Assembly (NCBI GenBank): GCA_951812805.1
Contig: CATOSZ010000002.1
Location: 248,001-312,000 of the forward strand
DNA: 64,000 nt
DNA from: an uncultured Alphaproteobacteria bacterium
Lineage (GTDB): Bacteria > Pseudomonadota > Alphaproteobacteria > GCA-2731375
Reading direction: 5' to 3'
This document shows positions 1 to 64,000 of the stretch, in pieces. The translations under genes were made by a program, and so were the position numbers. Every line of letters starts with the position of its first letter. Within the stretch, counting starts at the first letter, position 1. A model generated the notes under the pieces. The model was not told the DNA's origin. It made no database searches and was given only the letters and a program-made list of their open reading frames with translations.

Positions 1-165
1 GTCTCCGAAAACACCACCCTCGACCGGGAGGAGGCCTACATGCTGCTGGGCCTGGTCGGCGAGTTGCGCATCGGCACTTCGCCCCGGCCGATGATGGCGG
101 GACGGATAATGATCCCGCGCCGGGTCCTGAACGACGCCGGCTTCCAGGGTTTCGATGGGCCATGA
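1..165 (+). CDS. Acetamidase/formamidase family protein, C-terminal end (partial)
   Basis: The first 54 codons of the window are open from the left edge and end in TGA. The peptide begins VSENTTLDREEAYMLLGL and continues with an arginine- and methionine-rich stretch into a final IPRRVL-type segment. This resembles the C-terminal end of acetamidase/formamidase proteins, which hydrolyse short amides to ammonia and a carboxylate. The stop overlaps the next start as ATGA, so it is probably co-transcribed with the flavin reductase that follows. Only the tail is visible, so the family call rests on this motif alone. Confidence 0.5.
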   Translation, partial: VSENTTLDREEAYMLLGLVGELRIGTSPRPMMAGRIMIPRRVLNDAGFQGFDGP

Positions 166-2180
166 CGGATCCGTTGCTCCAGCCCCTCACCATCAATGGC
201 GTCACCTTCCGCAACCGGGTCATGAGCACCAGCCACGCCTGCGGGCTGGAGGAGGGCGGCCTGCCGCTGGAGCGTTACCAGCGCTACCACGAGGAGAAGG
301 CGCGGGGCGGCATCGGCCTCACCATGTTCGGCGGCTCCTCCAACGTCGCGCCCGACAGCCCCTCGGTGTTCCGCCAACTGAACGTCGGCATCGACGAGAT
401 CGTCCCCCACCTGGAGAACTTCTCCGCCCGGGTGCATGCCCAGGGCGCGGCGCTGATGTGCCAGATCACCCATCTCGGCCGGCGCGGCGAGCCCTATGCC
501 GGCAACTGGCTGCCGACCATCGCGCCGACGGCGATCCGCGAGACCCTACATCGCAGCTTCCCCAAGGAGATGGACCGCGACGATATCGACCGGGTGGTCC
601 GCGCCTATGGCCAGGCGGCTCGGCGCTGCCGAGATGGCGGCCTCGACGGCATCGAAACCCTGGCCGGCGGTCACCTGATCGGCCAGTTCCTCTCGCCCGA
701 AACCAACCGCCGCACGGACGAATTCGGCGGCAGCCTGGAAAATCGTTGCCGCTTCGCCCTCATGGTGCACGAGGAGATCCGCGCCGCGGTCGGCGACGAT
801 TTCCTGGTCGGCATCCGCTGGGTCGTCGACGAAGGCCTGGCCGACGGCCTTCATCCCGACGAAGCGCTGGCCGCCGCGAAACTGCTGCAAGCCTCCGGCC
901 TCGTCGACTTCTTCAACGCCATCTACGGCCGCATGGATACGGCGATCGCGCTCGCCACCGACAACATGCCGGGCATGGCCTCGCCGCTCGCCCCCTGGCT
1001 CGCCCCCGTCGGCGCCTTCAAGGCCGAGGTCGACCTGCCCGTCTTCCACGCCGCGCGGGTCACCGACCTTGCCACCGCGCGCCATGCGATCGCCGAGGGC
1101 CTCCTGGACATGGTGGCGATGACCCGGGCCCATATCGCCGACCCGCATATCGTCGCCAAGCTGGAGCGGGGCGAGGCGGACCGCATCCGGCCCTGCGTCG
1201 GCGTCACCCATTGCATGAGCCAGGCCCGACCCGCCTGCATCCACAATGCCGCCAGCGGGCGCGAGGTCGATCTGCCGCAGACCGTTCCGCGCGCGGAGGT
1301 ACCGGGCCGCAGGATCGTGGTCGTCGGTGGCGGCCCCGGCGGGCTGGAGGCGGCGCGCGTTGCCGCCGAACGCGGCCACGAGGTCGTGCTGTTCGAGGCG
1401 ACGCGCAGCCTCGGCGGCCAGCTTCGTCTCGCCGCGACGGCGAGCTGGCGGCGCGACATCATGGGCATCGCCGAGTGGCGCGCGGGCGAACTCGACCGTC
1501 TCGGCGTGCGGGTCCACCTCAATCGCCTGGCCGAGGCGGCGGACGTGCTGGCCGGGGCGCCGGACGTGGTGATCATCGCCACCGGCGGCCTGCCGGAGAT
1601 CGACGGCCTCGACGGCGGCGAACACGCGAGCGACCTGTGGGAAGCGCTGGACGGTCCGCTGCCGGCGGGCGAGGAGGTCCTGGTGCACGACGGCACCGGC
1701 CGGCACGCGGCGGCCAGCGTCGCCGAGCGTTTCGCCGAGGCCGGTCGCCGGGTCGCCTTCGCCGCCCTCGACGATTCGCTGGCGCCGGAGATGAACTATG
1801 CCGAGCGGGTGATCTGGAAGAAGCGGATCTACGAGCTCGGCCTGGAGACGAGCGTCGACGAACGCCTGGTGGCGATCACTCCGCACGGCAATCGCCTCGC
1901 CGCGCAGCTGCGCAACGAGGTCACGGGCACGATGCGCGAACGACTTTGCGACCGGATCCTGGTCGATCGCGGCACCCAGCCGGTCGACGCGCTCTATCAC
2001 GAACTCCGCGACCGGGCCTCGAACCGCGGCGTCACCGACCTCGACGCCCTGCTGGCCGGCCGCGCCCAGCCGCCCGGCACGGCTCCGGGCTTCGAGCTGC
2101 ATCGCATCGGCGATGCCGTCGCCAGCCGCAACATCCACGCGGCGGTGCTGGATGCGTTGCGGCTCTGCCGGACGCTATGA
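162..2180 (+). CDS. NADH:flavin oxidoreductase, old yellow enzyme / dienoyl-CoA reductase type
   Basis: A 672-residue protein with the two-part build of 2,4-dienoyl-CoA reductase and trimethylamine dehydrogenase. Residues 1-340 form an FMN-binding TIM barrel, with GGHLIGQFLSPETNRRTDEFGG as the substrate-side signature. Residues 383 onward carry an FAD/NAD(P) Rossmann fold with VVVGGGPGGLEAA. Between them lies the iron-sulfur loop, with Cys345, Cys351 and Cys359. The position of the usual second ligand, three residues after the first, is Val348. That leaves three obvious cysteine ligands, which is either a subfamily trait or a modified cluster. Family members reduce C=C bonds or demethylate N-methyl compounds; the substrate here is unknown. 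ATGA overlap with the upstream amidase suggests one operon. Confidence 0.85.
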   Translation: MTDPLLQPLTINGVTFRNRVMSTSHACGLEEGGLPLERYQRYHEEKARGGIGLTMFGGSSNVAPDSPSVFRQLNVGIDEIVPHLENFSARVHAQGAALMCQITHLGRRGEPYAGNWLPTIAPTAIRETLHRSFPKEMDRDDIDRVVRAYGQAARRCRDGGLDGIETLAGGHLIGQFLSPETNRRTDEFGGSLENRCRFALMVHEEIRAAVGDDFLVGIRWVVDEGLADGLHPDEALAAAKLLQASGLVDFFNAIYGRMDTAIALATDNMPGMASPLAPWLAPVGAFKAEVDLPVFHAARVTDLATARHAIAEGLLDMVAMTRAHIADPHIVAKLERGEADRIRPCVGVTHCMSQARPACIHNAASGREVDLPQTVPRAEVPGRRIVVVGGGPGGLEAARVAAERGHEVVLFEATRSLGGQLRLAATASWRRDIMGIAEWRAGELDRLGVRVHLNRLAEAADVLAGAPDVVIIATGGLPEIDGLDGGEHASDLWEALDGPLPAGEEVLVHDGTGRHAAASVAERFAEAGRRVAFAALDDSLAPEMNYAERVIWKKRIYELGLETSVDERLVAITPHGNRLAAQLRNEVTGTMRERLCDRILVDRGTQPVDALYHELRDRASNRGVTDLDALLAGRAQPPGTAPGFELHRIGDAVASRNIHAAVLDALRLCRTL

Positions 2181-2218
2181 GGCCGTGACGAGCCGTTGCC
2201 TGCGCGGCGGGGTCGTTC

Positions 2219-3064
2219 TCAAATTGGAATGTCGACGTTGCGCAAGGTGACCGGTTCGTCGCGCAGGCTTTCGACGAAGGCGACGGCGTTTTCGACGATG
2301 GCCTCGAAGATGCGTTCGCCCTTTTCGCGGGTCGCCACGGTCGCGTCGCCGACGACGCCGTCGCTCGCCGCCGTGTGCGCGGCGAACTGGTCGGGCGTGG
2401 CCTTCAGTTGGGCGAGGTTGCGGTCCCAGGGGCCGGTGAGGCCGATGAAGCCGGCCGCCGGCCCCTCTTCGTTGACCAGCGCGCCGCCGGGTCCGACCGG
2501 CGCCTTGGCCAGGTCGACCAGTTCCTCGCGGTGGTACATCATGTAGGAGGTTTCGGCATCGCCCGCGTGGCCGACGCCCGCCGGATGCGCGCCGACGATG
2601 TCGCCGACCTCGCGGCGTGCGATCAGCCCGACGTCGAGCACTGCCGCCAGCGCCCCGTGACCAACCCGCAGCTTGGCCGCGGCGATCTCCATCGGTGGCA
2701 GGTTCGCCACCCGGTTGCCGTTCACCAGGACGAAGCGTTTGAAGCCGTGCACCATCAGGCTGCGGCAGATTTCGACCAGCACCGTCGTCAGGGTTTCGCT
2801 GGTGAGCGTCACGCCGCCCGGAAACCCCATATGGCCGCTGGACCAGCCGTAGTGCATCGGCGGGGCGACCAAGGTGCCGGTGCGGCGGGCGACCGCCTCG
2901 CCGACGCCGATGGCCCAGCCGGTGTCCAGCATCAACGGCGCGTGCGGGCCGTGCTGTTCCGTGGCGCCGACTGGCACCAGGACCGTGTCGTTGCTTTCGA
3001 GATAATCCCGAACCGACGTCCAGGACCGTTCGTGTAGCCAAGGGCTCGTCGTCAAGGCCGACAT
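2219..3064 (-). CDS. Creatininase family amidohydrolase
   Basis: 281 residues when started at the ATG at 3064, which has a strong GGGGAGGGGAC ribosome site 4 bases upstream; in-frame sequence further upstream runs into an insertion sequence and is not native. The N-terminal metal site is clear: VGATEQHGPHAPLMLDT gives Glu37, His39 and Asp47. HAGDAETS near the middle matches the conserved HAGxxETS of the family. The usual NGHxxN segment reads NGNRVAN (115-121), losing one histidine ligand. The family includes creatininase and peptide- or lactam-cleaving relatives; the substrate cannot be told. It converges on the flavin reductase. The ISAs1 copy upstream lies 74 bp before the start and may cut off its native promoter. 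Confidence 0.8.
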   Translation of the reverse strand: MSALTTSPWLHERSWTSVRDYLESNDTVLVPVGATEQHGPHAPLMLDTGWAIGVGEAVARRTGTLVAPPMHYGWSSGHMGFPGGVTLTSETLTTVLVEICRSLMVHGFKRFVLVNGNRVANLPPMEIAAAKLRVGHGALAAVLDVGLIARREVGDIVGAHPAGVGHAGDAETSYMMYHREELVDLAKAPVGPGGALVNEEGPAAGFIGLTGPWDRNLAQLKATPDQFAAHTAASDGVVGDATVATREKGERIFEAIVENAVAFVESLRDEPVTLRNVDIPI

Positions 3065-3138
3065 CTGTCCCCTCCCCGTTTGCTTTTCCGAAGCTCCATG
3101 GTATCGCCGAAGCCGGCCCGCCGACAGTCGTCGCGACG

Positions 3139-4347
3139 CAGGGGAATCGCATTTGGAATTGCCTTGACGTGCGTGTTTGATCTTGAGGTATTGGCGCGAA
3201 TCGATTCTACCCGGTCTTTTCACGGGTGGAGGTTGCGATGGAAGGCTTTCTGGAGTGCTTTGAGGGTCTCGAGGATCCGCGGACTGGCAATGCCGGGCGT
3301 CACGATCTGCTGGAGATCTTGACGATCGCCCTGTGCACGGTCCTCTCGGGCGGTCAGACGGCGGTCGACATGGCGATCTTCGCGCGTGAAAAGGAGGCGT
3401 TCCTGCGGGAATTTCTCGTACTCGAACATGGCGTGCCGAGCCACGACACCTTCAGCCGGGTGTTCCGGTTGCTGGATCCGGAGGCGTTCGGCGCCTGCTT
3501 CCAGCGCTTCATGGCGCGCTTTTCCGAGACCTGCCAAGGGGTCATTGCGATCGACGGCAAGGTGGTGCGGCGATCCTACGACAAGGCGAGCGGCACGTCG
3601 GCGCTGCATATGGTCTCGGCCTGGGGCTGTGATCAGCGGCTGGTGTTGGGGCAAGTCGCCACCGACGCCAAGTCCAACGAGATCACCGCCGTGCCGAAGC
3701 TGTTGAAACTATTGAGCCTCGAGGGGACGATCGTGACCGTGGACGCCCTCAATTGCCAGCGCGCCATCGCCAGCCAGATTATCGAGCAGGGGGGTGACTA
3801 CGCCCTGGCGTTGAAGGGCAATCAAGGCACGCTGCATGACGACGTGAGAACCTTCCTCGACGATCCGAAAGCCGAAGCGACCACCACCGACACCACGGTC
3901 GATGGCGATCATGGCCGCATCGAGACCCGTGCCGCTCTCGTCTCCAGCCACGTCGAGTGGCTGCAAGAGCGCCATCATTGGCCGGGCCTGAAGGCGGTCG
4001 CCAAAGTCACCCGGACCCGCGAGTGCGCGGAGAAGACGTCGAGCGAAACCGCCTACTACCTGCTCAGCCAGCCGCTCGACGCCGAGCGCTTCAATCCCGT
4101 TGCCCGGGCGCACTGGGGGGTCGAAAACCGCCTGCACTGGTGCCTCGATGTCCAAATGAACGAAGACCAAGACAGAACCCGCAAGGACAATGGACCGCAC
4201 AATCTCGCCGTCCTGCGCCACATGGCGCTCAATGTCATGCGAAAGGATCCACGAAAAGACTCGCTGCGCGCCAAGTTCAAAATCGCCGCTTGGAACAACG
4301 ACTATCTCCTGTCACTCCTCGGCAAATTCTGAAATGCGATTGCCCTG
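3139..4347 (+). mobile_element. ISAs1-family insertion sequence, copy 1
   Basis: A complete 1209-bp element. Its ends are inverted repeats: CAGGGGAATCGCATTT on the left and the complement of CAGGGCAATCGCATTT on the right. It is flanked by a perfect 10-bp target duplication, CGTCGCGACG, at 3129-3138 and 4348-4357, which is itself a palindrome. The boundaries are confirmed by the second copy at 53991-55199, where similarity starts and stops at the same bases. It carries one transposase gene. It sits between the creatininase and metalloprotease genes without breaking either. Confidence 0.95.
3238..4332 (+). CDS. ISAs1-family DDE transposase (copy 1)
   Basis: 364 residues from the ATG at 3238, chosen because GGAGG lies 5 bases upstream; a GTG four codons earlier is the alternative. 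Family hallmarks are the N-terminal LEDPRTGNAGRHDLLEIL segment, GVPSHDTFSRVFRLLDP, the first catalytic aspartate in VIAIDGKVVRRS, the second in IVTVDALNCQ, and the C-terminal RAHWGVENRLHWCLDV carrying the glutamate. The length is normal, there is no internal stop, and the predicted protein is the same as that of the copy near 54 kb. It is therefore probably active or was very recently. Confidence 0.93.
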   Translation: MEGFLECFEGLEDPRTGNAGRHDLLEILTIALCTVLSGGQTAVDMAIFAREKEAFLREFLVLEHGVPSHDTFSRVFRLLDPEAFGACFQRFMARFSETCQGVIAIDGKVVRRSYDKASGTSALHMVSAWGCDQRLVLGQVATDAKSNEITAVPKLLKLLSLEGTIVTVDALNCQRAIASQIIEQGGDYALALKGNQGTLHDDVRTFLDDPKAEATTTDTTVDGDHGRIETRAALVSSHVEWLQERHHWPGLKAVAKVTRTRECAEKTSSETAYYLLSQPLDAERFNPVARAHWGVENRLHWCLDVQMNEDQDRTRKDNGPHNLAVLRHMALNVMRKDPRKDSLRAKFKIAAWNNDYLLSLLGKF

Positions 4348-4361
4348 CGTCGCGACGTCTA

Positions 4362-5429
4362 TTACCAGACGGGTATTCTCAAGCTGCCGGGCGTCATGGC
4401 GCGCTCGCTGCCCAATGGACACTTTCCAGCATCCAGCTTGTCGGCCCAGGCGGCGAAGTCCAGCACCTCGGCGGGCCGCATGAGACAGGCCTGGTTCGCC
4501 CAGGGGTGCTCGAGGTGAAGCAGCGCATGCCCGAGTTCATGGGCCAGCAGCACGCCCGCATATCGAAGCGCGTCCCGCCGCGAATAGACCGCTCCGCCCC
4601 TGAGCTCGCGGACCTGCCGGTCCTGCATCAGGAACGGCGCCAGCGAGATCCAGACGGAGGCGCCGAACCGGGAGGCCGGATTGTATTCCGCCGAGCCGCC
4701 GGTAATGCCGCCCCGGATGGCCATGTGAACCGGCGTCGACAGATACTCGACGCTGGCGATCAGCTGGTTGGTCAAAACGATTTCCGCCGGGATCCCGCGC
4801 TTCGCCATCAGGGCCCAGTAGACATACTCGTTCAGCGGCAGGTCCTCACGGCCCGGCACCGCGCCGATGATCGGGTGCCCGTCAGCCAATTCGGCCGTCG
4901 TCCAGTACGACAGTCGCCGCCTGAAGGTATCGGCCACCGCCGCCGCGAAGGCCTCGAGGCCATGCGTTGCCGGCGGTTCGACGAGATGGGGCCGCGCGAA
5001 GGACATCTGGGCTTCCACGGCGGCGCCCCGGGCCTCGATGTTCCTGGCGATCAGGCTCTCGACCCGATGCCAGTCGACCGCATCGTTCTTGAAGTCGCCG
5101 ATCCGGCGAGCGAAGTTTCCGGGGGCCTTCGAGACCAGCCCGGCGAAGACCTGGTCGATGTGAAGGGTCCGAATCTCCTCCGGCATAAGGAGCGTGACGG
5201 CGAAATGCTCGTGCACCAGCGCGGCGGCCGCTTGCACCACGACCCGCAGTTCCGCCTCGCCGAGCGACGCGAAACGCGGATTTTCGACATAGACGATGCG
5301 CGGCGAGACGGTGTTGTCGGTAAGAACGGGAAGCTCGACCGCCCCGGCCGCGGCGCCGGAGGATGGGGGAGGGGCGAGGCACGCCACCAGGCAGATGCAG
5401 AGAGTTGCGAACGCACGTGCGATGGACAT
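4362..5429 (-). CDS. Putative exported lipoprotein with HELGH zinc-metalloprotease motif
   Basis: 355 residues from the ATG at 5429; a second ATG four codons upstream is possible, but GGAG is better spaced for 5429. The N-terminus MSIARAFATLCICLVAC looks like a lipoprotein signal with the lipobox LVAC, so the protein is probably anchored in the outer or inner membrane. The C-terminal third carries LLAHELGHALLHLEHPW, an HExxH zinc motif with further histidines at +8 and +11 from the first. A following CLM segment is reminiscent of secreted proteases that sense calcium or cysteines, but I cannot place the family. The middle has no domain I recognise. It is transcribed towards the ISAs1 copy that separates it from the creatininase gene. 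Confidence 0.6.
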   Translation of the reverse strand: MSIARAFATLCICLVACLAPPPSSGAAAGAVELPVLTDNTVSPRIVYVENPRFASLGEAELRVVVQAAAALVHEHFAVTLLMPEEIRTLHIDQVFAGLVSKAPGNFARRIGDFKNDAVDWHRVESLIARNIEARGAAVEAQMSFARPHLVEPPATHGLEAFAAAVADTFRRRLSYWTTAELADGHPIIGAVPGREDLPLNEYVYWALMAKRGIPAEIVLTNQLIASVEYLSTPVHMAIRGGITGGSAEYNPASRFGASVWISLAPFLMQDRQVRELRGGAVYSRRDALRYAGVLLAHELGHALLHLEHPWANQACLMRPAEVLDFAAWADKLDAGKCPLGSERAMTPGSLRIPVW

Positions 5430-5486
5430 CGACAGCTCCATCGTTATTCGTCCCGAGGCGAGCTTCAGTCCAGGGGATGCCGGCGG

Positions 5487-5942
5487 CTAGCCGAGCCGTT
5501 CCTTGGCGATGCGGCTGGCCTGGCCGAAGTCCATCTCGCCCTGGAAGCGTGTCTTTAGCGCGCCCATCACCCGGCCCATGTCCTTCAGGTTCGCTGCGCC
5601 GAGTTCCGCGATGACGGCGGACACGGCGGCATACACCTCGCCCGCGTCCATCTGGCGGGGCAGGAACTCGTGGATGATCTCGATCTCCTCACGCTCCTGC
5701 TCGGCGAGTTCGAGGCGGCCGCCGGCCTCGTAGTGCTCGATGCTGTCGTGGCGCTGCTTGACCATCTTCTGCAGAATGGCGTGGATGCCGACCTCGTCGA
5801 CACCGCCGTCCACGCCTTCGCCGCGCAAATGGATATCCCGGTCCTTGATCGCGGCCAGGACCAGCCGCAGGGTCGATACCCGGCGGGCGGCCCGGTCCTT
5901 GATGGCCGAACGCAACGCGGTGTCCAAGCGCTCCCTCAGCAT
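5487..5942 (-). CDS. yqeY: GatB/YqeY domain protein
   Basis: 151 residues of the YqeY family, which resembles the C-terminal tail domain of the GatB subunit of tRNA-dependent amidotransferase. Diagnostic segments are the N-terminal LDTALRSAIKDRAARRVSTLRLVLAAIK, MVKQRHDSIEHYEAGGR and the C-terminal GRVMGALKTRFQGEMDFGQAS. The cellular role is not well defined, and an effect on tRNA charging is only presumed. Divergence from carA is a common arrangement in alphaproteobacteria. Here an IS481-like element now occupies the shared intergenic region. Confidence 0.9.
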   Translation of the reverse strand: MLRERLDTALRSAIKDRAARRVSTLRLVLAAIKDRDIHLRGEGVDGGVDEVGIHAILQKMVKQRHDSIEHYEAGGRLELAEQEREEIEIIHEFLPRQMDAGEVYAAVSAVIAELGAANLKDMGRVMGALKTRFQGEMDFGQASRIAKERLG

Positions 5943-5964
5943 GGCGCTTTGTCCCTTGCAGGCC

Positions 5965-5980
5965 CGACGACTTGTCGTCG
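5965..5980. promoter_or_regulatory. Palindrome in the yqeY leader
   Basis: CGACGAC-TT-GTCGTCG, with 7-bp perfect arms around a 2-base centre, lies 23 bp before the yqeY start and just downstream of the candidate promoter. It could be an operator half-site pair or a short stem in the 5' untranslated region. No regulator can be named. Confidence 0.35.
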
Positions 5981-5987
5981 TGGCAAC

Positions 5988-6016
5988 AGACTATCCCATC
6001 GGTTCCACCCAGGCAA
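5988..6016 (-). promoter_or_regulatory. Candidate sigma-70 promoter for yqeY
   Basis: On the minus strand TTGCCT (6016-6011) and TAGTCT (5993-5988) are separated by exactly 17 bp, about 45 bp upstream of yqeY. Spacing is ideal and both boxes match four of six consensus bases. It lies on the yqeY side of the IS481-like insertion, so yqeY should keep its own promoter. Confidence 0.45.
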
Positions 6017-6073
6017 ACCTGTTGTTTCTGGTTAACACATTGAAATAACTAGGAGTTTTCCTGAAAAGGTCGC

Positions 6074-7129
6074 TGACTAGGTTCAGATAGATGTGAGACG
6101 CGCCTCTGGCGGCAGAGGCGGGGATCTCCGAAGCTGTGAGTTGCGAGACCAACAGCTTGAAGGAGAACCCCATGCAGGTTTTTGGCCTGCCCCGACATGT
6201 TATCAGGGGTTGGAGGACGGCGTTGGCATCGGGCCCGGCGTGACGGCTTGACGGCCGAGGCGGCGGCCCAGGCGGTGGGCGTGCCGCGTAGCACGCTCTA
6301 TCGCTGGGACGAGCGGTTGGAGCCGCGCTCGCGCGCGCCTCGCCGCCGTCGTCGCCGAGAGTGGTCGAGTGCGGTGCTGCGTCGGCTTGAACGGCTGCGC
6401 CGCGACTTCCCGATGTGGGGCAAGGCCAAGCTCGGACCGCTGCTGCGCCGAGAGGGCTTCACCTTGTCGGACAGCACCGTTGGTCGCATGCTCGCCCATC
6501 TGGTCGCGCGCGGCGTCGTTGTGCCGGTGCCCGTGGCGCGACGACGCGCCAAGGGCAAGAGAGCCAAGCGCCCACACGCCAAGCGTTTGCCGAAGGGGAT
6601 GAAGGCAACGGCCCCCGGCGATCTGGTCCAGCTCGACACCTTGAGCATCACGCCGGCCGGCGAGCGCACGGTCAAGCAGTTCACCGCCTACGATCCCGTC
6701 AGCCGCTTCACCTGTGCCAAGGCCTTCCGCAGAGCGACCGCCAGGAACGCCGAGAGCTTCCTCGACAAACTCGTGGCCGACCTGCCCTTCCCCGTGAAGG
6801 CCATCCAGGTCGACGGTGGATCCGAGTTCATGGCCGAGTTCGAGGCCGCCTGCGAGAGCCGAAAGATCCCCGTCTATGTCTTGCCGCCGAGGACGCCGCA
6901 GCTCAATGGCGGCGTCGAGCGAGCCAACGGCGCATGGCGCTACGAGTTCTACGCCTGCCATGACATCGAGGACCAGCTCGACAAACTAAACCCACAGATC
7001 GACAAGTTCGCCAACATCTACAACACCTTCAGGCCTCATGGAGCCTTGAAAGGCAAAACCCCCGAGGAGTACCTTCGACAGATCACAGCCAAGAAGACCT
7101 CGTCGTCTCATATGTAGTGAACCTGGACA
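6074..7129 (+). mobile_element. IS481-like insertion sequence between yqeY and carA
   Basis: The element starts TGACTAGGTTCA and ends with the complement of TGTCCAGGTTCA, giving imperfect inverted repeats with TG..CA ends. A 5-bp direct duplication, GTCGC, flanks it at 6069-6073 and 7130-7134. Length is 1056 bp with one transposase gene. The family call (IS481, or a related integrase-core group) rests on the TG..CA ends, the short duplication and the single integrase-type ORF. Removing the element restores a continuous yqeY-carA intergenic region. Confidence 0.8.
6172..7117 (+). CDS. IS481-like integrase-core transposase, start possibly frameshifted
   Basis: The main reading frame, 6182-7117 (311 codons from a TTG), has a helix-turn-helix (LTAEAAAQAVGVPRSTLYRW) and a DDE integrase core: aspartate in LVQLDTLSI, aspartate in IQVDGGSEF, glutamate in LNGGVERANG. 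However, the only ATG with a good ribosome site (AAGGAG, 6 bases upstream) is at 6172 and lies in a different frame. That frame encodes MQVFGLPRHVIRGWR, which looks like the natural N-terminus, and it stops at 6241. The gene therefore needs either a +1 programmed shift between about 6185 and 6240 or start-codon coupling. Alternatively, it has lost one frame to an indel. Confidence 0.75.
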
Positions 7130-7134
7130 GTCGC

Positions 7135-7163
7135 TTGACGACGGCCTGACGGGGGCGTATCTT
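7135..7163 (+). promoter_or_regulatory. Sigma-70-like promoter of carA
   Basis: TTGACG at 7135-7140 and TATCTT at 7158-7163 are separated by exactly 17 bp and lie 55 bp upstream of the carA start. The IS481 target duplication ends at 7134, the base immediately before the -35 box. Because the box lies wholly in the uninterrupted flank, the promoter is native rather than supplied by the element. Confidence 0.65.
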
Positions 7164-7218
7164 CCGCGCCGACCCGGCACCTGCCCTCGACGATCAGCCC
7201 CTTGGGAAGCGAGATCCC

Positions 7219-8394
7219 ATGCCCGAACGCGCGCCCGACATGATTGCTCCGCCCGATGGCGCCACCGCGCTTCTGGTGCTGTCCGACGGCGCCCTGTTCT
7301 GGGGCAAGGGCGTGGGTGCTGCCGGCCGCGCCGTCGGCGAGGTCTGCTTCAACACCTCGATGACCGGGTACCAGGAAATCCTCACCGATCCGTCCTACGC
7401 CGGACAGATCATCACCTTCACCTTTCCCCATATCGGCAATGTCGGCGCCAACGACGAGGATCTGGAAGCCTCGACGCCCGCCGCCCGCGGCCTGGTGCTG
7501 CGCGAGGACATCACGGCCGCCGCCAATTTCCGTGCCGAAGGGGGGCTCGACGATTGGCTGCGCCGCCAGGGCCTGGTCGGCCTTTCTGGCATCGATACCC
7601 GGCGCCTGACCCGCCATATCCGTGATTCCGGCGCCCCCGGCGGCATCGTCGCCCATGCGCCCGACGGGGTTTTCGATCTCGACGCGCTGAGGTCCGAGGC
7701 CGCGGCCTTCCCGGGCCTCGAGGGCATGGACCTCGCGAAGGAGGTGAGCTGCCGGCAGACCTACGACTGGGCGGAAACGGTCTGGACGCTCGGCACCGGT
7801 CACGGCCGGCGGGGCGAGGCGACGCGCCATGTCGTGGCGATGGATTTCGGCGTCAAGCGCAACATCCTGCGTTGCCTCGCCTCGGCCGGTTGCCGGGTGA
7901 CGGTGGTGCCGGCCCAGGCGACGGCGGAAGAGATTCTGGCACATGCGCCGGATGGTGTTTTCCTCTCGAACGGCCCGGGCGATCCCGCGGCGACGGGCGA
8001 ATATGCCGTGGCGACGGTCCGCCGCCTGGTCGAGAGCGGCTTGCCGATCTTCGGCATCTGTCTCGGCCACCAGATTTTGGCCCTGGCCCTCGGTGCCCGG
8101 ACGGAGAAGATGCATCTCGGCCACCGCGGCGCCAATCAGCCGGTCAAGGACCTGGAGACCGGTCGGGTGGAAATCACCAGCCAGAACCACGGCTTCGTCG
8201 TCCAGTCCGAAAGCCTGCCAGCGGGTGTCGCCCAGACCCACATCAGCCTGTTCGACGGCAGCCTCGAAGGCCTCCGGGTCGAGGGTAAGCCGATCTTCTC
8301 GGTGCAATACCATCCCGAAGCCTCGCCCGGTCCGCAGGACAGCCACTATCTCTTCGGCCGTTTCATGGAAATGATCGACGCGCAGGCACGCTGA
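7219..8394 (+). CDS. carA: Carbamoyl-phosphate synthase small (glutamine amidotransferase) subunit
   Basis: 391 residues from ATG 7219; ATG 7240 is an alternative start. The enzyme cleaves glutamine and feeds ammonia to the CarB subunit to make carbamoyl phosphate for arginine and pyrimidine synthesis in the cytoplasm. The N-terminal CPSase small-chain domain is plain ([35 protein letters not shown]). The class I amidotransferase domain contains [10 protein letters not shown], the nucleophilic cysteine in [11 protein letters not shown], and the histidine-glutamate pair in [12 protein letters not shown]. Length and motifs are normal. carB is not adjacent. Confidence 0.97.
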
Positions 8395-8447
8395 GCCGGG
8401 CGCCGTGTCGGTGTAGACATCGCACCGGGGCCACGGCCGAAATCCAA

Positions 8448-8556
8448 AAAGGGGTCAGGTCTTGTTCTTTGCCTTCATGATGGGAAATTCATATATGCAA
8501 AGAACAAGACCTGACCCCTTTCCGGGGTGACCCCTATCCGATGTGACCCCAATCCG
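8448..8556. repeat. REP-like 25-bp perfect inverted repeat plus 14-bp tandem repeats
   Basis: Arms at 8448-8472 and 8497-8521 are perfect complements over 25 bp around a 24-base loop; each arm contains GGGGTCAGGTCTTG or its complement. Two near-identical 14-mers, GTGACCCCTATCCG and GTGACCCCAATCCG, follow at 8527-8540 and 8543-8556. The unit sits between the convergent ends of carA and the D-2-hydroxyacid dehydrogenase. It could end transcription from both sides. Its style matches extragenic palindromes mobilised by REP-associated tyrosine transposases, but no such gene is in the window. Confidence 0.7.
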
Positions 8557-8584
8557 GACGCGTTACGCGAGGCGCAAGCCTGGT

Positions 8585-9559
8585 CTAGCGGGGCACGACG
8601 TCCGCGTTGACGACGTTGATTGGCCGGCCGGCGTCGAAGGCGAGGATCTGTTCGAAGATGTCGGTGAACTGCAGCTCGTATTCCTCCGCCGTCACATAGC
8701 CGATGTGCGGCGTGGCGATCAGGTTGGGCAGCGCCAGCAGGGGATCGTCGGGGTCGGTGACCGGTTCGGCGTCGAACACGTCGATCGCCGCCCGGCCGGG
8801 CCGCCCGGCGCGAAGTGCCGCCAGCAGGGCGCCCGGCTGGATGAGCCCGGCGCGGCTGGTGTTGATGAGGATGGCCCCCGGCCGCATGGCCGAGAGATCG
8901 TCCGGTCCGACGATGCCGCGCGTGGCGTCGACCAGGCGCATATGCAGGCTGACCACGTCGGCGCTCGCATAGAAGCTTCGCTGGTCGGGCGCGGCCTCGT
9001 GGCCGTCGGCGACGGCGCGGGCCCTGGAGGCCGCCCGCGCCCAGACCAGGACCCGCATGCCGAAGACCCGGCCGAAGCCGGCGACCTCGCGCGCGATGCG
9101 GCCATAGCCGTGCAGGCCGAGCGTCTTGCCTCGCAAGGTCATGCCGACACCGGTCTGCCAGCCGCCGGATTTGAGCGAGGCCATCTGCGCCGGGATCTGG
9201 CGCGCCGCGGCCAGAACGAGGCCCCAGGTCAACTCCGCCGTCGCATGGCTCGGCGTGTCCATGTGCAGGTCGGAACAGAGGGTGATGCCGAGCCGGGTGC
9301 AATCGGCGACGTCGATATGGGGATAGACGCTCCGCTGGCTGATCAGCCGCAGTTTCGGCAGGCGTTCCAGCAGGTCGCGGCGGATGTGGGTTCGCTCGCG
9401 GATCAGCACCAGGGCTTCGGTGTCGGCGAGCCGCGCCGCCAACGGTTCCACCGCCTGGCAATGATCGTTCCAGATCTCGACCTCGTGGCGAGCGAGCTTG
9501 GCGAAGCACGGCAGATGGCGAAGCGTGTCGTGATAGTCGTCGAGGATCGTGACCTTCAT
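8585..9559 (-). CDS. D-2-hydroxyacid dehydrogenase family protein
   Basis: 324 residues with the split catalytic/NAD-binding layout of the family. The cofactor loop reads LGLHGYGRIAREVAGFG. The catalytic triad is present: arginine in INTSRAGL, glutamate in IDVFDAEPV and histidine in ATPHIGYVT. It should interconvert a 2-keto acid and a D-2-hydroxy acid with NAD(H); the substrate is unknown. Its stop lies next to the REP-like palindrome, and the small protein gene upstream on the same strand is 10 bp away, so the two may be co-transcribed. Confidence 0.9.
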   Translation of the reverse strand: MKVTILDDYHDTLRHLPCFAKLARHEVEIWNDHCQAVEPLAARLADTEALVLIRERTHIRRDLLERLPKLRLISQRSVYPHIDVADCTRLGITLCSDLHMDTPSHATAELTWGLVLAAARQIPAQMASLKSGGWQTGVGMTLRGKTLGLHGYGRIAREVAGFGRVFGMRVLVWARAASRARAVADGHEAAPDQRSFYASADVVSLHMRLVDATRGIVGPDDLSAMRPGAILINTSRAGLIQPGALLAALRAGRPGRAAIDVFDAEPVTDPDDPLLALPNLIATPHIGYVTAEEYELQFTDIFEQILAFDAGRPINVVNADVVPR

Positions 9560-9569
9560 CGCCGTGGCG

Positions 9570-9815
9570 TCAGGCCGCCTGCGCGGTGCGGCCGTGCGCC
9601 CGCAGGAGCGCGAGACCGGCCGCCGTTACCAGGACATGGGGGGCCTCGCGGCCGTCACGCCGTCGTTCGACCAGGCCGCGGGACACCGCATCCTCCCAGA
9701 CCGGCAGGCGTGGACAGGAGGTGCGCCAGGCATCCATGACGTCGTCGTAGCGGCGTGGCGTCCGGGCCACCCATTCGACGAGATCCAGAATCAAGGCTTC
9801 GGGTGCATTCGGCAT
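9570..9815 (-). CDS. Small conserved protein, probable winged-helix fold (81 aa)
   Basis: Start ATG 9815 is chosen because GGGAGGG lies 8 bases upstream; the frame is open further upstream but has no ribosome site. The product reads MPNAPEALILDLVEWVAR, then PRRYDDVMDAWRTSCPRLPVWEDAV and a basic GLVERRRDGREAPHVLVT segment. The helix-rich first half followed by a beta-hairpin-like stretch resembles winged-helix DNA-binding domains. I recall similar small proteins of unknown function in other alphaproteobacteria. It lies directly upstream of the D-2-hydroxyacid dehydrogenase and is divergent from the HpaB-type gene. Confidence 0.65.
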   Translation of the reverse strand: MPNAPEALILDLVEWVARTPRRYDDVMDAWRTSCPRLPVWEDAVSRGLVERRRDGREAPHVLVTAAGLALLRAHGRTAQAA

Positions 9816-9954
9816 CGGCGGACCCTCCCCGGAAAATTCAGCGCATTGGATTAAGCTGAATTTAGGGCTTCCGGGCAACAGATTCCAGTGACCCTGGCGA
9901 AGCGAAGGCGGACTCCCGTAAGCTGGCCACCACAGTCGTGAGGGAGCGCCGAGC

Positions 9955-11445
9955 ATGAGTGCCGAGTCCATCAAGAACGCCGCCGAACACATCGCCAGCC
10001 TGCGCGACGGGCGCAGCGTGCATATCGAGGGCGAACGGGTCGAAGACGTCACCACCCATCCGGCGTTCGCCCAATCGGTGGCGACCGCCGCCAGCCTCTA
10101 CGACTATCAGGCCGATCCGGCGAATGCCGAAGTGATGACCTTCGAATCGCCGACCAGCGGGCGGCGGGTCAACCGGGCCTGGCAGATGCCGGAGAGCTAC
10201 GAGGACCTCGTCACCCGGCGCGAGGCGCTGGTCGCCTGGGCCGAACAGCATGGCGGTTTCATGGGCCGCTCGCCCGACCATCTGGCCTCCGCCGTCACCG
10301 GCCAGCTGATGGGCCTGGAGGTCTTCGAGGCCTACGATCCCGCCCGGGCCAAGGCGTTCTGGGACTATTACGTCTATGCCCGAGACAGCGACCTCTATCT
10401 CACCTACGTCATCATCAACCCGCAGGTCGACCGCTCGAAGGCCGCCGTGGACCTCGAGAGCGACGATCCCATGCTGCGTATCGTCGACGAGGATTCGACC
10501 GGTATCACCGTGCGCGGTGCCAAGATGCTGGGTACCAGCTCGATCATGGCGAACGAAGTGTTCGTTGCCCATCTCCAGCCGCTGCGCGCGGACGAGGTCG
10601 ACTATGCGTTCTGCTGCGCCCTGCCGATGGCGACCCGCGGCCTGGAGGTGCTCTCGCGCCGCTCCTACGAGGCGCGGGCGGGGAGCGAGTTCGACGATCC
10701 CCTCGCCGCGCGCTATGACGAGAACGACGCGCTGCTCTATTTCGACGACGTCAAAGTGCCGTGGGACCGGATCTTCGTCCATCGCGATCCCGACATGTGC
10801 CGCCGACAGTTCCACGACACGCCGGGCCACATCTACCAGAACTACCAGGCGCAGATCCGCCTCACCGTGAAGCTGAAATTCCTGGTCGGCCTCGCCCGGC
10901 AGATCACCGAGATCATCGGCACGGTGAAGATCCCCTCGGTGGTCGAAAGCCTCGGCCGCCTGGCCGCCCGCGCGGCGCAGGTCGAAAGCATGCTCTGGGG
11001 GACCGAGGCCAAGGGCAGCTATTGGGGCAAGTATTTCGTGCCCGACCGCCATGCGGTCTATGCCGCGCAGACCCTGACGCAGGAGCTGTATCCCGAGATG
11101 ATCACCACGCTGCGCGAGCTGGCGGGCGGTGCCCTCATCATGCTGCCCTCCGCGGCGGCCGACTTCGCCGACCCCCGTCTCGCCGGCATCATCGCCAGCG
11201 TGCAGCATTCGGCCGACGGGCGAAGCGAGCGGGAGCGGGTGAAGCTGCTGAAACTGGCCTGGGATGCGATCGGCACGGAGTTCGCCGGGCGCCACGTGCA
11301 ATACGAAATGTTCTATGCCGGCGCCCAGTTCGTCACCCGCGGCCACAGCTTCCGGACCTACGACTGGGAGGCGGCGGGCCGCCTGGTCGATACCGTCGCG
11401 GACCGCTACGAGCTCGACGGCTCCCTGCCGAAGGCGGCCGAATAG
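9955..11445 (+). CDS. 4-hydroxyphenylacetate 3-hydroxylase (HpaB/PvcC) family FADH2-dependent monooxygenase
   Basis: 496 residues, the usual length of the HpaB oxygenase family. Recognisable segments are RVNRAWQMPESYEDLVTRREAL near the N-terminus, the flavin-region GRSPDHLASA, the TYVIINPQVDRSK strand and the C-terminal acyl-CoA-dehydrogenase-like helices. Members use free FADH2 from a separate reductase (HpaC type) to hydroxylate phenols or related compounds. No reductase gene is next to it. A ribosome site (GAGGGAG) precedes ATG 9955. The TetR-type gene that starts 34 bp after its stop may control it. Confidence 0.9.
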   Translation: MSAESIKNAAEHIASLRDGRSVHIEGERVEDVTTHPAFAQSVATAASLYDYQADPANAEVMTFESPTSGRRVNRAWQMPESYEDLVTRREALVAWAEQHGGFMGRSPDHLASAVTGQLMGLEVFEAYDPARAKAFWDYYVYARDSDLYLTYVIINPQVDRSKAAVDLESDDPMLRIVDEDSTGITVRGAKMLGTSSIMANEVFVAHLQPLRADEVDYAFCCALPMATRGLEVLSRRSYEARAGSEFDDPLAARYDENDALLYFDDVKVPWDRIFVHRDPDMCRRQFHDTPGHIYQNYQAQIRLTVKLKFLVGLARQITEIIGTVKIPSVVESLGRLAARAAQVESMLWGTEAKGSYWGKYFVPDRHAVYAAQTLTQELYPEMITTLRELAGGALIMLPSAAADFADPRLAGIIASVQHSADGRSERERVKLLKLAWDAIGTEFAGRHVQYEMFYAGAQFVTRGHSFRTYDWEAAGRLVDTVADRYELDGSLPKAAE

Positions 11446-11460
11446 CGCGCCCGCGCGATA

Positions 11461-11483
11461 TCATGTAATAGCCTTTTACATGA
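11461..11483. promoter_or_regulatory. Operator-like palindrome overlapping the TetR start codon
   Basis: TCATGTAA-N7-TTACATGA: 8-bp perfect arms centred at 11472. The ATG of the TetR-family gene is the final ATG of the right arm. Spacing and symmetry are typical of TetR-family operators, and the position suggests direct autoregulation. There is no Shine-Dalgarno sequence ahead of this ATG, so the transcript may be leaderless or translated by coupling to the HpaB-type gene. Confidence 0.6.
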
Positions 11484-12118
11484 GTGGATCCGGCAAACGC
11501 GGCGGACGGCGCGGCTATCATAACGGCAACCTGCGGGAGACGCTGGTGCAGGCGGCCCTGGATCTGATCGGCGACAAAGGCCTCGCCGGCTTCACCTTCG
11601 CCGAGGCGGCGCGTTGGGCCGGCGTCAGCCCGGCGGCGCCCTATCGCCACTTTCGCGATCGCGACGCCCTGCTGGTCGACGTCGCGACCCGGGGCTTCGC
11701 GCAGCTCACGGAGGCGCTGGCACGCGGCCTCGACCAGGGCCGGCCGGAACCCTACCGGGCTTTCGAGAATACCTGCCGGGCCTACCTCGGCTTCGCGCGG
11801 ACCGAGCCTTCGTATTACGCGGCGATGTTCGAATCCCGGCTCGCGCCCGACGCCGACGCCGACCTGGCGGCGGCGAGCGAACGAGCGATCGCCGTGCTGC
11901 GCCGGGCGACGGCCGGCTTCACCGATTTGATGCCGGTGGCGGAGCGGCCCCCGGTCGAGATGATGACCTTGCACGTCTGGTCCCTGCTGCATGGTATCGC
12001 CTCCCTCTTTGCCCGCGGCGACGAGGCGCGACGCCCCTTGCCGATGGCGCCGGAGGAGCTGCTGGAAAGCGCGTTGCTGCTATATATTAAGGGTCTAAAC
12101 CATTCAGCCTCGGATTGA
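11480..12118 (+). CDS. TetR/AcrR family transcriptional regulator
   Basis: 212 residues. The N-terminal DNA-binding domain is clear: GYHNGNLRETLVQAALDLIGDKGLAGFTFAEAARWAGVSPAAPYRHFRDRDALLVDVATRGF, with the YRHF helix typical of the family. The C-terminal ligand domain resembles the WHG type (PSYYAAMFESRL, VWSLLHGIASLF). It starts inside a palindrome that is probably its own operator. The nearest target is the HpaB-type monooxygenase immediately upstream on the same strand. The effector is unknown. Confidence 0.9.
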   Translation: MSGSGKRGGRRGYHNGNLRETLVQAALDLIGDKGLAGFTFAEAARWAGVSPAAPYRHFRDRDALLVDVATRGFAQLTEALARGLDQGRPEPYRAFENTCRAYLGFARTEPSYYAAMFESRLAPDADADLAAASERAIAVLRRATAGFTDLMPVAERPPVEMMTLHVWSLLHGIASLFARGDEARRPLPMAPEELLESALLLYIKGLNHSASD

Positions 12119-12265
12119 GAGACGATCGGCGCGGATTGGGCTTGTGCTCGCTCTTGCCATGCGGCCTAATGCCGAGCGACGACGTGATGCCGAGACGCGA
12201 GTTGTCTGGACGGGCTCTGCCGTGCCGTTGCACCCGGGGGGGCGGTCCGAACACGGGGGGAAAAC

Positions 12266-13237
12266 ATGAAGCATCTGACAATTGTCTGTGCGGCTGCCTT
12301 GGCACTTCTGGTGGCGCCGGGCGCGGGCACATCGGTGGTGGCCAAAGAAACCATCCGCATTGGAACCGGTGGCAAGACGGGTGTTTATTTTCCGACCGGC
12401 GGTGCCATCTGCCGCTTAGTCAACCGGGGCGCCAAGACACACGGTATCAAATGCAACGTCGAATCCACCGGCGGCTCCGTCTACAACCTCAAGACAATTC
12501 GCGGCGCCGGCCTGGATTTCGGCATCGCGCAGTCGGATTGGCAATACCACAGCTTCAAGGGGACCTCTCGGTTCAAGGAGGACGGTCCCTACGACGAACT
12601 GCGTGCCGTCTTTTCCGTGCACCCGGAGCCGTTCACCGTGGTGGCGCGCGCCGATTCCGGTATCAAGACCTTCGACGATCTGAAGGGCAAGCGGGTCAAC
12701 ATCGGTAATTCCGGTTCCGGCCAGCGGGCGACCCTCGACGTCGTGCTCGCCGCGAAGGGCTGGACCCTCGCCGACTTCTCCGAGACGACGGAGTTGAAAT
12801 CGGCGGAGCAGAGCCGCGCGCTCTGCGAAAACAAGGTCGACGCGATGATTTTCACCGTCGGTCATCCCAGTGGCTCGGTCAAACAGGCCTCGACCCGGTG
12901 CAGCACCGTTCTGGTCGACGTCTCAGGGCCGGCGATCGACAAGCTGATCGCCGACAATCCCTACTATCGGACGGCGAAGATACCGGGCGGCATGTACAAG
13001 GGCACGGATGGCGATACCGTCACCTTCGGCGTCGGCGCCACCCTCGTCACCTCGGCCAAGGTTTCGGAAGAGGTGGTCTATACCGTCGTCAAGTCGGTCT
13101 TCGACAACTTGAAGCGCTTCAAACGGCTGCATCCCGCCTTGAAGATCCTGGTCGCCGAGGAGATGATCAAGGACGGCCTCTCGGCCCCGCTGCATGACGG
13201 CGCGAAGAAGTTCTACAAGGAACAGGGCTGGCAATAG
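12266..13237 (+). CDS. TAXI-family TRAP-type solute-binding protein (first of a pair)
   Basis: 323 residues with a signal peptide (about residues 1-26). TAXI hallmarks follow in order: IRIGTGGKTGVYFPTGGAICRLVN, CNVESTGGSVYNL, GIAQSDWQYH, RVNIGNSGSGQRAT and GLSAPLHDGAKKFY. Members are periplasmic ligand receptors that normally hand substrate to a fused TRAP membrane permease. No such permease is in the window. A paralogue lies at 15593-16582, and both flank the binding-domain/ion-channel fusion. The two share CST-LVDV and HPALK segments. This gene converges on the channel gene with 30 bp between the stops. It is preceded by a 147-bp gap with only a weak promoter-like pair. Confidence 0.9.
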   Translation: MKHLTIVCAAALALLVAPGAGTSVVAKETIRIGTGGKTGVYFPTGGAICRLVNRGAKTHGIKCNVESTGGSVYNLKTIRGAGLDFGIAQSDWQYHSFKGTSRFKEDGPYDELRAVFSVHPEPFTVVARADSGIKTFDDLKGKRVNIGNSGSGQRATLDVVLAAKGWTLADFSETTELKSAEQSRALCENKVDAMIFTVGHPSGSVKQASTRCSTVLVDVSGPAIDKLIADNPYYRTAKIPGGMYKGTDGDTVTFGVGATLVTSAKVSEEVVYTVVKSVFDNLKRFKRLHPALKILVAEEMIKDGLSAPLHDGAKKFYKEQGWQ

Positions 13238-13267
13238 CCGGCGCTCTCCGGCGGCGGAACCGTCACG

Positions 13268-15526
13268 TCAGAACAGCGTCAGCCAGATATAGACGAAGAC
13301 GCCGATGGTCGGCAGCGGATAGATCACCGCGCCGCCCCAGTTGATGGCGCCTGCCGTCTTCAGCCTTTCCTTGCGGTAGAACCAGAAGCTCGCGACGCTG
13401 ATCATGATGCCGAACCACATGGCGGTCTGCAGCGCGAAGAAGATGTAGTCCATCGCCACGAGATAGCCGATGTTCGGCAAATCGTTGGAGAGTCGCGCAC
13501 GCAGCAGCGATACGGTGACCAGGACGAGGATGCCGCCGCTCAGCCGTGGTGGCAACTCGTCCACCGGCACGAAGAACAGCATCAAGCCGATGACGAACAG
13601 GATCGTCATCGGCAGCAGGATTGTCGTGCTGTAGCTGGTCAGTTTCCGTGCGATCTGCAATTCGAGCGTCATGCGTGAGAAGTCGACGTTGGTCTCGCCC
13701 TCGAAAAACACCGTTTCGCCGAGCGTCGAGGCCGTCTTGATCAGGTCCTGATAGAACTCGGCCTCGGTGATGCGCCAGCCGAGCGAGGTGCGAAACACAT
13801 TGTCGGCCTCGAGCCGGCCGAGCAGGGTGGAGCCCGGCTCCGTCAACCGCATGCCGAGGCGATCGGCGACGAAACTCAGGCTTTCCCGTGTCCGGTCGCG
13901 GTGGCGGAGTTCCAGCACGACCCGCTGGCTGTCGAAGGGATAGTCGCGAAACTGGAACTCGCCGTGGAAGGTACCGCGGATCTTGAAGGTGACGATGTTC
14001 ATGCCGTTGCGTTCGCGCTGCCAGATCGGATTGTCCAGCGCGACATCGCTCACGGCATTCGAGAACTCGAGCTTGGAGAGATCGAGTTCGCCCCGATAGC
14101 GGAGCCACATGTAGAAATCCAGGGTGTAATCCCCGGTCGAGGTGTTGAGGTTGGAGAATTCGTTCAGGTCCATCCCGATATAGACCACCTGCGTCGCGTG
14201 CATGTAGCCTTCGTCGAACGGGATGATCGCGCCCGCCTCGAGCTTGTCCGCGAAGCCGGGCACCATGACCGGGTTGGCGACCGGTTCCAGCTGCACGGGG
14301 GCCGAGATGAACTGGTCCAGCTGAAAGACACCGACCGGCACCGTCTTCACGACATTGCCGATGGCATCGAAGTAGATCCGCCCCGTAATGCCGGAATAGG
14401 CAGCCTCGGGCCCGTCGATCTTCGCGAGATAATCGCGGATCTTTTTTCGGTCCGCCGCCAGGTCGGTACCAGAGAGCTGGCCGTTCTCGATCGCGTGGAA
14501 GGCGACGCTGGCGGCATCGTAGTAAAGCGCCATGCCGGAATCCGGCGTCTGCCCGTACTTCTCATGAAAGGCGTTGCGGAAGCGGGTCGCATTCTCGTTG
14601 GCGACGTCCCAGATCATCGACGTCGTGGCGTAGATCTGGTCGGTGAAGTCGCCGGGTGACGTCTTCGTGACCGGATCGGGTTCGAAGAAGTTCGGAAATC
14701 CCTGATTGATCGAATCCGGACCGAAGACTGGAAACACGAAGCCCGAATTGCGCATCTCCCGCACGAAATGTGCGGCGTTGGTGGCGTTCATCGCCAGGAA
14801 GACGACGCCGCTGTCGGGAACTAAGGACAACTCGGCGACGATTTCACCCATGGTCAGGTCGATGTCCGGATCGCCGGCCTCGACCTCGAACTTGTGCGCG
14901 ATCGTCAGGGGCAGCCCCTCGACGGACTCGAGAAAGGCGGTGGACAGGGACTTGCCGTAGGCACTGTCCGACGAGATCAGGGTGGCGGTCTTGAACTTCA
15001 GAATGCTGTTGATGTAGTTGGCGATGAAATCGGCCTGCAGGGCGTTGTTGTAGACGACGCGGAAATACCAAGGATTGTCCGGCGTCAATTTGTCCGCCGT
15101 CGCGGTGCCCGAGATGGCGACGATCTTGCCGTCACGATAGATCGGGCTCGCCGCCATGGAGGCGCCGCTGGTCCGATGGCCGATCACGAGCAGCGATTGC
15201 GTCTCGCCGACGATCCGCCCCGCCGCCTCGGCCGCCCCCTCGGGCGTGTTGCCGTCGTCGAACACGACGACTTCGATCCGCCGGCCGTTGATCCCGCCCT
15301 TGGCGTTGATCTGTTCCGCGCGCAGCCGTGTCGCGTCGATCATCGCCTTGCCGAGGCGGGCGGAATCGCCGCTCATCGGGCCCGCAACCGCGATGGTCCA
15401 GGGCGGCAGCTCCTCCTGGGCACGGACCGGCGTTAGTGCGAAGACGAGCGCCAGCAGACACATCAACGCCAGGACGCGCGGGAAGGCCGCGGCGTGGATG
15501 CGGCGGGGAAGCGGCGTCGAGGTCAT
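13268..15526 (-). CDS. Periplasmic binding protein type 1 fused to a pentameric ligand-gated ion channel
   Basis: 752 residues from ATG 15526. Residues 1-36 form a signal peptide (cleavage near VRA-Q). Residues 37 to about 430 form a LivK-type binding protein: WTIAVAGPMSGDSARLGKAM, INAKGGINGRRIEVVVFDD, VIGHRTSGAS, ISSDSAYGKS. Residues about 445-625 match the extracellular sandwich of Cys-loop receptors: YIGMDLNEFSNLN, DYTLDFYMWLRYRG and the signature loop FRDYPFDSQRV, whose two cysteines are absent as in prokaryotic members. Four membrane helices follow: M1 630-654, M2 658-680, M3 686-716, M4 728-752, with NDLPNIGYLVAMDYIFF between M2 and M3. Aligned at Arg661 as 0', M2 reads PPRLSGGILVLVT, close to the PAR-type filter of anion channels. 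It is probably an inner-membrane pentamer gated by a periplasmic solute. Its gene follows a TAXI receptor in a likely operon. Confidence 0.88.
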   Translation of the reverse strand: MTSTPLPRRIHAAAFPRVLALMCLLALVFALTPVRAQEELPPWTIAVAGPMSGDSARLGKAMIDATRLRAEQINAKGGINGRRIEVVVFDDGNTPEGAAEAAGRIVGETQSLLVIGHRTSGASMAASPIYRDGKIVAISGTATADKLTPDNPWYFRVVYNNALQADFIANYINSILKFKTATLISSDSAYGKSLSTAFLESVEGLPLTIAHKFEVEAGDPDIDLTMGEIVAELSLVPDSGVVFLAMNATNAAHFVREMRNSGFVFPVFGPDSINQGFPNFFEPDPVTKTSPGDFTDQIYATTSMIWDVANENATRFRNAFHEKYGQTPDSGMALYYDAASVAFHAIENGQLSGTDLAADRKKIRDYLAKIDGPEAAYSGITGRIYFDAIGNVVKTVPVGVFQLDQFISAPVQLEPVANPVMVPGFADKLEAGAIIPFDEGYMHATQVVYIGMDLNEFSNLNTSTGDYTLDFYMWLRYRGELDLSKLEFSNAVSDVALDNPIWQRERNGMNIVTFKIRGTFHGEFQFRDYPFDSQRVVLELRHRDRTRESLSFVADRLGMRLTEPGSTLLGRLEADNVFRTSLGWRITEAEFYQDLIKTASTLGETVFFEGETNVDFSRMTLELQIARKLTSYSTTILLPMTILFVIGLMLFFVPVDELPPRLSGGILVLVTVSLLRARLSNDLPNIGYLVAMDYIFFALQTAMWFGIMISVASFWFYRKERLKTAGAINWGGAVIYPLPTIGVFVYIWLTLF

Positions 15527-15588
15527 CAGGTGAACGCGAGAGAGACGGCCGCGCGGCGCGCTCGCCACGTGGCGGGAAAGTCGCCCAT
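15526..15588 (-). CDS. Possible 20-codon leader ORF coupled to the channel gene
   Basis: After the TAXI stop codon, an ATG at 15588 has AGGAG 7 bases upstream. It opens a 20-codon frame (MGDFPATWRARRAAVSLAFT) whose TGA overlaps the channel ATG as TGATG. The channel ATG itself has no good ribosome site. The arrangement suggests translational coupling through a leader. The alternative is that the channel starts at GTG 15568 in its own frame, which also lacks a ribosome site. Function of the peptide itself is not implied. Confidence 0.35.
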   Translation of the reverse strand: MGDFPATWRARRAAVSLAFT

Positions 15589-15592
15589 TCCC

Positions 15593-16582
15593 CTACTCCT
15601 TGTTTCGCGCGGTGGTCTGGAAATAGGCCTGGGCCGCGTCGTGCAGCGGCGCGCTGAGCCCATCCATCTTCATTTCACTCGCCTTCAGGCCTTTGAGCGC
15701 CGGATGCATGAGCTTGAACAGGCCGAGGTTCTCCAAAACGCTTCGCACCAGGGTCTTGATCGCCTGGTTGGGCACTTTCGCATTGGCGACCAGCGTGGCG
15801 CCGACCCCGAATGTCGTGACCTCCCGGGACTGCCCGAAATACATGCCGGCCGGAATGACCGCCCGGCGGTAGTAGGGATGTTGGGCGATGAGGTCCTTTA
15901 TCGGCGCACCTTCGACGTCGACCAGATTGGTGCTGCACTTGGCGGTCGCCGCCTTGATGGTGCCCGAGGGATGGCCGGCGACGAAGACGATGGCCTCGAC
16001 CTCGCCATCGCAAAGCGCCTGTGCCTGGTGTTTGGAGTCGAACTCGCGCACACCGGTGAAACTGAACCGTGTCCAGCCAAACGCGCGCATCACGACTTCC
16101 ATCGTCGCGCGTTGACCGGAGCCGGGGTTGCCGATGTTGACCCGGTGGCCGGGCAGGTCCGAGATCGATTTGATGTCCGAATTCGACCGGGCCAGCACCG
16201 TGAACGATTCCGGATACAACGAGAGGACGGAGCGCAGTTCGAGGTCCGGGCCGATGTCGCGGAACCTGCTCGACCCGTTGTAGGCGTGGAACTGCCAATC
16301 CGACTGCACGATGGCCAGATCCAGCGAACCCTTGCGCATGCGCTTCAGGTTCTGGATCGACCCGCCCGTGCTCTCGACGACGCATTCCGGTTCGCTCGGC
16401 GCACGATCGGCGTTATAGAGGCGGCAGATGGCGATCGCGACGGGATAGTAGACACCGGTGACCCCACCGCTGCCCATGATCAGCTTGTCGTTCTTCGCGT
16501 TCGCTGCGCCCAGCCAAAGCGCCGGGAAGGTGAGAACGAGCGCGACCGCCAATCGAACAGCCGTATTTCGCCGATCCGTCAT
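15593..16582 (-). CDS. TAXI-family TRAP-type solute-binding protein (upstream of the channel)
   Basis: 329 residues from ATG 16582; in-frame codons further upstream lack a better start. The signal peptide is MTDRRNTAVRLAVALVLTF followed by an ANA cleavage site. TAXI motifs are complete: GSGGVTGVYYPVAIAICRL, VESTGGSIQNL, AIVQSDWQFHAY, HRVNIGNPGSGQRATMEV and DGLSAPLHDAAQAYF. It is a paralogue of the receptor at 12266-13237. The gene ends 66 bp before the channel ATG and is on the same strand, so receptor and channel are probably one operon. No TRAP permease is nearby, which makes a hand-off to the channel's binding domain worth considering. Two TGACTA boxes 15 bp apart lie upstream. Confidence 0.9.
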   Translation of the reverse strand: MTDRRNTAVRLAVALVLTFPALWLGAANAKNDKLIMGSGGVTGVYYPVAIAICRLYNADRAPSEPECVVESTGGSIQNLKRMRKGSLDLAIVQSDWQFHAYNGSSRFRDIGPDLELRSVLSLYPESFTVLARSNSDIKSISDLPGHRVNIGNPGSGQRATMEVVMRAFGWTRFSFTGVREFDSKHQAQALCDGEVEAIVFVAGHPSGTIKAATAKCSTNLVDVEGAPIKDLIAQHPYYRRAVIPAGMYFGQSREVTTFGVGATLVANAKVPNQAIKTLVRSVLENLGLFKLMHPALKGLKASEMKMDGLSAPLHDAAQAYFQTTARNKE

Positions 16583-16701
16583 CACCGCGATGATCCCCCC
16601 TAGGCGCCAAACGGCCGGCACGTACTATTATTCTCGCTCGACCGTTTAGTCACTGAAACCCTAGTCATGAACGGGGCGGTTTGCAATGCGGAGTTTGCCG
16701 T

Positions 16702-18162
16702 CTAGAAGATCTCGAAGTACTCCCGCTGCTCCCAATCGGTCACGCTGGCGAGGAAGCGGTCGATCTCGGCCTGTTTGATGTGCAGGTAGTAGTCGATGAA
16801 GCGGTCGCCGAGGCGCGCGCGGAAGAAATCGTCGCCGCGGAGAGCCGCGACCGCCTCGAGCAGCGAGCCGGGCAGGCGCGGCGCCTCGTCGCCGTAAGGC
16901 TCTGCCGCCATCGGCGGTGGTGTCGCCGCCCGTTCGATCCCGTCGAGGCCCGCCAGCACCTGGCTCGCCAGATAGAGATAGGGGTTGGCGGCGGGCTCGC
17001 CGGCGCGGTTCTCGATCCGGGTGCCGGGATCGCCCGGTCCGCCCAGGACACGCAGCAGGGCGCCGCGGTTGTCCCGGCCCCAATGCACCCGGTCGGGCGC
17101 CAGCGAATAGGGCTGGTAGCGCTTGTAGCCGTTCAACGTCGGCGCCGCGAAGATCGCGCCGGCTCTCGCATGCTCGAGCAGGCCGGCGGCGAAGTGCCGA
17201 CCGAGAGGCGACAACGCCGCCCCGCCATCCTCGGGCATGAAGCGGTTTTCACCGCTCTCGCAATCGCGCAAGGACTGGTGTAGGTGCCAGCCGGAGGAAA
17301 ACAGGTTGGCGAGGTTCGGCCGGCACATGAAGCTCGCGTGCAGGCCGTGGCGCCGCGCGATCTGCTTCACCGCGCTGCGCAGCAGGACCATGTCGTCCGC
17401 CGTCGCCAGGCCGACGCCGGGCTTCAGGGTGATCTCGACCTGGCTCGGCCCGTATTCGACCTCGAGCGTGCGGAGCGGCAGGCCGAGCGCCAGAAGATCG
17501 CGGCGCAACGGCTCCAGGAACGGATCGAGCTCGTCCATGCGCTGTTCGGTCAGATACTGGAAGCCGTGCGCCAGCAGGGAGACCGCCGGCGGCTCGCCCG
17601 GCTGGCCGGCCTGTGCGGGATCGAGTTTCGCGTCCTCCAGCCGGAACAGATGGAACTCCACCTCCAGCCCGCAGACGTAGTCGTAGCCGGCCCGGGTAAG
17701 ATCGCCGAGCGCTGAGCGCAGGATCTCGCGGGTCGCGAAGGGGACCGGATCGCCGGCCGGGAAATAGATGTCGGCCAGCATCCAGCCGGTCCCGGGCGCC
17801 CAGGGCAGGACGCGGAAACTCGATGGGTCGGGCAGCATCAGGAAATCGCCGGCCCCGGTCATCTCGCCCATGTCGAAGCCGCCGCCCTCGGTGAACCAGG
17901 GGAACACGGTGCGGTGCGCAGTATCCTTCGCCAGCAGGGTCGTCACCATGGAGACGCCGTTCTCGAAGGCAGAGGCGAGCGTGTCGGCGACGAGGGTCTT
18001 GCCCCGCAGGATGCCGTGCTGGTCGGGAAAGGAGACGCGGACGACGTCGAGCTTTTCCGCCTGGACCCGTTGCACGACCTCCGCCGCGGCCCGTGCGTCG
18101 CCGAGCCCGTGCCGCCGGGCGAAGCCGCCCCGGCCAAGCGCGCCGTCCGACGCCTCAGCCAT
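16702..18162 (-). CDS. Glutamine synthetase family protein (amine-glutamate ligase type)
   Basis: 486 residues starting MAEASDGAL. It has the GS beta-grasp N-terminal region (VVRVSFPDQHGILRGK) and the catalytic barrel: YDYVCGLEVEFHLF for the metal-binding glutamates, ASFMCRPNLANLFSSGWHLHQSL for the histidine loop and RIENRAGEPAANPYLYLASQVLAGLDGI near the C-terminus. The adenylylation tyrosine region of GlnA is not apparent. Such divergent members often join glutamate to amines in catabolic pathways. The start overlaps the stop of the Rieske oxygenase gene by 8 bases, so the pair is translationally linked; the substrate is unknown. Confidence 0.85.
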   Translation of the reverse strand: MAEASDGALGRGGFARRHGLGDARAAAEVVQRVQAEKLDVVRVSFPDQHGILRGKTLVADTLASAFENGVSMVTTLLAKDTAHRTVFPWFTEGGGFDMGEMTGAGDFLMLPDPSSFRVLPWAPGTGWMLADIYFPAGDPVPFATREILRSALGDLTRAGYDYVCGLEVEFHLFRLEDAKLDPAQAGQPGEPPAVSLLAHGFQYLTEQRMDELDPFLEPLRRDLLALGLPLRTLEVEYGPSQVEITLKPGVGLATADDMVLLRSAVKQIARRHGLHASFMCRPNLANLFSSGWHLHQSLRDCESGENRFMPEDGGAALSPLGRHFAAGLLEHARAGAIFAAPTLNGYKRYQPYSLAPDRVHWGRDNRGALLRVLGGPGDPGTRIENRAGEPAANPYLYLASQVLAGLDGIERAATPPPMAAEPYGDEAPRLPGSLLEAVAALRGDDFFRARLGDRFIDYYLHIKQAEIDRFLASVTDWEQREYFEIF

Positions 18163-19447
18163 CCGCCGGCACCGCCGTCCAGGGGCAGGCGGCGCGGCGG
18201 GCCGCGTCGGCTTCACGCCAGATCTCGTCCCAGGCCGCCGTCGGACCGATGGTGTCGAGGGCGATCGGCACCCCGTCGTTCTCACGCGGTGACGCCGGCG
18301 CGTCCGGCGCCCCGATCGCCTGCAGCAACAGACGACGGTTGGCGGCGATCGCCTTGTCGGTGGTCGCGAGATGCTCCTTCTCGCGGTTCTGGATCGCGCC
18401 CATGGACTCGACCGCCCACTGGTCGTGCACGTTGATGTCCATCCCCATGCCGGTGAACGTCAGGCTCTTCTGCTCCGCCGGGTCGTAGCCATAGGCGTTC
18501 GCCGCACCCTTCAGGGGGGCGTAGTTCGGCAGACTATGCTCCGCCAGGCGCTGGGCGCGCATCGTCTCCGCGTCGACCGGCTCGGCGAAACTGGTGAACA
18601 TCGACACCCAATAGCACCGGGAGTCGTCGACCGGCACATGCCACTGCGTGATCGTCATCCAGCGCGACATCGGAATATGGATGGCGCAGGGAAACAACAG
18701 GTTGGTGACGCGGACATGGGTGCGCGCATCGTCCAGGTGGCGAAGCGTCTTGATCCGCAGGCCCCAATCCGTTTCGTCCAGCAGGATTTCCGGGCGGTGA
18801 TGCTCGCGCAGCAGGCGCGTGATCGGGATGTCGTTGGCGCTGTCGCGGAACTGACGACCGTAGTCGTCGCCGCCGTCCTCGTCCTCGAAGAAACGATGCA
18901 GGAAGGAGGCGTGCGCGGGATCGATGCCGATCTCCAGGGCCTGCAGCCAATTGCAATGCCACAATCCCTTGAAGGCGAAGACATGGCTCGCCGGCGCGCG
19001 CAGACAATCGAGCGCGGGCAGCGGCGGCGGGGTGCCGGGGCCGAGATAGGCGAAGACGATGCCGTTCCGCTCTTCGACCGGATAGCGGGTGGTGCGGATC
19101 TTCTCGTGCGCGCGACTGCCCGCGGGCTCGGCCGGTTGTTCCAGGCAGCGCCCGTCCGTCGCCATCAGCCAGCCGTGGAAGGGACAGCGCAGGCCCCCGT
19201 CCTCCAGCCGCCCGTAGGCGAGGTCGACTCCGCGATGCGGGCAATGCCGGTCGATCAGGCCGAGGCGACCGGCCTCGTCGCGAAACAGCACCAGGTCCTC
19301 GCCCAGCAGGCGTACCGGCGCCAGTGGCCGCTCGCCGCTCAGCTCGTCGCTCAATGCCGCGGGCAACCAGTGGCGACGCAGCACGGCGCCCGCGGGCGTG
19401 TCGGGCCCGGTCCGGGTCACCAGGTCGTTTCGCTCACCTGTCATCAT
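18155..19447 (-). CDS. Rieske [2Fe-2S] aromatic ring-hydroxylating oxygenase, large subunit
   Basis: 430 residues from ATG 19447 (GGAG 10 bases upstream; the next codon is also ATG). The Rieske cluster ligands are CPHRGVDLAYGRLEDGGLRCPFHG, that is C-x-H and C-x2-H 17 residues apart. The mononuclear iron site follows in LEIGIDPAHASFLHRFF (Asp and two His). The second half is the SRPBCC-type catalytic domain. It needs a reductase to supply electrons, and none is adjacent. It is the first gene of an operon with the glutamine-synthetase-like ligase and is divergent from a luciferase-like oxidoreductase. Together they suggest oxidation of an aromatic or N-containing compound. Confidence 0.9.
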   Translation of the reverse strand: MMTGERNDLVTRTGPDTPAGAVLRRHWLPAALSDELSGERPLAPVRLLGEDLVLFRDEAGRLGLIDRHCPHRGVDLAYGRLEDGGLRCPFHGWLMATDGRCLEQPAEPAGSRAHEKIRTTRYPVEERNGIVFAYLGPGTPPPLPALDCLRAPASHVFAFKGLWHCNWLQALEIGIDPAHASFLHRFFEDEDGGDDYGRQFRDSANDIPITRLLREHHRPEILLDETDWGLRIKTLRHLDDARTHVRVTNLLFPCAIHIPMSRWMTITQWHVPVDDSRCYWVSMFTSFAEPVDAETMRAQRLAEHSLPNYAPLKGAANAYGYDPAEQKSLTFTGMGMDINVHDQWAVESMGAIQNREKEHLATTDKAIAANRRLLLQAIGAPDAPASPRENDGVPIALDTIGPTAAWDEIWREADAARRAACPWTAVPADG

Positions 19448-19532
19448 GGCGCTCGCCCTCCGCCGGGGTTGCATTTCCCGGCCGGCGGATCATACCGGAA
19501 GCGGGCGGCGCGGACACGGAAAGGAACACGCC

Positions 19533-20435
19533 ATGCGCATCGGTTTCGCCATTCCCAACAACCAGGGGGTCGAGGACCCGAACGACCTGGTCGCCATCGC
19601 CGTCGAGGCGGAGCGGCGAGGCTACGACAGCGTCTGGGTGCGCGAGCATCTCTGGCATGCCGACTATGTCGCCGAACGGCTGGGCGACCGGCCCTATCAC
19701 GACGCCCTCACCGTGCTGACGGCGATCGCCGTGGCGACGGAGCGGGTGCGTCTCGGCACTTCGGTTCTCGTCCTGCCCTGGCACGAACCGGCCCGCCTGG
19801 CGAAGATGGTGGCGACGCTGGACCAGCTCTCGCATGGCCGGGTCGAACTCGGCATCGGCGTCGCGATGACGCGGGACGAATACGCCAACCTCGGCGTCGA
19901 CTTCACGACGCGCGGGCGCCGTTGCGACGAGATCCTGCAGGCCCTGAAAGCGCTCTGGGGCGAGGACACGCCGAATTTCGCGGGCGAGTTCTACGCCTTC
20001 TCCGGCCTGAAGTTCTCGCCCAAGCCGCATCAATCGCCGCACCCGCCGATCCTGGTCGGCGGCAACAGCGCCGCCGCGCGTCGGCGCACCGCGACGTTGG
20101 GCGACGGCTGGCACACCTTGCGCCAGTCGCCCGAGCAGATCCGCGTCGGCGTTTCGGAGATCGCCGCACTCGCGACGGCGGCGGGTCGGGACCCGTCGGA
20201 TCTCGCCTATTCGATCTCCCTGCCGATGCGTTTCTCCGACAAGGCGCCGAGCCGCCCGCCGGCGGCGCGGACCGCACTGACGGGGACCGGGGCCGACATG
20301 GTCGAAACCCTGGCCGCCTACGCCGAGGCGGGCGTCGGCGAAGTGGTCGTCGCCGTGTCCAGCGCCGACGTCGGCGAGACGCTCGAGGCCATGGCCCGCT
20401 TCATGGACGAGGTCGTGCGTCCCGAGGGCAGCTGA
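19533..20435 (+). CDS. LLM-class (luciferase-like) flavin-dependent oxidoreductase
   Basis: 300 residues. Start ATG 19533 follows an AAAGGA ribosome site. Family features: IGFAIPNNQGVEDPNDLVAIAVEAERRGYDSVWVREH at the N-terminus, RLGTSVLVLPWHEPARLAKMVATLD, and GRVELGIGVAMTRDEYANLGV. The proteins are F420- or FMN-dependent TIM barrels that oxidise or monooxygenate diverse substrates. It is divergent from the Rieske operon across 85 bp, implying shared control. The substrate cannot be told from sequence. Confidence 0.88.
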   Translation: MRIGFAIPNNQGVEDPNDLVAIAVEAERRGYDSVWVREHLWHADYVAERLGDRPYHDALTVLTAIAVATERVRLGTSVLVLPWHEPARLAKMVATLDQLSHGRVELGIGVAMTRDEYANLGVDFTTRGRRCDEILQALKALWGEDTPNFAGEFYAFSGLKFSPKPHQSPHPPILVGGNSAAARRRTATLGDGWHTLRQSPEQIRVGVSEIAALATAAGRDPSDLAYSISLPMRFSDKAPSRPPAARTALTGTGADMVETLAAYAEAGVGEVVVAVSSADVGETLEAMARFMDEVVRPEGS

Positions 20436-20441
20436 AGCCAC

Positions 20442-21608
20442 CTATTCCGGCAGGCCGGCCGCCAGCAGATCGGCGACGTAGCGATCCATCTGGCTTGGAT
20501 CCTCGTGGTAGAACAGGAACTGGCGTGCGAAGCGCCGGGCGGTGAAGTCCGGTTCCTTGCGCATCAATCCGTCGGCGGCGGCGCGGGCCTGTTCCAGCCG
20601 TCCGGCTCGGGCGTGCACCGCGACGAGCTGGGCATGGGGCCAGAAGGTGGCGTTCGGTACCGCGATCGACAGCGCGGCCCAGTCCGCCGCCTCCTCGAAA
20701 CGTTCAAGTAGCATCAGCGCGAGCGAGCCATAGACCAGAAAGGCCCATTTGCGCGGGTCGTGCGGGCTCAGGCGGATCGCCGCCTCGAAATGCGGGATCG
20801 CCTCCAGCATGCGGCCCGAATAGGAGAGGGAATCGCCCAGGCCGCAATAGGCCGTCGCCATGGTCGGGTTCAGTTCGATGGCGTTGCGCAGGTCGGAGAT
20901 CGACTGGTCGTACTCGCGCCGGATCAGATGGATGCGGCCCTTGATGAAGAAGGAATTGGCATCTTTGTCGTCGAGGGTTACGGCCCGCTCCGCCGCACTC
21001 AAGGCGCCGTCGAGCAGCGCTGCGTCCGCCGCCGCACCGAAATACACCGCGCTCAGAAAGATCGTGTAGGCGAGGCCGGCATGGGCCGGGGCGAAGTCCG
21101 GGTCCTGTTCGATCGCCTGGCCGAACAGGCGCCGTGCCTCCGTGTTGCCGTCCTTGGTGTACTGGTAGGCGAGCGAATTGGCCAGGTGATAGGTCTCCCA
21201 GACGTCGAGGCTGCGCGCTTCCTTGCCGCGCGCTCGTTCCCGTTGGGCGGCGCCGATCTCCGGCTCGATCCGGGCGGCGAGCGTCTGGGTGATCTCGTCT
21301 TGCAGCTCGAAGATGTCGTCGAGGTCGCGGTCGTAGCGTTCCGACCAGATCTGGTTGCCGTCCGTCGTTTCGGCCAGCTGGGCGGAGATACGGATCCGGT
21401 TGCCGCCCTTGCGCACGCTGCCCTCCAGCACGAAGTCGGCGCCGAGATCGCGGCCGACCTCGCGCACGTCGACCGACTGGCCCTTGTAGACGAAGGTCGA
21501 ATTACGCGCCGAAACCAGAAGCGAGCGGTTCTTGGTCAGCGCCGTCATGATGTCCTCGGTCATGCCGTCGGCGAGGAACGCCTGCTCCGGCGCGCTTCTC
21601 CCATGTTC
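20442..21608 (-). pseudogene. 5'-truncated TolB-like/TPR signalling protein (adenylate-cyclase-associated type)
   Basis: The frame encodes FLADGMTEDIMTALTKNRSLLVSARNSTF, then LGADFVLEGSVRKGGNRIRISAQL and IWSERYDRDLDDIFELQDEIT. This is the TolB-like module that normally follows an N-terminal HTH or cyclase domain, and at least six TPR-like helical repeats come after it. Homology can be followed upstream to the codons for APEQAFLADG (about 21590), beyond which the frame meets TGA at 21618-21620. The N-terminal effector domain is therefore missing. The surviving 373 codons from ATG 21563 have no ribosome site. I read it as a gene cut at a rearrangement joint next to the repC-like sequence. Confidence 0.7.
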
Positions 21609-21930
21609 CTCGTTTGTTCACGCATTTTGCTGTTTTGCGCCGGATTGAGAGGAACCGCTAACGCGGGAGCAACCTTTTGTCAATGGCCAATTTCAAGCAA
21701 ACGTCACGCGACAAAAGAAAAGGGGCCGCCGAAGCGACCCCTAACGATGTCCTCGATAACCTCATCATTTGTCCGAACATTGGGTGCAGATTCCCGATGT
21801 CCACGATGCCGTCAGCAAGTTCATCCTCCTCAACCAGAGTTAGAGGAAGATGTGCCCTCGGCGATTCCCTGTCAAGGGCAAATGCAAGGTTCCCGGAGAT
21901 ATCGCCCGGTCCCGCCCCGGTCGATCAACC
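21609..21930. other. Gene-free joint between the TPR remnant and the repC-like gene
   Basis: 322 bp with no convincing coding frame. It holds a minus-strand terminator-like hairpin (21709-21742) and short AT-richer stretches (TTTTGTCAATGGCCAATTTCAA near 21673) unlike the GC-rich neighbours. The composition change fits an imported plasmid-type segment that starts close to 21600. Confidence 0.4.
21709..21742 (-). terminator. Rho-independent terminator-like hairpin, minus strand
   Basis: Read on the minus strand, AGGGGTCGC and GCGGCCCCT pair (one mismatch) around a 4-base TTCG loop, followed by TTTTCTTTTGT. It would end transcription coming from the right. No minus-strand gene now lies directly upstream, so it is probably an orphan left by rearrangement. 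Confidence 0.5.
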
Positions 21931-22714
21931 ATGCAACAGCACACCACTTCCAACACCAGCACAGTACAGTACAGCGTCCCTGGCTCGCCAACGAGAGCCT
22001 CAACCCGAGCGGCGGCCGGGAACGCTCCCCGGTCCACAAGCAGGCCGAGAGGGGCGCGGAGAGCTTTCTCGGCCTGCCCGAGGGCATCAAGCGCTTCGAG
22101 ATCCTCGCCGTCCTGCGCCGGGTCGGCCTCGAGGACGGCTGGACACGCGGCCTGATCAGCCACTACGAGCTGCTGCTCACCTACACCAGGGAGAGCGACT
22201 GGGCGCCGGGCGGACGACCCGTCGTCTGGCTCTCGGTGGAGAAGGCGGCCCAACAGCTCGGTATCTCCCCCCGCCAGGTCCGGCGCAACGAGCGGCGGAT
22301 GATGGAACTGGGCGCCCTGGCCTTCCGTGATTCTCCCAACCACCGCCGCTTCGGGCGCCGCGACGGCGAGGGCCGGATCGTCGAGGCCTATGGCCTGGAC
22401 CTCTCGCCCGCCGCCGCCCTGCTGCCCCGCCTGGCACGGCTGGAACAGACCCTGGTCCGGAACAGGGCCGAATGGCGCCGGCTCAAGCGGGAGATCGGCA
22501 CGGCCCGCAAGGGCATCCGCGCCGCCATCGAATGGGCCCTCGAACACCAGCGCGTGAGCGACGAGATCGCCGAGACGCTCTGGCAGGGATTACAGGGCTT
22601 CGCAGAGCGGATCCGCGCCGAAACACCCCTCGATGGCTTGCGTCAACGACTGGCCGAACTCCGCGCCTTCGACGCCCGTCTGTGGCGTCTGATCGGGGAA
22701 GATCGGCCCGTGGA
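21931..22714 (+). pseudogene. repC-like plasmid replication initiator, frameshifted and 3'-truncated
   Basis: The frame encodes ESFLGLPEGIKRFEILAVLRRVG, LISHYELLLTYTRESDWAPGGRPVVW, AAQQLGISPRQVRRNERRMMELGALAFRDSPNHRRFGRRD and AYGLDLSPAAALLPRL, the winged-helix region of RepC-type initiators of alphaproteobacterial secondary replicons. The plausible start ATG 21931 (MQQHTTSNTSTVQ) is out of frame with this. Removing one copy of the 5-bp tandem ACAGT-ACAGT at 21961-21970 joins them exactly as STVQRPWLANESLNP. The 3' end is cut by the IS21-A element at 22715, after VDA. Both lesions make it non-functional. No repA, repB or origin is visible. Confidence 0.75.
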
Positions 22715-22886
22715 TGCGCGTTTCGGAAAGTCCCGGACACCGATTACGGAAAGTCCTGGCCAGAGATTTCAGTAAGTCGCGGCCAGTGATTCCGGAAAGT
22801 CCCGGACAGCATCACGGGGCGATCTGAGTTCAGCTTTCGGGTGCGCCGTCTCGGCGTCTACCTCTTGGCTTTTGCCGGGAGGGGAC

Positions 22887-24440
22887 ATGCCCAGACGGAA
22901 GCAGACGAGACGAACGACGGTGAGAGATGCACGAACGATCCTGCGGCTGACGCATGACCAAGGCCTCTCGGCGCGAGAGGTGGCGGAACGGCTGAAGGTC
23001 TCCAAGACGACAGTGTCGACCTATTTGCTGCGGGCCCGCGAGGTCGGCCTTACCGCCTGGCCGCTGCCGGCGGAATACGAGGACGACGCGGTCCTGCAAG
23101 AGACGCTGTTCCGCCGCATGGGCCGGCCCCCGCGCGACAGGTGCGAGCCGCACTGGCCGACGGTCGCGGCCGAGCTGAAGCGCAAGGGGGTGACGCTGAC
23201 CCTGCTCTGGCAGGAATACCGCGCCTCACATCCCGATGGCTACGGCTACACCTGGTTCTGCGAAGCCTTCACGGCGTTCAAGCGGCGCACCGGCGCCACC
23301 TGGCGCAACCGCCACGAGGCCGGTGCGGTCATGCAGACCGATTATGCCGGCCAGACGGTGGACATCGTCGACCCCGAGACCGGCGAGGTGCACGACGCGC
23401 AGATCTTCGTCGCCGTGCTGGGCGCTTCCTCGCTCACCTTCGCCACCGCCAGCCTGACCCAGCGCCTGCCCGACTGGGTCGCCGGACAATGCCGGGCGCT
23501 CGCCTACTTCGGCGGCGTGCCCAAGAGCATCGTCTGCGATAACCTCAAGGCCGGCGTCGCCAAGCCGCTCTGGTTCGAGCCGACCCTCAACCCGACCTTC
23601 GCCGCGCTCGCCGAGCACTACGACACCACCGTCCTGCCGACCCGGGTCCGCAAGCCGCGCGACAAGGCCAAGGTCGAAGTCGCCGTCCAGGTCGTCGAGC
23701 GCTGGATCCTGGCAAGACTGCGCAATACGCGCTTCTTCTCCCTCGACCAGCTCAACCGGGCGATCCGCGACCTCCTCGAGGAGCTCAACGAGCGGCCCAT
23801 GCGCAACCTTGGAAAGAGCCGGCGCCAGATGTTCGAGGCCATCGAGCGCGAGGCCCTGGCACCCCTGCCGACGACGCCCTTCGAATATGCCGAATGGAAG
23901 ACCGCCAAGGTCCATTCCGACTATCACGTCGACGTCGAGCGCAGCTTCTACTCCGTGCCGCACGGCCTGATCGGCCGCAAGGTCCAAGTCCGGCTCACTC
24001 ACCGCACGGTCGAGATCTTCCACAACCACAAGCGCGTCGCCAGCCATCTCCGCCGCTCACCGCATGGCGGCCATGCCACGATCCCGGCCCACATGCCCAA
24101 GGCGCACCAGCGCTATGCCGAGCGAACGCCACAAAGCCTGATCGACCAGGCCAGCCGCATCGGCCCCAACGCCGCCCTCCTGGTCGAGCGGATGATCCGC
24201 GATCGGCCCCATCCCGAGCAAGGCTATCGCAGCGCCATGGGCGTCTTGTCGCTCGCCCGCCGATACGAACCGGAACGCGTCGAGGCCGCCTGCGCACGCG
24301 CGCTCACCATCAACACGACCAGCTACTCATCGCTCGCCGCCATCCTCAAGTCCGGCCTCGATCGCACACGCCCCGAGCGCGAACCGCTTCTGCCGCTGCC
24401 GCCACACACCAACATCCGCGGCCCCGGCTACTACCGATAA
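22887..24440 (+). CDS. istA: IstA transposase of IS21-A, copy 1
   Basis: 517 residues from ATG 22887, preceded by GGGAGGGGAC. The N-terminal helix-turn-helix is [28 protein letters not shown]. The integrase core has [13 protein letters not shown] for the first aspartate, [18 protein letters not shown] for the second and [19 protein letters not shown] for the glutamate. The predicted protein is the same as in the copy at 44420-45973. It may still be expressed although its partner IstB is truncated; the intact copy could supply it. Confidence 0.93.
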   Translation: MPRRKQTRRTTVRDARTILRLTHDQGLSAREVAERLKVSKTTVSTYLLRAREVGLTAWPLPAEYEDDAVLQETLFRRMGRPPRDRCEPHWPTVAAELKRKGVTLTLLWQEYRASHPDGYGYTWFCEAFTAFKRRTGATWRNRHEAGAVMQTDYAGQTVDIVDPETGEVHDAQIFVAVLGASSLTFATASLTQRLPDWVAGQCRALAYFGGVPKSIVCDNLKAGVAKPLWFEPTLNPTFAALAEHYDTTVLPTRVRKPRDKAKVEVAVQVVERWILARLRNTRFFSLDQLNRAIRDLLEELNERPMRNLGKSRRQMFEAIEREALAPLPTTPFEYAEWKTAKVHSDYHVDVERSFYSVPHGLIGRKVQVRLTHRTVEIFHNHKRVASHLRRSPHGGHATIPAHMPKAHQRYAERTPQSLIDQASRIGPNAALLVERMIRDRPHPEQGYRSAMGVLSLARRYEPERVEAACARALTINTTSYSSLAAILKSGLDRTRPEREPLLPLPPHTNIRGPGYYR

Positions 24441-24457
24441 CCAGGAGAAGACACCTC

Positions 24458-24549
24458 ATGCTGACACACCCGACCCTCGACCAGATGCAGGCCCTCGGCT
24501 TCAAGGGCATGGCAGAGGCTTACCGCGACATGGCCGAGCGAGGCCAATC
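24458..24549 (+). pseudogene. istB fragment of IS21-A
   Basis: Begins [20 protein letters not shown] with its own ribosome site (CAGGAG) and matches the first 30 codons of the intact istB at 45991. It is interrupted after GQS at 24549 by the end of IS21-B. The ATPase domain is missing. Confidence 0.9.
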
Positions 24550-24622
24550 TGTCAATCAGCATTTAATTCTGACCCCCTATCGGCGTGCAAAATTGACCCC
24601 CCCCCTCCCTTGCTTCGACGGA

Positions 24623-24729
24623 GGTTGTCCCGGTAGTCCACGGGAGGGCCCCGCGCGGCTTCGTGTAGCGCTTTGCGTTACGCGGAGCGAAGCCGCGTGG
24701 GAGGGGCCTGTGGGCCCACCGGGACAACC
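24623..24729. repeat. Long imperfect hairpin in the IS21-B tail (left copy)
   Basis: Outer arms GGTTGTCCCGGT and ACCGGGACAACC enclose further arms with CGCGGCTTCG and CGAAGCCGCG. The same 107-bp structure is at 39684-39790 in the right copy. It resembles a MITE-like or cruciform-forming passenger rather than a gene. Confidence 0.65.
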
Positions 24730-24793
24730 GGGCCGGCGGCGGAACGTGGGGATCAGGTGGGGTTCTTGAAGTGGCAATGAGCTTTTGAAGTAG

Positions 24794-25090
24794 TGTCCAG
24801 ACTGTTCTGCAAGTTTGTCATGGCTGCCGATGAGGGCCACCGGCATGCCTGGCGCGGAGATTTCGATTGCTCGGAGCGCCAGGCATGCCGAGCCGCCGTC
24901 AGGCGGCTTTCTGGATGCGTTCGCTTTTGCTCTCCTTGAGATGGATCATGTTGAGCTAGCGGTTGGCATCCAGCCAGTCCTCATGGATTTCGATCGCGAG
25001 AGCCCGGACCAGCCGGAGGCAGCTCATCCACCCCATCGGCCCGGACTTGTGCCCCAGCTACGAAACCCCTTTTGCAGAACAATCTGTACA
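24794..25090 (-). mobile_element. IS256-family deletion relic inside IS21-B (left copy)
   Basis: Bounded by imperfect 19-bp inverted repeats (TGTCCAGACTGTTCTGCAA and the complement of TGTACAGATTGTTCTGCAA, 17/19). On the minus strand it encodes the end of a mutator-type transposase, GPMGWMSCLRLVRALAIEIHE then DWLDANR-stop-LNMIHLKESKSERIQKAA, with TAG where family members usually have tyrosine. It is a 297-bp remnant with no transposase activity. Confidence 0.75.
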
Positions 25091-25122
25091 GGACCCGTTT
25101 TGATTTGCCCGCCTTTGCGATG

Positions 25123-25171
25123 AAAGCCCCCAGGCTGATTGGCTCCATATAGCGGATCAGCCTGGGGCTTT
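25123..25171 (-). terminator. Hairpin after istB of IS21-B (left copy)
   Basis: A 16-bp stem, AAAGCCCCAGGCTGAT with its near-perfect complement, lies 13 bp beyond the istB stop codon. It is GC-rich and ends in CTTT, so it can act as a terminator for istAB. The same element is at 39242-39290 in the right copy. Confidence 0.55.
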
Positions 25172-25184
25172 GCTTACAGGGCGG

Positions 25185-25916
25185 CTACTTTTGTCGTCGC
25201 TGTTTGCTTTGTGCGAAGCGGTAAGACATGTTGCCTGTTTCGATGATTGCGCAGTGATGCGTTACACGATCCAGCAACGCGGTTGTCATTTTTGCATCTC
25301 CGAAGACGGAGACCCATTCCCCGAACTCCAGATTGGTGGTGATGATGACGCTGGTCTTCTCATAGAGTTTGCTGATCAGGTGGAACAAGAGCGCACCGCC
25401 GGATTTGGGGAATGGGATATAGCCCAGTTCGTCGATGATGACGCAATCCATGGCCGTCAGTTGCCGGATGATCTTGCCGGCGTTGCCTTCGGCCTGTTCC
25501 TTGATCAGCGCATTGATCAGATCGACGGCGTTGAAGAAACGGACCTTCTTTCCCTGATTGATCAACAGCGTCCCCAGAGCAATGGCGATGTGGGTTTTGC
25601 CCGTACCGGTTCCGCCCACCAGAATGAGGTTGTGGGCCTCCTGGGTGAACTGCCCTGAGCAGAAGGGGTCGATTTGCGCTTGGGTGACGGCGGCTAGGCC
25701 GTAATCGAAAGTGGCGAAGTCCTTATGGTGGGGGAACTTCGAGGCCCGCATTTGGTGCTGGATAGAGCGCACCCGGCGCTCTACAGTCTCGGCGTCGATC
25801 AGTTGCTTTATCGCAGTGGTCAGACTTGGCGGCTTGCGCGCGGCCAGCAAAGCTTCGGCGCAAGCCGCCATTCCATACAGCCTCAGGGCGATCAGTTGGT
25901 CTATCAAAGCTTTCAT
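25185..25916 (-). CDS. istB: IstB ATPase of IS21-B (left copy)
   Basis: 243 residues. Start ATG 25916 overlaps the istA stop as ATGA. Walker A is [19 protein letters not shown], Walker [13 protein letters not shown], and the C-terminal [30 protein letters not shown] is typical of IstB helper ATPases that select and activate the target for IstA. The protein sequence is the same as that of the right copy. Confidence 0.95.
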
Positions 25917-27412
25917 GCGACGGCCTCCCCGGCAACGCACAGCGTCTCATAGCGCTTGCAGTCCGCTTCGGGCCGCAAGGTCAGTTGCGGATAGGCGTGG
26001 CTCTCGCCCCATGGCGCGATGACCGGCTCCACCAGTTGGTTGATCAGATTGATGATGGCCGGAAGGCGCAGCGTGTTCTGCTCCACGGCCAGTTCACAGG
26101 CTATCTCGACCACCTCGATCCCGTGATCCTGGGCCAGCAGGAGCAGATCGACAAACTCCCGGTCCCCGCCTTTGCCGGCCATGTAATGCGCCCTGACCCG
26201 GTGCATCGCCTCAGGCAATTGCCAACCCACAAAGGGCGCGCCATCTCTCAGCGCGCCGGGCTTGCGGTCGAGTAGGGGCAGGTAATGCCAGGGCTCGAAA
26301 TAGCTGGCGTTGCGGGTAAAGCGGCGCTTGTGCTCGGCAATCACATTCTGCCCTGACACAACCACGATCCGGTCCGCATAGGCGCGCAGAGAGACAAGCT
26401 CCCCGGCGAACCGGGAGGGGACGCTATAGCGATTGGTGGCATATTGGACCAGACAGGTAGAGCGGACACGAGCGGCCTTCTCAACATAGCCGTCAAAAGC
26501 CCGGCCCAGGGGACGCAGTTCGGCGCACTCGTCTGCGAACACGTCCGAGATCTTGCGATCCGATTGTTCGGGGTGGGCGCGATTCGCCAATTCCTCGCAG
26601 CGCAGACGCAACCAGCCGTTCAGCGCATCCAGATCGTCAAAGGCGGGCTTGGGCGCAAACAGCTGTCCCCGCAGGAACCCAACCTGGTTCTCAATCTGAC
26701 CCTTCTCCCACCCCGCCGCGGGTGTGCAAGCAACCGGTTCCATCACATAGTGGTTCATCAACGCCAGAAAGCGCGGATGGAACACACGGTCCTTAGAGCG
26801 CGAAACATAGGTTACCATCGTCTTGGGGTTGTCGATGATCACCCGGCGCGGTACGCCGCCATAGAAAGACATCGCCCGTGCAAAGGCGTCCAGCACCATC
26901 TCCTGAGATTCGCTGGGATAGGCAACAACAAAGGGCTTGCGGCTATGACATAGGCGGAAGTGGGCAACCTTTACCTTCTGCTCGACACCGCCCAGGACAG
27001 CGTATTCCGTGCTCCAGTCAAACTGGAGCGCGTCACCTGCCGTAAAGTGCAACGGAATGAACGCATCCCCCGATCCGGCGCCAGAACGCTTCAGGTCGCG
27101 GACAAACCTCTGAACCGTCGAGTAGGATCCGCTATAGCCTTCCGACACAAGCTGCTCATAAAGCTTCTTGGCCGTCCGGCGCTCACGGCGCGGGCGCCCC
27201 AGGTCCTGCTCAAAGAGCGCCCGAAGCCGGCTGGCGAAGCCATCGCTAAGCTTACGCCGGACGGGTGAAACGCGCCGCTGATAGCTCGGTGGATCGCCGT
27301 CCTTCAGATACTTCTTAATCGTGTTCCGCGACAAACCAGTCTGACGAGATACAGATCGGATACTCCGACCCTCCCGTAATATCCAACGTCGGATCTTCAA
27401 TACGCTTTCCAT
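25913..27412 (-). CDS. istA: IstA transposase of IS21-B (left copy)
   Basis: 499 residues from ATG 27412 (AGGTGG 5 bases upstream); a GTG nine codons earlier is possible. Helix-turn-helix: [25 protein letters not shown]. Integrase core: [29 protein letters not shown] and [18 protein letters not shown] supply the D-D-E residues. The C-terminal part contains the beta-rich domain seen in IstA. There is no internal stop, and the predicted protein matches the right copy, so the duplication is recent. Confidence 0.95.
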
Positions 27413-27481
27413 CAATACCACCTGCTCTTTCCTCCGCACTGTTCCGTGCGGATGCTAGCGTTCCAGGTGGGTCAATTCTTA

Positions 27482-28650
27482 TACCAATCGACAATGATCA
27501 GAACCCGATGGCCCATGATCTTCGTCCGATGGATTTGATTCTGTCCGGCTGTGCGATGAGGTTGTTCCAGGCCTTGCAGCAATGATCGGTGATGTCGTCC
27601 TGGTCTTCGAAGACGATGTCGGAGAGCCAGTTGTTTCGGATGTACTGCCAGACGTTCTCGGCAGGATTGAGTTCGGGCGATCTCGGCGGCAGCGGCAGGA
27701 GGGTTATGTTGGCCGGGACGTCGAGCCGTTTCGTGGTGTGCCAGCCGGCCCGGTCGAGCAGCATCAAGGCATGGGCTCCGGGTTGAACCTGGACGGAGAT
27801 TTCCTCCAGATGCTGCTGCATGGCGGCGGTGTTGCAGCGTTGCTGGACGATGGCGGCGCCGGTGCCGCGCTCGGGGCAGATGGCGCCGAAGATATAGGCC
27901 GACTTGGTGCGCTGATCGTGCGGGGTGCGTGGCCGTGTGCCGCGCCGGGCCCAGCGCCGGGCATGCTTGTTCTTCTGTCCGACGCGGGTTTCATCCTGCC
28001 ACCAGATCTCTATCCCGGTGCCGTCGGGGAGTGCTTTGCGAGCCCGCGCGACCAGCTCGGGGAATTTTTTTTGAAGTCCTCGATCACCCCCGGCTCCTGG
28101 GCGTGATGGCGCGGCCGCATCGTCATCCTGGCGAAGCCCATCGCCTTCAGCTCCCGGCTCACCGTCCGCTGGTCGAGCGTGATCGCGAAGCTCTCGCCGA
28201 TCCAGTCGACCAGATCCGCTAGCCGCCAGCGCATGACGCCGTCGCGCGCCGGATCCGGTCCCGCTTCCACCCGGGCCGCCAAGGCGTCCCGTTGCGCCGG
28301 GTCCAGTTTCTTCGCCGCGCCCGGCGCCTTGCGGTCGATCAGGCCGGCCGGGCCCTCCGCGTTGAAACGCAGCACCCAGTCACGGATCACCTGAAGGCCG
28401 ACGTCCCCCGTCCGCGCGGCCTCCGTCCGACTCCCGCCCTCGTAGATCACAGCAAGCGAAAGCAAGCGCCGGATCTGTTTAGCATCCCTCGATCCCTTGG
28501 CCAGACGTCGCAACGCCGCCGCATCGAAATCCTCGCGCAAGGCAATACCCCGACCCATGGTGATCCCCCTCTTCCGAATCACCACAATTGAGTCAGAAAT
28601 CAGCCAGCAAGGGAATCCAACCGCGAGTTGACATCAATGTCGACTGGTAT
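27482..28650 (-). mobile_element. IS630-family element nested in IS21-B (left copy)
   Basis: Inserted into the istA-side end region of IS21-B at a TA dinucleotide, duplicated at 27480-27481 and 28651-28652; removing the insert restores the right-copy sequence exactly. Ends TACCAATCGACAATGAT and the complement of ATACCAGTCGACATTGAT form imperfect inverted repeats. About 1169 bp with one split transposase gene. Confidence 0.9.
27498..28558 (-). CDS. IS630-family transposase made by probable -1 frameshift
   Basis: Frame 1 starts at ATG 28558 (GAGGGGG ribosome site), encodes the helix-turn-helix part (GRGIALREDFDAAALRRLAKGSRDAKQIRRLL) and runs to EDFKK. An A8 run then allows a -1 shift near 28065. 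The shifted frame reads KFPELVARARKALPDGTGIEIWWQDETRVGQKN, supplying the first catalytic Asp. It continues through MLLDRAGWHT (second Asp) and SPELNPAENVWQYIRNNW (Glu) to 27498. Without slippage, frame 1 ends after a short nonsense tail. The combined length, about 350 residues, is that of a normal IS630 transposase. Confidence 0.85.
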
Positions 28651-28699
28651 TACCGCTCATAACCCACCAAAGTGGGTCAGTTTTGCATGCCGATTCACA

Positions 28700-29510
28700 G
28701 GCCTATTGGATAGAAAGTTGGAATCGTCAAGAACAGCACGTGCAACGTTGGAGCGTTGGCTGGCTGCAAGATTCCTGGCCCCGCGCGATGAAGGACGCCT
28801 GCCCGGGCCTGGAGCTCCCGGCGGATCTCCCAATCAACGAAAAACAGACCTCGCTGTTCATGACCCGGCTGCGCAAGCAGGACCCGGACGCGCCGATCCG
28901 TAACTTCCCCGGCTCGTACGACAGCATGACCCCTGGCGGGATCGGCGTCGCCAACGCCCGCAAGATGGGCCGGCTGCCGTTTCCCGCCGAGGAGCTGCGC
29001 CGGTGGTTGGCCGAGAACCGGGGCCAGATCGTCACCCGCAACGATGGGCTGCGTTATGTGCTCTCTCACGATCCGAACGCCGACGAGCTCTGGCGGCTCG
29101 GCGCCAATAGCGAGATCGACGAGGTCTGGAAAGCGAAGCTCACCCACGACGGCAAGGTGATCACCTGGAGCCCCGGCGGGCTGTTCGCGAAGCCTCACCG
29201 GCATCTGATCGGCTACGCCCTGGCGATGTATCCGACCGGCCAACGTCACCCGGCCTATATCCTGAGCGACGGGCTCGCCGAGTCACAACAGCCGATCGTG
29301 TTGTCGCCGTGGGGCCGTCCGGAGACCTTGCGTCTCGCGGCCGACGGCGGTTTCACCGGCGCCGCGCCGGACGGGCGCGCCGTCGCCGGGCGCTGGTGGT
29401 GGAGCCGGGGGGAGCTCAACCTCCGCTTCGAGGGCGAGGCGGAGACCCTGCTGATCGGCTGGCGCGACCTGTACGAGCGCCTGCGACAGGCCCGGGCGAA
29501 GGGGCGGTAA
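28700..29510 (+). pseudogene. First gene of the pilus operon, 5'-truncated by IS21-B
   Basis: About 269 codons remain. The frame enters from the element end, and native sequence starts around QAYWIESWNRQEQHVQRW. It includes RLRKQDPDAPIRNFPGSYDSMTPGGIGVANARKMGRLPFPAEELRRWLAENRGQIVTRNDGLRYVL and a C-terminal WWWSRGELNLRFEGEAETLLIG. I do not recognise the family. Position directly before a PilP-like gene (stop and start share TAATG) suggests a pilus assembly component. Confidence 0.6.
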
Positions 29511-30457
29511 TGCGGCGGGTCCGTTCCCTCGCGGCGCTTCTTGCCCTGACGGCGGCACTCGGCGTGCTGTCCGGCGCGGTATCGGGCCAGACCCCGGCGA
29601 TGTCGCCCATGGCGTCGCCGGGGCCGCCGCTCCCCCTTCTGCCGGCCGGGCCGGCACGCGAGGGGGTGCCGGCGGGACCGGCGCCGTCCACACCCGTGCC
29701 CGCGAGCGGGTCCGATTTTGCCCGCTCCGCCCCGGCCGCGTCCCTGTCGGCCGGTACGGCGGCGCCCCGGAACGTTCCTCCCGGCGTTCCGGGGACGATC
29801 TTCCCGCCCTGTCCGCGCGGTCTGTTGTACCGCCTGCTGGCCGAGGCGACGACGCTGGACGACGCCGTCGCGGCGCTCGGCCTCGAGAGCGAGGCGATCC
29901 GGCTCTGCACGGCGCGCCAACGGCTTCTCGCCGAATTGCACGCCGCCGACGACGAGCTGCACCAGGCGCAGCGGCCCGAACCGGCGCCGGCGGCGAGCGG
30001 GCCTGTCGCCCCGGTGCCATCGCCCGGGCCCGCGCCAATGCCCGCGGCCGAGGCCACGACACCGGCCGGGAACGGCTTCGAGGGGACCCTCTCCCGCATC
30101 GACACCCTGTTGCAGGACGGCGTGTCCGTTGACGGGGATCGGGCCGCCGTAAGGGACGACGATGACGTCCCCCTCGAGGCCGGGGACGACGCCTTGGAGC
30201 TCCCCGGCCCCTACCGCTGGTTCACCATCCTTGGCCGGGCGGGCGCGCTCCGGGCCGGCCTCGCGCGGGACGGGGAACGCTGGTTCGTCGCCGCAGGCGA
30301 CCAGCTGCCCGGCGGCGCCCGCGTCGCCCGCATCGCCACCGATCCGCCCGGCGTCTGGCTCGCCGGCACGCCGCCCGAAGCCCTGCCGCACGGGCCGCCC
30401 CCGCGGGCCGGGCCGGGTGACGGCGGCGCGCCCATCGGGGAGGACAGTGCGCCATGA
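29510..30457 (+). CDS. PilP-like type IVb pilus biogenesis protein
   Basis: 315 residues. A signal peptide (MRRVRSLAALLALTAALGVLSGAVSG) is followed by a long proline/alanine-rich linker (residues 25-90), a helical stretch (LLYRLLAEATTLDDAVAALGLES) and a second low-complexity linker. The C-terminal small domain is YRWFTILGRAGALRAGLARDGERWFVAAGDQLPGGARVARI. That last segment has the pattern of PilP-type periplasmic proteins of R64-like thin pili. Start overlaps the upstream stop, and the end overlaps the ATPase start by ATGA. Function is inferred mainly from operon position. Confidence 0.6.
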   Translation: MRRVRSLAALLALTAALGVLSGAVSGQTPAMSPMASPGPPLPLLPAGPAREGVPAGPAPSTPVPASGSDFARSAPAASLSAGTAAPRNVPPGVPGTIFPPCPRGLLYRLLAEATTLDDAVAALGLESEAIRLCTARQRLLAELHAADDELHQAQRPEPAPAASGPVAPVPSPGPAPMPAAEATTPAGNGFEGTLSRIDTLLQDGVSVDGDRAAVRDDDDVPLEAGDDALELPGPYRWFTILGRAGALRAGLARDGERWFVAAGDQLPGGARVARIATDPPGVWLAGTPPEALPHGPPPRAGPGDGGAPIGEDSAP

Positions 30458-32037
30458 GCCGTCTCGATGCCGGCGAAACGCCACTCCCCCTCCCGGCCAT
30501 GGATGCCCACTTCCGCCGGATCTGCGCCATCTATGCGGATGGGCGCTGCCTGATCGCGCGCGGCTACGAGGCCGACCACACGCTCCGCCGCCAGCTCGTC
30601 GCATTGCGCCGGGCCGGTGCCGTGCCCGATCCGCTGGCCGAGCGGAGCGTGGATCTCGAGCAGATCCAGCAGGCCTGGCGGCCCGGGAGTGGCGACATCC
30701 CCGGTGACGCCAGTCCCCACCTCGCCGCGCTCGGCGACCGGCTCTCCCGTATCCTGCGCGAGGCGGCGGACGCGCGGGCCTCGGACGTGGTGTTCGAGCG
30801 CGGGACCACGCGCTGCGACCTCTTCGCCATCGTCAACGACAAGAAGCTTCCCCTGGGCGAGCCGTTGACCGCCGAGGAAGGCCGCGAGCTGATGGGCTAC
30901 CTGTTCCACGCCAAGGACGAGGGCACCGGCCAGACCGGCTACCGCGAGCGCCAGTTCCAGGGCTTCGCGCTCGCCGCCGGCGGCGCCATCGCGCTGCCGG
31001 AGGGCGTCACCGCGCTGCGCTGCGAGCGCGGCCCGCACGAGCCGGACGGCGACCATCTCTTCGCCCGGTTGTTCTATGCCGGCTTGCTGACCGCCGGAAC
31101 CCGGCTGGAGGAGCTCGGCTTTCCGGCCGAGGAAGCCGCCCTCTTCGCCGCCATCCGGGCGCGGCGCAAGGGCGGCATCTTCATCGCCGGCAGCACCGGC
31201 GACGGCAAGACCACCACGCTCGCCTGCAACCTCACCCTGCAGATGGCCGAGGCCGGCGGCGCCCTCAACCTGGTCACCGTGGAAGACCCGGTGGAATACC
31301 GCATCCCCGGCGCGGTGCAGATCGCCGTGCCGACGGCGGGCGACGCGAGCGAGCGCCATGACCACTACCGCGCGGCCTTGATGCACTTCTGCCGTATCCA
31401 CCCGGCCTCCGGCATGGTCTCGGAGATCCGCGACGCCGAGGCGGCGCGCCAGGTGCTGCAATTCATCGACACCGGACACCAGGTCTGGACCACGATCCAT
31501 TGCGACAACGCCAACGCCATCCCCTTTAGGCTGCTCGACCTCGGCATCGCCGCCGCCGAGCTGGCCAAGCCCGGCAACATCGCGCTGTTCTGCAAGCAGA
31601 CCCTGATCGCCGAGCTCTGCGCCGGGTGCGCCCTCGACGCGCCCGCCGACGGGCGAGACCCGCCTGATGGCGTTGGAGGCCTCGCCGGCGTGCGCTACCG
31701 CAACCCCAAGGGCTGCGAAAAATGCCGCCGCGCGGGCGGCCTCGCGGCGGTAGCCTGGAACGGCTACACCGGCCAGCGGGCGCTCGCCGAATACATCCAG
31801 CCCGACGCCGGCTACCTCGACCATATCCGTGGCGGCGACCCCCAGGCCGCCTGGCGCCACTGGCGCGATTCGCTGGGCGGTGTCCCGCTCACCGACAAGC
31901 TGCGCCGCGCCGTGCTCGACGGCCGCCTCGATCCCTTCGACGCGGTGATCAAGGGCGCCGGCCTGGAGGCCGGGGCGCCGTGTGCCGGGTCGCCGGCCGC
32001 CGGGTTGGGGCCGGGGGAACGGAGGGTGGCGCCATGA
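30454..32037 (+). CDS. PilQ/GspE-type pilus assembly ATPase
   Basis: 527 residues of the secretion ATPase superfamily. The Walker A GSTGDGKT is at 246-253. The Asp box is TVEDPVEYRIPGAVQ, Walker B is GMVSEIRDAEAARQVLQFIDTGHQVWTTIHCDNA, and a tetracysteine pair CAGC...CEKC forms the zinc element of the GspE/PilB branch. It powers pilin polymerisation or retraction from the cytoplasmic face. Length and gene order match PilQ of IncI1-type thin pili (ATPase, then polytopic protein, then prepilin). It has 4-bp overlaps with both neighbours. Confidence 0.9.
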   Translation: MSRLDAGETPLPLPAMDAHFRRICAIYADGRCLIARGYEADHTLRRQLVALRRAGAVPDPLAERSVDLEQIQQAWRPGSGDIPGDASPHLAALGDRLSRILREAADARASDVVFERGTTRCDLFAIVNDKKLPLGEPLTAEEGRELMGYLFHAKDEGTGQTGYRERQFQGFALAAGGAIALPEGVTALRCERGPHEPDGDHLFARLFYAGLLTAGTRLEELGFPAEEAALFAAIRARRKGGIFIAGSTGDGKTTTLACNLTLQMAEAGGALNLVTVEDPVEYRIPGAVQIAVPTAGDASERHDHYRAALMHFCRIHPASGMVSEIRDAEAARQVLQFIDTGHQVWTTIHCDNANAIPFRLLDLGIAAAELAKPGNIALFCKQTLIAELCAGCALDAPADGRDPPDGVGGLAGVRYRNPKGCEKCRRAGGLAAVAWNGYTGQRALAEYIQPDAGYLDHIRGGDPQAAWRHWRDSLGGVPLTDKLRRAVLDGRLDPFDAVIKGAGLEAGAPCAGSPAAGLGPGERRVAP

Positions 32038-33092
32038 GACGCCTGTTCGCCCGCCCGTGGACCCGCCTGGTGCTCGGCCGCCGGGCCCGGGTCGACGCCT
32101 TCGCCACGCTGGCCGATCTGGCCGCGGCCGGCTTCGAGCTCGAGGCCGCGCTGGCGGTGCTGGCCGACGGCGCCGCCGGGCAGCGCCAGCACGCCCGCGC
32201 CCGGCTGTTCGCCGCCTGGCGCCGCGATCTGCTCTCGGGCCGCTTCCAAAGCCGTCTCGCCGACACGCTGCCCGCCGCCGAGAGTACCGTGTTCGCCGCT
32301 TACGGCCGGATCGAACCCGCCCGCCTGTTCGCCGCCGCCGCCCGCGTCGCCCGCCTGCGCGAGCGCCAGGTGCGGGCGATCGCCCAGGCCCTCGCCCCGC
32401 CGGTGGGCCTGGTCCTGTTCTCGCTCGCCCTCCTGTGGCTCGCCGCCGGGCACTTCATCCCGGAGATGGAACGCCTTGTGCCGCCCGAACACTGGCCCGG
32501 CGCCGCCGGTGCCGTCCGCGCCGCCGCCAGCTTCCTGTACGACCACACCACCGCGGTGCTCGTCTCGGGTGTCCTCGGCCTGGGGATATTGCTCCGGCTG
32601 CTGCACGCCTGGCGGGGAGCGGGGCGGACGCTCGCCGACCGCATGGCGCCGTTCTCGCTCGCCCGCACGCTCGCCGGCTCCGCCTTCTTCTTCACCGCGC
32701 TGGAGTTCCTCGCCGCCGGGCTCGACCTCAACGATCGGACCTTCGAGGACCTCAAACGCCACGCCTCGCCCTACGCCCGCCACCGGATCGGCACGATCCA
32801 GGCCCACATGGCGCGCGGCGCCGGCTTCGGGCGCGCCATGACGCTCGCCGGTCACGGCTTCCCCGATCCGGCGCTGATCCCCATCGTCGCCGCCCTCGAC
32901 GGCGTCGCCGATGGCGCGGACCGCCTCGCCCGTTTCGCCGAGCGCTGGACGGAACGCGCAGACAGCCTGCGCGCCCGCGCCGCTGGGCTTGCCACCGGGC
33001 TGTTCGGGCTCGTCGCGCTCGCCACCGGCGTCGCCATCGACGCCCTGTTCACTCTGATGACCCTCGCCGGCGCCGTGCCGGCGGCACCTTGA
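32034..33092 (+). CDS. PilR/GspF-type polytopic pilus assembly protein
   Basis: 352 residues with the repeated T2SF layout: RARVDAFATLADLAAAGFELEAAL opens the first half, and AFFFTALEFLAAGLDLNDRTFEDLKRHASPYARHRI opens the second. Three hydrophobic segments are evident: VGLVLFSLALLWLAA near 120-140, TTAVLVSGVLGLGILLRLL near 175-195 and GLFGLVALATGVAIDALF near the end. It is the inner-membrane platform that works with the ATPase gene overlapping it by ATGA. The family match is clear from the duplicated helical domain and the neighbours. Confidence 0.85.
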   Translation: MRRLFARPWTRLVLGRRARVDAFATLADLAAAGFELEAALAVLADGAAGQRQHARARLFAAWRRDLLSGRFQSRLADTLPAAESTVFAAYGRIEPARLFAAAARVARLRERQVRAIAQALAPPVGLVLFSLALLWLAAGHFIPEMERLVPPEHWPGAAGAVRAAASFLYDHTTAVLVSGVLGLGILLRLLHAWRGAGRTLADRMAPFSLARTLAGSAFFFTALEFLAAGLDLNDRTFEDLKRHASPYARHRIGTIQAHMARGAGFGRAMTLAGHGFPDPALIPIVAALDGVADGADRLARFAERWTERADSLRARAAGLATGLFGLVALATGVAIDALFTLMTLAGAVPAAP

Positions 33093-33117
33093 TCCCCAAT
33101 CCCGGAAGGACATCGCC

Positions 33118-33711
33118 ATGACCGTCTTCACCCCCACCGCACCCTACCGGCCCCGCCGCGCCTATCGCGGGCTCACGCTGTTCGGCGCGCTGCTGGGCCT
33201 CGCCATCGGCGCCTTCGCCATGATCACCATCGTCGGCGTCTATCAGAACGCGCAGGATCGCATGAAGCGCACTGCCACGCTCGAGCTGATCACGCACCTG
33301 CGCACCGCCGTGATGACGATCCACGCCACCACCGGAGACTACGGCACGGACCCGCTCAACGGGCTTCTCGAGATCCGCGGCCTGATCCCCGACAGCGCCA
33401 AGAAAACGAAGACGACGGGCTCGGGTAAAACTGCCACGAAGACCCCCGAGATTTACCACCCCTACGACGGCACCGTGGACGTGACCGGCAACAATCGCAA
33501 CTTCAAGATCAAGCTCAACGACCTCGATCAGGAGGTCTGCGCCTCGATCATCGACGCCTATGTCGGCCGCGCGACCTCACGCTCCGGACTGAAGGCCCTC
33601 CAGGGGACGAGCGGTGGTCAAAAGAAGGGCACCGACATCAACAACGCCCTCGCCGCGACGGCCTGCACCGGCAACGACGACGCCAATCACGTCACCCTGA
33701 CCTTCCAGTAG
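33118..33711 (+). CDS. PilS-like type IVb major prepilin
   Basis: 197 residues with GGAAGGA before ATG 33118. A basic leader (MTVFTPTAPYRPRRAYRG) precedes the hydrophobic assembly helix LTLFGALLGLAIGAFAMITIVGVYQ. Cleavage is expected after the RG pair; there is no Glu at mature position 5. Next comes LITHLRTAVMTIHATTGDYGTDPLNGLLEIRGLIPDS, the alpha-helix and motif of the PilS family. Two cysteines, in EVCASIID and ATACTGND, could form the C-terminal disulfide. It is the structural pilus subunit of this operon. Confidence 0.8.
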   Translation: MTVFTPTAPYRPRRAYRGLTLFGALLGLAIGAFAMITIVGVYQNAQDRMKRTATLELITHLRTAVMTIHATTGDYGTDPLNGLLEIRGLIPDSAKKTKTTGSGKTATKTPEIYHPYDGTVDVTGNNRNFKIKLNDLDQEVCASIIDAYVGRATSRSGLKALQGTSGGQKKGTDINNALAATACTGNDDANHVTLTFQ

Positions 33712-33719
33712 GTTCCGCG

Positions 33720-34628
33720 ATGTCCCGAACCTCCTGCCTTCACGGCCCCTTCCGCCGCCGCCGGCGCGGCGCGGGCAGCCTGTTCGGCGCGCTGTTGTTG
33801 TTGAGCCTCGGCGCGCTCTGGCTGCTGCAGCACGAGAGCCGCGAGAGCCTGCTCTCGCGGCAGGACCTCGCGCGGACCCGGGGCGCGGTGCTGGCGCTCG
33901 GGCTCGAGGCCGCGCATCGGGCCGCGCAGGAGGACCAGGCGGGCCATGCCGGGCGGCTGGCCGGCCGGGGGCGCCGGGGTTACGAGCTGACCGGCGCCGA
34001 GCTCGCCGGGCACCTGCCGCCGGGTCTGCCCGGGGGCGGTGTCCGGCTCGGTATCATCGACGATGGCGCGGGCCTGCCGCTCGCCTATGCCGTCTTGCCC
34101 GCTCCCGGTCCCGACGCGGCGCTACCCCTGGAAGACTCGATCCGCGAGGGCGCGCTGGCCGCCGGGCTCCGAGAGCTCGCCAGAGCGGGCGCGCCGCATC
34201 CCATGGCGAGACATCTGACGCGCATCGAGGCGGCCCTCGGTGGGGCGCTGGGGCAGGGCAGCCTCTACGCCACGGCCGACCTGGCGTTGCCCGTTCAGGC
34301 GAGCCGGTTGTATCGGCGGCCCCAACCGGGGCGGCCGGAGCTCACGAAGATGGAGACGGATCTCGGGTTCGCCGATGGTGTCGGCATCTGGGGTGCCGGC
34401 AACGTCACGGCCCGCGCGGCGACGGCGAACGGCGTTACCGCGCACGGGCGCGGCGAGGCTGGCCGGGCCAGCGCCGGCGGAGAGGTCCTCGCCGCGACCC
34501 TCGAGACGCCCCTCCTTGGCGGCCCGGATCTGACCATCGACACCGACCTTGTCGTCGGCACCGGGCTCTATGGGCCGCGTGGCGAGATCGACCGGCTGAA
34601 GGTCGATACCTGCGAGGGTTGCCAATGA
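33720..34628 (+). CDS. Minor prepilin, PilV-like (first of a tandem pair)
   Basis: 302 residues. N-terminal basic stretch RRRRRGAG is followed by the hydrophobic segment SLFGALLLLSLGALWLL. Residues 30-190 look like the PilV constant region. The C-terminal part contains RPELTKMETDLGFADGVGIWGAGNVTARAAT, a repeat-like beta pattern, and ends GPRGEIDRLKVDTCEGCQ. The following gene ends APRGTISDLTVGGCTGC, so the two are paralogues with a conserved CxGC tail. No shufflon recombination sites were seen. It starts 9 bp after the prepilin gene. Confidence 0.65.
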   Translation: MSRTSCLHGPFRRRRRGAGSLFGALLLLSLGALWLLQHESRESLLSRQDLARTRGAVLALGLEAAHRAAQEDQAGHAGRLAGRGRRGYELTGAELAGHLPPGLPGGGVRLGIIDDGAGLPLAYAVLPAPGPDAALPLEDSIREGALAAGLRELARAGAPHPMARHLTRIEAALGGALGQGSLYATADLALPVQASRLYRRPQPGRPELTKMETDLGFADGVGIWGAGNVTARAATANGVTAHGRGEAGRASAGGEVLAATLETPLLGGPDLTIDTDLVVGTGLYGPRGEIDRLKVDTCEGCQ

Positions 34629-35584
34629 CCGCCCGGCGAACACGGGCGCGCCGCGGGACGGGGCGGGCGGGGTGCCGGTTCAGGGGGCTCGGCCTGTTCG
34701 ACGCGCTGTTGACCCTCGGCCTGCTGGCCATCGTGGCGCTGTCGGTCGGTGCGGTGCTCGACCACTACCACTATGAACACCGCACCGCGCGGGCGGCGGC
34801 GCGGATCGCCCTGCTGAGCGAGGCCGCCCACGACCATGCCGCCGACCCCGCCCGCTTCCAGGACCTGCTCGAACGCGCCCGGCGGGCGCCGGTCACCCTC
34901 CCCCTCGCCACGCTTCGCGACGCCGGCGCACTGCCCGCGGGCTTCCCCGACACCAGCGCCCTCGGCCGCGACCTCGCCGTCGCCATCCGCCGCATCGATG
35001 CGAACACGCTCGAACTGCTGGCCGGCGAGCGCCTGACCCCCGCCCAGGCCCGCGACGCGACCCCGCCGCCGCCGTCCGCCCTGCTGCGCCTGCCGCCCGC
35101 CAGCCGGATCGGCATCGTCGCGCCCGGAACGCCCGCCCGGCTCTCGGGTCCGGCGATCGGCGCGGATCTTGCCGGCTTCACCGCCCGCTTCCCCGACCGG
35201 GTCCGCCCCGGGGTTATCGCCACCCTGCGCCGCGTCGACCGCGCCACGGTCATCGGGCCCTGGCTACACCGCACCGCCGTCCCCCACCACCCGGAGGCCA
35301 ACCGCATGGAGGCGACCCTCGACATGGCCGGCCACGACGTCCAGGGCGCCGGCGCTATCGCCGCCGAACGCCTGACCATTACGGACGTACTCCAAGCCGG
35401 GACGCTCACCATCAACCGCGATCTCGTCATCGGCCAGGCGCTCACGGCCGAAGGCGGCATCACGGCCTTGGGGACAATCACAGCCGGCGATGTCAGCGCC
35501 GATACGGTTTTCGTCACGGAAAAGGTCACCGCACCCAGAGGCACGATCTCCGATCTTACCGTCGGCGGATGCACCGGTTGTTGA
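34625..35584 (+). CDS. Minor prepilin, PilV-like (second of a tandem pair)
   Basis: 319 residues from ATG 34625, overlapping the previous stop by ATGA. The leader ends in RFRG, and the assembly helix LGLFDALLTLGLLAIVALSVGAVL has Asp at mature position 5. The C-terminal third reads NRMEATLDMAGHDVQGAGAIAAERLTITDVLQAGTLTI in short beta-type repeats and ends in the GGCTGC tail shared with the gene before it. PilV-type proteins sit at the pilus tip and can determine the recipient surface they bind. Confidence 0.65.
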   Translation: MTARRTRARRGTGRAGCRFRGLGLFDALLTLGLLAIVALSVGAVLDHYHYEHRTARAAARIALLSEAAHDHAADPARFQDLLERARRAPVTLPLATLRDAGALPAGFPDTSALGRDLAVAIRRIDANTLELLAGERLTPAQARDATPPPPSALLRLPPASRIGIVAPGTPARLSGPAIGADLAGFTARFPDRVRPGVIATLRRVDRATVIGPWLHRTAVPHHPEANRMEATLDMAGHDVQGAGAIAAERLTITDVLQAGTLTINRDLVIGQALTAEGGITALGTITAGDVSADTVFVTEKVTAPRGTISDLTVGGCTGC

Positions 35585-35596
35585 CGAGATATTCCC

Positions 35597-36031
35597 ATGA
35601 CACCGCTCCCTATACCCGTCCCCTGGCCTCATGCCGGCATCGCCTGGTCTGCTCCGGCCCTCGTCCTCGTCCTGGCCCTCGCGGCCAGTCCGGCGGCGCG
35701 AGCGGAACCGGGGGGTACGAGCCCCGCCACGACGGCGGCAGGCGAAAGCCGCCCGGACGGGACGGCCGTTCGGGACACGGCGGTGCTGCGGGCGGTGCGG
35801 CGGGCGGAGCGGGACCTCGCCCGGCTCGAAGGCGAGATCGCCCTGGCCCGTCGTCTGCGGACGGCGCAAGACGCGCTGCTCGCCTGGCATGACGCCAGGA
35901 GTGGGGAGCGCGCCGCGCACGCCCTGCCCCTTCGCCTGCCGGCCACGCTCTGCGCCCGGCCCCGGCTCGAGACGTTGTGCCGGGCGCTGCCGCACAGCTT
36001 CCAAGCTTATCCGGAACAGGGAACGCCATGA
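35597..36031 (+). CDS. Small exported protein of the pilus operon, unknown function
   Basis: 144 residues. The hydrophobic leader IAWSAPALVLVLALAASPAARA is followed by a short acidic/glycine linker and a predicted coiled helix (VLRAVRRAERDLARLEGEIALARRLRTAQDALLAWHDARSG). Two cysteines lie in the C-terminal part (LCARPRLETLCRAL). Its stop overlaps the next start (ATGA). I recognise no family; operon position argues for a role in pilus assembly. Confidence 0.55.
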   Translation: MTPLPIPVPWPHAGIAWSAPALVLVLALAASPAARAEPGGTSPATTAAGESRPDGTAVRDTAVLRAVRRAERDLARLEGEIALARRLRTAQDALLAWHDARSGERAAHALPLRLPATLCARPRLETLCRALPHSFQAYPEQGTP

Positions 36032-36927
36032 TCGCTCTCGCCGCCTGGCTCACCGCCGCCGCCCTGCTGCTCACGCTCGCCCGCATCGCCCGCGACGACG
36101 CCCGGCGCTTCGTCGTCGACGTTCGCGTTATCCTGGCCCTGGTCCTTACCGGCCTCGCCTGGCGCCTGGCCCAGGGGCTCCAAAGCGGCGAGGCCGTGCT
36201 CACCGCCGGCTACTGGATACCGTCCCTGTTGGGCGGCGGGCTCGGCCTCGCCGCCGTGCTGGCGCCCAACGCGCTGGCTTGGCGCCTCGGCCGGAACCGC
36301 CCGCTGCACGACGGCGATACCCTGCTGCTCGGCGCCCTCGGCCTGGTCCTCGGGCCGCTGGGACTGGCCTGGACGCTGCTCGCCGGCAGCCTCTGTGCGC
36401 TGCTCCATCGGATTTGTCTGCAACGCCGCCGGCGCCGGCCGCTCACGCGCGGCCTGACCCCGCTCGGTCCCGGCCTCGCCGCCGGCGCCGCCCTGGTGAT
36501 CGCCGTGCTGCACGTCTCCCCCGCGCTCGCCGGGGGCGACGATAGTACATCCGCCGCCCCCCTCGCCGCCACGGAGCTCCCAGCGCCGGCGACCACCACG
36601 CCGCGGCTCAAGGCGAGCGAACTGCCGGCGAAGGCCCCGCCTCGGGACGCTGGACGCGCCCCGGAAACCGAACCCCCGCCGCAAGCCAGGCGCAAGAAGA
36701 ACTCCCCGCCATCCGTGACCGCCGCGCCTCTATCTCCTCCCGGCCCCTCCTCCGGGACAGCGACACGACAGGCCGGTAAGGGAAAGATGGCGGGGGCGGG
36801 GAAGGCCGGGAAGACCGGGAAGGAGACGACGGCGGCGGTCGAACGGGAATCGGGCGAAAGGGCCGGGAAGGGGAAGGCCAAGAGTGTGAATCGGCATGCA
36901 AAACTGACCCACTTTGGTGGGTTATGA
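36028..36927 (+). pseudogene. Prepilin-peptidase-like membrane protein, 3' end replaced by IS21-B
   Basis: The first 160 residues are hydrophobic, with about four to five membrane segments. ARIARDDARRFVVDVRVIL and LHDGDTLLLGALGLVLGPLGL resemble the two aspartate-bearing motifs of A24 prepilin peptidases (D and GDxK), though the second lacks the lysine. After residue 170 the chain becomes a proline-, lysine- and alanine-rich tail. At 36885 it enters the IS21-B element, which supplies the last 14 residues (SVNRHAKLTHFGGL). The native C-terminus is lost. Peptidase activity is uncertain. Confidence 0.55.
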
Positions 36928-37000
36928 GCGGTAAGAATTGACCCACCTGGAACGCTAGCATCCGCACGGAACAGTGCGGAGGAAAGAGCAGGTGGTATTG

Positions 37001-38500
37001 ATGGAAAGCGTATTGAAGATCCGACGTTGGATATTACGGGAGGGTCGGAGTATCCGATCTGTATCTCGTCAGACTGGTTTGTCGCGGAACACGATTAAGA
37101 AGTATCTGAAGGACGGCGATCCACCGAGCTATCAGCGGCGCGTTTCACCCGTCCGGCGTAAGCTTAGCGATGGCTTCGCCAGCCGGCTTCGGGCGCTCTT
37201 TGAGCAGGACCTGGGGCGCCCGCGCCGTGAGCGCCGGACGGCCAAGAAGCTTTATGAGCAGCTTGTGTCGGAAGGCTATAGCGGATCCTACTCGACGGTT
37301 CAGAGGTTTGTCCGCGACCTGAAGCGTTCTGGCGCCGGATCGGGGGATGCGTTCATTCCGTTGCACTTTACGGCAGGTGACGCGCTCCAGTTTGACTGGA
37401 GCACGGAATACGCTGTCCTGGGCGGTGTCGAGCAGAAGGTAAAGGTTGCCCACTTCCGCCTATGTCATAGCCGCAAGCCCTTTGTTGTTGCCTATCCCAG
37501 CGAATCTCAGGAGATGGTGCTGGACGCCTTTGCACGGGCGATGTCTTTCTATGGCGGCGTACCGCGCCGGGTGATCATCGACAACCCCAAGACGATGGTA
37601 ACCTATGTTTCGCGCTCTAAGGACCGTGTGTTCCATCCGCGCTTTCTGGCGTTGATGAACCACTATGTGATGGAACCGGTTGCTTGCACACCCGCGGCGG
37701 GGTGGGAGAAGGGTCAGATTGAGAACCAGGTTGGGTTCCTGCGGGGACAGCTGTTTGCGCCCAAGCCCGCCTTTGACGATCTGGATGCGCTGAACGGCTG
37801 GTTGCGTCTGCGCTGCGAGGAATTGGCGAATCGCGCCCACCCCGAACAATCGGATCGCAAGATCTCGGACGTGTTCGCAGACGAGTGCGCCGAACTGCGT
37901 CCCCTGGGCCGGGCTTTTGACGGCTATGTTGAGAAGGCCGCTCGTGTCCGCTCTACCTGTCTGGTCCAATATGCCACCAATCGCTATAGCGTCCCCTCCC
38001 GGTTCGCCGGGGAGCTTGTCTCTCTGCGCGCCTATGCGGACCGGATCGTGGTTGTGTCAGGGCAGAATGTGATTGCCGAGCACAAGCGCCGCTTTACCCG
38101 CAACGCCAGCTATTTCGAGCCCTGGCATTACCTGCCCCTACTCGACCGCAAGCCCGGCGCGCTGAGAGATGGCGCGCCCTTTGTGGGTTGGCAATTGCCT
38201 GAGGCGATGCACCGGGTCAGGGCGCATTACATGGCCGGCAAAGGCGGGGACCGGGAGTTTGTCGATCTGCTCCTGCTGGCCCAGGATCACGGGATCGAGG
38301 TGGTCGAGATAGCCTGTGAACTGGCCGTGGAGCAGAACACGCTGCGCCTTCCGGCCATCATCAATCTGATCAACCAACTGGTGGAGCCGGTCATCGCGCC
38401 ATGGGGCGAGAGCCACGCCTATCCGCAACTGACCTTGCGGCCCGAAGCGGACTGCAAGCGCTATGAGACGCTGTGCGTTGCCGGGGAGGCCGTCGCATGA
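37001..38500 (+). CDS. istA: IstA transposase of IS21-B (right copy)
   Basis: 499 residues from ATG 37001, preceded by AGGTGG at 5 bases. Same protein as the inverted copy at 25913-27412: helix-turn-helix [11 protein letters not shown], integrase core [20 protein letters not shown] and [10 protein letters not shown]. It is translationally linked to istB by ATGA. Its 5' side is uninterrupted, so this copy is the likelier source of active transposase. Confidence 0.95.
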
Positions 38501-39228
38501 AAGCTTTGATAGACCAACTGATCGCCCTGAGGCTGTATGGAATGGCGGCTTGCGCCGAAGCTTTGCTGGCCGCGCGCAAGCCGCCAAGTCTGACCACTGC
38601 GATAAAGCAACTGATCGACGCCGAGACTGTAGAGCGCCGGGTGCGCTCTATCCAGCACCAAATGCGGGCCTCGAAGTTCCCCCACCATAAGGACTTCGCC
38701 ACTTTCGATTACGGCCTAGCCGCCGTCACCCAAGCGCAAATCGACCCCTTCTGCTCAGGGCAGTTCACCCAGGAGGCCCACAACCTCATTCTGGTGGGCG
38801 GAACCGGTACGGGCAAAACCCACATCGCCATTGCTCTGGGGACGCTGTTGATCAATCAGGGAAAGAAGGTCCGTTTCTTCAACGCCGTCGATCTGATCAA
38901 TGCGCTGATCAAGGAACAGGCCGAAGGCAACGCCGGCAAGATCATCCGGCAACTGACGGCCATGGATTGCGTCATCATCGACGAACTGGGCTATATCCCA
39001 TTCCCCAAATCCGGCGGTGCGCTCTTGTTCCACCTGATCAGCAAACTCTATGAGAAGACCAGCGTCATCATCACCACCAATCTGGAGTTCGGGGAATGGG
39101 TCTCCGTCTTCGGAGATGCAAAAATGACAACCGCGTTGCTGGATCGTGTAACGCATCACTGCGCAATCATCGAAACAGGCAACATGTCTTACCGCTTCGC
39201 ACAAAGCAAACAGCGACGACAAAAGTAG
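38497..39228 (+). CDS. istB: IstB ATPase of IS21-B (right copy)
   Basis: 243 residues starting [26 protein letters not shown]. Walker A is [11 protein letters not shown], Walker [17 protein letters not shown]. Together with IstA it forms the strand-transfer machinery of IS21 elements. The start codon overlaps the istA stop. The protein matches the left copy. Confidence 0.95.
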
Positions 39229-39241
39229 CCGCCCTGTAAGC

Positions 39242-39290
39242 AAAGCCCCAGGCTGATCCGCTATATGGAGCCAATCAGCCTGGGGGCTTT
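39242..39290 (+). terminator. Hairpin after istB of IS21-B (right copy)
   Basis: AAAGCCCCAGGCTGAT pairs with ATCAGCCTGGGGGCTTT across a 16-base loop, 13 bp after the istB stop. It probably ends the istAB transcript; the trailing T run is short. Confidence 0.55.
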
Positions 39291-39322
39291 CATCGCAAAG
39301 GCGGGCAAATCAAAACGGGTCC

Positions 39323-39619
39323 TGTACAGATTGTTCTGCAAAAGGGGTTTCGTAGCTGGGGCACAAGTCCGGGCCGATGGGGTGGATGAGCTGCCTCCGG
39401 CTGGTCCGGGCTCTCGCGATCGAAATCCATGAGGACTGGCTGGATGCCAACCGCTAGCTCAACATGATCCATCTCAAGGAGAGCAAAAGCGAACGCATCC
39501 AGAAAGCCGCCTGACGGCGGCTCGGCATGCCTGGCGCTCCGAGCAATCGAAATCTCCGCGCCAGGCATGCCGGTGGCCCTCATCGGCAGCCATGACAAAC
39601 TTGCAGAACAGTCTGGACA
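39323..39619 (+). mobile_element. IS256-family deletion relic inside IS21-B (right copy)
   Basis: TGTACAGATTGTTCTGCAA at the left and the complement of TGTCCAGACTGTTCTGCAA at the right bound 297 bp. Inside, ATG 39386 opens the mutator-type C-terminus MSCLRLVRALAIEIHEDW, which meets TAG after DANR and resumes LNMIHLKESKSERIQKAA to TGA 39514. A 14-bp inverted repeat (GGCATGCCTGGCGC and complement) follows. It is present in both IS21-B copies, so it was captured before IS21-B duplicated. Confidence 0.75.
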
Positions 39620-39683
39620 CTACTTCAAAAGCTCATTGCCACTTCAAGAACCCCACCTGATCCCCACGTTCCGCCGCCGGCCC

Positions 39684-39790
39684 GGTTGTCCCGGTGGGCC
39701 CACAGGCCCCTCCCACGCGGCTTCGCTCCGCGTAACGCAAAGCGCTACACGAAGCCGCGCGGGGCCCTCCCGTGGACTACCGGGACAACC
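39684..39790. repeat. Long imperfect hairpin in the IS21-B tail (right copy)
   Basis: GGTTGTCCCGGT at 39684-39695 and ACCGGGACAACC at 39779-39790 are perfect complements, and inner arms CGCGGCTTCG and CGAAGCCGCG strengthen the stem. It has no coding potential. The structure is shared with the left copy and could be a MITE-like passenger or a regulatory structure of the element. Confidence 0.65.
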
Positions 39791-39859
39791 TCCGTCGAAG
39801 CAAGGGGGGGGGTCAATTTTGCACGCCGATAGGGGGTCAGAATTAAATGCTGATTGACA

Positions 39860-40980
39860 GCCAGGCGGTGCATTCCGTCATCGGCACCTTCTGCGGGCTC
39901 TATTCCAACGGGCCGGAGCCCTACCAGGTGACCGGCGGCATCGCCGACGAGATCCTCGCCGACCTCGGTGCCGAGGGCGCGCTGAACCCGATCAGCGGCC
40001 GGCGCAACACCCGCATCGTGCAGTATGACGAGGTCGCGCTGGCCCGCTGGGTCGAACGGCGCGTGACCTCGGAAGCGCGGATCACGCCGATCCTGGGCGC
40101 CATGGCCCGCGCGGTCGAACGGGACGGGCGCCGCCTCACCGCCTTGCACCTGGCCACCCGGCACGGCGATCTCAGGGTCGCGGCGGAAGGCTTCGTCGAC
40201 GCCTCGGGCGATGCGGTCGCAACCTGGCTCGCCGGCCTCGAATGCCGCGAGCCGGTGGCACCCGTGCACGGAACCCAGGTCTTCGTCCTGGAGGGGATCG
40301 ACGAGGCGCGCGCGCCGCACCGCGACGAGATCGAGGCCCGCCTGAAGGAGACGGCCTCGGCGCACGGGCTGGTCCGGCTCGACGGTTTCGTCTTCGTGGT
40401 GCCCGGGACCGGCCGGGCGCTGGTCAATATGACCCATGTGAAGACGCCGCTGGACCCGGTCGGCGCGACGGCGGCGGCCCTTGCGGGCCGGGCCCAGGCC
40501 GACCGCGTGCTGGACTTCCTCCGGCAGGAGTTTCCCGCCGCCTTCGCCGCGGCGCGGGTGCGGATCTACGGCCAGCTCGGCATTCGCCAGACCCGCTGGA
40601 TCGTCGGTGGCCATCAGCTCGGCGTCGAGGAGGTCCGCGCCGGCGCCCGCTTCGACGATGCGGTACTGCGGTGTTCCTGGCCGATCGAGCTGCACCACGA
40701 CGAAACGGAAGCCTATTGGGAGGTCTTCGGCGACGACCATTTACACCAGGTGCCGCTGCGCAGCCTGTTGCCGCCGGAGGCGGACAATCTCGTCGCCGCC
40801 GGTCGCGTCGTCGACGGCGACGTCGCCGCGCTTTCCAGCGTCCGCGTCATGGGCCCCTGTATCGCCATGGGCGCGGCCGCCGCGCATACCCTCGATCTCG
40901 CCGGCGCGGGCTCGGTGCACCAGATCGACATCGCCCGCCTGCAGGACCGCCTGGCGGATAATCTCGTGCGCCAGGGTTAG
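39860..40980 (+). pseudogene. FAD-dependent oxidoreductase, N-terminus removed by IS21-B
   Basis: 373 codons from QAVHSVIGTFCGLYSNG to the stop. The start of this family normally has a GxGxxG flavin loop within the first 20 residues; it is absent here, so roughly 50 or more residues are missing. Recognisable remaining parts are GDLRVAAEGFVDASGDAVATWLAG and LPPEADNLVAAGRVVDGDVAALSSVRVMGPCIAMGAAAAHTLDLA, typical of the FAD_oxidored group. An ATG in the element end could start a product, but without the dinucleotide loop it should not bind FAD. The stop overlaps the convergent HupE stop (TTAG). Confidence 0.8.
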
Positions 40981-42074
40981 AAGAAGACCCGCTCCGCGAA
41001 CCAGTAGACGCCCAGCAGAAGGATGGGGAGGGAGAGGGCGCGGACCAGCCGCGGCGAGCGGCCAGGGCTTTCACCGCCCGGTGTCATCGCCCGATCCAGC
41101 GCCAGCAGAATCGGGAAGAGCACGGCGACGATGATCAGCTGGCCCGCCTCGACGCCGAGGTTAAAGCCGGCCAGCGCCAGGACCAGCTGATCTGCCGGCA
41201 GCTCGAAACCGGCGAGCACGCTGGCGAAGCCGAAGCCATGTAGCAGGCCGAGCGGGAAGGCGGTTCGCCAGCGGTTCGCCCCGTTCGTCGAGAAGAAATT
41301 CTCCGCCGCCGCCCAGACGATGGTGAGCGCGATGAGCGGCTCGACCCATTCGGCGGGCAACTGCACCAGGTCGAGGGCGGCGAGGCTGAGGGTGATCGAA
41401 TGGGCCGCCGTGAATGCCGTGACGATGCCGACGAAGGGCCAGAAACGGCGCGCCCAGAGCAGCAGCGCCAGCAGGAAGGCGATGTGGTCGAAACCGATGG
41501 CGATATGCTCGATGCCGGAGACGAGATGGCGGGCGAGCGTGCGGTACCAGGCGGCCGGCGTGTCGAGGGTGGCGACCGCCCGGCCGGCGGTCAGCAGGTG
41601 CTGGTGCGGCTCGCCACCCTCCCGGACCACCAGGGCGAGGTGGCGGGCGTTCGGATCCAGCTCGTGAAACAGCGTCACCCGGTAGTCGAGCCGCGCGCCC
41701 GCCGGACAGCGCCAGGTCGCCGTCAGCAGGACGTGATCCTCGATATGGCGTGGCCGGTCCGAGGTGACCTTGCAGGCGGCGCCGTCGCTACCGGCGAGGC
41801 CCGCCTTGGCCAGCAGGTAGTCGCGCGCCCTGTCCGCCTCGGCGACGATGTCGCCATCCGTGGTTTCCCCATCGGCCGCGAGCGGGATACGAAGCGCCGC
41901 CTCCAGGTCCTTGCGATGGACGTCGACGACCTGGCGGATCCCGACCTCGGAGACGTCGAGCCGCGAGGTCGAGAGATTGGCGACATGCGCGCTCGCCCCG
42001 CCCGCGCCCAGCAGGAACAGGAGGAGCAGGGCGAGCGGCCAGAGGCCCGGTCGGGGCGGCCTATTCCGCCGCAA
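40977..42074 (-). CDS. HupE/UreJ-family membrane protein
   Basis: 365 residues if started at TTG 42074, which keeps the signal peptide LWPLALLLLFLLGAGGASA-HVANL; no ATG is available before the conserved region. An extracytoplasmic N-terminal domain (about 25-180) is followed by six or seven membrane helices. These carry GIEHIAIGFDHIAFLLALLL, FTAAHSITLSLAAL, EPLIALTIVWAAAENFF and LHGFGFASVLAGFELP, the histidine-rich motifs of the HupE_UreJ_2 group associated with metal (nickel/cobalt) uptake. It overlaps the LLM gene stop by 14 bases and is the last gene of that operon. Metal specificity is not shown. Confidence 0.8.
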   Translation of the reverse strand: MRRNRPPRPGLWPLALLLLFLLGAGGASAHVANLSTSRLDVSEVGIRQVVDVHRKDLEAALRIPLAADGETTDGDIVAEADRARDYLLAKAGLAGSDGAACKVTSDRPRHIEDHVLLTATWRCPAGARLDYRVTLFHELDPNARHLALVVREGGEPHQHLLTAGRAVATLDTPAAWYRTLARHLVSGIEHIAIGFDHIAFLLALLLWARRFWPFVGIVTAFTAAHSITLSLAALDLVQLPAEWVEPLIALTIVWAAAENFFSTNGANRWRTAFPLGLLHGFGFASVLAGFELPADQLVLALAGFNLGVEAGQLIIVAVLFPILLALDRAMTPGGESPGRSPRLVRALSLPILLLGVYWFAERVFF

Positions 42075-43173
42075 CGGTCAGCGGCCCACCCCCGCCGATC
42101 TCGACGCCGGTGTCGTAGTCCTGCAGGCGCGGCAGGACCTTCTCGGCGAACAGCTGCATGTTCGCCTTCGCCACGTCGTGCGGCATGCCGCCATAGCTGA
42201 AGATGCCGATCATGCCGGCGGCGTCGACCCGGTTCACATACTCGATCAGCCGCTCGTAGACCCGGTCCGGCGTGCCCCAGACCTGCAGCTCCGACAGAAA
42301 GTCGACGAAGGCGTCGATGCCGTGCTTGGCGATATTGTTGGCGAGCGCGCCGTAATACTCATAGCCCGGCACATCGGCCAGGCCGGCGTTGTCGAACTCG
42401 TAGTGTTCGAGGGCCGAGCGGGAATAGCCGCGGATATACTTGGCCTGCATCTCGTCGGCGACGCCCTGGTCCTCGTGGCAGCCGATGAAGGTGGCGATGA
42501 TCGGCTTCGGCGCCTCGACCCCGTTCATCTCGCGGTAGATCTCACGGTAGGCCTCCAGCTCCTGCACCGTTTTCTCCCACGGCTTCTGGGCGATGATCAG
42601 GATGCCGATGCCGAGGCGGGCCATGATGCGGGCGGATTCCGGACTGACGGCGGCGGCATAGACCCGGCCCTTGAAGCTCTGGAAGGGGAAGGGGCGGATC
42701 TCCTTGCGCGGCTGCTTGTAGAGTTCGCCGTCATACTCGATATAGCCGCGTTCCAGCGCCTCCAGGATCGCCTCGGAATGCTCGACGAAGCGCTGGCGGC
42801 TTTCGCCCATCTCCAGGCGGAAGCCGTCGAACTCGACCCGGCCGAGGCCGCGGCCGACACCCAGGATGACCCGTCCGTCGGAGACGTGGTCGAGCACGGA
42901 GATCTCCTCCGCGACGCGCACCGGGTCGTGCCAGGGCAGCACGATGACCATGGAGCCGAGCCCGACCCGCGTCGTCCGCCCCGCCATGTAGGTGAGGAAC
43001 TGGGTCACGCTCGGGCACATGGTGTAGTTGTCGAAGTGGTGCTCCGCCGACCAGACGGAATCGAAGCCCAACGGCTCGGCCAGCTCCGCCATCGAGACCT
43101 CGTGGCGGTAAACCTCGCGGTCCGTCATGCCCTCGATCCGGTTCTGGAAAAAGGCGCTCATCCCGACATGCAT
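42061..43173 (-). CDS. LLM-class flavin-dependent oxidoreductase
   Basis: 370 residues. MHVGMSAFFQNRIEGMTDREVYRHEVSMAELAEPLGFDSVWSAEHHFDNYTMCPS at the N-terminus and VGLGSMVIVLPWHDPVRVAEEISVLDHVSDGRVILGVGRG are diagnostic of the bacterial luciferase-like family. It starts 4 bp after the Gfo/Idh stop, so it is the middle gene of a three-gene operon. It is distinct from the LLM protein at 19533. The likely role is flavin-dependent oxidation of an organic substrate, identity unknown. Confidence 0.88.
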   Translation of the reverse strand: MHVGMSAFFQNRIEGMTDREVYRHEVSMAELAEPLGFDSVWSAEHHFDNYTMCPSVTQFLTYMAGRTTRVGLGSMVIVLPWHDPVRVAEEISVLDHVSDGRVILGVGRGLGRVEFDGFRLEMGESRQRFVEHSEAILEALERGYIEYDGELYKQPRKEIRPFPFQSFKGRVYAAAVSPESARIMARLGIGILIIAQKPWEKTVQELEAYREIYREMNGVEAPKPIIATFIGCHEDQGVADEMQAKYIRGYSRSALEHYEFDNAGLADVPGYEYYGALANNIAKHGIDAFVDFLSELQVWGTPDRVYERLIEYVNRVDAAGMIGIFSYGGMPHDVAKANMQLFAEKVLPRLQDYDTGVEIGGGGPLTVAAE

Positions 43174-43177
43174 GGCC

Positions 43178-44245
43178 TCAGCTCCCCGCGCCGTGCGGCA
43201 ACCGCACGCTTTCGCCGCTGGCGAGCGACTCGGTGACCGCGTCGGTGAAGTCCATATAGTCGACGCCGGTGGCGAAGTCGGTGTGGCTCACCGCCTCCAG
43301 GCCGCGCACGGCGTTGCAGAACTCCTCTTCCACACGCCAGCCGCCCTGGTTCTTCTTGGCGATTTTCACCGGGCTCAGCCCCTTGGCACCGCGCTTACCG
43401 TATTCCAGCGCCATCGCCCCACCGTTCGGCTGGGCCAGGCGCAGCGTGCCCTCGGTGCCGAAGATCATCACCTCGCCCGCCATCGGCGCGTGGCCGAGCA
43501 CGGTGGAGACGCAGAAACGCATCTGCCCGCCCTGGGCCAGCGTCGCGGTGACGTCGACATGGTCGGGAATGGTCATCGCGACCCGGTTCCCGTCCTCGTC
43601 CCGCCGGTGCGGGACCACCGCTTGGCCCATCGCGTGCAGGCGGCCGACCGGGCCGACCCAACGCATGATGGCCTCGTACCAGATGCCCATGCTCATGATG
43701 TTGTTGCCGCTCAAGACCCGGTCCTGGCGCCAGTGGACGGGCGAGTCGGCGTTGGGAAAGTCGCTGCCCTGCGTGATGCGGGCGTCGAGCGCGACCAGCT
43801 CGCCGATCCGGCCGGCGCCGATCATCTCGCGGATCGTCGCGTCGAAGGCCAGCGTGTGGGGGGCCGGCACGATCTGCGCCACCAGGCCCGGATGGCGCCA
43901 ATGGGCGTCCAGCATCTCCCGCGCCTCGTCCCCGTCGCGGGCCATGCGGGCCTCGCACAGCACGTGCTTGCCGTGCTCCAGCGCCGCGACGGTCATGGGC
44001 GCGTGCATATAGGGCCAGGTGCCGATGCAGACGGCATCGACCGTCTCGTCCTCCAGCACCGCCATCCAATCCTCCGCGACGCCCGCGATCCCGAATTCCT
44101 CGGCGACGCGGGCGGCGGAGGCGGGCGTGCGGTTGGCGACGGTCACCAGCTCCACCCCCTTCTGGGTCTGAAAGCCCGGAATATGGCGCGAGCGCGTGTT
44201 GCCGCCGGCGCCGATCAGACCGATGCGGATTGTGTCCTGGCTCAT
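43178..44245 (-). CDS. Gfo/Idh/MocA-family oxidoreductase
   Basis: 355 residues. The N-terminal Rossmann fold starts IRIGLIGAGGNTRSRHIPGF, and the C-terminal alpha/beta dimerisation domain contains MSMGIWYEAIMRWVGPVGRLHA. The canonical EKP motif with the catalytic-site lysine is replaced: HVLCEARMA, so the enzyme may not use the standard mechanism. IS21-A is inserted 2 bp before the ATG. The native Shine-Dalgarno (GGGAGGG) now lies beyond the element at about 46886 with a duplicate ATG, while the gene's own ATG follows element sequence without a ribosome site. Expression of this gene, and perhaps of the two after it, is likely reduced. Confidence 0.85.
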   Translation of the reverse strand: MSQDTIRIGLIGAGGNTRSRHIPGFQTQKGVELVTVANRTPASAARVAEEFGIAGVAEDWMAVLEDETVDAVCIGTWPYMHAPMTVAALEHGKHVLCEARMARDGDEAREMLDAHWRHPGLVAQIVPAPHTLAFDATIREMIGAGRIGELVALDARITQGSDFPNADSPVHWRQDRVLSGNNIMSMGIWYEAIMRWVGPVGRLHAMGQAVVPHRRDEDGNRVAMTIPDHVDVTATLAQGGQMRFCVSTVLGHAPMAGEVMIFGTEGTLRLAQPNGGAMALEYGKRGAKGLSPVKIAKKNQGGWRVEEEFCNAVRGLEAVSHTDFATGVDYMDFTDAVTESLASGESVRLPHGAGS

Positions 44246-44250
44246 GGTGC

Positions 44251-44343
44251 GCGTTTCGGAAAGTCCCGGACACCGATTACGGAAAGTCCTGGCCAGAGAT
44301 TTCAGTAAGTCGCGGCCAGTGATTCCGGAAAGTCCCGGACAGC
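44251..44343. repeat. Left-end multiple repeats of IS21-A
   Basis: Four related 15-mers in tandem: CGGAAAGTCCCGGAC, CGGAAAGTCCTGGCC, CAGTAAGTCGCGGCC and CGGAAAGTCCCGGAC. Three inverted relatives lie at about 46800-46868. IS21 elements use such end repeats as transposase binding sites. The same array starts copy 1 at 22718. Confidence 0.7.
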
Positions 44344-44419
44344 ATCACGGGGCGATCTGAGTTCAGCTTTCGGGTGCGCCGTCTCGGCGTCTACCTCTTG
44401 GCTTTTGCCGGGAGGGGAC

Positions 44420-45973
44420 ATGCCCAGACGGAAGCAGACGAGACGAACGACGGTGAGAGATGCACGAACGATCCTGCGGCTGACGCATGACCAAGGCCTC
44501 TCGGCGCGAGAGGTGGCGGAACGGCTGAAGGTCTCCAAGACGACAGTGTCGACCTATTTGCTGCGGGCCCGCGAGGTCGGCCTTACCGCCTGGCCGCTGC
44601 CGGCGGAATACGAGGACGACGCGGTCCTGCAAGAGACGCTGTTCCGCCGCATGGGCCGGCCCCCGCGCGACAGGTGCGAGCCGCACTGGCCGACGGTCGC
44701 GGCCGAGCTGAAGCGCAAGGGGGTGACGCTGACCCTGCTCTGGCAGGAATACCGCGCCTCACATCCCGATGGCTACGGCTACACCTGGTTCTGCGAAGCC
44801 TTCACGGCGTTCAAGCGGCGCACCGGCGCCACCTGGCGCAACCGCCACGAGGCCGGTGCGGTCATGCAGACCGATTATGCCGGCCAGACGGTGGACATCG
44901 TCGACCCCGAGACCGGCGAGGTGCACGACGCGCAGATCTTCGTCGCCGTGCTGGGCGCTTCCTCGCTCACCTTCGCCACCGCCAGCCTGACCCAGCGCCT
45001 GCCCGACTGGGTCGCCGGACAATGCCGGGCGCTCGCCTACTTCGGCGGCGTGCCCAAGAGCATCGTCTGCGATAACCTCAAGGCCGGCGTCGCCAAGCCG
45101 CTCTGGTTCGAGCCGACCCTCAACCCGACCTTCGCCGCGCTCGCCGAGCACTACGACACCACCGTCCTGCCGACCCGGGTCCGCAAGCCGCGCGACAAGG
45201 CCAAGGTCGAAGTCGCCGTCCAGGTCGTCGAGCGCTGGATCCTGGCAAGACTGCGCAATACGCGCTTCTTCTCCCTCGACCAGCTCAACCGGGCGATCCG
45301 CGACCTCCTCGAGGAGCTCAACGAGCGGCCCATGCGCAACCTTGGAAAGAGCCGGCGCCAGATGTTCGAGGCCATCGAGCGCGAGGCCCTGGCACCCCTG
45401 CCGACGACGCCCTTCGAATATGCCGAATGGAAGACCGCCAAGGTCCATTCCGACTATCACGTCGACGTCGAGCGCAGCTTCTACTCCGTGCCGCACGGCC
45501 TGATCGGCCGCAAGGTCCAAGTCCGGCTCACTCACCGCACGGTCGAGATCTTCCACAACCACAAGCGCGTCGCCAGCCATCTCCGCCGCTCACCGCATGG
45601 CGGCCATGCCACGATCCCGGCCCACATGCCCAAGGCGCACCAGCGCTATGCCGAGCGAACGCCACAAAGCCTGATCGACCAGGCCAGCCGCATCGGCCCC
45701 AACGCCGCCCTCCTGGTCGAGCGGATGATCCGCGATCGGCCCCATCCCGAGCAAGGCTATCGCAGCGCCATGGGCGTCTTGTCGCTCGCCCGCCGATACG
45801 AACCGGAACGCGTCGAGGCCGCCTGCGCACGCGCGCTCACCATCAACACGACCAGCTACTCATCGCTCGCCGCCATCCTCAAGTCCGGCCTCGATCGCAC
45901 ACGCCCCGAGCGCGAACCGCTTCTGCCGCTGCCGCCACACACCAACATCCGCGGCCCCGGCTACTACCGATAA
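44420..45973 (+). CDS. istA: IstA transposase of IS21-A, copy 2
   Basis: 517 residues from ATG 44420, after GGGAGGGGAC. Helix-turn-helix [21 protein letters not shown]; integrase core [28 protein letters not shown] and [17 protein letters not shown]. The C-terminal region begins [28 protein letters not shown]. It is followed 17 bp later by istB with its own ribosome site. The predicted protein equals copy 1. Confidence 0.95.
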
Positions 45974-45990
45974 CCAGGAGAAGACACCTC

Positions 45991-46767
45991 ATGCTGACAC
46001 ACCCGACCCTCGACCAGATGCAGGCCCTCGGCTTCAAGGGCATGGCAGAGGCTTACCGCGACATGGCCGAGCGAGGCCAATCATCGGAATTGAACCGCGA
46101 GGACTGGCTCGCCCTCATGCTCGACCGCGAGGCCGCCACCCGCGCCGACAAGCGCCTCGCCAACCGCCTCAGACAGGCCAGGCTACGCTTCCCCGAGGCC
46201 TGCATCGAGGACATCGACTTCGCCGCCGAACGAGGCCTCGACCGCCGCGCCGTCCTCTCTCTCGCCCAGGGCGTCTGGCTCAAGGCACACGAGAACCTCA
46301 TCGTCACCGGCCAGACCGGAACCGGCAAGACATGGCTCGCCTGTGCCATCGCCCATCAGGCCGCCAGGCTCGATCATTCCGTCCTCTACGTCCGCATGCC
46401 CAGGCTCTTCGAGGACCTCGCCATGGCCCGCCTCGACGGCCGGCTGCCCCGCCTGATCGACCGCCTCGCCCGGGTCCAGCTGCTCGTCCTCGACGACTGG
46501 GGAACCCATGGCCTGACCGACCGCCAGCGCCTCGATCTCCTGGAAATCTGCGAGGAACGATACCACCGACGCTCAACCCTCATCACCGCGCAGATCCCCG
46601 TGACCGCCTGGCACGACCTGATCGGCGAGGCCACCATCGCCGACGCCATCCTCGACCGCGTCATCCACAACGCCCACCGCATCGGCTTGAAAGGCGACAG
46701 CATGCGAAAGAAGAAATCGACGACCGACTTGACCCAGCCAACCACAACGGAAAACAATCCCGACTGA
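45991..46767 (+). CDS. istB: IstB ATPase of IS21-A, copy 2
   Basis: 258 residues starting [22 protein letters not shown]. Walker [23 protein letters not shown], Walker [13 protein letters not shown], then [38 protein letters not shown], the IstB signature. CAGGAG precedes the ATG by 9 bases. It is the only complete IstB of this element in the window and could also serve the truncated copy 1. Confidence 0.95.
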
Positions 46768-47010
46768 CGGCAACAAGGCACCCGAAGCCAAACTCCCGGA
46801 ACCGGCCGGGACTTTATGAAATCGGTGGCCAGGACTTACTGAAACCGCCGTCCGGAACTACCGAAATCCGCACTCATGGGCTGGGCCCTCCCTTCGATGT
46901 CGCGTTGCGGTCCCCTTGCTTGGCATGTCGCGCGCCCGCAAGCAACTGGCCCGTCTTTTCGAACCCGTGTTAGATTTGACCCGATCATCGTCGACGCAGG
47001 GAAGCGCGCC

Positions 47011-47862
47011 ATGACCTATCACCGCATCGAGGTCACCCCCATCGCCGGCGCCCTCGGCGCCGAGATCGCCGGCGTCGACCTGTCGGCTCCGCTGGACAAT
47101 TCGACCGCCGAGGAAATCCACCGGGCCTTTCTCGCCCACCATGTCGTCGTCTTCCGCGACCAGACCCTGACGCCCACCCAGCAGGTCGCCTTCGGCCGGC
47201 AGTTCGGCACGCCCAACGAATATCCCTTCGTCGAGGGGTTGGCGGAGGCGCCGGAGGTGATCGAGATCCTGAAGGCGGAGGGCGACACCCGCAATTTCGG
47301 CGGCCTCTGGCATTCCGATACCAGCTACCTGCCGCGCCCCCCGCTCGGCACCCTGCTCTATGCCCGCGAGGTGCCGGCGGCGGGCGGCGACACGCTGTTC
47401 GCCAACGCCCGCCTCGCCTACGAAACGCTGTCCGCCGGTATGCAGGCGCTACTCGCCGGCCTCCGCGGCGTCAATAGCGCGGCCTTGCGCTATGCCGGCG
47501 GCCGGCGCGACGCGGCGGCGGGCAACAGCGAGATGAAGGCCAAGGGGGTGGAACGGGCCGACGCGCTGGAGGCGATCCACCCGATCGTCCGCACCCATCC
47601 GGAGACGGGACAGAAATCGCTCTATCTGAACGGCGCCCACACGATGCGCTTCGAGGGCATGACGGAGGCCGAGAGCAAGCCGCTGATCGACTATCTCTGC
47701 GCCCACATCGCGCGGCCGGAATTCACCTGCCGGGTCCGCTGGGCGGCCGATACTTTGGTCGTCTGGGACAACCGCGCGACCCACCACTACGCCCTCAACG
47801 ACTACCACGGCCACCGCCGCCGCATGCACCGTCTGACCATCGAGGGCGACGTTCCGAGATAA
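47011..47862 (+). CDS. TauD/TfdA-family Fe(II)/2-oxoglutarate-dependent dioxygenase
   Basis: 283 residues from ATG 47011 (MTYHRIEVTPIAGALGAEIAGVDLSAPL). The iron site is complete: GLWHSDTSY gives His and Asp, and the second histidine lies in VVWDNRATHHYALNDYHGHRRRMHR, which also holds the arginine that binds 2-oxoglutarate. The family hydroxylates taurine, 2,4-D and similar compounds; the substrate is not evident. It ends 2 bp before the convergent rppH stop. The 138 bp upstream is the former intergenic region with the Gfo/Idh operon, now cut off from that operon by IS21-A. Confidence 0.9.
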   Translation: MTYHRIEVTPIAGALGAEIAGVDLSAPLDNSTAEEIHRAFLAHHVVVFRDQTLTPTQQVAFGRQFGTPNEYPFVEGLAEAPEVIEILKAEGDTRNFGGLWHSDTSYLPRPPLGTLLYAREVPAAGGDTLFANARLAYETLSAGMQALLAGLRGVNSAALRYAGGRRDAAAGNSEMKAKGVERADALEAIHPIVRTHPETGQKSLYLNGAHTMRFEGMTEAESKPLIDYLCAHIARPEFTCRVRWAADTLVVWDNRATHHYALNDYHGHRRRMHRLTIEGDVPR

Positions 47863-47864
47863 CC

Positions 47865-48341
47865 TCACGCCAGATGGGCGCCGAATTCTTCGATGACGGT
47901 GCCGTAGACCTCGCGCTTGAAGGGGGCGCTGGCGGCGAGCAGTTCGGTGGCGGTCATCCAGCGCCATTGGTCGAATTCCGGTTCATCGACCTCGAGGACG
48001 CGGAGGTCGGCGTCGGTGCCGAGGAAGCGCAGGCAGAACCATTTTTGCGTCTGGCCGCGGAAACGGCCGTGCCAGACCTGGTCGGCGATCGGCTCGGGCA
48101 AGTCGTAGGGATGCCAGTCGCGGCTGACGGCGAGGATCTCGGCCCTTTCCGTGCCCGTCTCTTCCAACAGTTCGCGCCGGGCCGCGGCCTCCGGGGTTTC
48201 GCCCTCGTCGATGCCGCCTTGCGGCATTTGCCAGGCCTCGGCCACCTGGTCGATGCGCTGGCCGGCGAAGATCAGGCCGGCCGGATTGACCAGCATCAGG
48301 CCGACGCAGGGGCGGTAGGGGCGGTCCAGATAGGGCTGCAT
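47865..48341 (-). CDS. rppH: RNA pyrophosphohydrolase
   Basis: 158 residues. The Nudix box GGIDEGETPEAAARRELLEETGT is complete, preceded by RPCVGLMLVNPAGLIFAGQRID and AWQMPQGG, the RppH form. The enzyme removes pyrophosphate from the 5' end of mRNA and triggers decay. C-terminal features WFCLRFLGTDAD and VDEPEFDQWRWM also match. It is the last gene of the gpmI-envC-ctpA-deacetylase-rppH series, a conserved order in alphaproteobacteria. Confidence 0.93.
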   Translation of the reverse strand: MQPYLDRPYRPCVGLMLVNPAGLIFAGQRIDQVAEAWQMPQGGIDEGETPEAAARRELLEETGTERAEILAVSRDWHPYDLPEPIADQVWHGRFRGQTQKWFCLRFLGTDADLRVLEVDEPEFDQWRWMTATELLAASAPFKREVYGTVIEEFGAHLA

Positions 48342-48350
48342 GGGGTGGGG

Positions 48351-49412
48351 CTACTCCTTGCGGGCGGCGCGGTGAACCGCGCTCAACGGGGCGAGCGCGA
48401 TGCCGCGGGTCGCCAGCCGGTCGACCCACAGGCGCAGCCGGCGAATGGTGAGCGGGAAGGGAAAGCCGATGCCGATCGCGTGGCCGCGGTCCCGCGCCGT
48501 CTCCTCCAGCGCCGCGAGCGCCGCGTCGATCGCCTCGCGCTCGACCTTGTCGTCGATGAAATGGTCGTTGGCCAGACGGTCGAGGCCGACCACGCCCGCG
48601 AGTTCGTAGCCGAGCGCCTCGCCGCCGCGCCGGCTGTCGAGGAAGATCACCTCCCGCGCGGCGAGCGCCCGCAGCACCGGCGTCAGATGCTCGGCCGAGC
48701 GGGCGAAGCGGGCGCCCAGCTGGTTGGTGACGGCGACATAGCCCTGGAAACGGTCGAGAACCCAGTCGAGGCGTTCGATATTGGCCTCGGCCGGCAGGGT
48801 GGTCAGCAGGGTGTGCGGGCCCGGGTCGTTCTTCGGATAGCCATAGGGCTCCATCGGCACCTGCAGCACCGTTTCATGGCCCAGCGTGTGGGCCTGGTCG
48901 GCCCAGTCCTGCAGGTTGCGGCCATAGGGCGCGAAGGCGAGGGTGACCTCGGCCGGCAGCTGCTGGATCGCCGCCTTGGTATCGGCGCGGGAGAGGCCGA
49001 GGCCCCAGATGACGATGGCGACGAGAGGCTGTCCCGCCGGCGCCGTAAAAGCCTGGGCATGGCGCGCCCAGCGCGGTGCGTCCGCCGGCGGCGCAGCGGG
49101 CTTCGCCTCCGTCGGTGCGGGTGCGGGTGCAGGGGTGGATGGCGCCGGCGTCGGCGTGTCGATCGGGTCGGCCTGCGTCTCCGCGGTGGCGGCGGGCGGC
49201 GTCTCGGTCTCCGGCGGGGCCACCTCGACGACGACGGCGCCGCTGCCGGCGCGCGTCGTCGCCGTGTCGCCGGGTGCCACGTAACTCAGCTGCAACCAGA
49301 GCACGAGGCCACCGAAACCAAGACCGAGCAGCAGGATTGCGATCACGAGCGGCGAGGGCGCGCGCCGCCTGGGACGCCCGGGAGTCACCACCTCGGTACG
49401 TTTTCTCGACAC
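48351..49412 (-). CDS. Divergent polysaccharide deacetylase family protein (YibQ type)
   Basis: 353 residues: a short cytoplasmic basic start (MSRKRTEVVTPGRPRRR), one membrane anchor (PLVIAILLLGLGFGGLVLWL), a 70-residue proline/alanine/threonine-rich linker and a periplasmic NodB-like domain from VAIVIWGLGLSRADTKAAIQQLPAEVTLAFAPYG. LDSRRGGEALGYELA and ANDHFIDD continue the family pattern. Normal members have VAIVIDDLG; the tryptophan replaces the usual metal-binding Asp pair, so catalysis is doubtful. It lies between ctpA and rppH, as in related genomes, and probably acts in the cell envelope. Confidence 0.85.
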   Translation of the reverse strand: MSRKRTEVVTPGRPRRRAPSPLVIAILLLGLGFGGLVLWLQLSYVAPGDTATTRAGSGAVVVEVAPPETETPPAATAETQADPIDTPTPAPSTPAPAPAPTEAKPAAPPADAPRWARHAQAFTAPAGQPLVAIVIWGLGLSRADTKAAIQQLPAEVTLAFAPYGRNLQDWADQAHTLGHETVLQVPMEPYGYPKNDPGPHTLLTTLPAEANIERLDWVLDRFQGYVAVTNQLGARFARSAEHLTPVLRALAAREVIFLDSRRGGEALGYELAGVVGLDRLANDHFIDDKVEREAIDAALAALEETARDRGHAIGIGFPFPLTIRRLRLWVDRLATRGIALAPLSAVHRAARKE

Positions 49413-49475
49413 GCGTTCCCTGCGCCCCGCCTCGGTTCAAAAAGTCCCGTTCCGGCGAGGCCGTGGCGCCCGCCG

Positions 49476-50822
49476 TCAGTTGCCCGTGCGCTCACCCAGG
49501 ATGGTGATGCCGCGCAGCAGGTCGAGCGCATAGGCCAGCTGGAAGTCCTGCGGCGTTTCCTTGCCGGCGTTGACCTTGGTCTTGCCGTCGTCCTTCGCAC
49601 CGTCTTTGCCCGTCGAGTCTTTGCCCGCCCCGTCCTTGCCGGTCGCGTCTTTCGCCGCGCCGGACGACTTCTTCTCGTCGTCCTTGTTCTCGATGCGCCC
49701 GCGCAGATCGGCCTCGCTGCGCCGTTTGCGGCCGTCGACGGAGGAGACCTCGGCCTGTTCCACTTCGATGTCCGGCTCGATCCCCTTGGCCTGGATCGAG
49801 CGGCCCGACGGCGTGTAGTAGAGCGCCGTGGTCATGCGGATGGCGCCGTGGCCCTGCAGCGGCACGATGGTCTGTACCGAGCCTTTGCCGAAACTCTTGG
49901 TGCCGAGCAGGATCGCGCGGCGATGGTCCTGCAACGCGCCGGCGACGATCTCCGAGGCGGAGGCCGAGCCGCCGTTGATCATGACGATCAGCGGCTTGCC
50001 GTCGGCCAGGTCGCCCTCGCGCGCGTTGAAGCGCTGCGCGTCCTGGTCGCGCCGGCCCCGGGTCGAGACGATTTCGCCCGCTGGTAGGAACGCGTCGGAG
50101 ACGGCGACGGCCTGGTCCAGCAGGCCGCCCGGATTGTTGCGCAGGTCGAGGATGTAGCCCTTGGCATCGTCGCCCAGCTCCCCCTTCAGCTTTTCGAAGG
50201 CGCGCTTGAGGCCGCGGTTGGTTTGCTCGTTGAAGGAGATGATCCGGACATAGCCGACATCACCCTCGACCCGGTGGCGGACGGAGCGGATGCGGATGAT
50301 CTCGCGGGTGATGGAGACGTCGAAGGTCTTGTCCTCACCGCTCCTCGCGATGGTGAGATTGATCGCCGAGTTGACCGGCCCGCGCATCTTCTCGACCGCC
50401 TGGCCGAGCGTGAGGCCCAGCACCGGCTCGCCATCCAGGTGGGTGACCAGGTCGCCCGACTTGAGGCCGGCGCGGAAGGCCGGCGTGTCGTCGATCGGGG
50501 AGGCCACCTTCACCAGGCCGTTCTCCATCGTCACCTCGATGCCGAGGCCGCCGAACTCGCCGCGCGTCTGCACCTGCATGTCGCGATAGTTCTTCGCGTT
50601 GAGATAGCTCGAATGGGGGTCGAGCGAACTCAACATGCCGTTGATCGCCGCTTCGATCAGATCGGGATCCTTGACCTCGTCGACATAGTCGGCGCGGATC
50701 CGTTCGAACACGTCGCCGAACAGGATGAGCTGGCGATAGGTTTCCGAGTCCTGGGCGCGGGGCTGTACCCCGATCACCAGCAGGCCCGCAACCAGGGCGA
50801 TACCGAGCAGGCTGTTTCGCAT
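49476..50822 (-). CDS. ctpA: S41-family C-terminal processing peptidase
   Basis: 448 residues. Signal peptide MRNSLLGIALVAGLLVIGVQPRAQ; PDZ domain about 85-170 (GGLGIEVTMENGLVKVASPIDDTPAFRAGLKSGD); protease core with GYILDLRNNPGGLLDQAV, the serine-bearing GGSASASEIVAGAL (284-297) and the lysine in GTKSFGKGSVQT. A lysine/aspartate/glycine-rich insert (KDATGKDGAGKDSTGKDGAK) follows near residue 395. It is a periplasmic protease acting on C-termini of envelope proteins. Its start abuts the envC stop (shared base), pointing to coupled expression with the murein hydrolase activator. Confidence 0.93.
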   Translation of the reverse strand: MRNSLLGIALVAGLLVIGVQPRAQDSETYRQLILFGDVFERIRADYVDEVKDPDLIEAAINGMLSSLDPHSSYLNAKNYRDMQVQTRGEFGGLGIEVTMENGLVKVASPIDDTPAFRAGLKSGDLVTHLDGEPVLGLTLGQAVEKMRGPVNSAINLTIARSGEDKTFDVSITREIIRIRSVRHRVEGDVGYVRIISFNEQTNRGLKRAFEKLKGELGDDAKGYILDLRNNPGGLLDQAVAVSDAFLPAGEIVSTRGRRDQDAQRFNAREGDLADGKPLIVMINGGSASASEIVAGALQDHRRAILLGTKSFGKGSVQTIVPLQGHGAIRMTTALYYTPSGRSIQAKGIEPDIEVEQAEVSSVDGRKRRSEADLRGRIENKDDEKKSSGAAKDATGKDGAGKDSTGKDGAKDDGKTKVNAGKETPQDFQLAYALDLLRGITILGERTGN

Positions 50823-52327
50823 TATCCGCTAACCTTCCCTTTTGCCGCCGCCATCCAGGGCAGCGGATTGATCGGTTTGCCCCCGCGTCTCAGCTCCACG
50901 TATAGCGTGGGTGCTGCGCCGTCAATTGGCCCCATCTCTCCGAGCGGCTCACCGGCCAGGACATGCTGCCCGACGATTCCGTAGACCCGCGACATGCCGG
51001 AAAGGAGCAGATGATACTCCTCGCCGAGAGAAATGATCAACAACAGTCCGTAATCGCGAAACTCGCCGGCGAACACCACCTTGCCGTCGAAGGGGGCGAC
51101 GACGGGGGTCTCGGGTGCCGTTTGCAGGCGGATGCCCTTCGAGGGCTGCCCGGCCGCGCCGCCGATGGCACCGAAGCGGCCGACGACGCGGCCCCGCACC
51201 GGCAGGGGCAGCTTGCCCCGGCTTTCCGAGAAGCGCACCGGGGAGGGCGGCAGGGCTGCGGCCTGCAGCATCTCCTCGCGGCTCGCCGCTTCCAACCGGG
51301 TGGCCTCGTCGGCCAGGCGCGCCGTCTCCAACGCCGCGCGCCGCTTGGTCGCCGCCGCCTCGCGGGCCCGCAGCACGCGTTGCTCGGTGTGGTCCCGGAC
51401 GACACGGGCGCGGGCCCGTCGTTCGGCCTCCCGCACCGCCTGTCTGCGTTCCAGCCGCAGGTCGCTTCCGACCCGTCGCCGGGCGCGGTCCCGGGCCGCG
51501 CCGCGCTCGAGCATGGCCCGGCGATGAAGCGCCGCCTGGCGTTCGCCGGCGGCCCGCCGCGCGGTGTCGTGGCGCCGGCGGGTTTCCGCCCGGCCCAGCT
51601 TGTCGACCAAATCGACCAGGCTTTCCGCCTCGCGCGCCAGGCGTGCGACGTCGCGCTGTTCACGTGTGCGCGAGGTGGCCAGGCTTCGCCGCAGGTCGCG
51701 GCGCGCGGCGATCAACCCCTCCAACTCCGCACGGCGCGCACCCAGCCGGTCGCGGGCCTCGCTCCGTCGCCGGCGTTCCGCAACCACGGCGTCGCGCAAC
51801 GCGGCGAGTTCCGCCAGCTCGGCGCGTATACCCCGTGCCTCGCCCTCCAGCCGCTCGACCAGCCGGCTCATCAGCCGGGCGCCGCGATAGGTGTCGATGG
51901 GCGAGCCGGCGCTCGCCAGTATGGAAATGGCGCTGCGCCGCGAGAGGCGGCTGAGGCTCGCCAGCGTGATCGAGATCTCCTCCCGCCGGCCGCTGAGCGC
52001 CTGTTCCTTGACCGTCATCGCACCCGAGAGCTCGCCCAGCCGTTCCTCCGACTTCTCGATCTCGCCCTGCGCGGCGTCGATCCGCGGCATCAGGCCCAAC
52101 AGGCGGGCCTGGATGGCCTCCAGCTCCGCGCTCACGCGGCGGGTATGCGCGTCGATCTCGCGGACGTTGGCCCGGTGGCGTGCCAAATCCCCCTCGACGC
52201 CACCCAGCGCCCGCCGCGCCTCGCCATCGACACTCTTCGCGGCTTGTGACCCGCCGGAGGCGAACAGGGCCGCACCCAGCACCAAGGCGCCGAGCGCGAG
52301 GACGACGCGATGCTCAACCCGCAGCAC
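50822..52327 (-). CDS. envC: Murein hydrolase activator EnvC-like (degenerate LytM domain)
   Basis: 501 residues: signal peptide to about residue 29, a very long coiled coil (40-350, rich in Arg, Glu and Ala) and a C-terminal LytM/M23 fold. The fold reads KLPLPVRGRVVGRFGAIGG, GIRLQTAPETPVVAPFDGKVVFAGEFRDYGLLLIISLGEEYHLLLSGMS and LYVELRRGGKPINPLPW. The metal-binding histidine and aspartate of active M23 enzymes are missing, as in EnvC, which activates amidases instead of cutting peptidoglycan. The start overlaps the gpmI stop by 14 bases. A role in cell separation is expected. Confidence 0.88.
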   Translation of the reverse strand: MLRVEHRVVLALGALVLGAALFASGGSQAAKSVDGEARRALGGVEGDLARHRANVREIDAHTRRVSAELEAIQARLLGLMPRIDAAQGEIEKSEERLGELSGAMTVKEQALSGRREEISITLASLSRLSRRSAISILASAGSPIDTYRGARLMSRLVERLEGEARGIRAELAELAALRDAVVAERRRRSEARDRLGARRAELEGLIAARRDLRRSLATSRTREQRDVARLAREAESLVDLVDKLGRAETRRRHDTARRAAGERQAALHRRAMLERGAARDRARRRVGSDLRLERRQAVREAERRARARVVRDHTEQRVLRAREAAATKRRAALETARLADEATRLEAASREEMLQAAALPPSPVRFSESRGKLPLPVRGRVVGRFGAIGGAAGQPSKGIRLQTAPETPVVAPFDGKVVFAGEFRDYGLLLIISLGEEYHLLLSGMSRVYGIVGQHVLAGEPLGEMGPIDGAAPTLYVELRRGGKPINPLPWMAAAKGKVSG

Positions 52328-53891
52328 GGCTCTCCATAACCTCTTCCCGCGGCCCCGGCGCCTGCAGCAACGATTCTCCCGTCATGGCGGCCGGCGCCTT
52401 CAACGCCAGCAGCTCCAACAGGGTCGGCGCCACATCGGCGAGCCGGCCGTTGCCGAGCGCCAACGCACCCGGCGGGTTGACCAGCAACAGCGGCACCGGG
52501 TTGGTGGTATGGGCGGTGTGGGCCTGACCGCTCGCCGGGTCGGCCATCATTTCGACGTTACCGTGATCGGCGGTCACCAGCATCGTGCCGCCGGCCTCGA
52601 TCAGCGCCGCCTCCAAGCGGCCGAGGCAGGCGTCCACCGTCTCGACCGCCGCGCGTGCGGCGGCGAGGTCGCCGGTGTGCCCGACCATGTCCGGGTTGGC
52701 GTAGTTGACCACGATCAGGTCGAACCCACCCGATCGAATCGCCTCGACCAGCCGGTCGGTCACCTCCGGCGCCGACATTTCCGGCTGCAGGTCATAGGTC
52801 GCGACCCGGGGCGAGGGCACCAGGATGCGTTCCTCGCCCTCGAACACCCGCTCGGAACCGCCGTTCAGGAAGAAGGTGACGTGGGCGTATTTCTCCGTCT
52901 CGGCGATGCGCAGTTGGCGCAGGCCCGCCCGGCTCACCACTTCGGGCAGGGTGTCTTCGGGCAGCTTCGGCGGGAACAGCGCCTCGAGCCGGGCGTCTAG
53001 CGCCTCCGAATAGGACACCATGCCGAGCCGCGCCGCGAACGTGACCCGCCGGCCGACCGGAAAGCCGTCGAAGTCCGGGTCGACCAGGGTGGCGAGGATC
53101 TCGCGCGCCCGGTCGGCACGAAAGTTGGCCATGACCAGGCCGTCGCCGTCGGCCATGCCGGCATAATCGGCGATCACCGTCGGGCTCGCGAATTCGTCCG
53201 TCTCGCCCCGGTCGTAAGCCGCCCGGATCGCCTCGGCGGCCGTGGCCGCGGCCTCGCCCCGGGCGTCGACCAGCAGGGCCTGCGCGCGCGCGACCCGGTC
53301 CCAGCGCTGGTCCCGGTCCATGGCGTAGAAGCGCCCGGTCACCGTCGCGACCCGGCAATCGGCGAGATCGCGGATTGAGGCGAGAAAGGCCTCCATGGCG
53401 TCGCCGGCGCTTTTCGGCGGGGTATCGCGGCCGTCGAGGAAGGCGTGGATCCGCACCGGCACACCCATCGCGTCGAGCGCGCCGGCCAGCGCCGCGATAT
53501 GGTCCTGATGGGCATGCACGCCGCCCGGCGAAAGCAGGCCCATCACATGACAAACACCACCCTTCGCTTTCACCCGGGCGGCGACGTCGGCGAGAGCCGG
53601 CATCGCGGACAGCGAGCCGTCGGCGACCGCGGCATCGATCCGCGGCAGGTCCTGCATGACGACGCGACCGGCGCCGAGATTCTGGTGTCCGACCTCGGAA
53701 TTTCCCATCTGCCCGCGGGGCAGCCCGACGTCGTCGCCCGACGTCTCCAGCAGCGCGCGGGGGCCGGTGGCGGACAGCCGGTCGAACACCGGCGTGTCGG
53801 CCTGAAGGATCGCGTTGTTCTCGGCCACGTCGCGATGGCCCCAGCCGTCGAGGATACAGAGGACGACGGGTTTCGGTCTGCTGTCGGTCAT
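52314..53891 (-). CDS. gpmI: 2,3-bisphosphoglycerate-independent phosphoglycerate mutase
   Basis: 525 residues from ATG 53891 (MTDSRPKPVVLCILDGWGHRDV). The manganese-binding serine lies in LPRGQMGNSEVGHQNLGAGR. DGRDTPPKSA, GRFYAMDRDQRWDR, VVNYANPDMVGHTGD and MLVTADHGNVEMM complete the alkaline-phosphatase-type active site. It interconverts 3- and 2-phosphoglycerate in glycolysis. The second ISAs1 copy is inserted 99 bp upstream. It may separate the gene from the kinase-side promoter region, but a short native leader remains. Confidence 0.96.
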   Translation of the reverse strand: MTDSRPKPVVLCILDGWGHRDVAENNAILQADTPVFDRLSATGPRALLETSGDDVGLPRGQMGNSEVGHQNLGAGRVVMQDLPRIDAAVADGSLSAMPALADVAARVKAKGGVCHVMGLLSPGGVHAHQDHIAALAGALDAMGVPVRIHAFLDGRDTPPKSAGDAMEAFLASIRDLADCRVATVTGRFYAMDRDQRWDRVARAQALLVDARGEAAATAAEAIRAAYDRGETDEFASPTVIADYAGMADGDGLVMANFRADRAREILATLVDPDFDGFPVGRRVTFAARLGMVSYSEALDARLEALFPPKLPEDTLPEVVSRAGLRQLRIAETEKYAHVTFFLNGGSERVFEGEERILVPSPRVATYDLQPEMSAPEVTDRLVEAIRSGGFDLIVVNYANPDMVGHTGDLAAARAAVETVDACLGRLEAALIEAGGTMLVTADHGNVEMMADPASGQAHTAHTTNPVPLLLVNPPGALALGNGRLADVAPTLLELLALKAPAAMTGESLLQAPGPREEVMESRAAG

Positions 53892-53990
53892 GTCATGCCG
53901 GCTCGAAATCGGCGCGGGCGCGCCACGAATCGTCTCCGCCCGACGATACCGGGCGCCCGCACCCACGTCACCTCGAATCTGCTCTCCATC

Positions 53991-55199
53991 CAGGGGAATC
54001 GCATTTGGAATTGCCTTGACGTGCGTGTTTGATCTTGAGGTATTGGCGCGAATCGATTCTACCCGGTCTTTTCACGGGTGGAGGTTGCGATGGAAGGCTT
54101 TCTGGAGTGCTTTGAGGGTCTCGAGGATCCGCGGACTGGCAATGCCGGGCGTCACGATCTGCTGGAGATCTTGACGATCGCCCTGTGCACGGTCCTCTCG
54201 GGCGGTCAGACGGCGGTCGACATGGCGATCTTCGCGCGTGAAAAGGAGGCGTTCCTGCGGGAATTTCTCGTACTCGAACATGGCGTGCCGAGCCACGACA
54301 CCTTCAGCCGGGTGTTCCGGTTGCTGGATCCGGAGGCGTTCGGCGCCTGCTTCCAGCGCTTCATGGCGCGCTTTTCCGAGACCTGCCAAGGGGTCATTGC
54401 GATCGACGGCAAGGTGGTGCGGCGATCCTACGACAAGGCGAGCGGCACGTCGGCGCTGCATATGGTCTCGGCCTGGGGCTGTGATCAGCGGCTGGTGTTG
54501 GGGCAAGTCGCCACCGACGCCAAGTCCAACGAGATCACCGCCGTGCCGAAGCTGTTGAAACTATTGAGCCTCGAGGGGACGATCGTGACCGTGGACGCCC
54601 TCAATTGCCAGCGCGCCATCGCCAGCCAGATTATCGAGCAGGGGGGTGACTACGCCCTGGCGTTGAAGGGCAATCAAGGCACGCTGCATGACGACGTGAG
54701 AACCTTCCTCGACGATCCGAAAGCCGAAGCGACCACCACCGACACCACGGTCGATGGCGATCATGGCCGCATCGAGACCCGTGCCGCTCTCGTCTCCAGC
54801 CACGTCGAGTGGCTGCAAGAGCGCCATCATTGGCCGGGCCTGAAGGCGGTCGCCAAAGTCACCCGGACCCGCGAGTGCGCGGAGAAGACGTCGAGCGAAA
54901 CCGCCTACTACCTGCTCAGCCAGCCGCTCGACGCCGAGCGCTTCAATCCCGTTGCCCGGGCGCACTGGGGGGTCGAAAACCGCCTGCACTGGTGCCTCGA
55001 TGTCCAAATGAACGAAGACCAAGACAGAACCCGCAAGGACAATGGACCGCACAATCTCGCCGTCCTGCGCCACATGGCGCTCAATGTCATGCGAAAGGAT
55101 CCACGAAAAGACTCGCTGCGCGCCAAGTTCAAAATCGCCGCTTGGAACAACGACTATCTCCTGTCACTCCTCGGCAAATTCTGAAATGCGATTGCCCTG
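53991..55199 (+). mobile_element. ISAs1-family insertion sequence, copy 2
   Basis: 1209 bp, same ends as copy 1 at 3139-4347. Target duplication GCTCTCCATC, 10 bp, at 53981-53990 and 55200-55209. It sits at the very end of the hybrid histidine kinase gene. Without it, the kinase frame would read on through the duplication to end DAARWRADSR and a TGA. The element replaces the last codons and adds its own. Confidence 0.95.
54090..55184 (+). CDS. ISAs1-family DDE transposase (copy 2)
   Basis: 364 residues starting MEGFLECFEGLEDPRTGNAG, with GGAGG 5 bases before ATG 54090. Catalytic segments VIAIDGKVVRRS, IVTVDALNCQ and AHWGVENRLHW are intact. The predicted protein is the same as copy 1. It is transcribed against the flanking kinase and gpmI genes. 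Confidence 0.93.
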   Translation: MEGFLECFEGLEDPRTGNAGRHDLLEILTIALCTVLSGGQTAVDMAIFAREKEAFLREFLVLEHGVPSHDTFSRVFRLLDPEAFGACFQRFMARFSETCQGVIAIDGKVVRRSYDKASGTSALHMVSAWGCDQRLVLGQVATDAKSNEITAVPKLLKLLSLEGTIVTVDALNCQRAIASQIIEQGGDYALALKGNQGTLHDDVRTFLDDPKAEATTTDTTVDGDHGRIETRAALVSSHVEWLQERHHWPGLKAVAKVTRTRECAEKTSSETAYYLLSQPLDAERFNPVARAHWGVENRLHWCLDVQMNEDQDRTRKDNGPHNLAVLRHMALNVMRKDPRKDSLRAKFKIAAWNNDYLLSLLGKF

Positions 55200-56914
55200 G
55201 CTCTCCATCGGGCCGCGTCGGTGCGCGGCGCCGCGGCCATGACGCGATCGATAGCGGCGAACAGCAGACGGGGATCGATCGGCTTGCAGACGTAGTCGGT
55301 CATCCCTGCCGCCAGATAGCTCTCCCGGTCGCCGCGCATCGCGTTGGCGGTTAGCGCGATGATCGGAACCCCCGCCCCCCAGGGCGACAAGGCGCGGATC
55401 TTCCGGGTCGCCTCCATCCCGTCCATCTCGGGCATCTGGATATCCATCAGGATCAGATCGAAACGGGCTCGCGATACCGCCGCCAGCGCCGCGGCGCCGG
55501 TTTCGACCAACTCGATCCGGCAGCCCGTTTTCGCCAGCATGGCCCGCAAGACCGTCTGGTTGACCCGGTTGTCCTCGGCCACGAGGACGCGAAGCGGTGC
55601 GGCGCGATCCCGGGGCCCGCTATCGGCCCCGCGCGCGTTCGCCGGCACGTCGTCGCCGTCGGGCTCGATCTCGCCCCGGCGGCAACGCAGGGTGAACCAG
55701 AACGTCGAGCCTCGGCCCGGCGCGCTGTCGACGCCGATGCCGCCGCCCATGAGGTCGACCAGCTGGCGGCAGATCGCCAGCCCCAGGCCGGTACCACCGT
55801 ATCGACGCGTCGTCGCACCGTCGGCCTGGGTGAAGGCCGAAAAAACCCTCGATTGCGTCTCCGGCGTCATGCCGATACCGCTGTCCGTGACGCTGAAGCG
55901 CAACGCGACATCGCCGCCGGTGCAAATCCGCTGCGACACAGCGAGGGTGACGCCGCCCGTCTCGGTAAACTTGGCCGCATTGCCGATCAAGTTCATCAGG
56001 ACCTGCCTGACGCGGGTCGGATCTCCCTCCAGCGCCGCGACCAGGTCCACCGGCGTCTCCACGGTGAAGCTCAGATCCTTGGCGTGCAGTTGCGGCGTCC
56101 AGAATGCCGCGAGTGAGTCCAGCAGGTCGGCGAGGGAAAAGTCCAGCTGCTCGAGGTCCAGGCGGCCGGCCTCGATCTTCGAGAGGTCGAGAATATCGTT
56201 CAGGAGCGTCAGCAGCGTTTCGCCCGAATGCTCGATCGTCGTGATCTGTTCGCGCTGCTCGGCGGAAAGCGCCGCGTCCAGCAGGACCCGGGCCATGCCC
56301 AGAATACCGTTCATCGGCGTGCGGATCTCGTGGCTCATGGTCGCGAGGAATTCGGACTTGGCCCGACTTGCGGCCTCGGCCGCCTCCTTGGCGCCCAGCA
56401 GGGCCTCCTCCATCTCCTTGCGGGCGGTTATGTCGACGACCACGCCGCCGAGGCCGGTGATCTCTCCCTCGCCGTCGCGCAACGGGAATTTCACGGCGAG
56501 CATCGTGCGCGGCTTGTCGTCGACGACGACGTCGACCTCGCCCTGCGTGACCTTGCCCGACGCCACGACCTCGCGATCCTGCGCAGCGATTACGTCGGCG
56601 ACCTCGGGCGGGAAGAGATCGTGCGGCGACTTGCCGGTGATGTCGGTGATGCCCGGCGGGCAGCGCTTCATGAACTCGCGGCTCACCACGATGTAGCGGC
56701 CGTCCAGGTCCTTCAAGCCGATCTCGGCCGGGGCGTGGTCCAGGATCGCCTTCAGGTTCGCTTCACTCTGCGCCAATTGCCGGCGCAAGTCGCGATTGAT
56801 CCCCAGCAGCTCCGCTTCCCGCCGCCCGGTGGCGCGGCCGGCCGCAGGAACGACGGGGTCTGCGCCTGCCTTGTCCTCCTCGCCTACACGCCCTGACGAC
56901 ATTGTGATGTCCAT
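55154..56914 (-). CDS. Cytoplasmic hybrid histidine kinase (PAS-HisKA-HATPase-REC), C-terminus altered by ISAs1
   Basis: 586 residues from ATG 56914; ATGs at 56935 and 56902 are alternatives. A short coiled segment precedes a PAS domain (about 50-165: ILDHAPAEIGLKDLDGRYIVVSREFM). Then come HisKA with His195 in FLATMSHEIRTPMNG, the ATPase with LMNLIGNAAKF, TDSGIGM and GGTGLGLAICRQL, and a receiver domain (LRVLVAEDNRVNQ, LILMDIQMPEMDGM, DYVCKPID). There is no membrane helix, so it senses a cytosolic cue. The final residues, about RAIAFQNLPRSDRR, come from ISAs1; the original protein ended DAARWRADSR. The receiver domain is complete, so function may survive. Confidence 0.88.
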   Translation of the reverse strand: MDITMSSGRVGEEDKAGADPVVPAAGRATGRREAELLGINRDLRRQLAQSEANLKAILDHAPAEIGLKDLDGRYIVVSREFMKRCPPGITDITGKSPHDLFPPEVADVIAAQDREVVASGKVTQGEVDVVVDDKPRTMLAVKFPLRDGEGEITGLGGVVVDITARKEMEEALLGAKEAAEAASRAKSEFLATMSHEIRTPMNGILGMARVLLDAALSAEQREQITTIEHSGETLLTLLNDILDLSKIEAGRLDLEQLDFSLADLLDSLAAFWTPQLHAKDLSFTVETPVDLVAALEGDPTRVRQVLMNLIGNAAKFTETGGVTLAVSQRICTGGDVALRFSVTDSGIGMTPETQSRVFSAFTQADGATTRRYGGTGLGLAICRQLVDLMGGGIGVDSAPGRGSTFWFTLRCRRGEIEPDGDDVPANARGADSGPRDRAAPLRVLVAEDNRVNQTVLRAMLAKTGCRIELVETGAAALAAVSRARFDLILMDIQMPEMDGMEATRKIRALSPWGAGVPIIALTANAMRGDRESYLAAGMTDYVCKPIDPRLLFAAIDRVMAAAPRTDAARWRARAIAFQNLPRSDRR

Positions 56915-56982
56915 TGGATCACTCGAGACGACCATTGTTCCAGGAACTCGTGCCGATATGGTTAATCCGTCCGGCGGGCGGA

Positions 56983-58191
56983 TCAAGACCTGCCGATCAG
57001 CTCGGCCAGTCGGGCGCGGCAGGCAGCGTGATCGGGCGCGAAATGTCGGTCGATCCACCAGTCCTCCACGGCGTGCAACAGGCGCCCGATTTCCGGCCCC
57101 CCCTCGACGCCGAGGTTCCGCGCATCGCGCCCGGTGAGCGGGAAGGGCGGCGGCGGGTCGTCCAATGCGATGCCGAGCGCCCGGCCGGCGCCGGCGAGGC
57201 GCGCGAGGTCGGCCGCGCGCCCGGCGCCGAGGCGATGGGCGAGGCGGCGGATCTCGTGCCGCCCGGCGCGCGCGCCGATCCGGTTCCCGGGCGTTACGAG
57301 GTCGAGCAAGCGATCACGCTCGCGGTTCGAGAAGCGCAGACGCGCGTGCAAGCGCTGCACCGCCTCCGGGTCCTGCTTGTCGAGCAAGGCCGCGAGCCGC
57401 AACACCGGGTCCGCCGGCACGGCTTCGTGCCGGCGCAGGCGGGCGAGGGCGGCGAAGTCCAGCGGACCCGGCACGACCTCCACCATCAGGCCGAGGCGGA
57501 TCATGGTGCGGAGCGTGCGGGCCGGTCGCGGCGCCGCAAGCAGTTTCAAGAGCTCGATCCGGATCCGCTCCCCCGACAGGCGATGCAAGGTGCCGGCGGC
57601 CCGCGCGCAGGCCGCCCGCGCGGCCGGATCGGCCCGGCCGCGACCGTAACGGGCGTGAAAGCGAAAGTAGCGCAGGACCCGCAGGCGGTCCTCTTCGATG
57701 CGCGCGTCGGCGTCACCGACGAAGCGGACCCGGCCATGGGCCAGGTCCTCGATCCCGTCGAACCAGTCGTATACCCGCCCCGCCGCGTCGGCATAGAGGG
57801 CGTTCATGGTGAAGTCGCGCCGCGCCGCGTCGCCGCGCCAGTCGTCGGTATAGGCGACCGTGGCATGTCGCCCATCGGTCTCGACATCGAGGCGGAGCGT
57901 CGTCACCTCGAAGGGCTGGTGCCGGCAGACCGCCGTCACCGTGCCGTGCTTCAGGCCGGTCGGGACCACCTTGATGCCGGCCGCCTCCAGCCGTCGCACG
58001 TTGCCCTCCGGCTGGCCCGTCGTGGCGATGTCGATGTCGGCGACCGGCCGGCCGGCGAGCGTGTCGCGCACGCAACCGCCGACGAAGCGAGCGACCGCGC
58101 CATCCGCCTCCAGGGCGGTGAGCACGGCATGGGTCGCCGGCGCGGTCATCCAGGCGGGCGGAGCGATCCGCTCGGTTCTGGGGCCGGCCAT
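56983..58191 (-). CDS. CCA tRNA nucleotidyltransferase / poly(A)-polymerase family
   Basis: 402 residues from ATG 58191. The nucleotidyltransferase core is clear: ARFVGGCVRDTLAGRPVADIDIATTGQPE holds the GG and DxD catalytic motifs. KHGTVTAVCRHQPFEVTTLRLDVETDGRHATVAYTDDWRGDAARRDFTMNALYAD and EDRLRVLRYFRFHARYG follow, the class II motifs. The enzyme adds or repairs the 3' CCA of tRNAs. It begins 7 bp after the DUF6111 gene, in the CoA pyrophosphatase-DUF6111-CCA transferase series typical of this group of bacteria. Confidence 0.92.
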   Translation of the reverse strand: MAGPRTERIAPPAWMTAPATHAVLTALEADGAVARFVGGCVRDTLAGRPVADIDIATTGQPEGNVRRLEAAGIKVVPTGLKHGTVTAVCRHQPFEVTTLRLDVETDGRHATVAYTDDWRGDAARRDFTMNALYADAAGRVYDWFDGIEDLAHGRVRFVGDADARIEEDRLRVLRYFRFHARYGRGRADPAARAACARAAGTLHRLSGERIRIELLKLLAAPRPARTLRTMIRLGLMVEVVPGPLDFAALARLRRHEAVPADPVLRLAALLDKQDPEAVQRLHARLRFSNRERDRLLDLVTPGNRIGARAGRHEIRRLAHRLGAGRAADLARLAGAGRALGIALDDPPPPFPLTGRDARNLGVEGGPEIGRLLHAVEDWWIDRHFAPDHAACRARLAELIGRS

Positions 58192-58198
58192 GGTCCGG

Positions 58199-58462
58199 CT
58201 ACTCGAACCGGCCGGGGACGATCTCCCCCTCTTCGTTGGTATAGGCCGGGACGTAGGTACTGCCGGGCGCCCCGCTCTCGAAGGCGCCGAGCCCGAACAG
58301 CGCCAACGCCGAGAGCGCGATACCACCGAGCAGCAAGCCGAGGATCGGCGCATCGCTCCACACCCGTCCTTCCGCCGCCGCCCGGCCGCGCGCCTTCATA
58401 TAGGCGAACCACAAAACGAACGGCAGCGCCAGGAGCAGCAGATGCAACAAAATCCGAGCCAT
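58199..58462 (-). CDS. DUF6111-type small membrane protein
   Basis: 87 residues with two hydrophobic helices (LLHLLLLALPFVLWFAYM and ILGLLLGGIALSALALFGLGAF) around a short basic loop KARGRAAAEGRVWSD. The C-terminal tail is acidic (YVPAYTNEEGEIVPGRFE). The layout and its place between the Nudix gene and the CCA transferase match the DUF6111 family; function is unknown. Confidence 0.8.
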   Translation of the reverse strand: MARILLHLLLLALPFVLWFAYMKARGRAAAEGRVWSDAPILGLLLGGIALSALALFGLGAFESGAPGSTYVPAYTNEEGEIVPGRFE

Positions 58463-58474
58463 CGCAATGCCCCT

Positions 58475-59104
58475 TCAGAGCAGATCGTGGGCGCGGCGAT
58501 AGAGATTCATCAACATCCCCGCCGTTGCGCCCCAGATGTAAAAGCCGTTGTAGGGCATGGCGAAATACCGCCGGGTCCGCCCATTGTGTTCGCGCTGGTG
58601 GCGCTGGTGGTTGGTCGGATCGAAAATGAAGGAGAGCGGCACCTCGAAGGACTCCGCCACCTCGTAGGCGTCCAGTTTCAAGGTGAAACCCGGCCGCACG
58701 AAGCCGACCACCGGCGTAATGTGGAAACCGGTCCCGGTCTCGTAGCCGTCGAGATAGCCGGCGATTTCGACATGGTCGCGGCGCAGGCCGATCTCCTCTT
58801 CCGTCTCGCGCAGCGCGGTGTCGATCGGTCCGCGGTCGTGGTCCTCGACCCGCCCGCCGGGAAAACTCACCTGACCGGCATGGGTCCGCAGGTGTTCGGT
58901 GCGCTGGGTCAGCAGCACCGTGAGGCCGTCGCCATGCTCGACCAGGGGCACCAGCACGGCGGCGGGACGCAGCACGCTGTCGGGATCGCGCCAATCGTTG
59001 ATTTCGGCATCGAGATCGCTGTCACCCGCGCCGGCCTCCAGGCCGGGCGCGTGGGCGAGAATGCGGCTTTCGATGCGTCGCCGGGTCGTCGTGTCATTCG
59101 GCAC
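58475..59104 (-). CDS. CoA pyrophosphatase-type Nudix hydrolase
   Basis: 209 residues from GTG 59104, the only start upstream of the conserved part; it follows the DUF1285 stop within 5 bp. Diagnostic segments are LRPAAVLVPLVEHGDGLTVLLTQRTEHLRTHAGQVSFPGGRVEDHD and the Nudix box ending ALRETEEEIGL, together the UPF0035/CoA pyrophosphatase pattern. YNGFYIWGATAGMLMNLYRRA closes the protein. It hydrolyses CoA or related dinucleotides to phosphopantetheine and 3',5'-ADP. Confidence 0.9.
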   Translation of the reverse strand: MPNDTTTRRRIESRILAHAPGLEAGAGDSDLDAEINDWRDPDSVLRPAAVLVPLVEHGDGLTVLLTQRTEHLRTHAGQVSFPGGRVEDHDRGPIDTALRETEEEIGLRRDHVEIAGYLDGYETGTGFHITPVVGFVRPGFTLKLDAYEVAESFEVPLSFIFDPTNHQRHQREHNGRTRRYFAMPYNGFYIWGATAGMLMNLYRRAHDLL

Positions 59105-59108
59105 GGAA

Positions 59109-59696
59109 CTACGCGTCCTCCAGCTCGGACATGGGGGCGAGGGGAAAGAACGCGCCGGCGCTCCATACCCCGAGATGGGGCTCGCCGGCCACCTCGGCCT
59201 CGACGCCGAGCTCGACCAGATCATAGAACACCGCCCGGGCGATGAGAGCCTCGAGCCCGCCGCGAACATGAACATAGGGCGAGGGCGTGTCATCCTCGGG
59301 GCCCGCGCGTTCCACCCGGATCGGGTGCGCCGGCCCGGCCATCACCTCGTCGCCGACGTTGGTGCGAAAGACCAGCACCTGTTCGGCCCCCGCGCCATGC
59401 GCCGTCATCTCCACGGCGAGAAACGGCGCGTCCTCGACCTCGATTCTCAGCTTTTCGACCGGTGTCACGAGATAGTGAGCGCCGTCCCCGTCGCGCCGCA
59501 GAATGGTGGAAAACAGCCGGACCATGCGGTCGCGGCGGATCGGCCGGCCCTCGTGGTACCAGGTCCCGTCGCGGGCGATCCGCATCTCGCTTTCGCCACA
59601 ATTGTCGGGATTCCATAGGTGCACCGGCGGCAGACCGCCGCTTTCGATCCGGGCCGCGATGGCCTCGGGATCCGGCGTGGGAGAATTCTGCGACAT
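59109..59696 (-). CDS. DUF1285 domain protein
   Basis: 195 residues from ATG 59696 (MSQNSPTPDPEAIAARIESGGLPPVHLWNPDNCGESEMRIARDGTWYHEGRPIRRDRMVRLFSTILRRDGDG). The PPVHLWNP...G.WYHEG.PI.R..MVRLFS..L pattern is that of DUF1285, a conserved proteobacterial protein of unknown function. It is the first gene of the leftward series and is divergent from the MoxR operon, a conserved arrangement. Confidence 0.9.
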   Translation of the reverse strand: MSQNSPTPDPEAIAARIESGGLPPVHLWNPDNCGESEMRIARDGTWYHEGRPIRRDRMVRLFSTILRRDGDGAHYLVTPVEKLRIEVEDAPFLAVEMTAHGAGAEQVLVFRTNVGDEVMAGPAHPIRVERAGPEDDTPSPYVHVRGGLEALIARAVFYDLVELGVEAEVAGEPHLGVWSAGAFFPLAPMSELEDA

Positions 59697-59800
59697 GGCG
59701 TTCACAAATGCGTCCCTGGGACTGATGAATTCTGGCCACCGACGGCGCGAGGCGTTACCTTCACCGGGCGCTCGCCTCGCGCGTCCCTTGGAATATAGAC

Positions 59801-59813
59801 GATAATTGTGCCC

Positions 59814-59814
<1 letters not shown>
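59801..59814 (+). promoter_or_regulatory. Possible -10 box and leaderless start of the MoxR gene
   Basis: GATAAT at 59801-59806 lies 8 bases before the MoxR ATG, with no Shine-Dalgarno sequence between. A transcript started from this box would begin at or near the ATG. No good -35 box is visible, so this is tentative. Confidence 0.3.
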
Positions 59815-60812
<998 letters not shown>

Positions 60813-60821
60813 GGCCGGCCG

Positions 60822-61736
60822 GTGGCGGACACCGCCGAAGCCGGGGGCGGCGGCCTGCGCCAGCGGGCCGAGCAACTCGCCCAGCCCCTGCCGCCGCTGC
60901 TCGTCGCCGCACACCGAATCGCCAATACCGTCGCCCAGGGCGTGCACGGGCGCCGCCGGGTCGGCGCGGGCGAGAGTTTCTGGCAGTTCCGCCGCTACCA
61001 AGCGGGCGATTCGGCGCCGCAGATCGACTGGCGCCAGTCGGCCAAGAGCCAGAAGGTCTTCGTCCGCGAGAACGAATGGGAGGCGGCGCAGAGCGTTTGG
61101 CTCTGGCGTGATTCCTCGCCCTCGATGGACTATCGCTCGGACGGCGGGCCCAGCAGCAAGCGGGAGCGGGCGGACCTGCTGCTGCTGGCGCTGGCCGCAC
61201 TGCTGGTTCGCGGCGGCGAGCGGGTCGCCCTGCTCGGCACCGGGGCCCGGCCGCGCACCGGGCGCGCGGCGCTCTCCCGGCTCGCCGCGGCCGTGTTGGC
61301 CGGCGACGGGCGCGGCATCGGCGGCGGCGACAGCCTGCCGGCGCGCGAACCCTTGCCCGGGCACGCGCAGCTGGTGGTGATCGGCGACCTGCTCTCGCCG
61401 CTCGACGAGCTCGAGGGTCTGATCAAGAGCTATGCGGCGGCGGGCGTCTTCGGCCACCTGCTGCAGGTGATCGACCCGGCGGAGGAGGATCTGCCGTTCC
61501 ACGGCCGGGTGCGCTTCGAGGGGCCGGAGGCCGAGGGCGGCCTCACCGTCGGGCGGGTCGAGTCGCTGCGCGACGATTACCTGGCCCTGCTCGAGGACCG
61601 GCGGCACCGGCTTACCACGCTCGCCCATCGGATCGGCTGGACCATCACCCAGCACCGCACCGACCGGCCGCCGGAACTGGCGCTGCTGGCTCTGCACCAG
61701 GCGATTTCCGGGGCTTTCGGCCGGGTGACGTCATGA
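60822..61736 (+). CDS. DUF58 domain protein
   Basis: 304 residues from GTG 60822. GVHGRRRVGAGESFWQFRRYQAGDSAPQIDWRQSAKSQKVFVRENEWEAAQSVWLWRDSSPSMDY is the DUF58 core, with the R(x)Y..GD....IDW....R pattern and a MIDAS-like DSSPSM. Members partner MoxR ATPases. The stop overlaps the next start (ATGA). Confidence 0.93.
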   Translation: MADTAEAGGGGLRQRAEQLAQPLPPLLVAAHRIANTVAQGVHGRRRVGAGESFWQFRRYQAGDSAPQIDWRQSAKSQKVFVRENEWEAAQSVWLWRDSSPSMDYRSDGGPSSKRERADLLLLALAALLVRGGERVALLGTGARPRTGRAALSRLAAAVLAGDGRGIGGGDSLPAREPLPGHAQLVVIGDLLSPLDELEGLIKSYAAAGVFGHLLQVIDPAEEDLPFHGRVRFEGPEAEGGLTVGRVESLRDDYLALLEDRRHRLTTLAHRIGWTITQHRTDRPPELALLALHQAISGAFGRVTS

Positions 61737-64000
61737 CGCTCGGCCCGCTCGCCTTCCTCAATCCCTGGATGCTGCTGGCCTTGCTGGCGTTGCCGGCGAT
61801 CTTCTGGCTGCTGCGCGTCACGCCGCCGAGCCCGCGCTTCGAAACCTTCCCCCCGGTCCGCCTGCTGATGAACCTCACCGCGACCGAGGAGACGCCGGCG
61901 GCGACGCCGCTGTGGCTGCTGTTGTTGCGCCTGGCGCTGGCGGCCCTGGTGATCCTGGCGCTGGCGCATCCGACCCTCGATCCCGAGGCGGATTTCACGG
62001 GCGAGGGGCCGCTGCTGATCGTCGTCGACGACGGCTGGGCCGCGGCCGACGACTGGGAGGGCCGCCTGGCCGCCATGGACGAGCTGCTGGTCCGGGCCGG
62101 ACGCGCCGCCAAGCCGGTGATGATCCTGCCCACCGCGCCGATCGCCCGGGACGGCGAGGCCGGGCCGCCGGACCAGACCAGCGCGGCGGAAGCCCGCACC
62201 CGCCTGCGCGCCTTCGAGCCCAAGCCCTGGGACGTCGACCGGGCCCAGGCGCTCGCCCGGTTGAGCACGCTGACGCCGGAGGAGCCGCTCGACGTGGTCT
62301 GGCTCTCGGACGGGGTCGACGACGGGGCGGGGAAGCGCCTCGGTGAGCGGTTGGCGGCGCTCGGCAGCCTGCAGGTCATGGCCGCCGACGAGGTCGGGGC
62401 CAAGGCGCTCGGCCGGCCGGACGCAGTCGCCGGCGGCGTGACGCTGAAGCTGCGGCGGGTCGCGACGGATCGGCCGGCGCAGGCCCGGGTCCTGGCGCTC
62501 GGCGAGGGGGGACGGATCCTAAGCGCGGGCGAGGCCGCCTTCGCGGCAGGCGCGGAAGCGGCGGAGGTGAACCTGCGTCTGCCGACGGAGATCCGCAACC
62601 GGGTCGACCGGCTGGTGGTGGAGGGCGAGGATTCGGCCGCCGCCGTGCTGCTGCTCGACGAACGCTGGCGTCGCCGTCCGATCGGCATCGATTCGGGCGC
62701 GGCCTCGGCGGAACGGGCGCAGCCGCTGCTGTCGAACAGCTATTACCTCGGCCGGGCCATGGCGCCGTTCGCCGAGATCGAGGAGGCGCCCCTGGCGGAC
62801 CTGCTGGCCAGACCGCTGGCGATGATCGTGCTGGCGGACGTCGGCAGCCTGAAAGGCGGGGACGGCGAGACGGTCGCCGCCTGGGTCGCCAAGGGCGGCA
62901 TGCTGGTGCGCTTCGCCGGGCCCCGGTTGGCGCAGAACGCCGACGAGCTGCTGCCGGTACGCCTGCGCGGCGGCGGGCGCACGCTCGGCGGCGCGCTCAC
63001 CTGGACCAAACCGGCCCGGCTCGCCGCCTTCGACGATTCCAGCCCCTTCCACGGCCTGCTCGTGCCGGACGACGTCCGCGTCGACCGCCAGGTCCTGGCG
63101 GAGCCGTCGCTCGAGCTCGACGCCAAGACCTGGGCGCGCCTGGCCGACGGCACGCCGCTCGTCACGGCCGAGCGGCGCGGCGAGGGCTGGCTGGTGCTGT
63201 TCCACACCACCGCCAATACCAACTGGTCCAACCTGCCGATCTCCGGCCTCTTCGTCGACATGATGCGCCGCCTGCTGGCGCTCAGCCGCGGTGTCGCGGG
63301 CGAGGCCGGCGACCGGCTGTTGCCGCCGCTCGCCAGCCTCGACGGCCTCGGCCGGTTGGAAGGACCGGCGCGTGCCGCTGTGGCGATCCCGGCCAACGAA
63401 ATCGACAAGACCGCCGCGGGTCCGCGCCATCCGCCCGGCTACTACGGCACCGAGGAAAGCCGCCGCGCCCTCAACCTCGCGCGCGGCGGCGAGCCTCTCG
63501 TCGCCGTGCCGCCGGCGCCCGATGGGGCCCGTGTCACCGCCTTCACCCGGGCGGACGAGACGGATCTGAAACCCTGGCTGCTGCTGGCCGCCCTCGCCCT
63601 CGGGCTGATCGACGTGATCGCCGCGCTGGCCTTGCGCGGCGCGTTGCCGCGCGCCCTCGGCGCCAGAAGCGCCGCCGGCCTTCTGCTGGCCGGGCTGCTC
63701 GGCCTCGGCGCCATGGCGCCGGGAACGGCGCGGGCGCAAGTGAACGCGGAGGCGGACCGGCGCGCCCTGCACGCCACCGCCGAGACGCGCATCGCCCATG
63801 TGCTGACCGGCGACGAGGAAATCGACTCGCTCGCCCACGCCGGTCTCGTCGGTCTTTCCCAGATCCTGCGCCAGCGCACGTCGATCGAGGCGGACACGCC
63901 GCTTTCGGTCGATATCGAGAAGGACGAACTGGCCTTCTTCTCCCTGCTCTACTGGCCGATCTCAGCCACGCAGAAGCCGATCTCGGACGAAGCGGCGCGG
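61733..64000 (+). CDS. BatA/DUF4159 domain membrane protein (3' end outside window)
   Basis: 756 codons are visible and remain open at the window edge. The N-terminus, LGPLAFLNPWMLLALLALPAIFWLLRVTPPSPRFETFPPVRLL, is the BatA-type anchor, and a second helix follows (LWLLLLRLALAALVILALAHP). A VWA-like region (LLIVVDDGWAAADDWEGRLAAM) and a class I amidotransferase-like fold come next. Two further membrane helices lie near 630 and 655. DUF4159 begins near the end (ADRRALHATAETRIAHVLTGDEEIDSLAHAGLVGLSQILRQRTSIE). It is the third gene of the MoxR-DUF58 operon and probably acts in an envelope complex; function is not established. Confidence 0.9.
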   Translation, partial: MTLGPLAFLNPWMLLALLALPAIFWLLRVTPPSPRFETFPPVRLLMNLTATEETPAATPLWLLLLRLALAALVILALAHPTLDPEADFTGEGPLLIVVDDGWAAADDWEGRLAAMDELLVRAGRAAKPVMILPTAPIARDGEAGPPDQTSAAEARTRLRAFEPKPWDVDRAQALARLSTLTPEEPLDVVWLSDGVDDGAGKRLGERLAALGSLQVMAADEVGAKALGRPDAVAGGVTLKLRRVATDRPAQARVLALGEGGRILSAGEAAFAAGAEAAEVNLRLPTEIRNRVDRLVVEGEDSAAAVLLLDERWRRRPIGIDSGAASAERAQPLLSNSYYLGRAMAPFAEIEEAPLADLLARPLAMIVLADVGSLKGGDGETVAAWVAKGGMLVRFAGPRLAQNADELLPVRLRGGGRTLGGALTWTKPARLAAFDDSSPFHGLLVPDDVRVDRQVLAEPSLELDAKTWARLADGTPLVTAERRGEGWLVLFHTTANTNWSNLPISGLFVDMMRRLLALSRGVAGEAGDRLLPPLASLDGLGRLEGPARAAVAIPANEIDKTAAGPRHPPGYYGTEESRRALNLARGGEPLVAVPPAPDGARVTAFTRADETDLKPWLLLAALALGLIDVIAALALRGALPRALGARSAAGLLLAGLLGLGAMAPGTARAQVNAEADRRALHATAETRIAHVLTGDEEIDSLAHAGLVGLSQILRQRTSIEADTPLSVDIEKDELAFFSLLYWPISATQKPISDEAAR

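Follow-up and report, generated by a model that had tools for sequence, protein, structure and literature searches.

Background

What does a solute-binding domain of the LivK type do at the head of a pentameric ligand-gated ion channel (pLGIC), and are the two parts truly encoded as one protein? These questions are raised by a gene on an alphaproteobacterial contig, which is considered here within a window of 64,000 nucleotides, the whole stretch of DNA that was analysed. Fusions of a type 1 periplasmic binding protein (PBP-I) domain to a pLGIC were first described in alphaproteobacteria by Tasneem et al. 2005 (PMC549065), who also noted separate PBP-II genes next to genes for pLGICs, as well as bacterial pLGICs in which the residue before M2 is basic, as in the anion type. 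The PBP-I + ART-LGIC fusions that the paper describes from Magnetospirillum magnetotacticum and Bradyrhizobium japonicum show the same order as the protein studied here (P0001), namely PBP-I, ligand-binding domain and four-TM channel, the PBP-I domain preceding the pLGIC core within a single chain. According to Jaiteh 2016, such domain associations are known at the genome level only, and none of the prokaryotic pLGICs has a known biological role. In 2022, DeCLIC was the sole pLGIC with an extra N-terminal domain whose structure was known (PMC9897478).

No functional study of PBP-type pLGICs was found in the literature searched. To our knowledge, no structure, ligand or current has been reported for any of their members. 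P0001 is thus an addition to a known, functionally unstudied kind, and its architecture itself is not new.

The fusion gene and its close relatives

The features discussed below are the following, with coordinates in the window:

13268..15526, minus strand: PBP-I + pLGIC fusion gene (P0001), an uninterrupted frame also present in L014, L015, L016 and L132
15416..15526, minus strand: signal peptide, residues 1-37, with a putative cleavage site; read from the sequence, the Pfam domain beginning at residue 42
14315..15403, minus strand: LivK-type PBP-I domain, residues 42-404, with S120, T143 and D271; Peripla_BP_6 and alignments to LivJ, LIVBP and LBP
13646..14236, minus strand: Cys-loop-receptor-like beta-sandwich (ECD), residues 431-627; ELIC ECD profile, Foldseek, VIA and hhalign
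13925..13942, minus strand: Pro-loop YPFDSQ, residues 529-534; P530, D532 and Q534 in 26/26 pLGIC-type proteins
13646..13648, minus strand: pre-M1 arginine R627; in 26/26 pLGIC-type and 1/24 MscS-type proteins
13271..13645, minus strand: four-helix pLGIC transmembrane domain, residues 628-752; Pfam, NCBIfam, PDB phmmer and model
13475..13546, minus strand: M2 pore helix, R661 (0') to P684 (23'), with PPR at -2' to 0', R15' and R17'; 36-pore alignment
15593..16582, minus strand: upstream TAXI-family solute-binding protein gene (PBP-II fold), NMT1_3 E 2.1e-72; 66 bp before the channel ATG
12266..13237, plus strand: downstream convergent TAXI-family solute-binding protein gene, NMT1_3 E 4.6e-86; 30 bp from the channel stop

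Translation of 15526-13268 on the minus strand gives 752 residues in a single open frame without a stop; the start codon may be the ATG at 15526 or an in-frame GTG at 15568. The reading given in the preliminary description (signal peptide, binding protein, YPFDSQ beta-sandwich and four-helix pore in one 752-residue frame) is borne out by the translation, Pfam, NCBIfam and the PDB. That description was unaware of the 2005 publication (PMC549065), and it had overlooked the flanking TAXI genes, the anion-type signature of the pore and the MscS pore of more distant relatives.

The same uninterrupted fusion, 63-69% identical, occurs in an alphaproteobacterial MAG, Rhizobiales IMCC20636 and a Boseongicola MAG (L014, L015 and L016), and a fourth relative, L132, carries it as a continuous frame in a genome of another class. 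A frameshift or assembly join between the two halves, and the lack of the same fusion in any related genome, had been put forward as grounds for doubt; the first objection fails against these four continuous frames, which rule out such an error in P0001, and the second falls with the four relatives that carry PBP-I and pLGIC together. Judged from these homologues, the fusion is ancestral and no assembly join. Its gene is present as a single copy in its own genome, and, as the ECD was found in this genome only among 15 sampled genomes of the same order, its distribution is patchy.

The binding domain, the ECD and the pore

Peripla_BP_6 matches residues 42-363 with E 9.5e-47, covering 311 of 343 profile positions, and a phmmer search of the PDB retrieves LivJ (4gnr, E 1.4e-23). 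In alignments to LivJ, LIVBP and LBP, residues S120, T143 and D271 fall on S79, T102 and E226 of LBP, which we take to be the positions that anchor the ligand in the pocket, and all three are invariant in the four close proteins. As far as alignment can tell, the LivK-type anchoring residues are retained, which lends sequence-level support to the earlier proposal that this domain senses an amino acid or a related solute.

Of the other two Pfam families expected for this protein, Neur_chan_memb matches residues 637-711 below threshold (E 9e-4, 20.0 bits against Pfam's own cut-off of 28.1), and Neur_chan_LBD gives no Pfam match on P0001. The NCBIfam model LIC is found with E 6.5e-9, the pore of a chimeric GABA-A receptor is retrieved from the PDB by phmmer (E 3e-12), and a profile of the ECD alone matches the ELIC ECD there (E 3.3e-6). 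Compared by hhalign, the ECDs of the PBP-pLGIC group align with those of plain pLGICs with P 99.6. Modelled with low confidence (pLDDT 51.8), residues 420-752 still have no top matches other than pLGICs, among them GlyR (Foldseek, E 2.4e-14) and GLIC (VIA, Z 16.7 over 267 residues); the full-length model, with a pLDDT of 43.6, is too poor for domain packing. P0001 further carries the Pro-loop Y529-P530-F531-D532, the beta9 tryptophan W584 and the pre-M1 arginine R627, which belong to the pLGIC residue set of Jaiteh 2016. By pore homology and ECD features, the protein is assigned to the pLGIC superfamily. GLIC, ELIC, sTeLIC and the other plain prokaryotic pLGICs share its ECD and pore fold, but have no PBP domain.

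The pore was compared in an alignment of 36 bacterial pores, in which 33 sequences carry R or K at 0' and a single one carries Glu at -1'. Members of the window clade show PPR at -2' to 0' (APR in L132), together with R15' and R17', and the pore of P0001 accordingly presents a basic ring and lacks the Glu at -1' of cation channels. This composition suggests an anion-preferring flux, a call that applies the animal pre-M2 rule; Jaiteh 2016 cautions that this rule is insufficient in prokaryotes, the motif being no predictor of selectivity there. M2 is essentially invariant across the four close homologues, which are 63-69% identical overall.

TAXI genes around the channel gene

The fusion gene lies between two genes for TAXI-family binding proteins, the upstream one running in the same direction and probably forming one operon with it. 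Both TAXI genes are found in the same layout in the window, L014 and L016, L015 has the downstream one only, and in L132 a TAXI gene that is 51-60% identical to the other TAXI copies lies directly upstream of the channel; each of the five close loci (the window, L014, L015, L016 and L132) therefore has at least one TAXI gene beside its channel gene. The downstream orthologues (window, L014, L015 and L016) are 68-75% identical and the upstream ones (window, L014 and L016) 56-59%. As these values exceed the 47-52% identity between upstream and downstream copies, the two lines split before these genomes did. No TRAP permease was found on the window's contig, and the genome's TRAP_fused permeases above cut-off sit only on another contig (C3), which makes the TAXI pair of the window orphans.

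The flanking pair extends the remark on PBP-II neighbours made by Tasneem et al. 2005 (PMC549065), and P0001 is set apart from the fusions described there by its two TAXI neighbours, which belong to separate orthologue lines. At L092:7791-10269, a plain 371-aa pLGIC gene is directly followed by a TAXI gene, so that the TAXI link is not confined to PBP-fused channels; a weaker case is the MscS-type gene of L087, with a TAXI gene in its vicinity. Adjacency to the channel is no proof of interaction, and the upstream TAXI gene is absent in L015.

The same sensor on MscS pores

A class-wide search with P0001 returned five more distant relatives, of which L012/L090 alone runs into a pLGIC pore; the remaining four run into an MscS channel, one of them with a cyclic-nucleotide-binding (cNMP) domain. 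The ECD of P0001 on its own finds the MscS-type relatives with phmmer domain E-values of 2e-14 to 4e-10. Profiles of the pLGIC-type and MscS-type ECDs align over 212 columns (P 99.9, E 3.5e-32), and 35 MscS-type ECDs match plain, PBP-less pLGICs with P 98.8 and E 9e-17, against P 0.3 for the controls (TAXI; shuffled columns). These searches, profile comparisons and controls rule out that the MscS-type proteins resemble the ECD by chance. When a profile was built from MscS-type ECDs only, four in number, it matched nothing in the PDB, and the link of these domains to solved structures therefore goes through the pLGIC-type members.

Matches to the ECD profile occur in 43 of 398 phylum genomes, 9 of 385 class genomes (E 1e-5) and 15 of 369 genomes of another class (E 1e-10). 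Among the regions read, 34 ORFs combine PBP-I, ECD and MscS, including one in Azospirillum brasilense Sp7, and several of these proteins end in a C-terminal, cytoplasmic cyclic-nucleotide-binding domain. The sole ORF there with ECD, MscS and cNMP-binding domain but without PBP-I is L144:6818-9145. PF13458 and PF00924 were both found in 24/24 proteins of the first MscS-type set, and PF00924 scored above cut-off in the further members scanned, some of which have the cNMP domain; P0001 itself has no PF00924 match in Pfam. The MscS-type loci are L009/L087, L010/L088, L011/L089, L013/L091, L047-L063, L065, L066, L112, L114, L133-L138, L140 and L142.

The MscS-type protein of Azospirillum sp. B510 (WP_012976639.1) is annotated solely as an ABC transporter substrate-binding protein. 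When plasmid records were searched with P0001 by tblastn, nine Azospirillum replicons were hit, and the match stops at residue 584 or 619, before M1. Type I secretion genes (ABC, HlyD and TolC; L112:6771-14227) lie head-to-tail behind the B510 gene, and a HlyD-like frame precedes the Sp7 copy (L114). Both pore types occur under the PBP-I + ECD sensor within single genomes, namely G429, G437, G455 and G479 (L050-L052, L056, L057, L060, L067, L070, L073 and L083). At L083:6263-9791, a PBP-fused pLGIC gene has a plain pLGIC-like gene (403-aa frame) directly behind it in the same orientation, a pair that possibly encodes a two-subunit channel.

The core of the ECD (W474, V553, D555 and W584) is kept in both sets. 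The positions tied in pLGICs to coupling with the pore are present throughout the 26 pLGIC-type proteins but not in the 24 of MscS type, where P530 is found in 10, Q534 in 5, D532 of the Pro-loop in none and the pre-M1 R627 in 1, the alignment being less sure at this last position, beside the exchange point. As read from these alignments, the residues that couple the ECD to a pLGIC pore are lost in the MscS-type proteins and the ECD core is retained. A sensor tree built on PBP and ECD only, with the pore excluded (a quick tree with a midpoint root and some long branches), requires a single change of pore type, with a branch support of 96, and places the window clade near the MscS branch. The direction of the change would be from the pLGIC to the MscS pore, because the ECD is otherwise known from pLGICs. 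We judge it likely that the LivK-type PBP-I domain and the Cys-loop-receptor ECD form a portable ligand-gating module on two unrelated pores, pLGIC and MscS, for which one exchange suffices and with which the coupling residues decayed. MscS channels are heptameric and pLGICs pentameric.

The relatives have the pore and beta-domain in common with the MscS superfamily, including its cNMP-binding (bCNG-type) members, but no member of that superfamily was found described with a PBP-I + Cys-loop ECD sensor, and neither domain was reported on an MscS channel in the literature searched, which lay mostly outside subscription journals. The link to MscS pores is likewise not part of the accessible text of Tasneem et al. 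2005 (PMC549065).

Proposed mechanism and alternatives

The reading that we favour, with some reserve, is that P0001 would be a homopentameric, ligand-gated channel of the inner membrane, whose PBP-I domain senses a solute and acts through the ECD on an anion-preferring pore, linked to the TAXI proteins and built on a portable sensor. In the periplasm, the ECD ring would be topped by five PBP domains. Their clam-shell would be shut by an amino acid or a comparable solute, and this closure may open or tune the pore through the ECD, the Pro-loop, the pre-M1 arginine and the M2-M3 loop; all ECD-pore coupling residues are in place in the sequence. The resulting flux may prefer anions, as suggested by PPR, R15', R17' and the missing Glu -1'. 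The solute bound by the two TAXI proteins is probably the same one or related to it, and they could either deliver it to the channel or compete with the channel. In relatives, the PBP-I + ECD pair would instead serve as the same sensor on a pore of the MscS family. LivK-like N-terminal domains are also found in animal ionotropic glutamate receptors and class C GPCRs, with an outer PBP-I clam-shell like that of P0001 but unrelated output modules, and in some receptors the PBP domain is allosteric or structural and not the agonist site.

The binding domain of P0001 might likewise be an allosteric modulator or an assembly platform, with the agonist (a proton, a divalent ion or an amine) binding to the ECD as in GLIC, ELIC and DeCLIC, which we consider rather unlikely. 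The complete, pLGIC-like ECD of P0001 would allow it, and DeCLIC offers a precedent, as its pLGIC core, too, bears an additional N-terminal domain in the periplasm, one that depends on calcium and modulates kinetics (PMC12664993, PMC9897478); this domain consists of two jelly-roll lobes (PMC12664993), however, and not of a PBP clam-shell. The invariance of the LivK anchoring residues in the close homologues argues against this alternative, as does the joint movement of PBP and ECD onto another pore, which fits a sensing unit.

The TAXI genes on both sides could also point to a non-conducting or uptake-linked receptor, a partner of TAXI/TRAP or ABC uptake with a vestigial pore. This is very unlikely in view of the near-invariant M2 and of the TRAP permease gene missing from the same contig. 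An artefact of assembly or annotation behind the PBP-I fusion or its MscS counterpart deserves next to no credence: the genomes include several fragmented drafts, but continuous frames recur in many genera, including the single-contig genomes G379 and G741 and complete Azospirillum replicons, and these homologues already refute it.

Significance

For the gated-channel reading of P0001 and its relatives, the PBP domain, the conserved TAXI pair and the culturable carriers of the MscS type (A. brasilense Sp7 and Azospirillum sp. B510) provide concrete experimental handles. A ready comparison for the coupling of ECD and gate is offered by nature itself, where an MscS pore stands in for the pLGIC pore under one sensor, the presumed coupling residues being lost after the exchange and the ECD core kept. 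If true, MscS channels whose gating by extracellular solutes runs through a domain of neurotransmitter receptors would constitute an undescribed class of channels.
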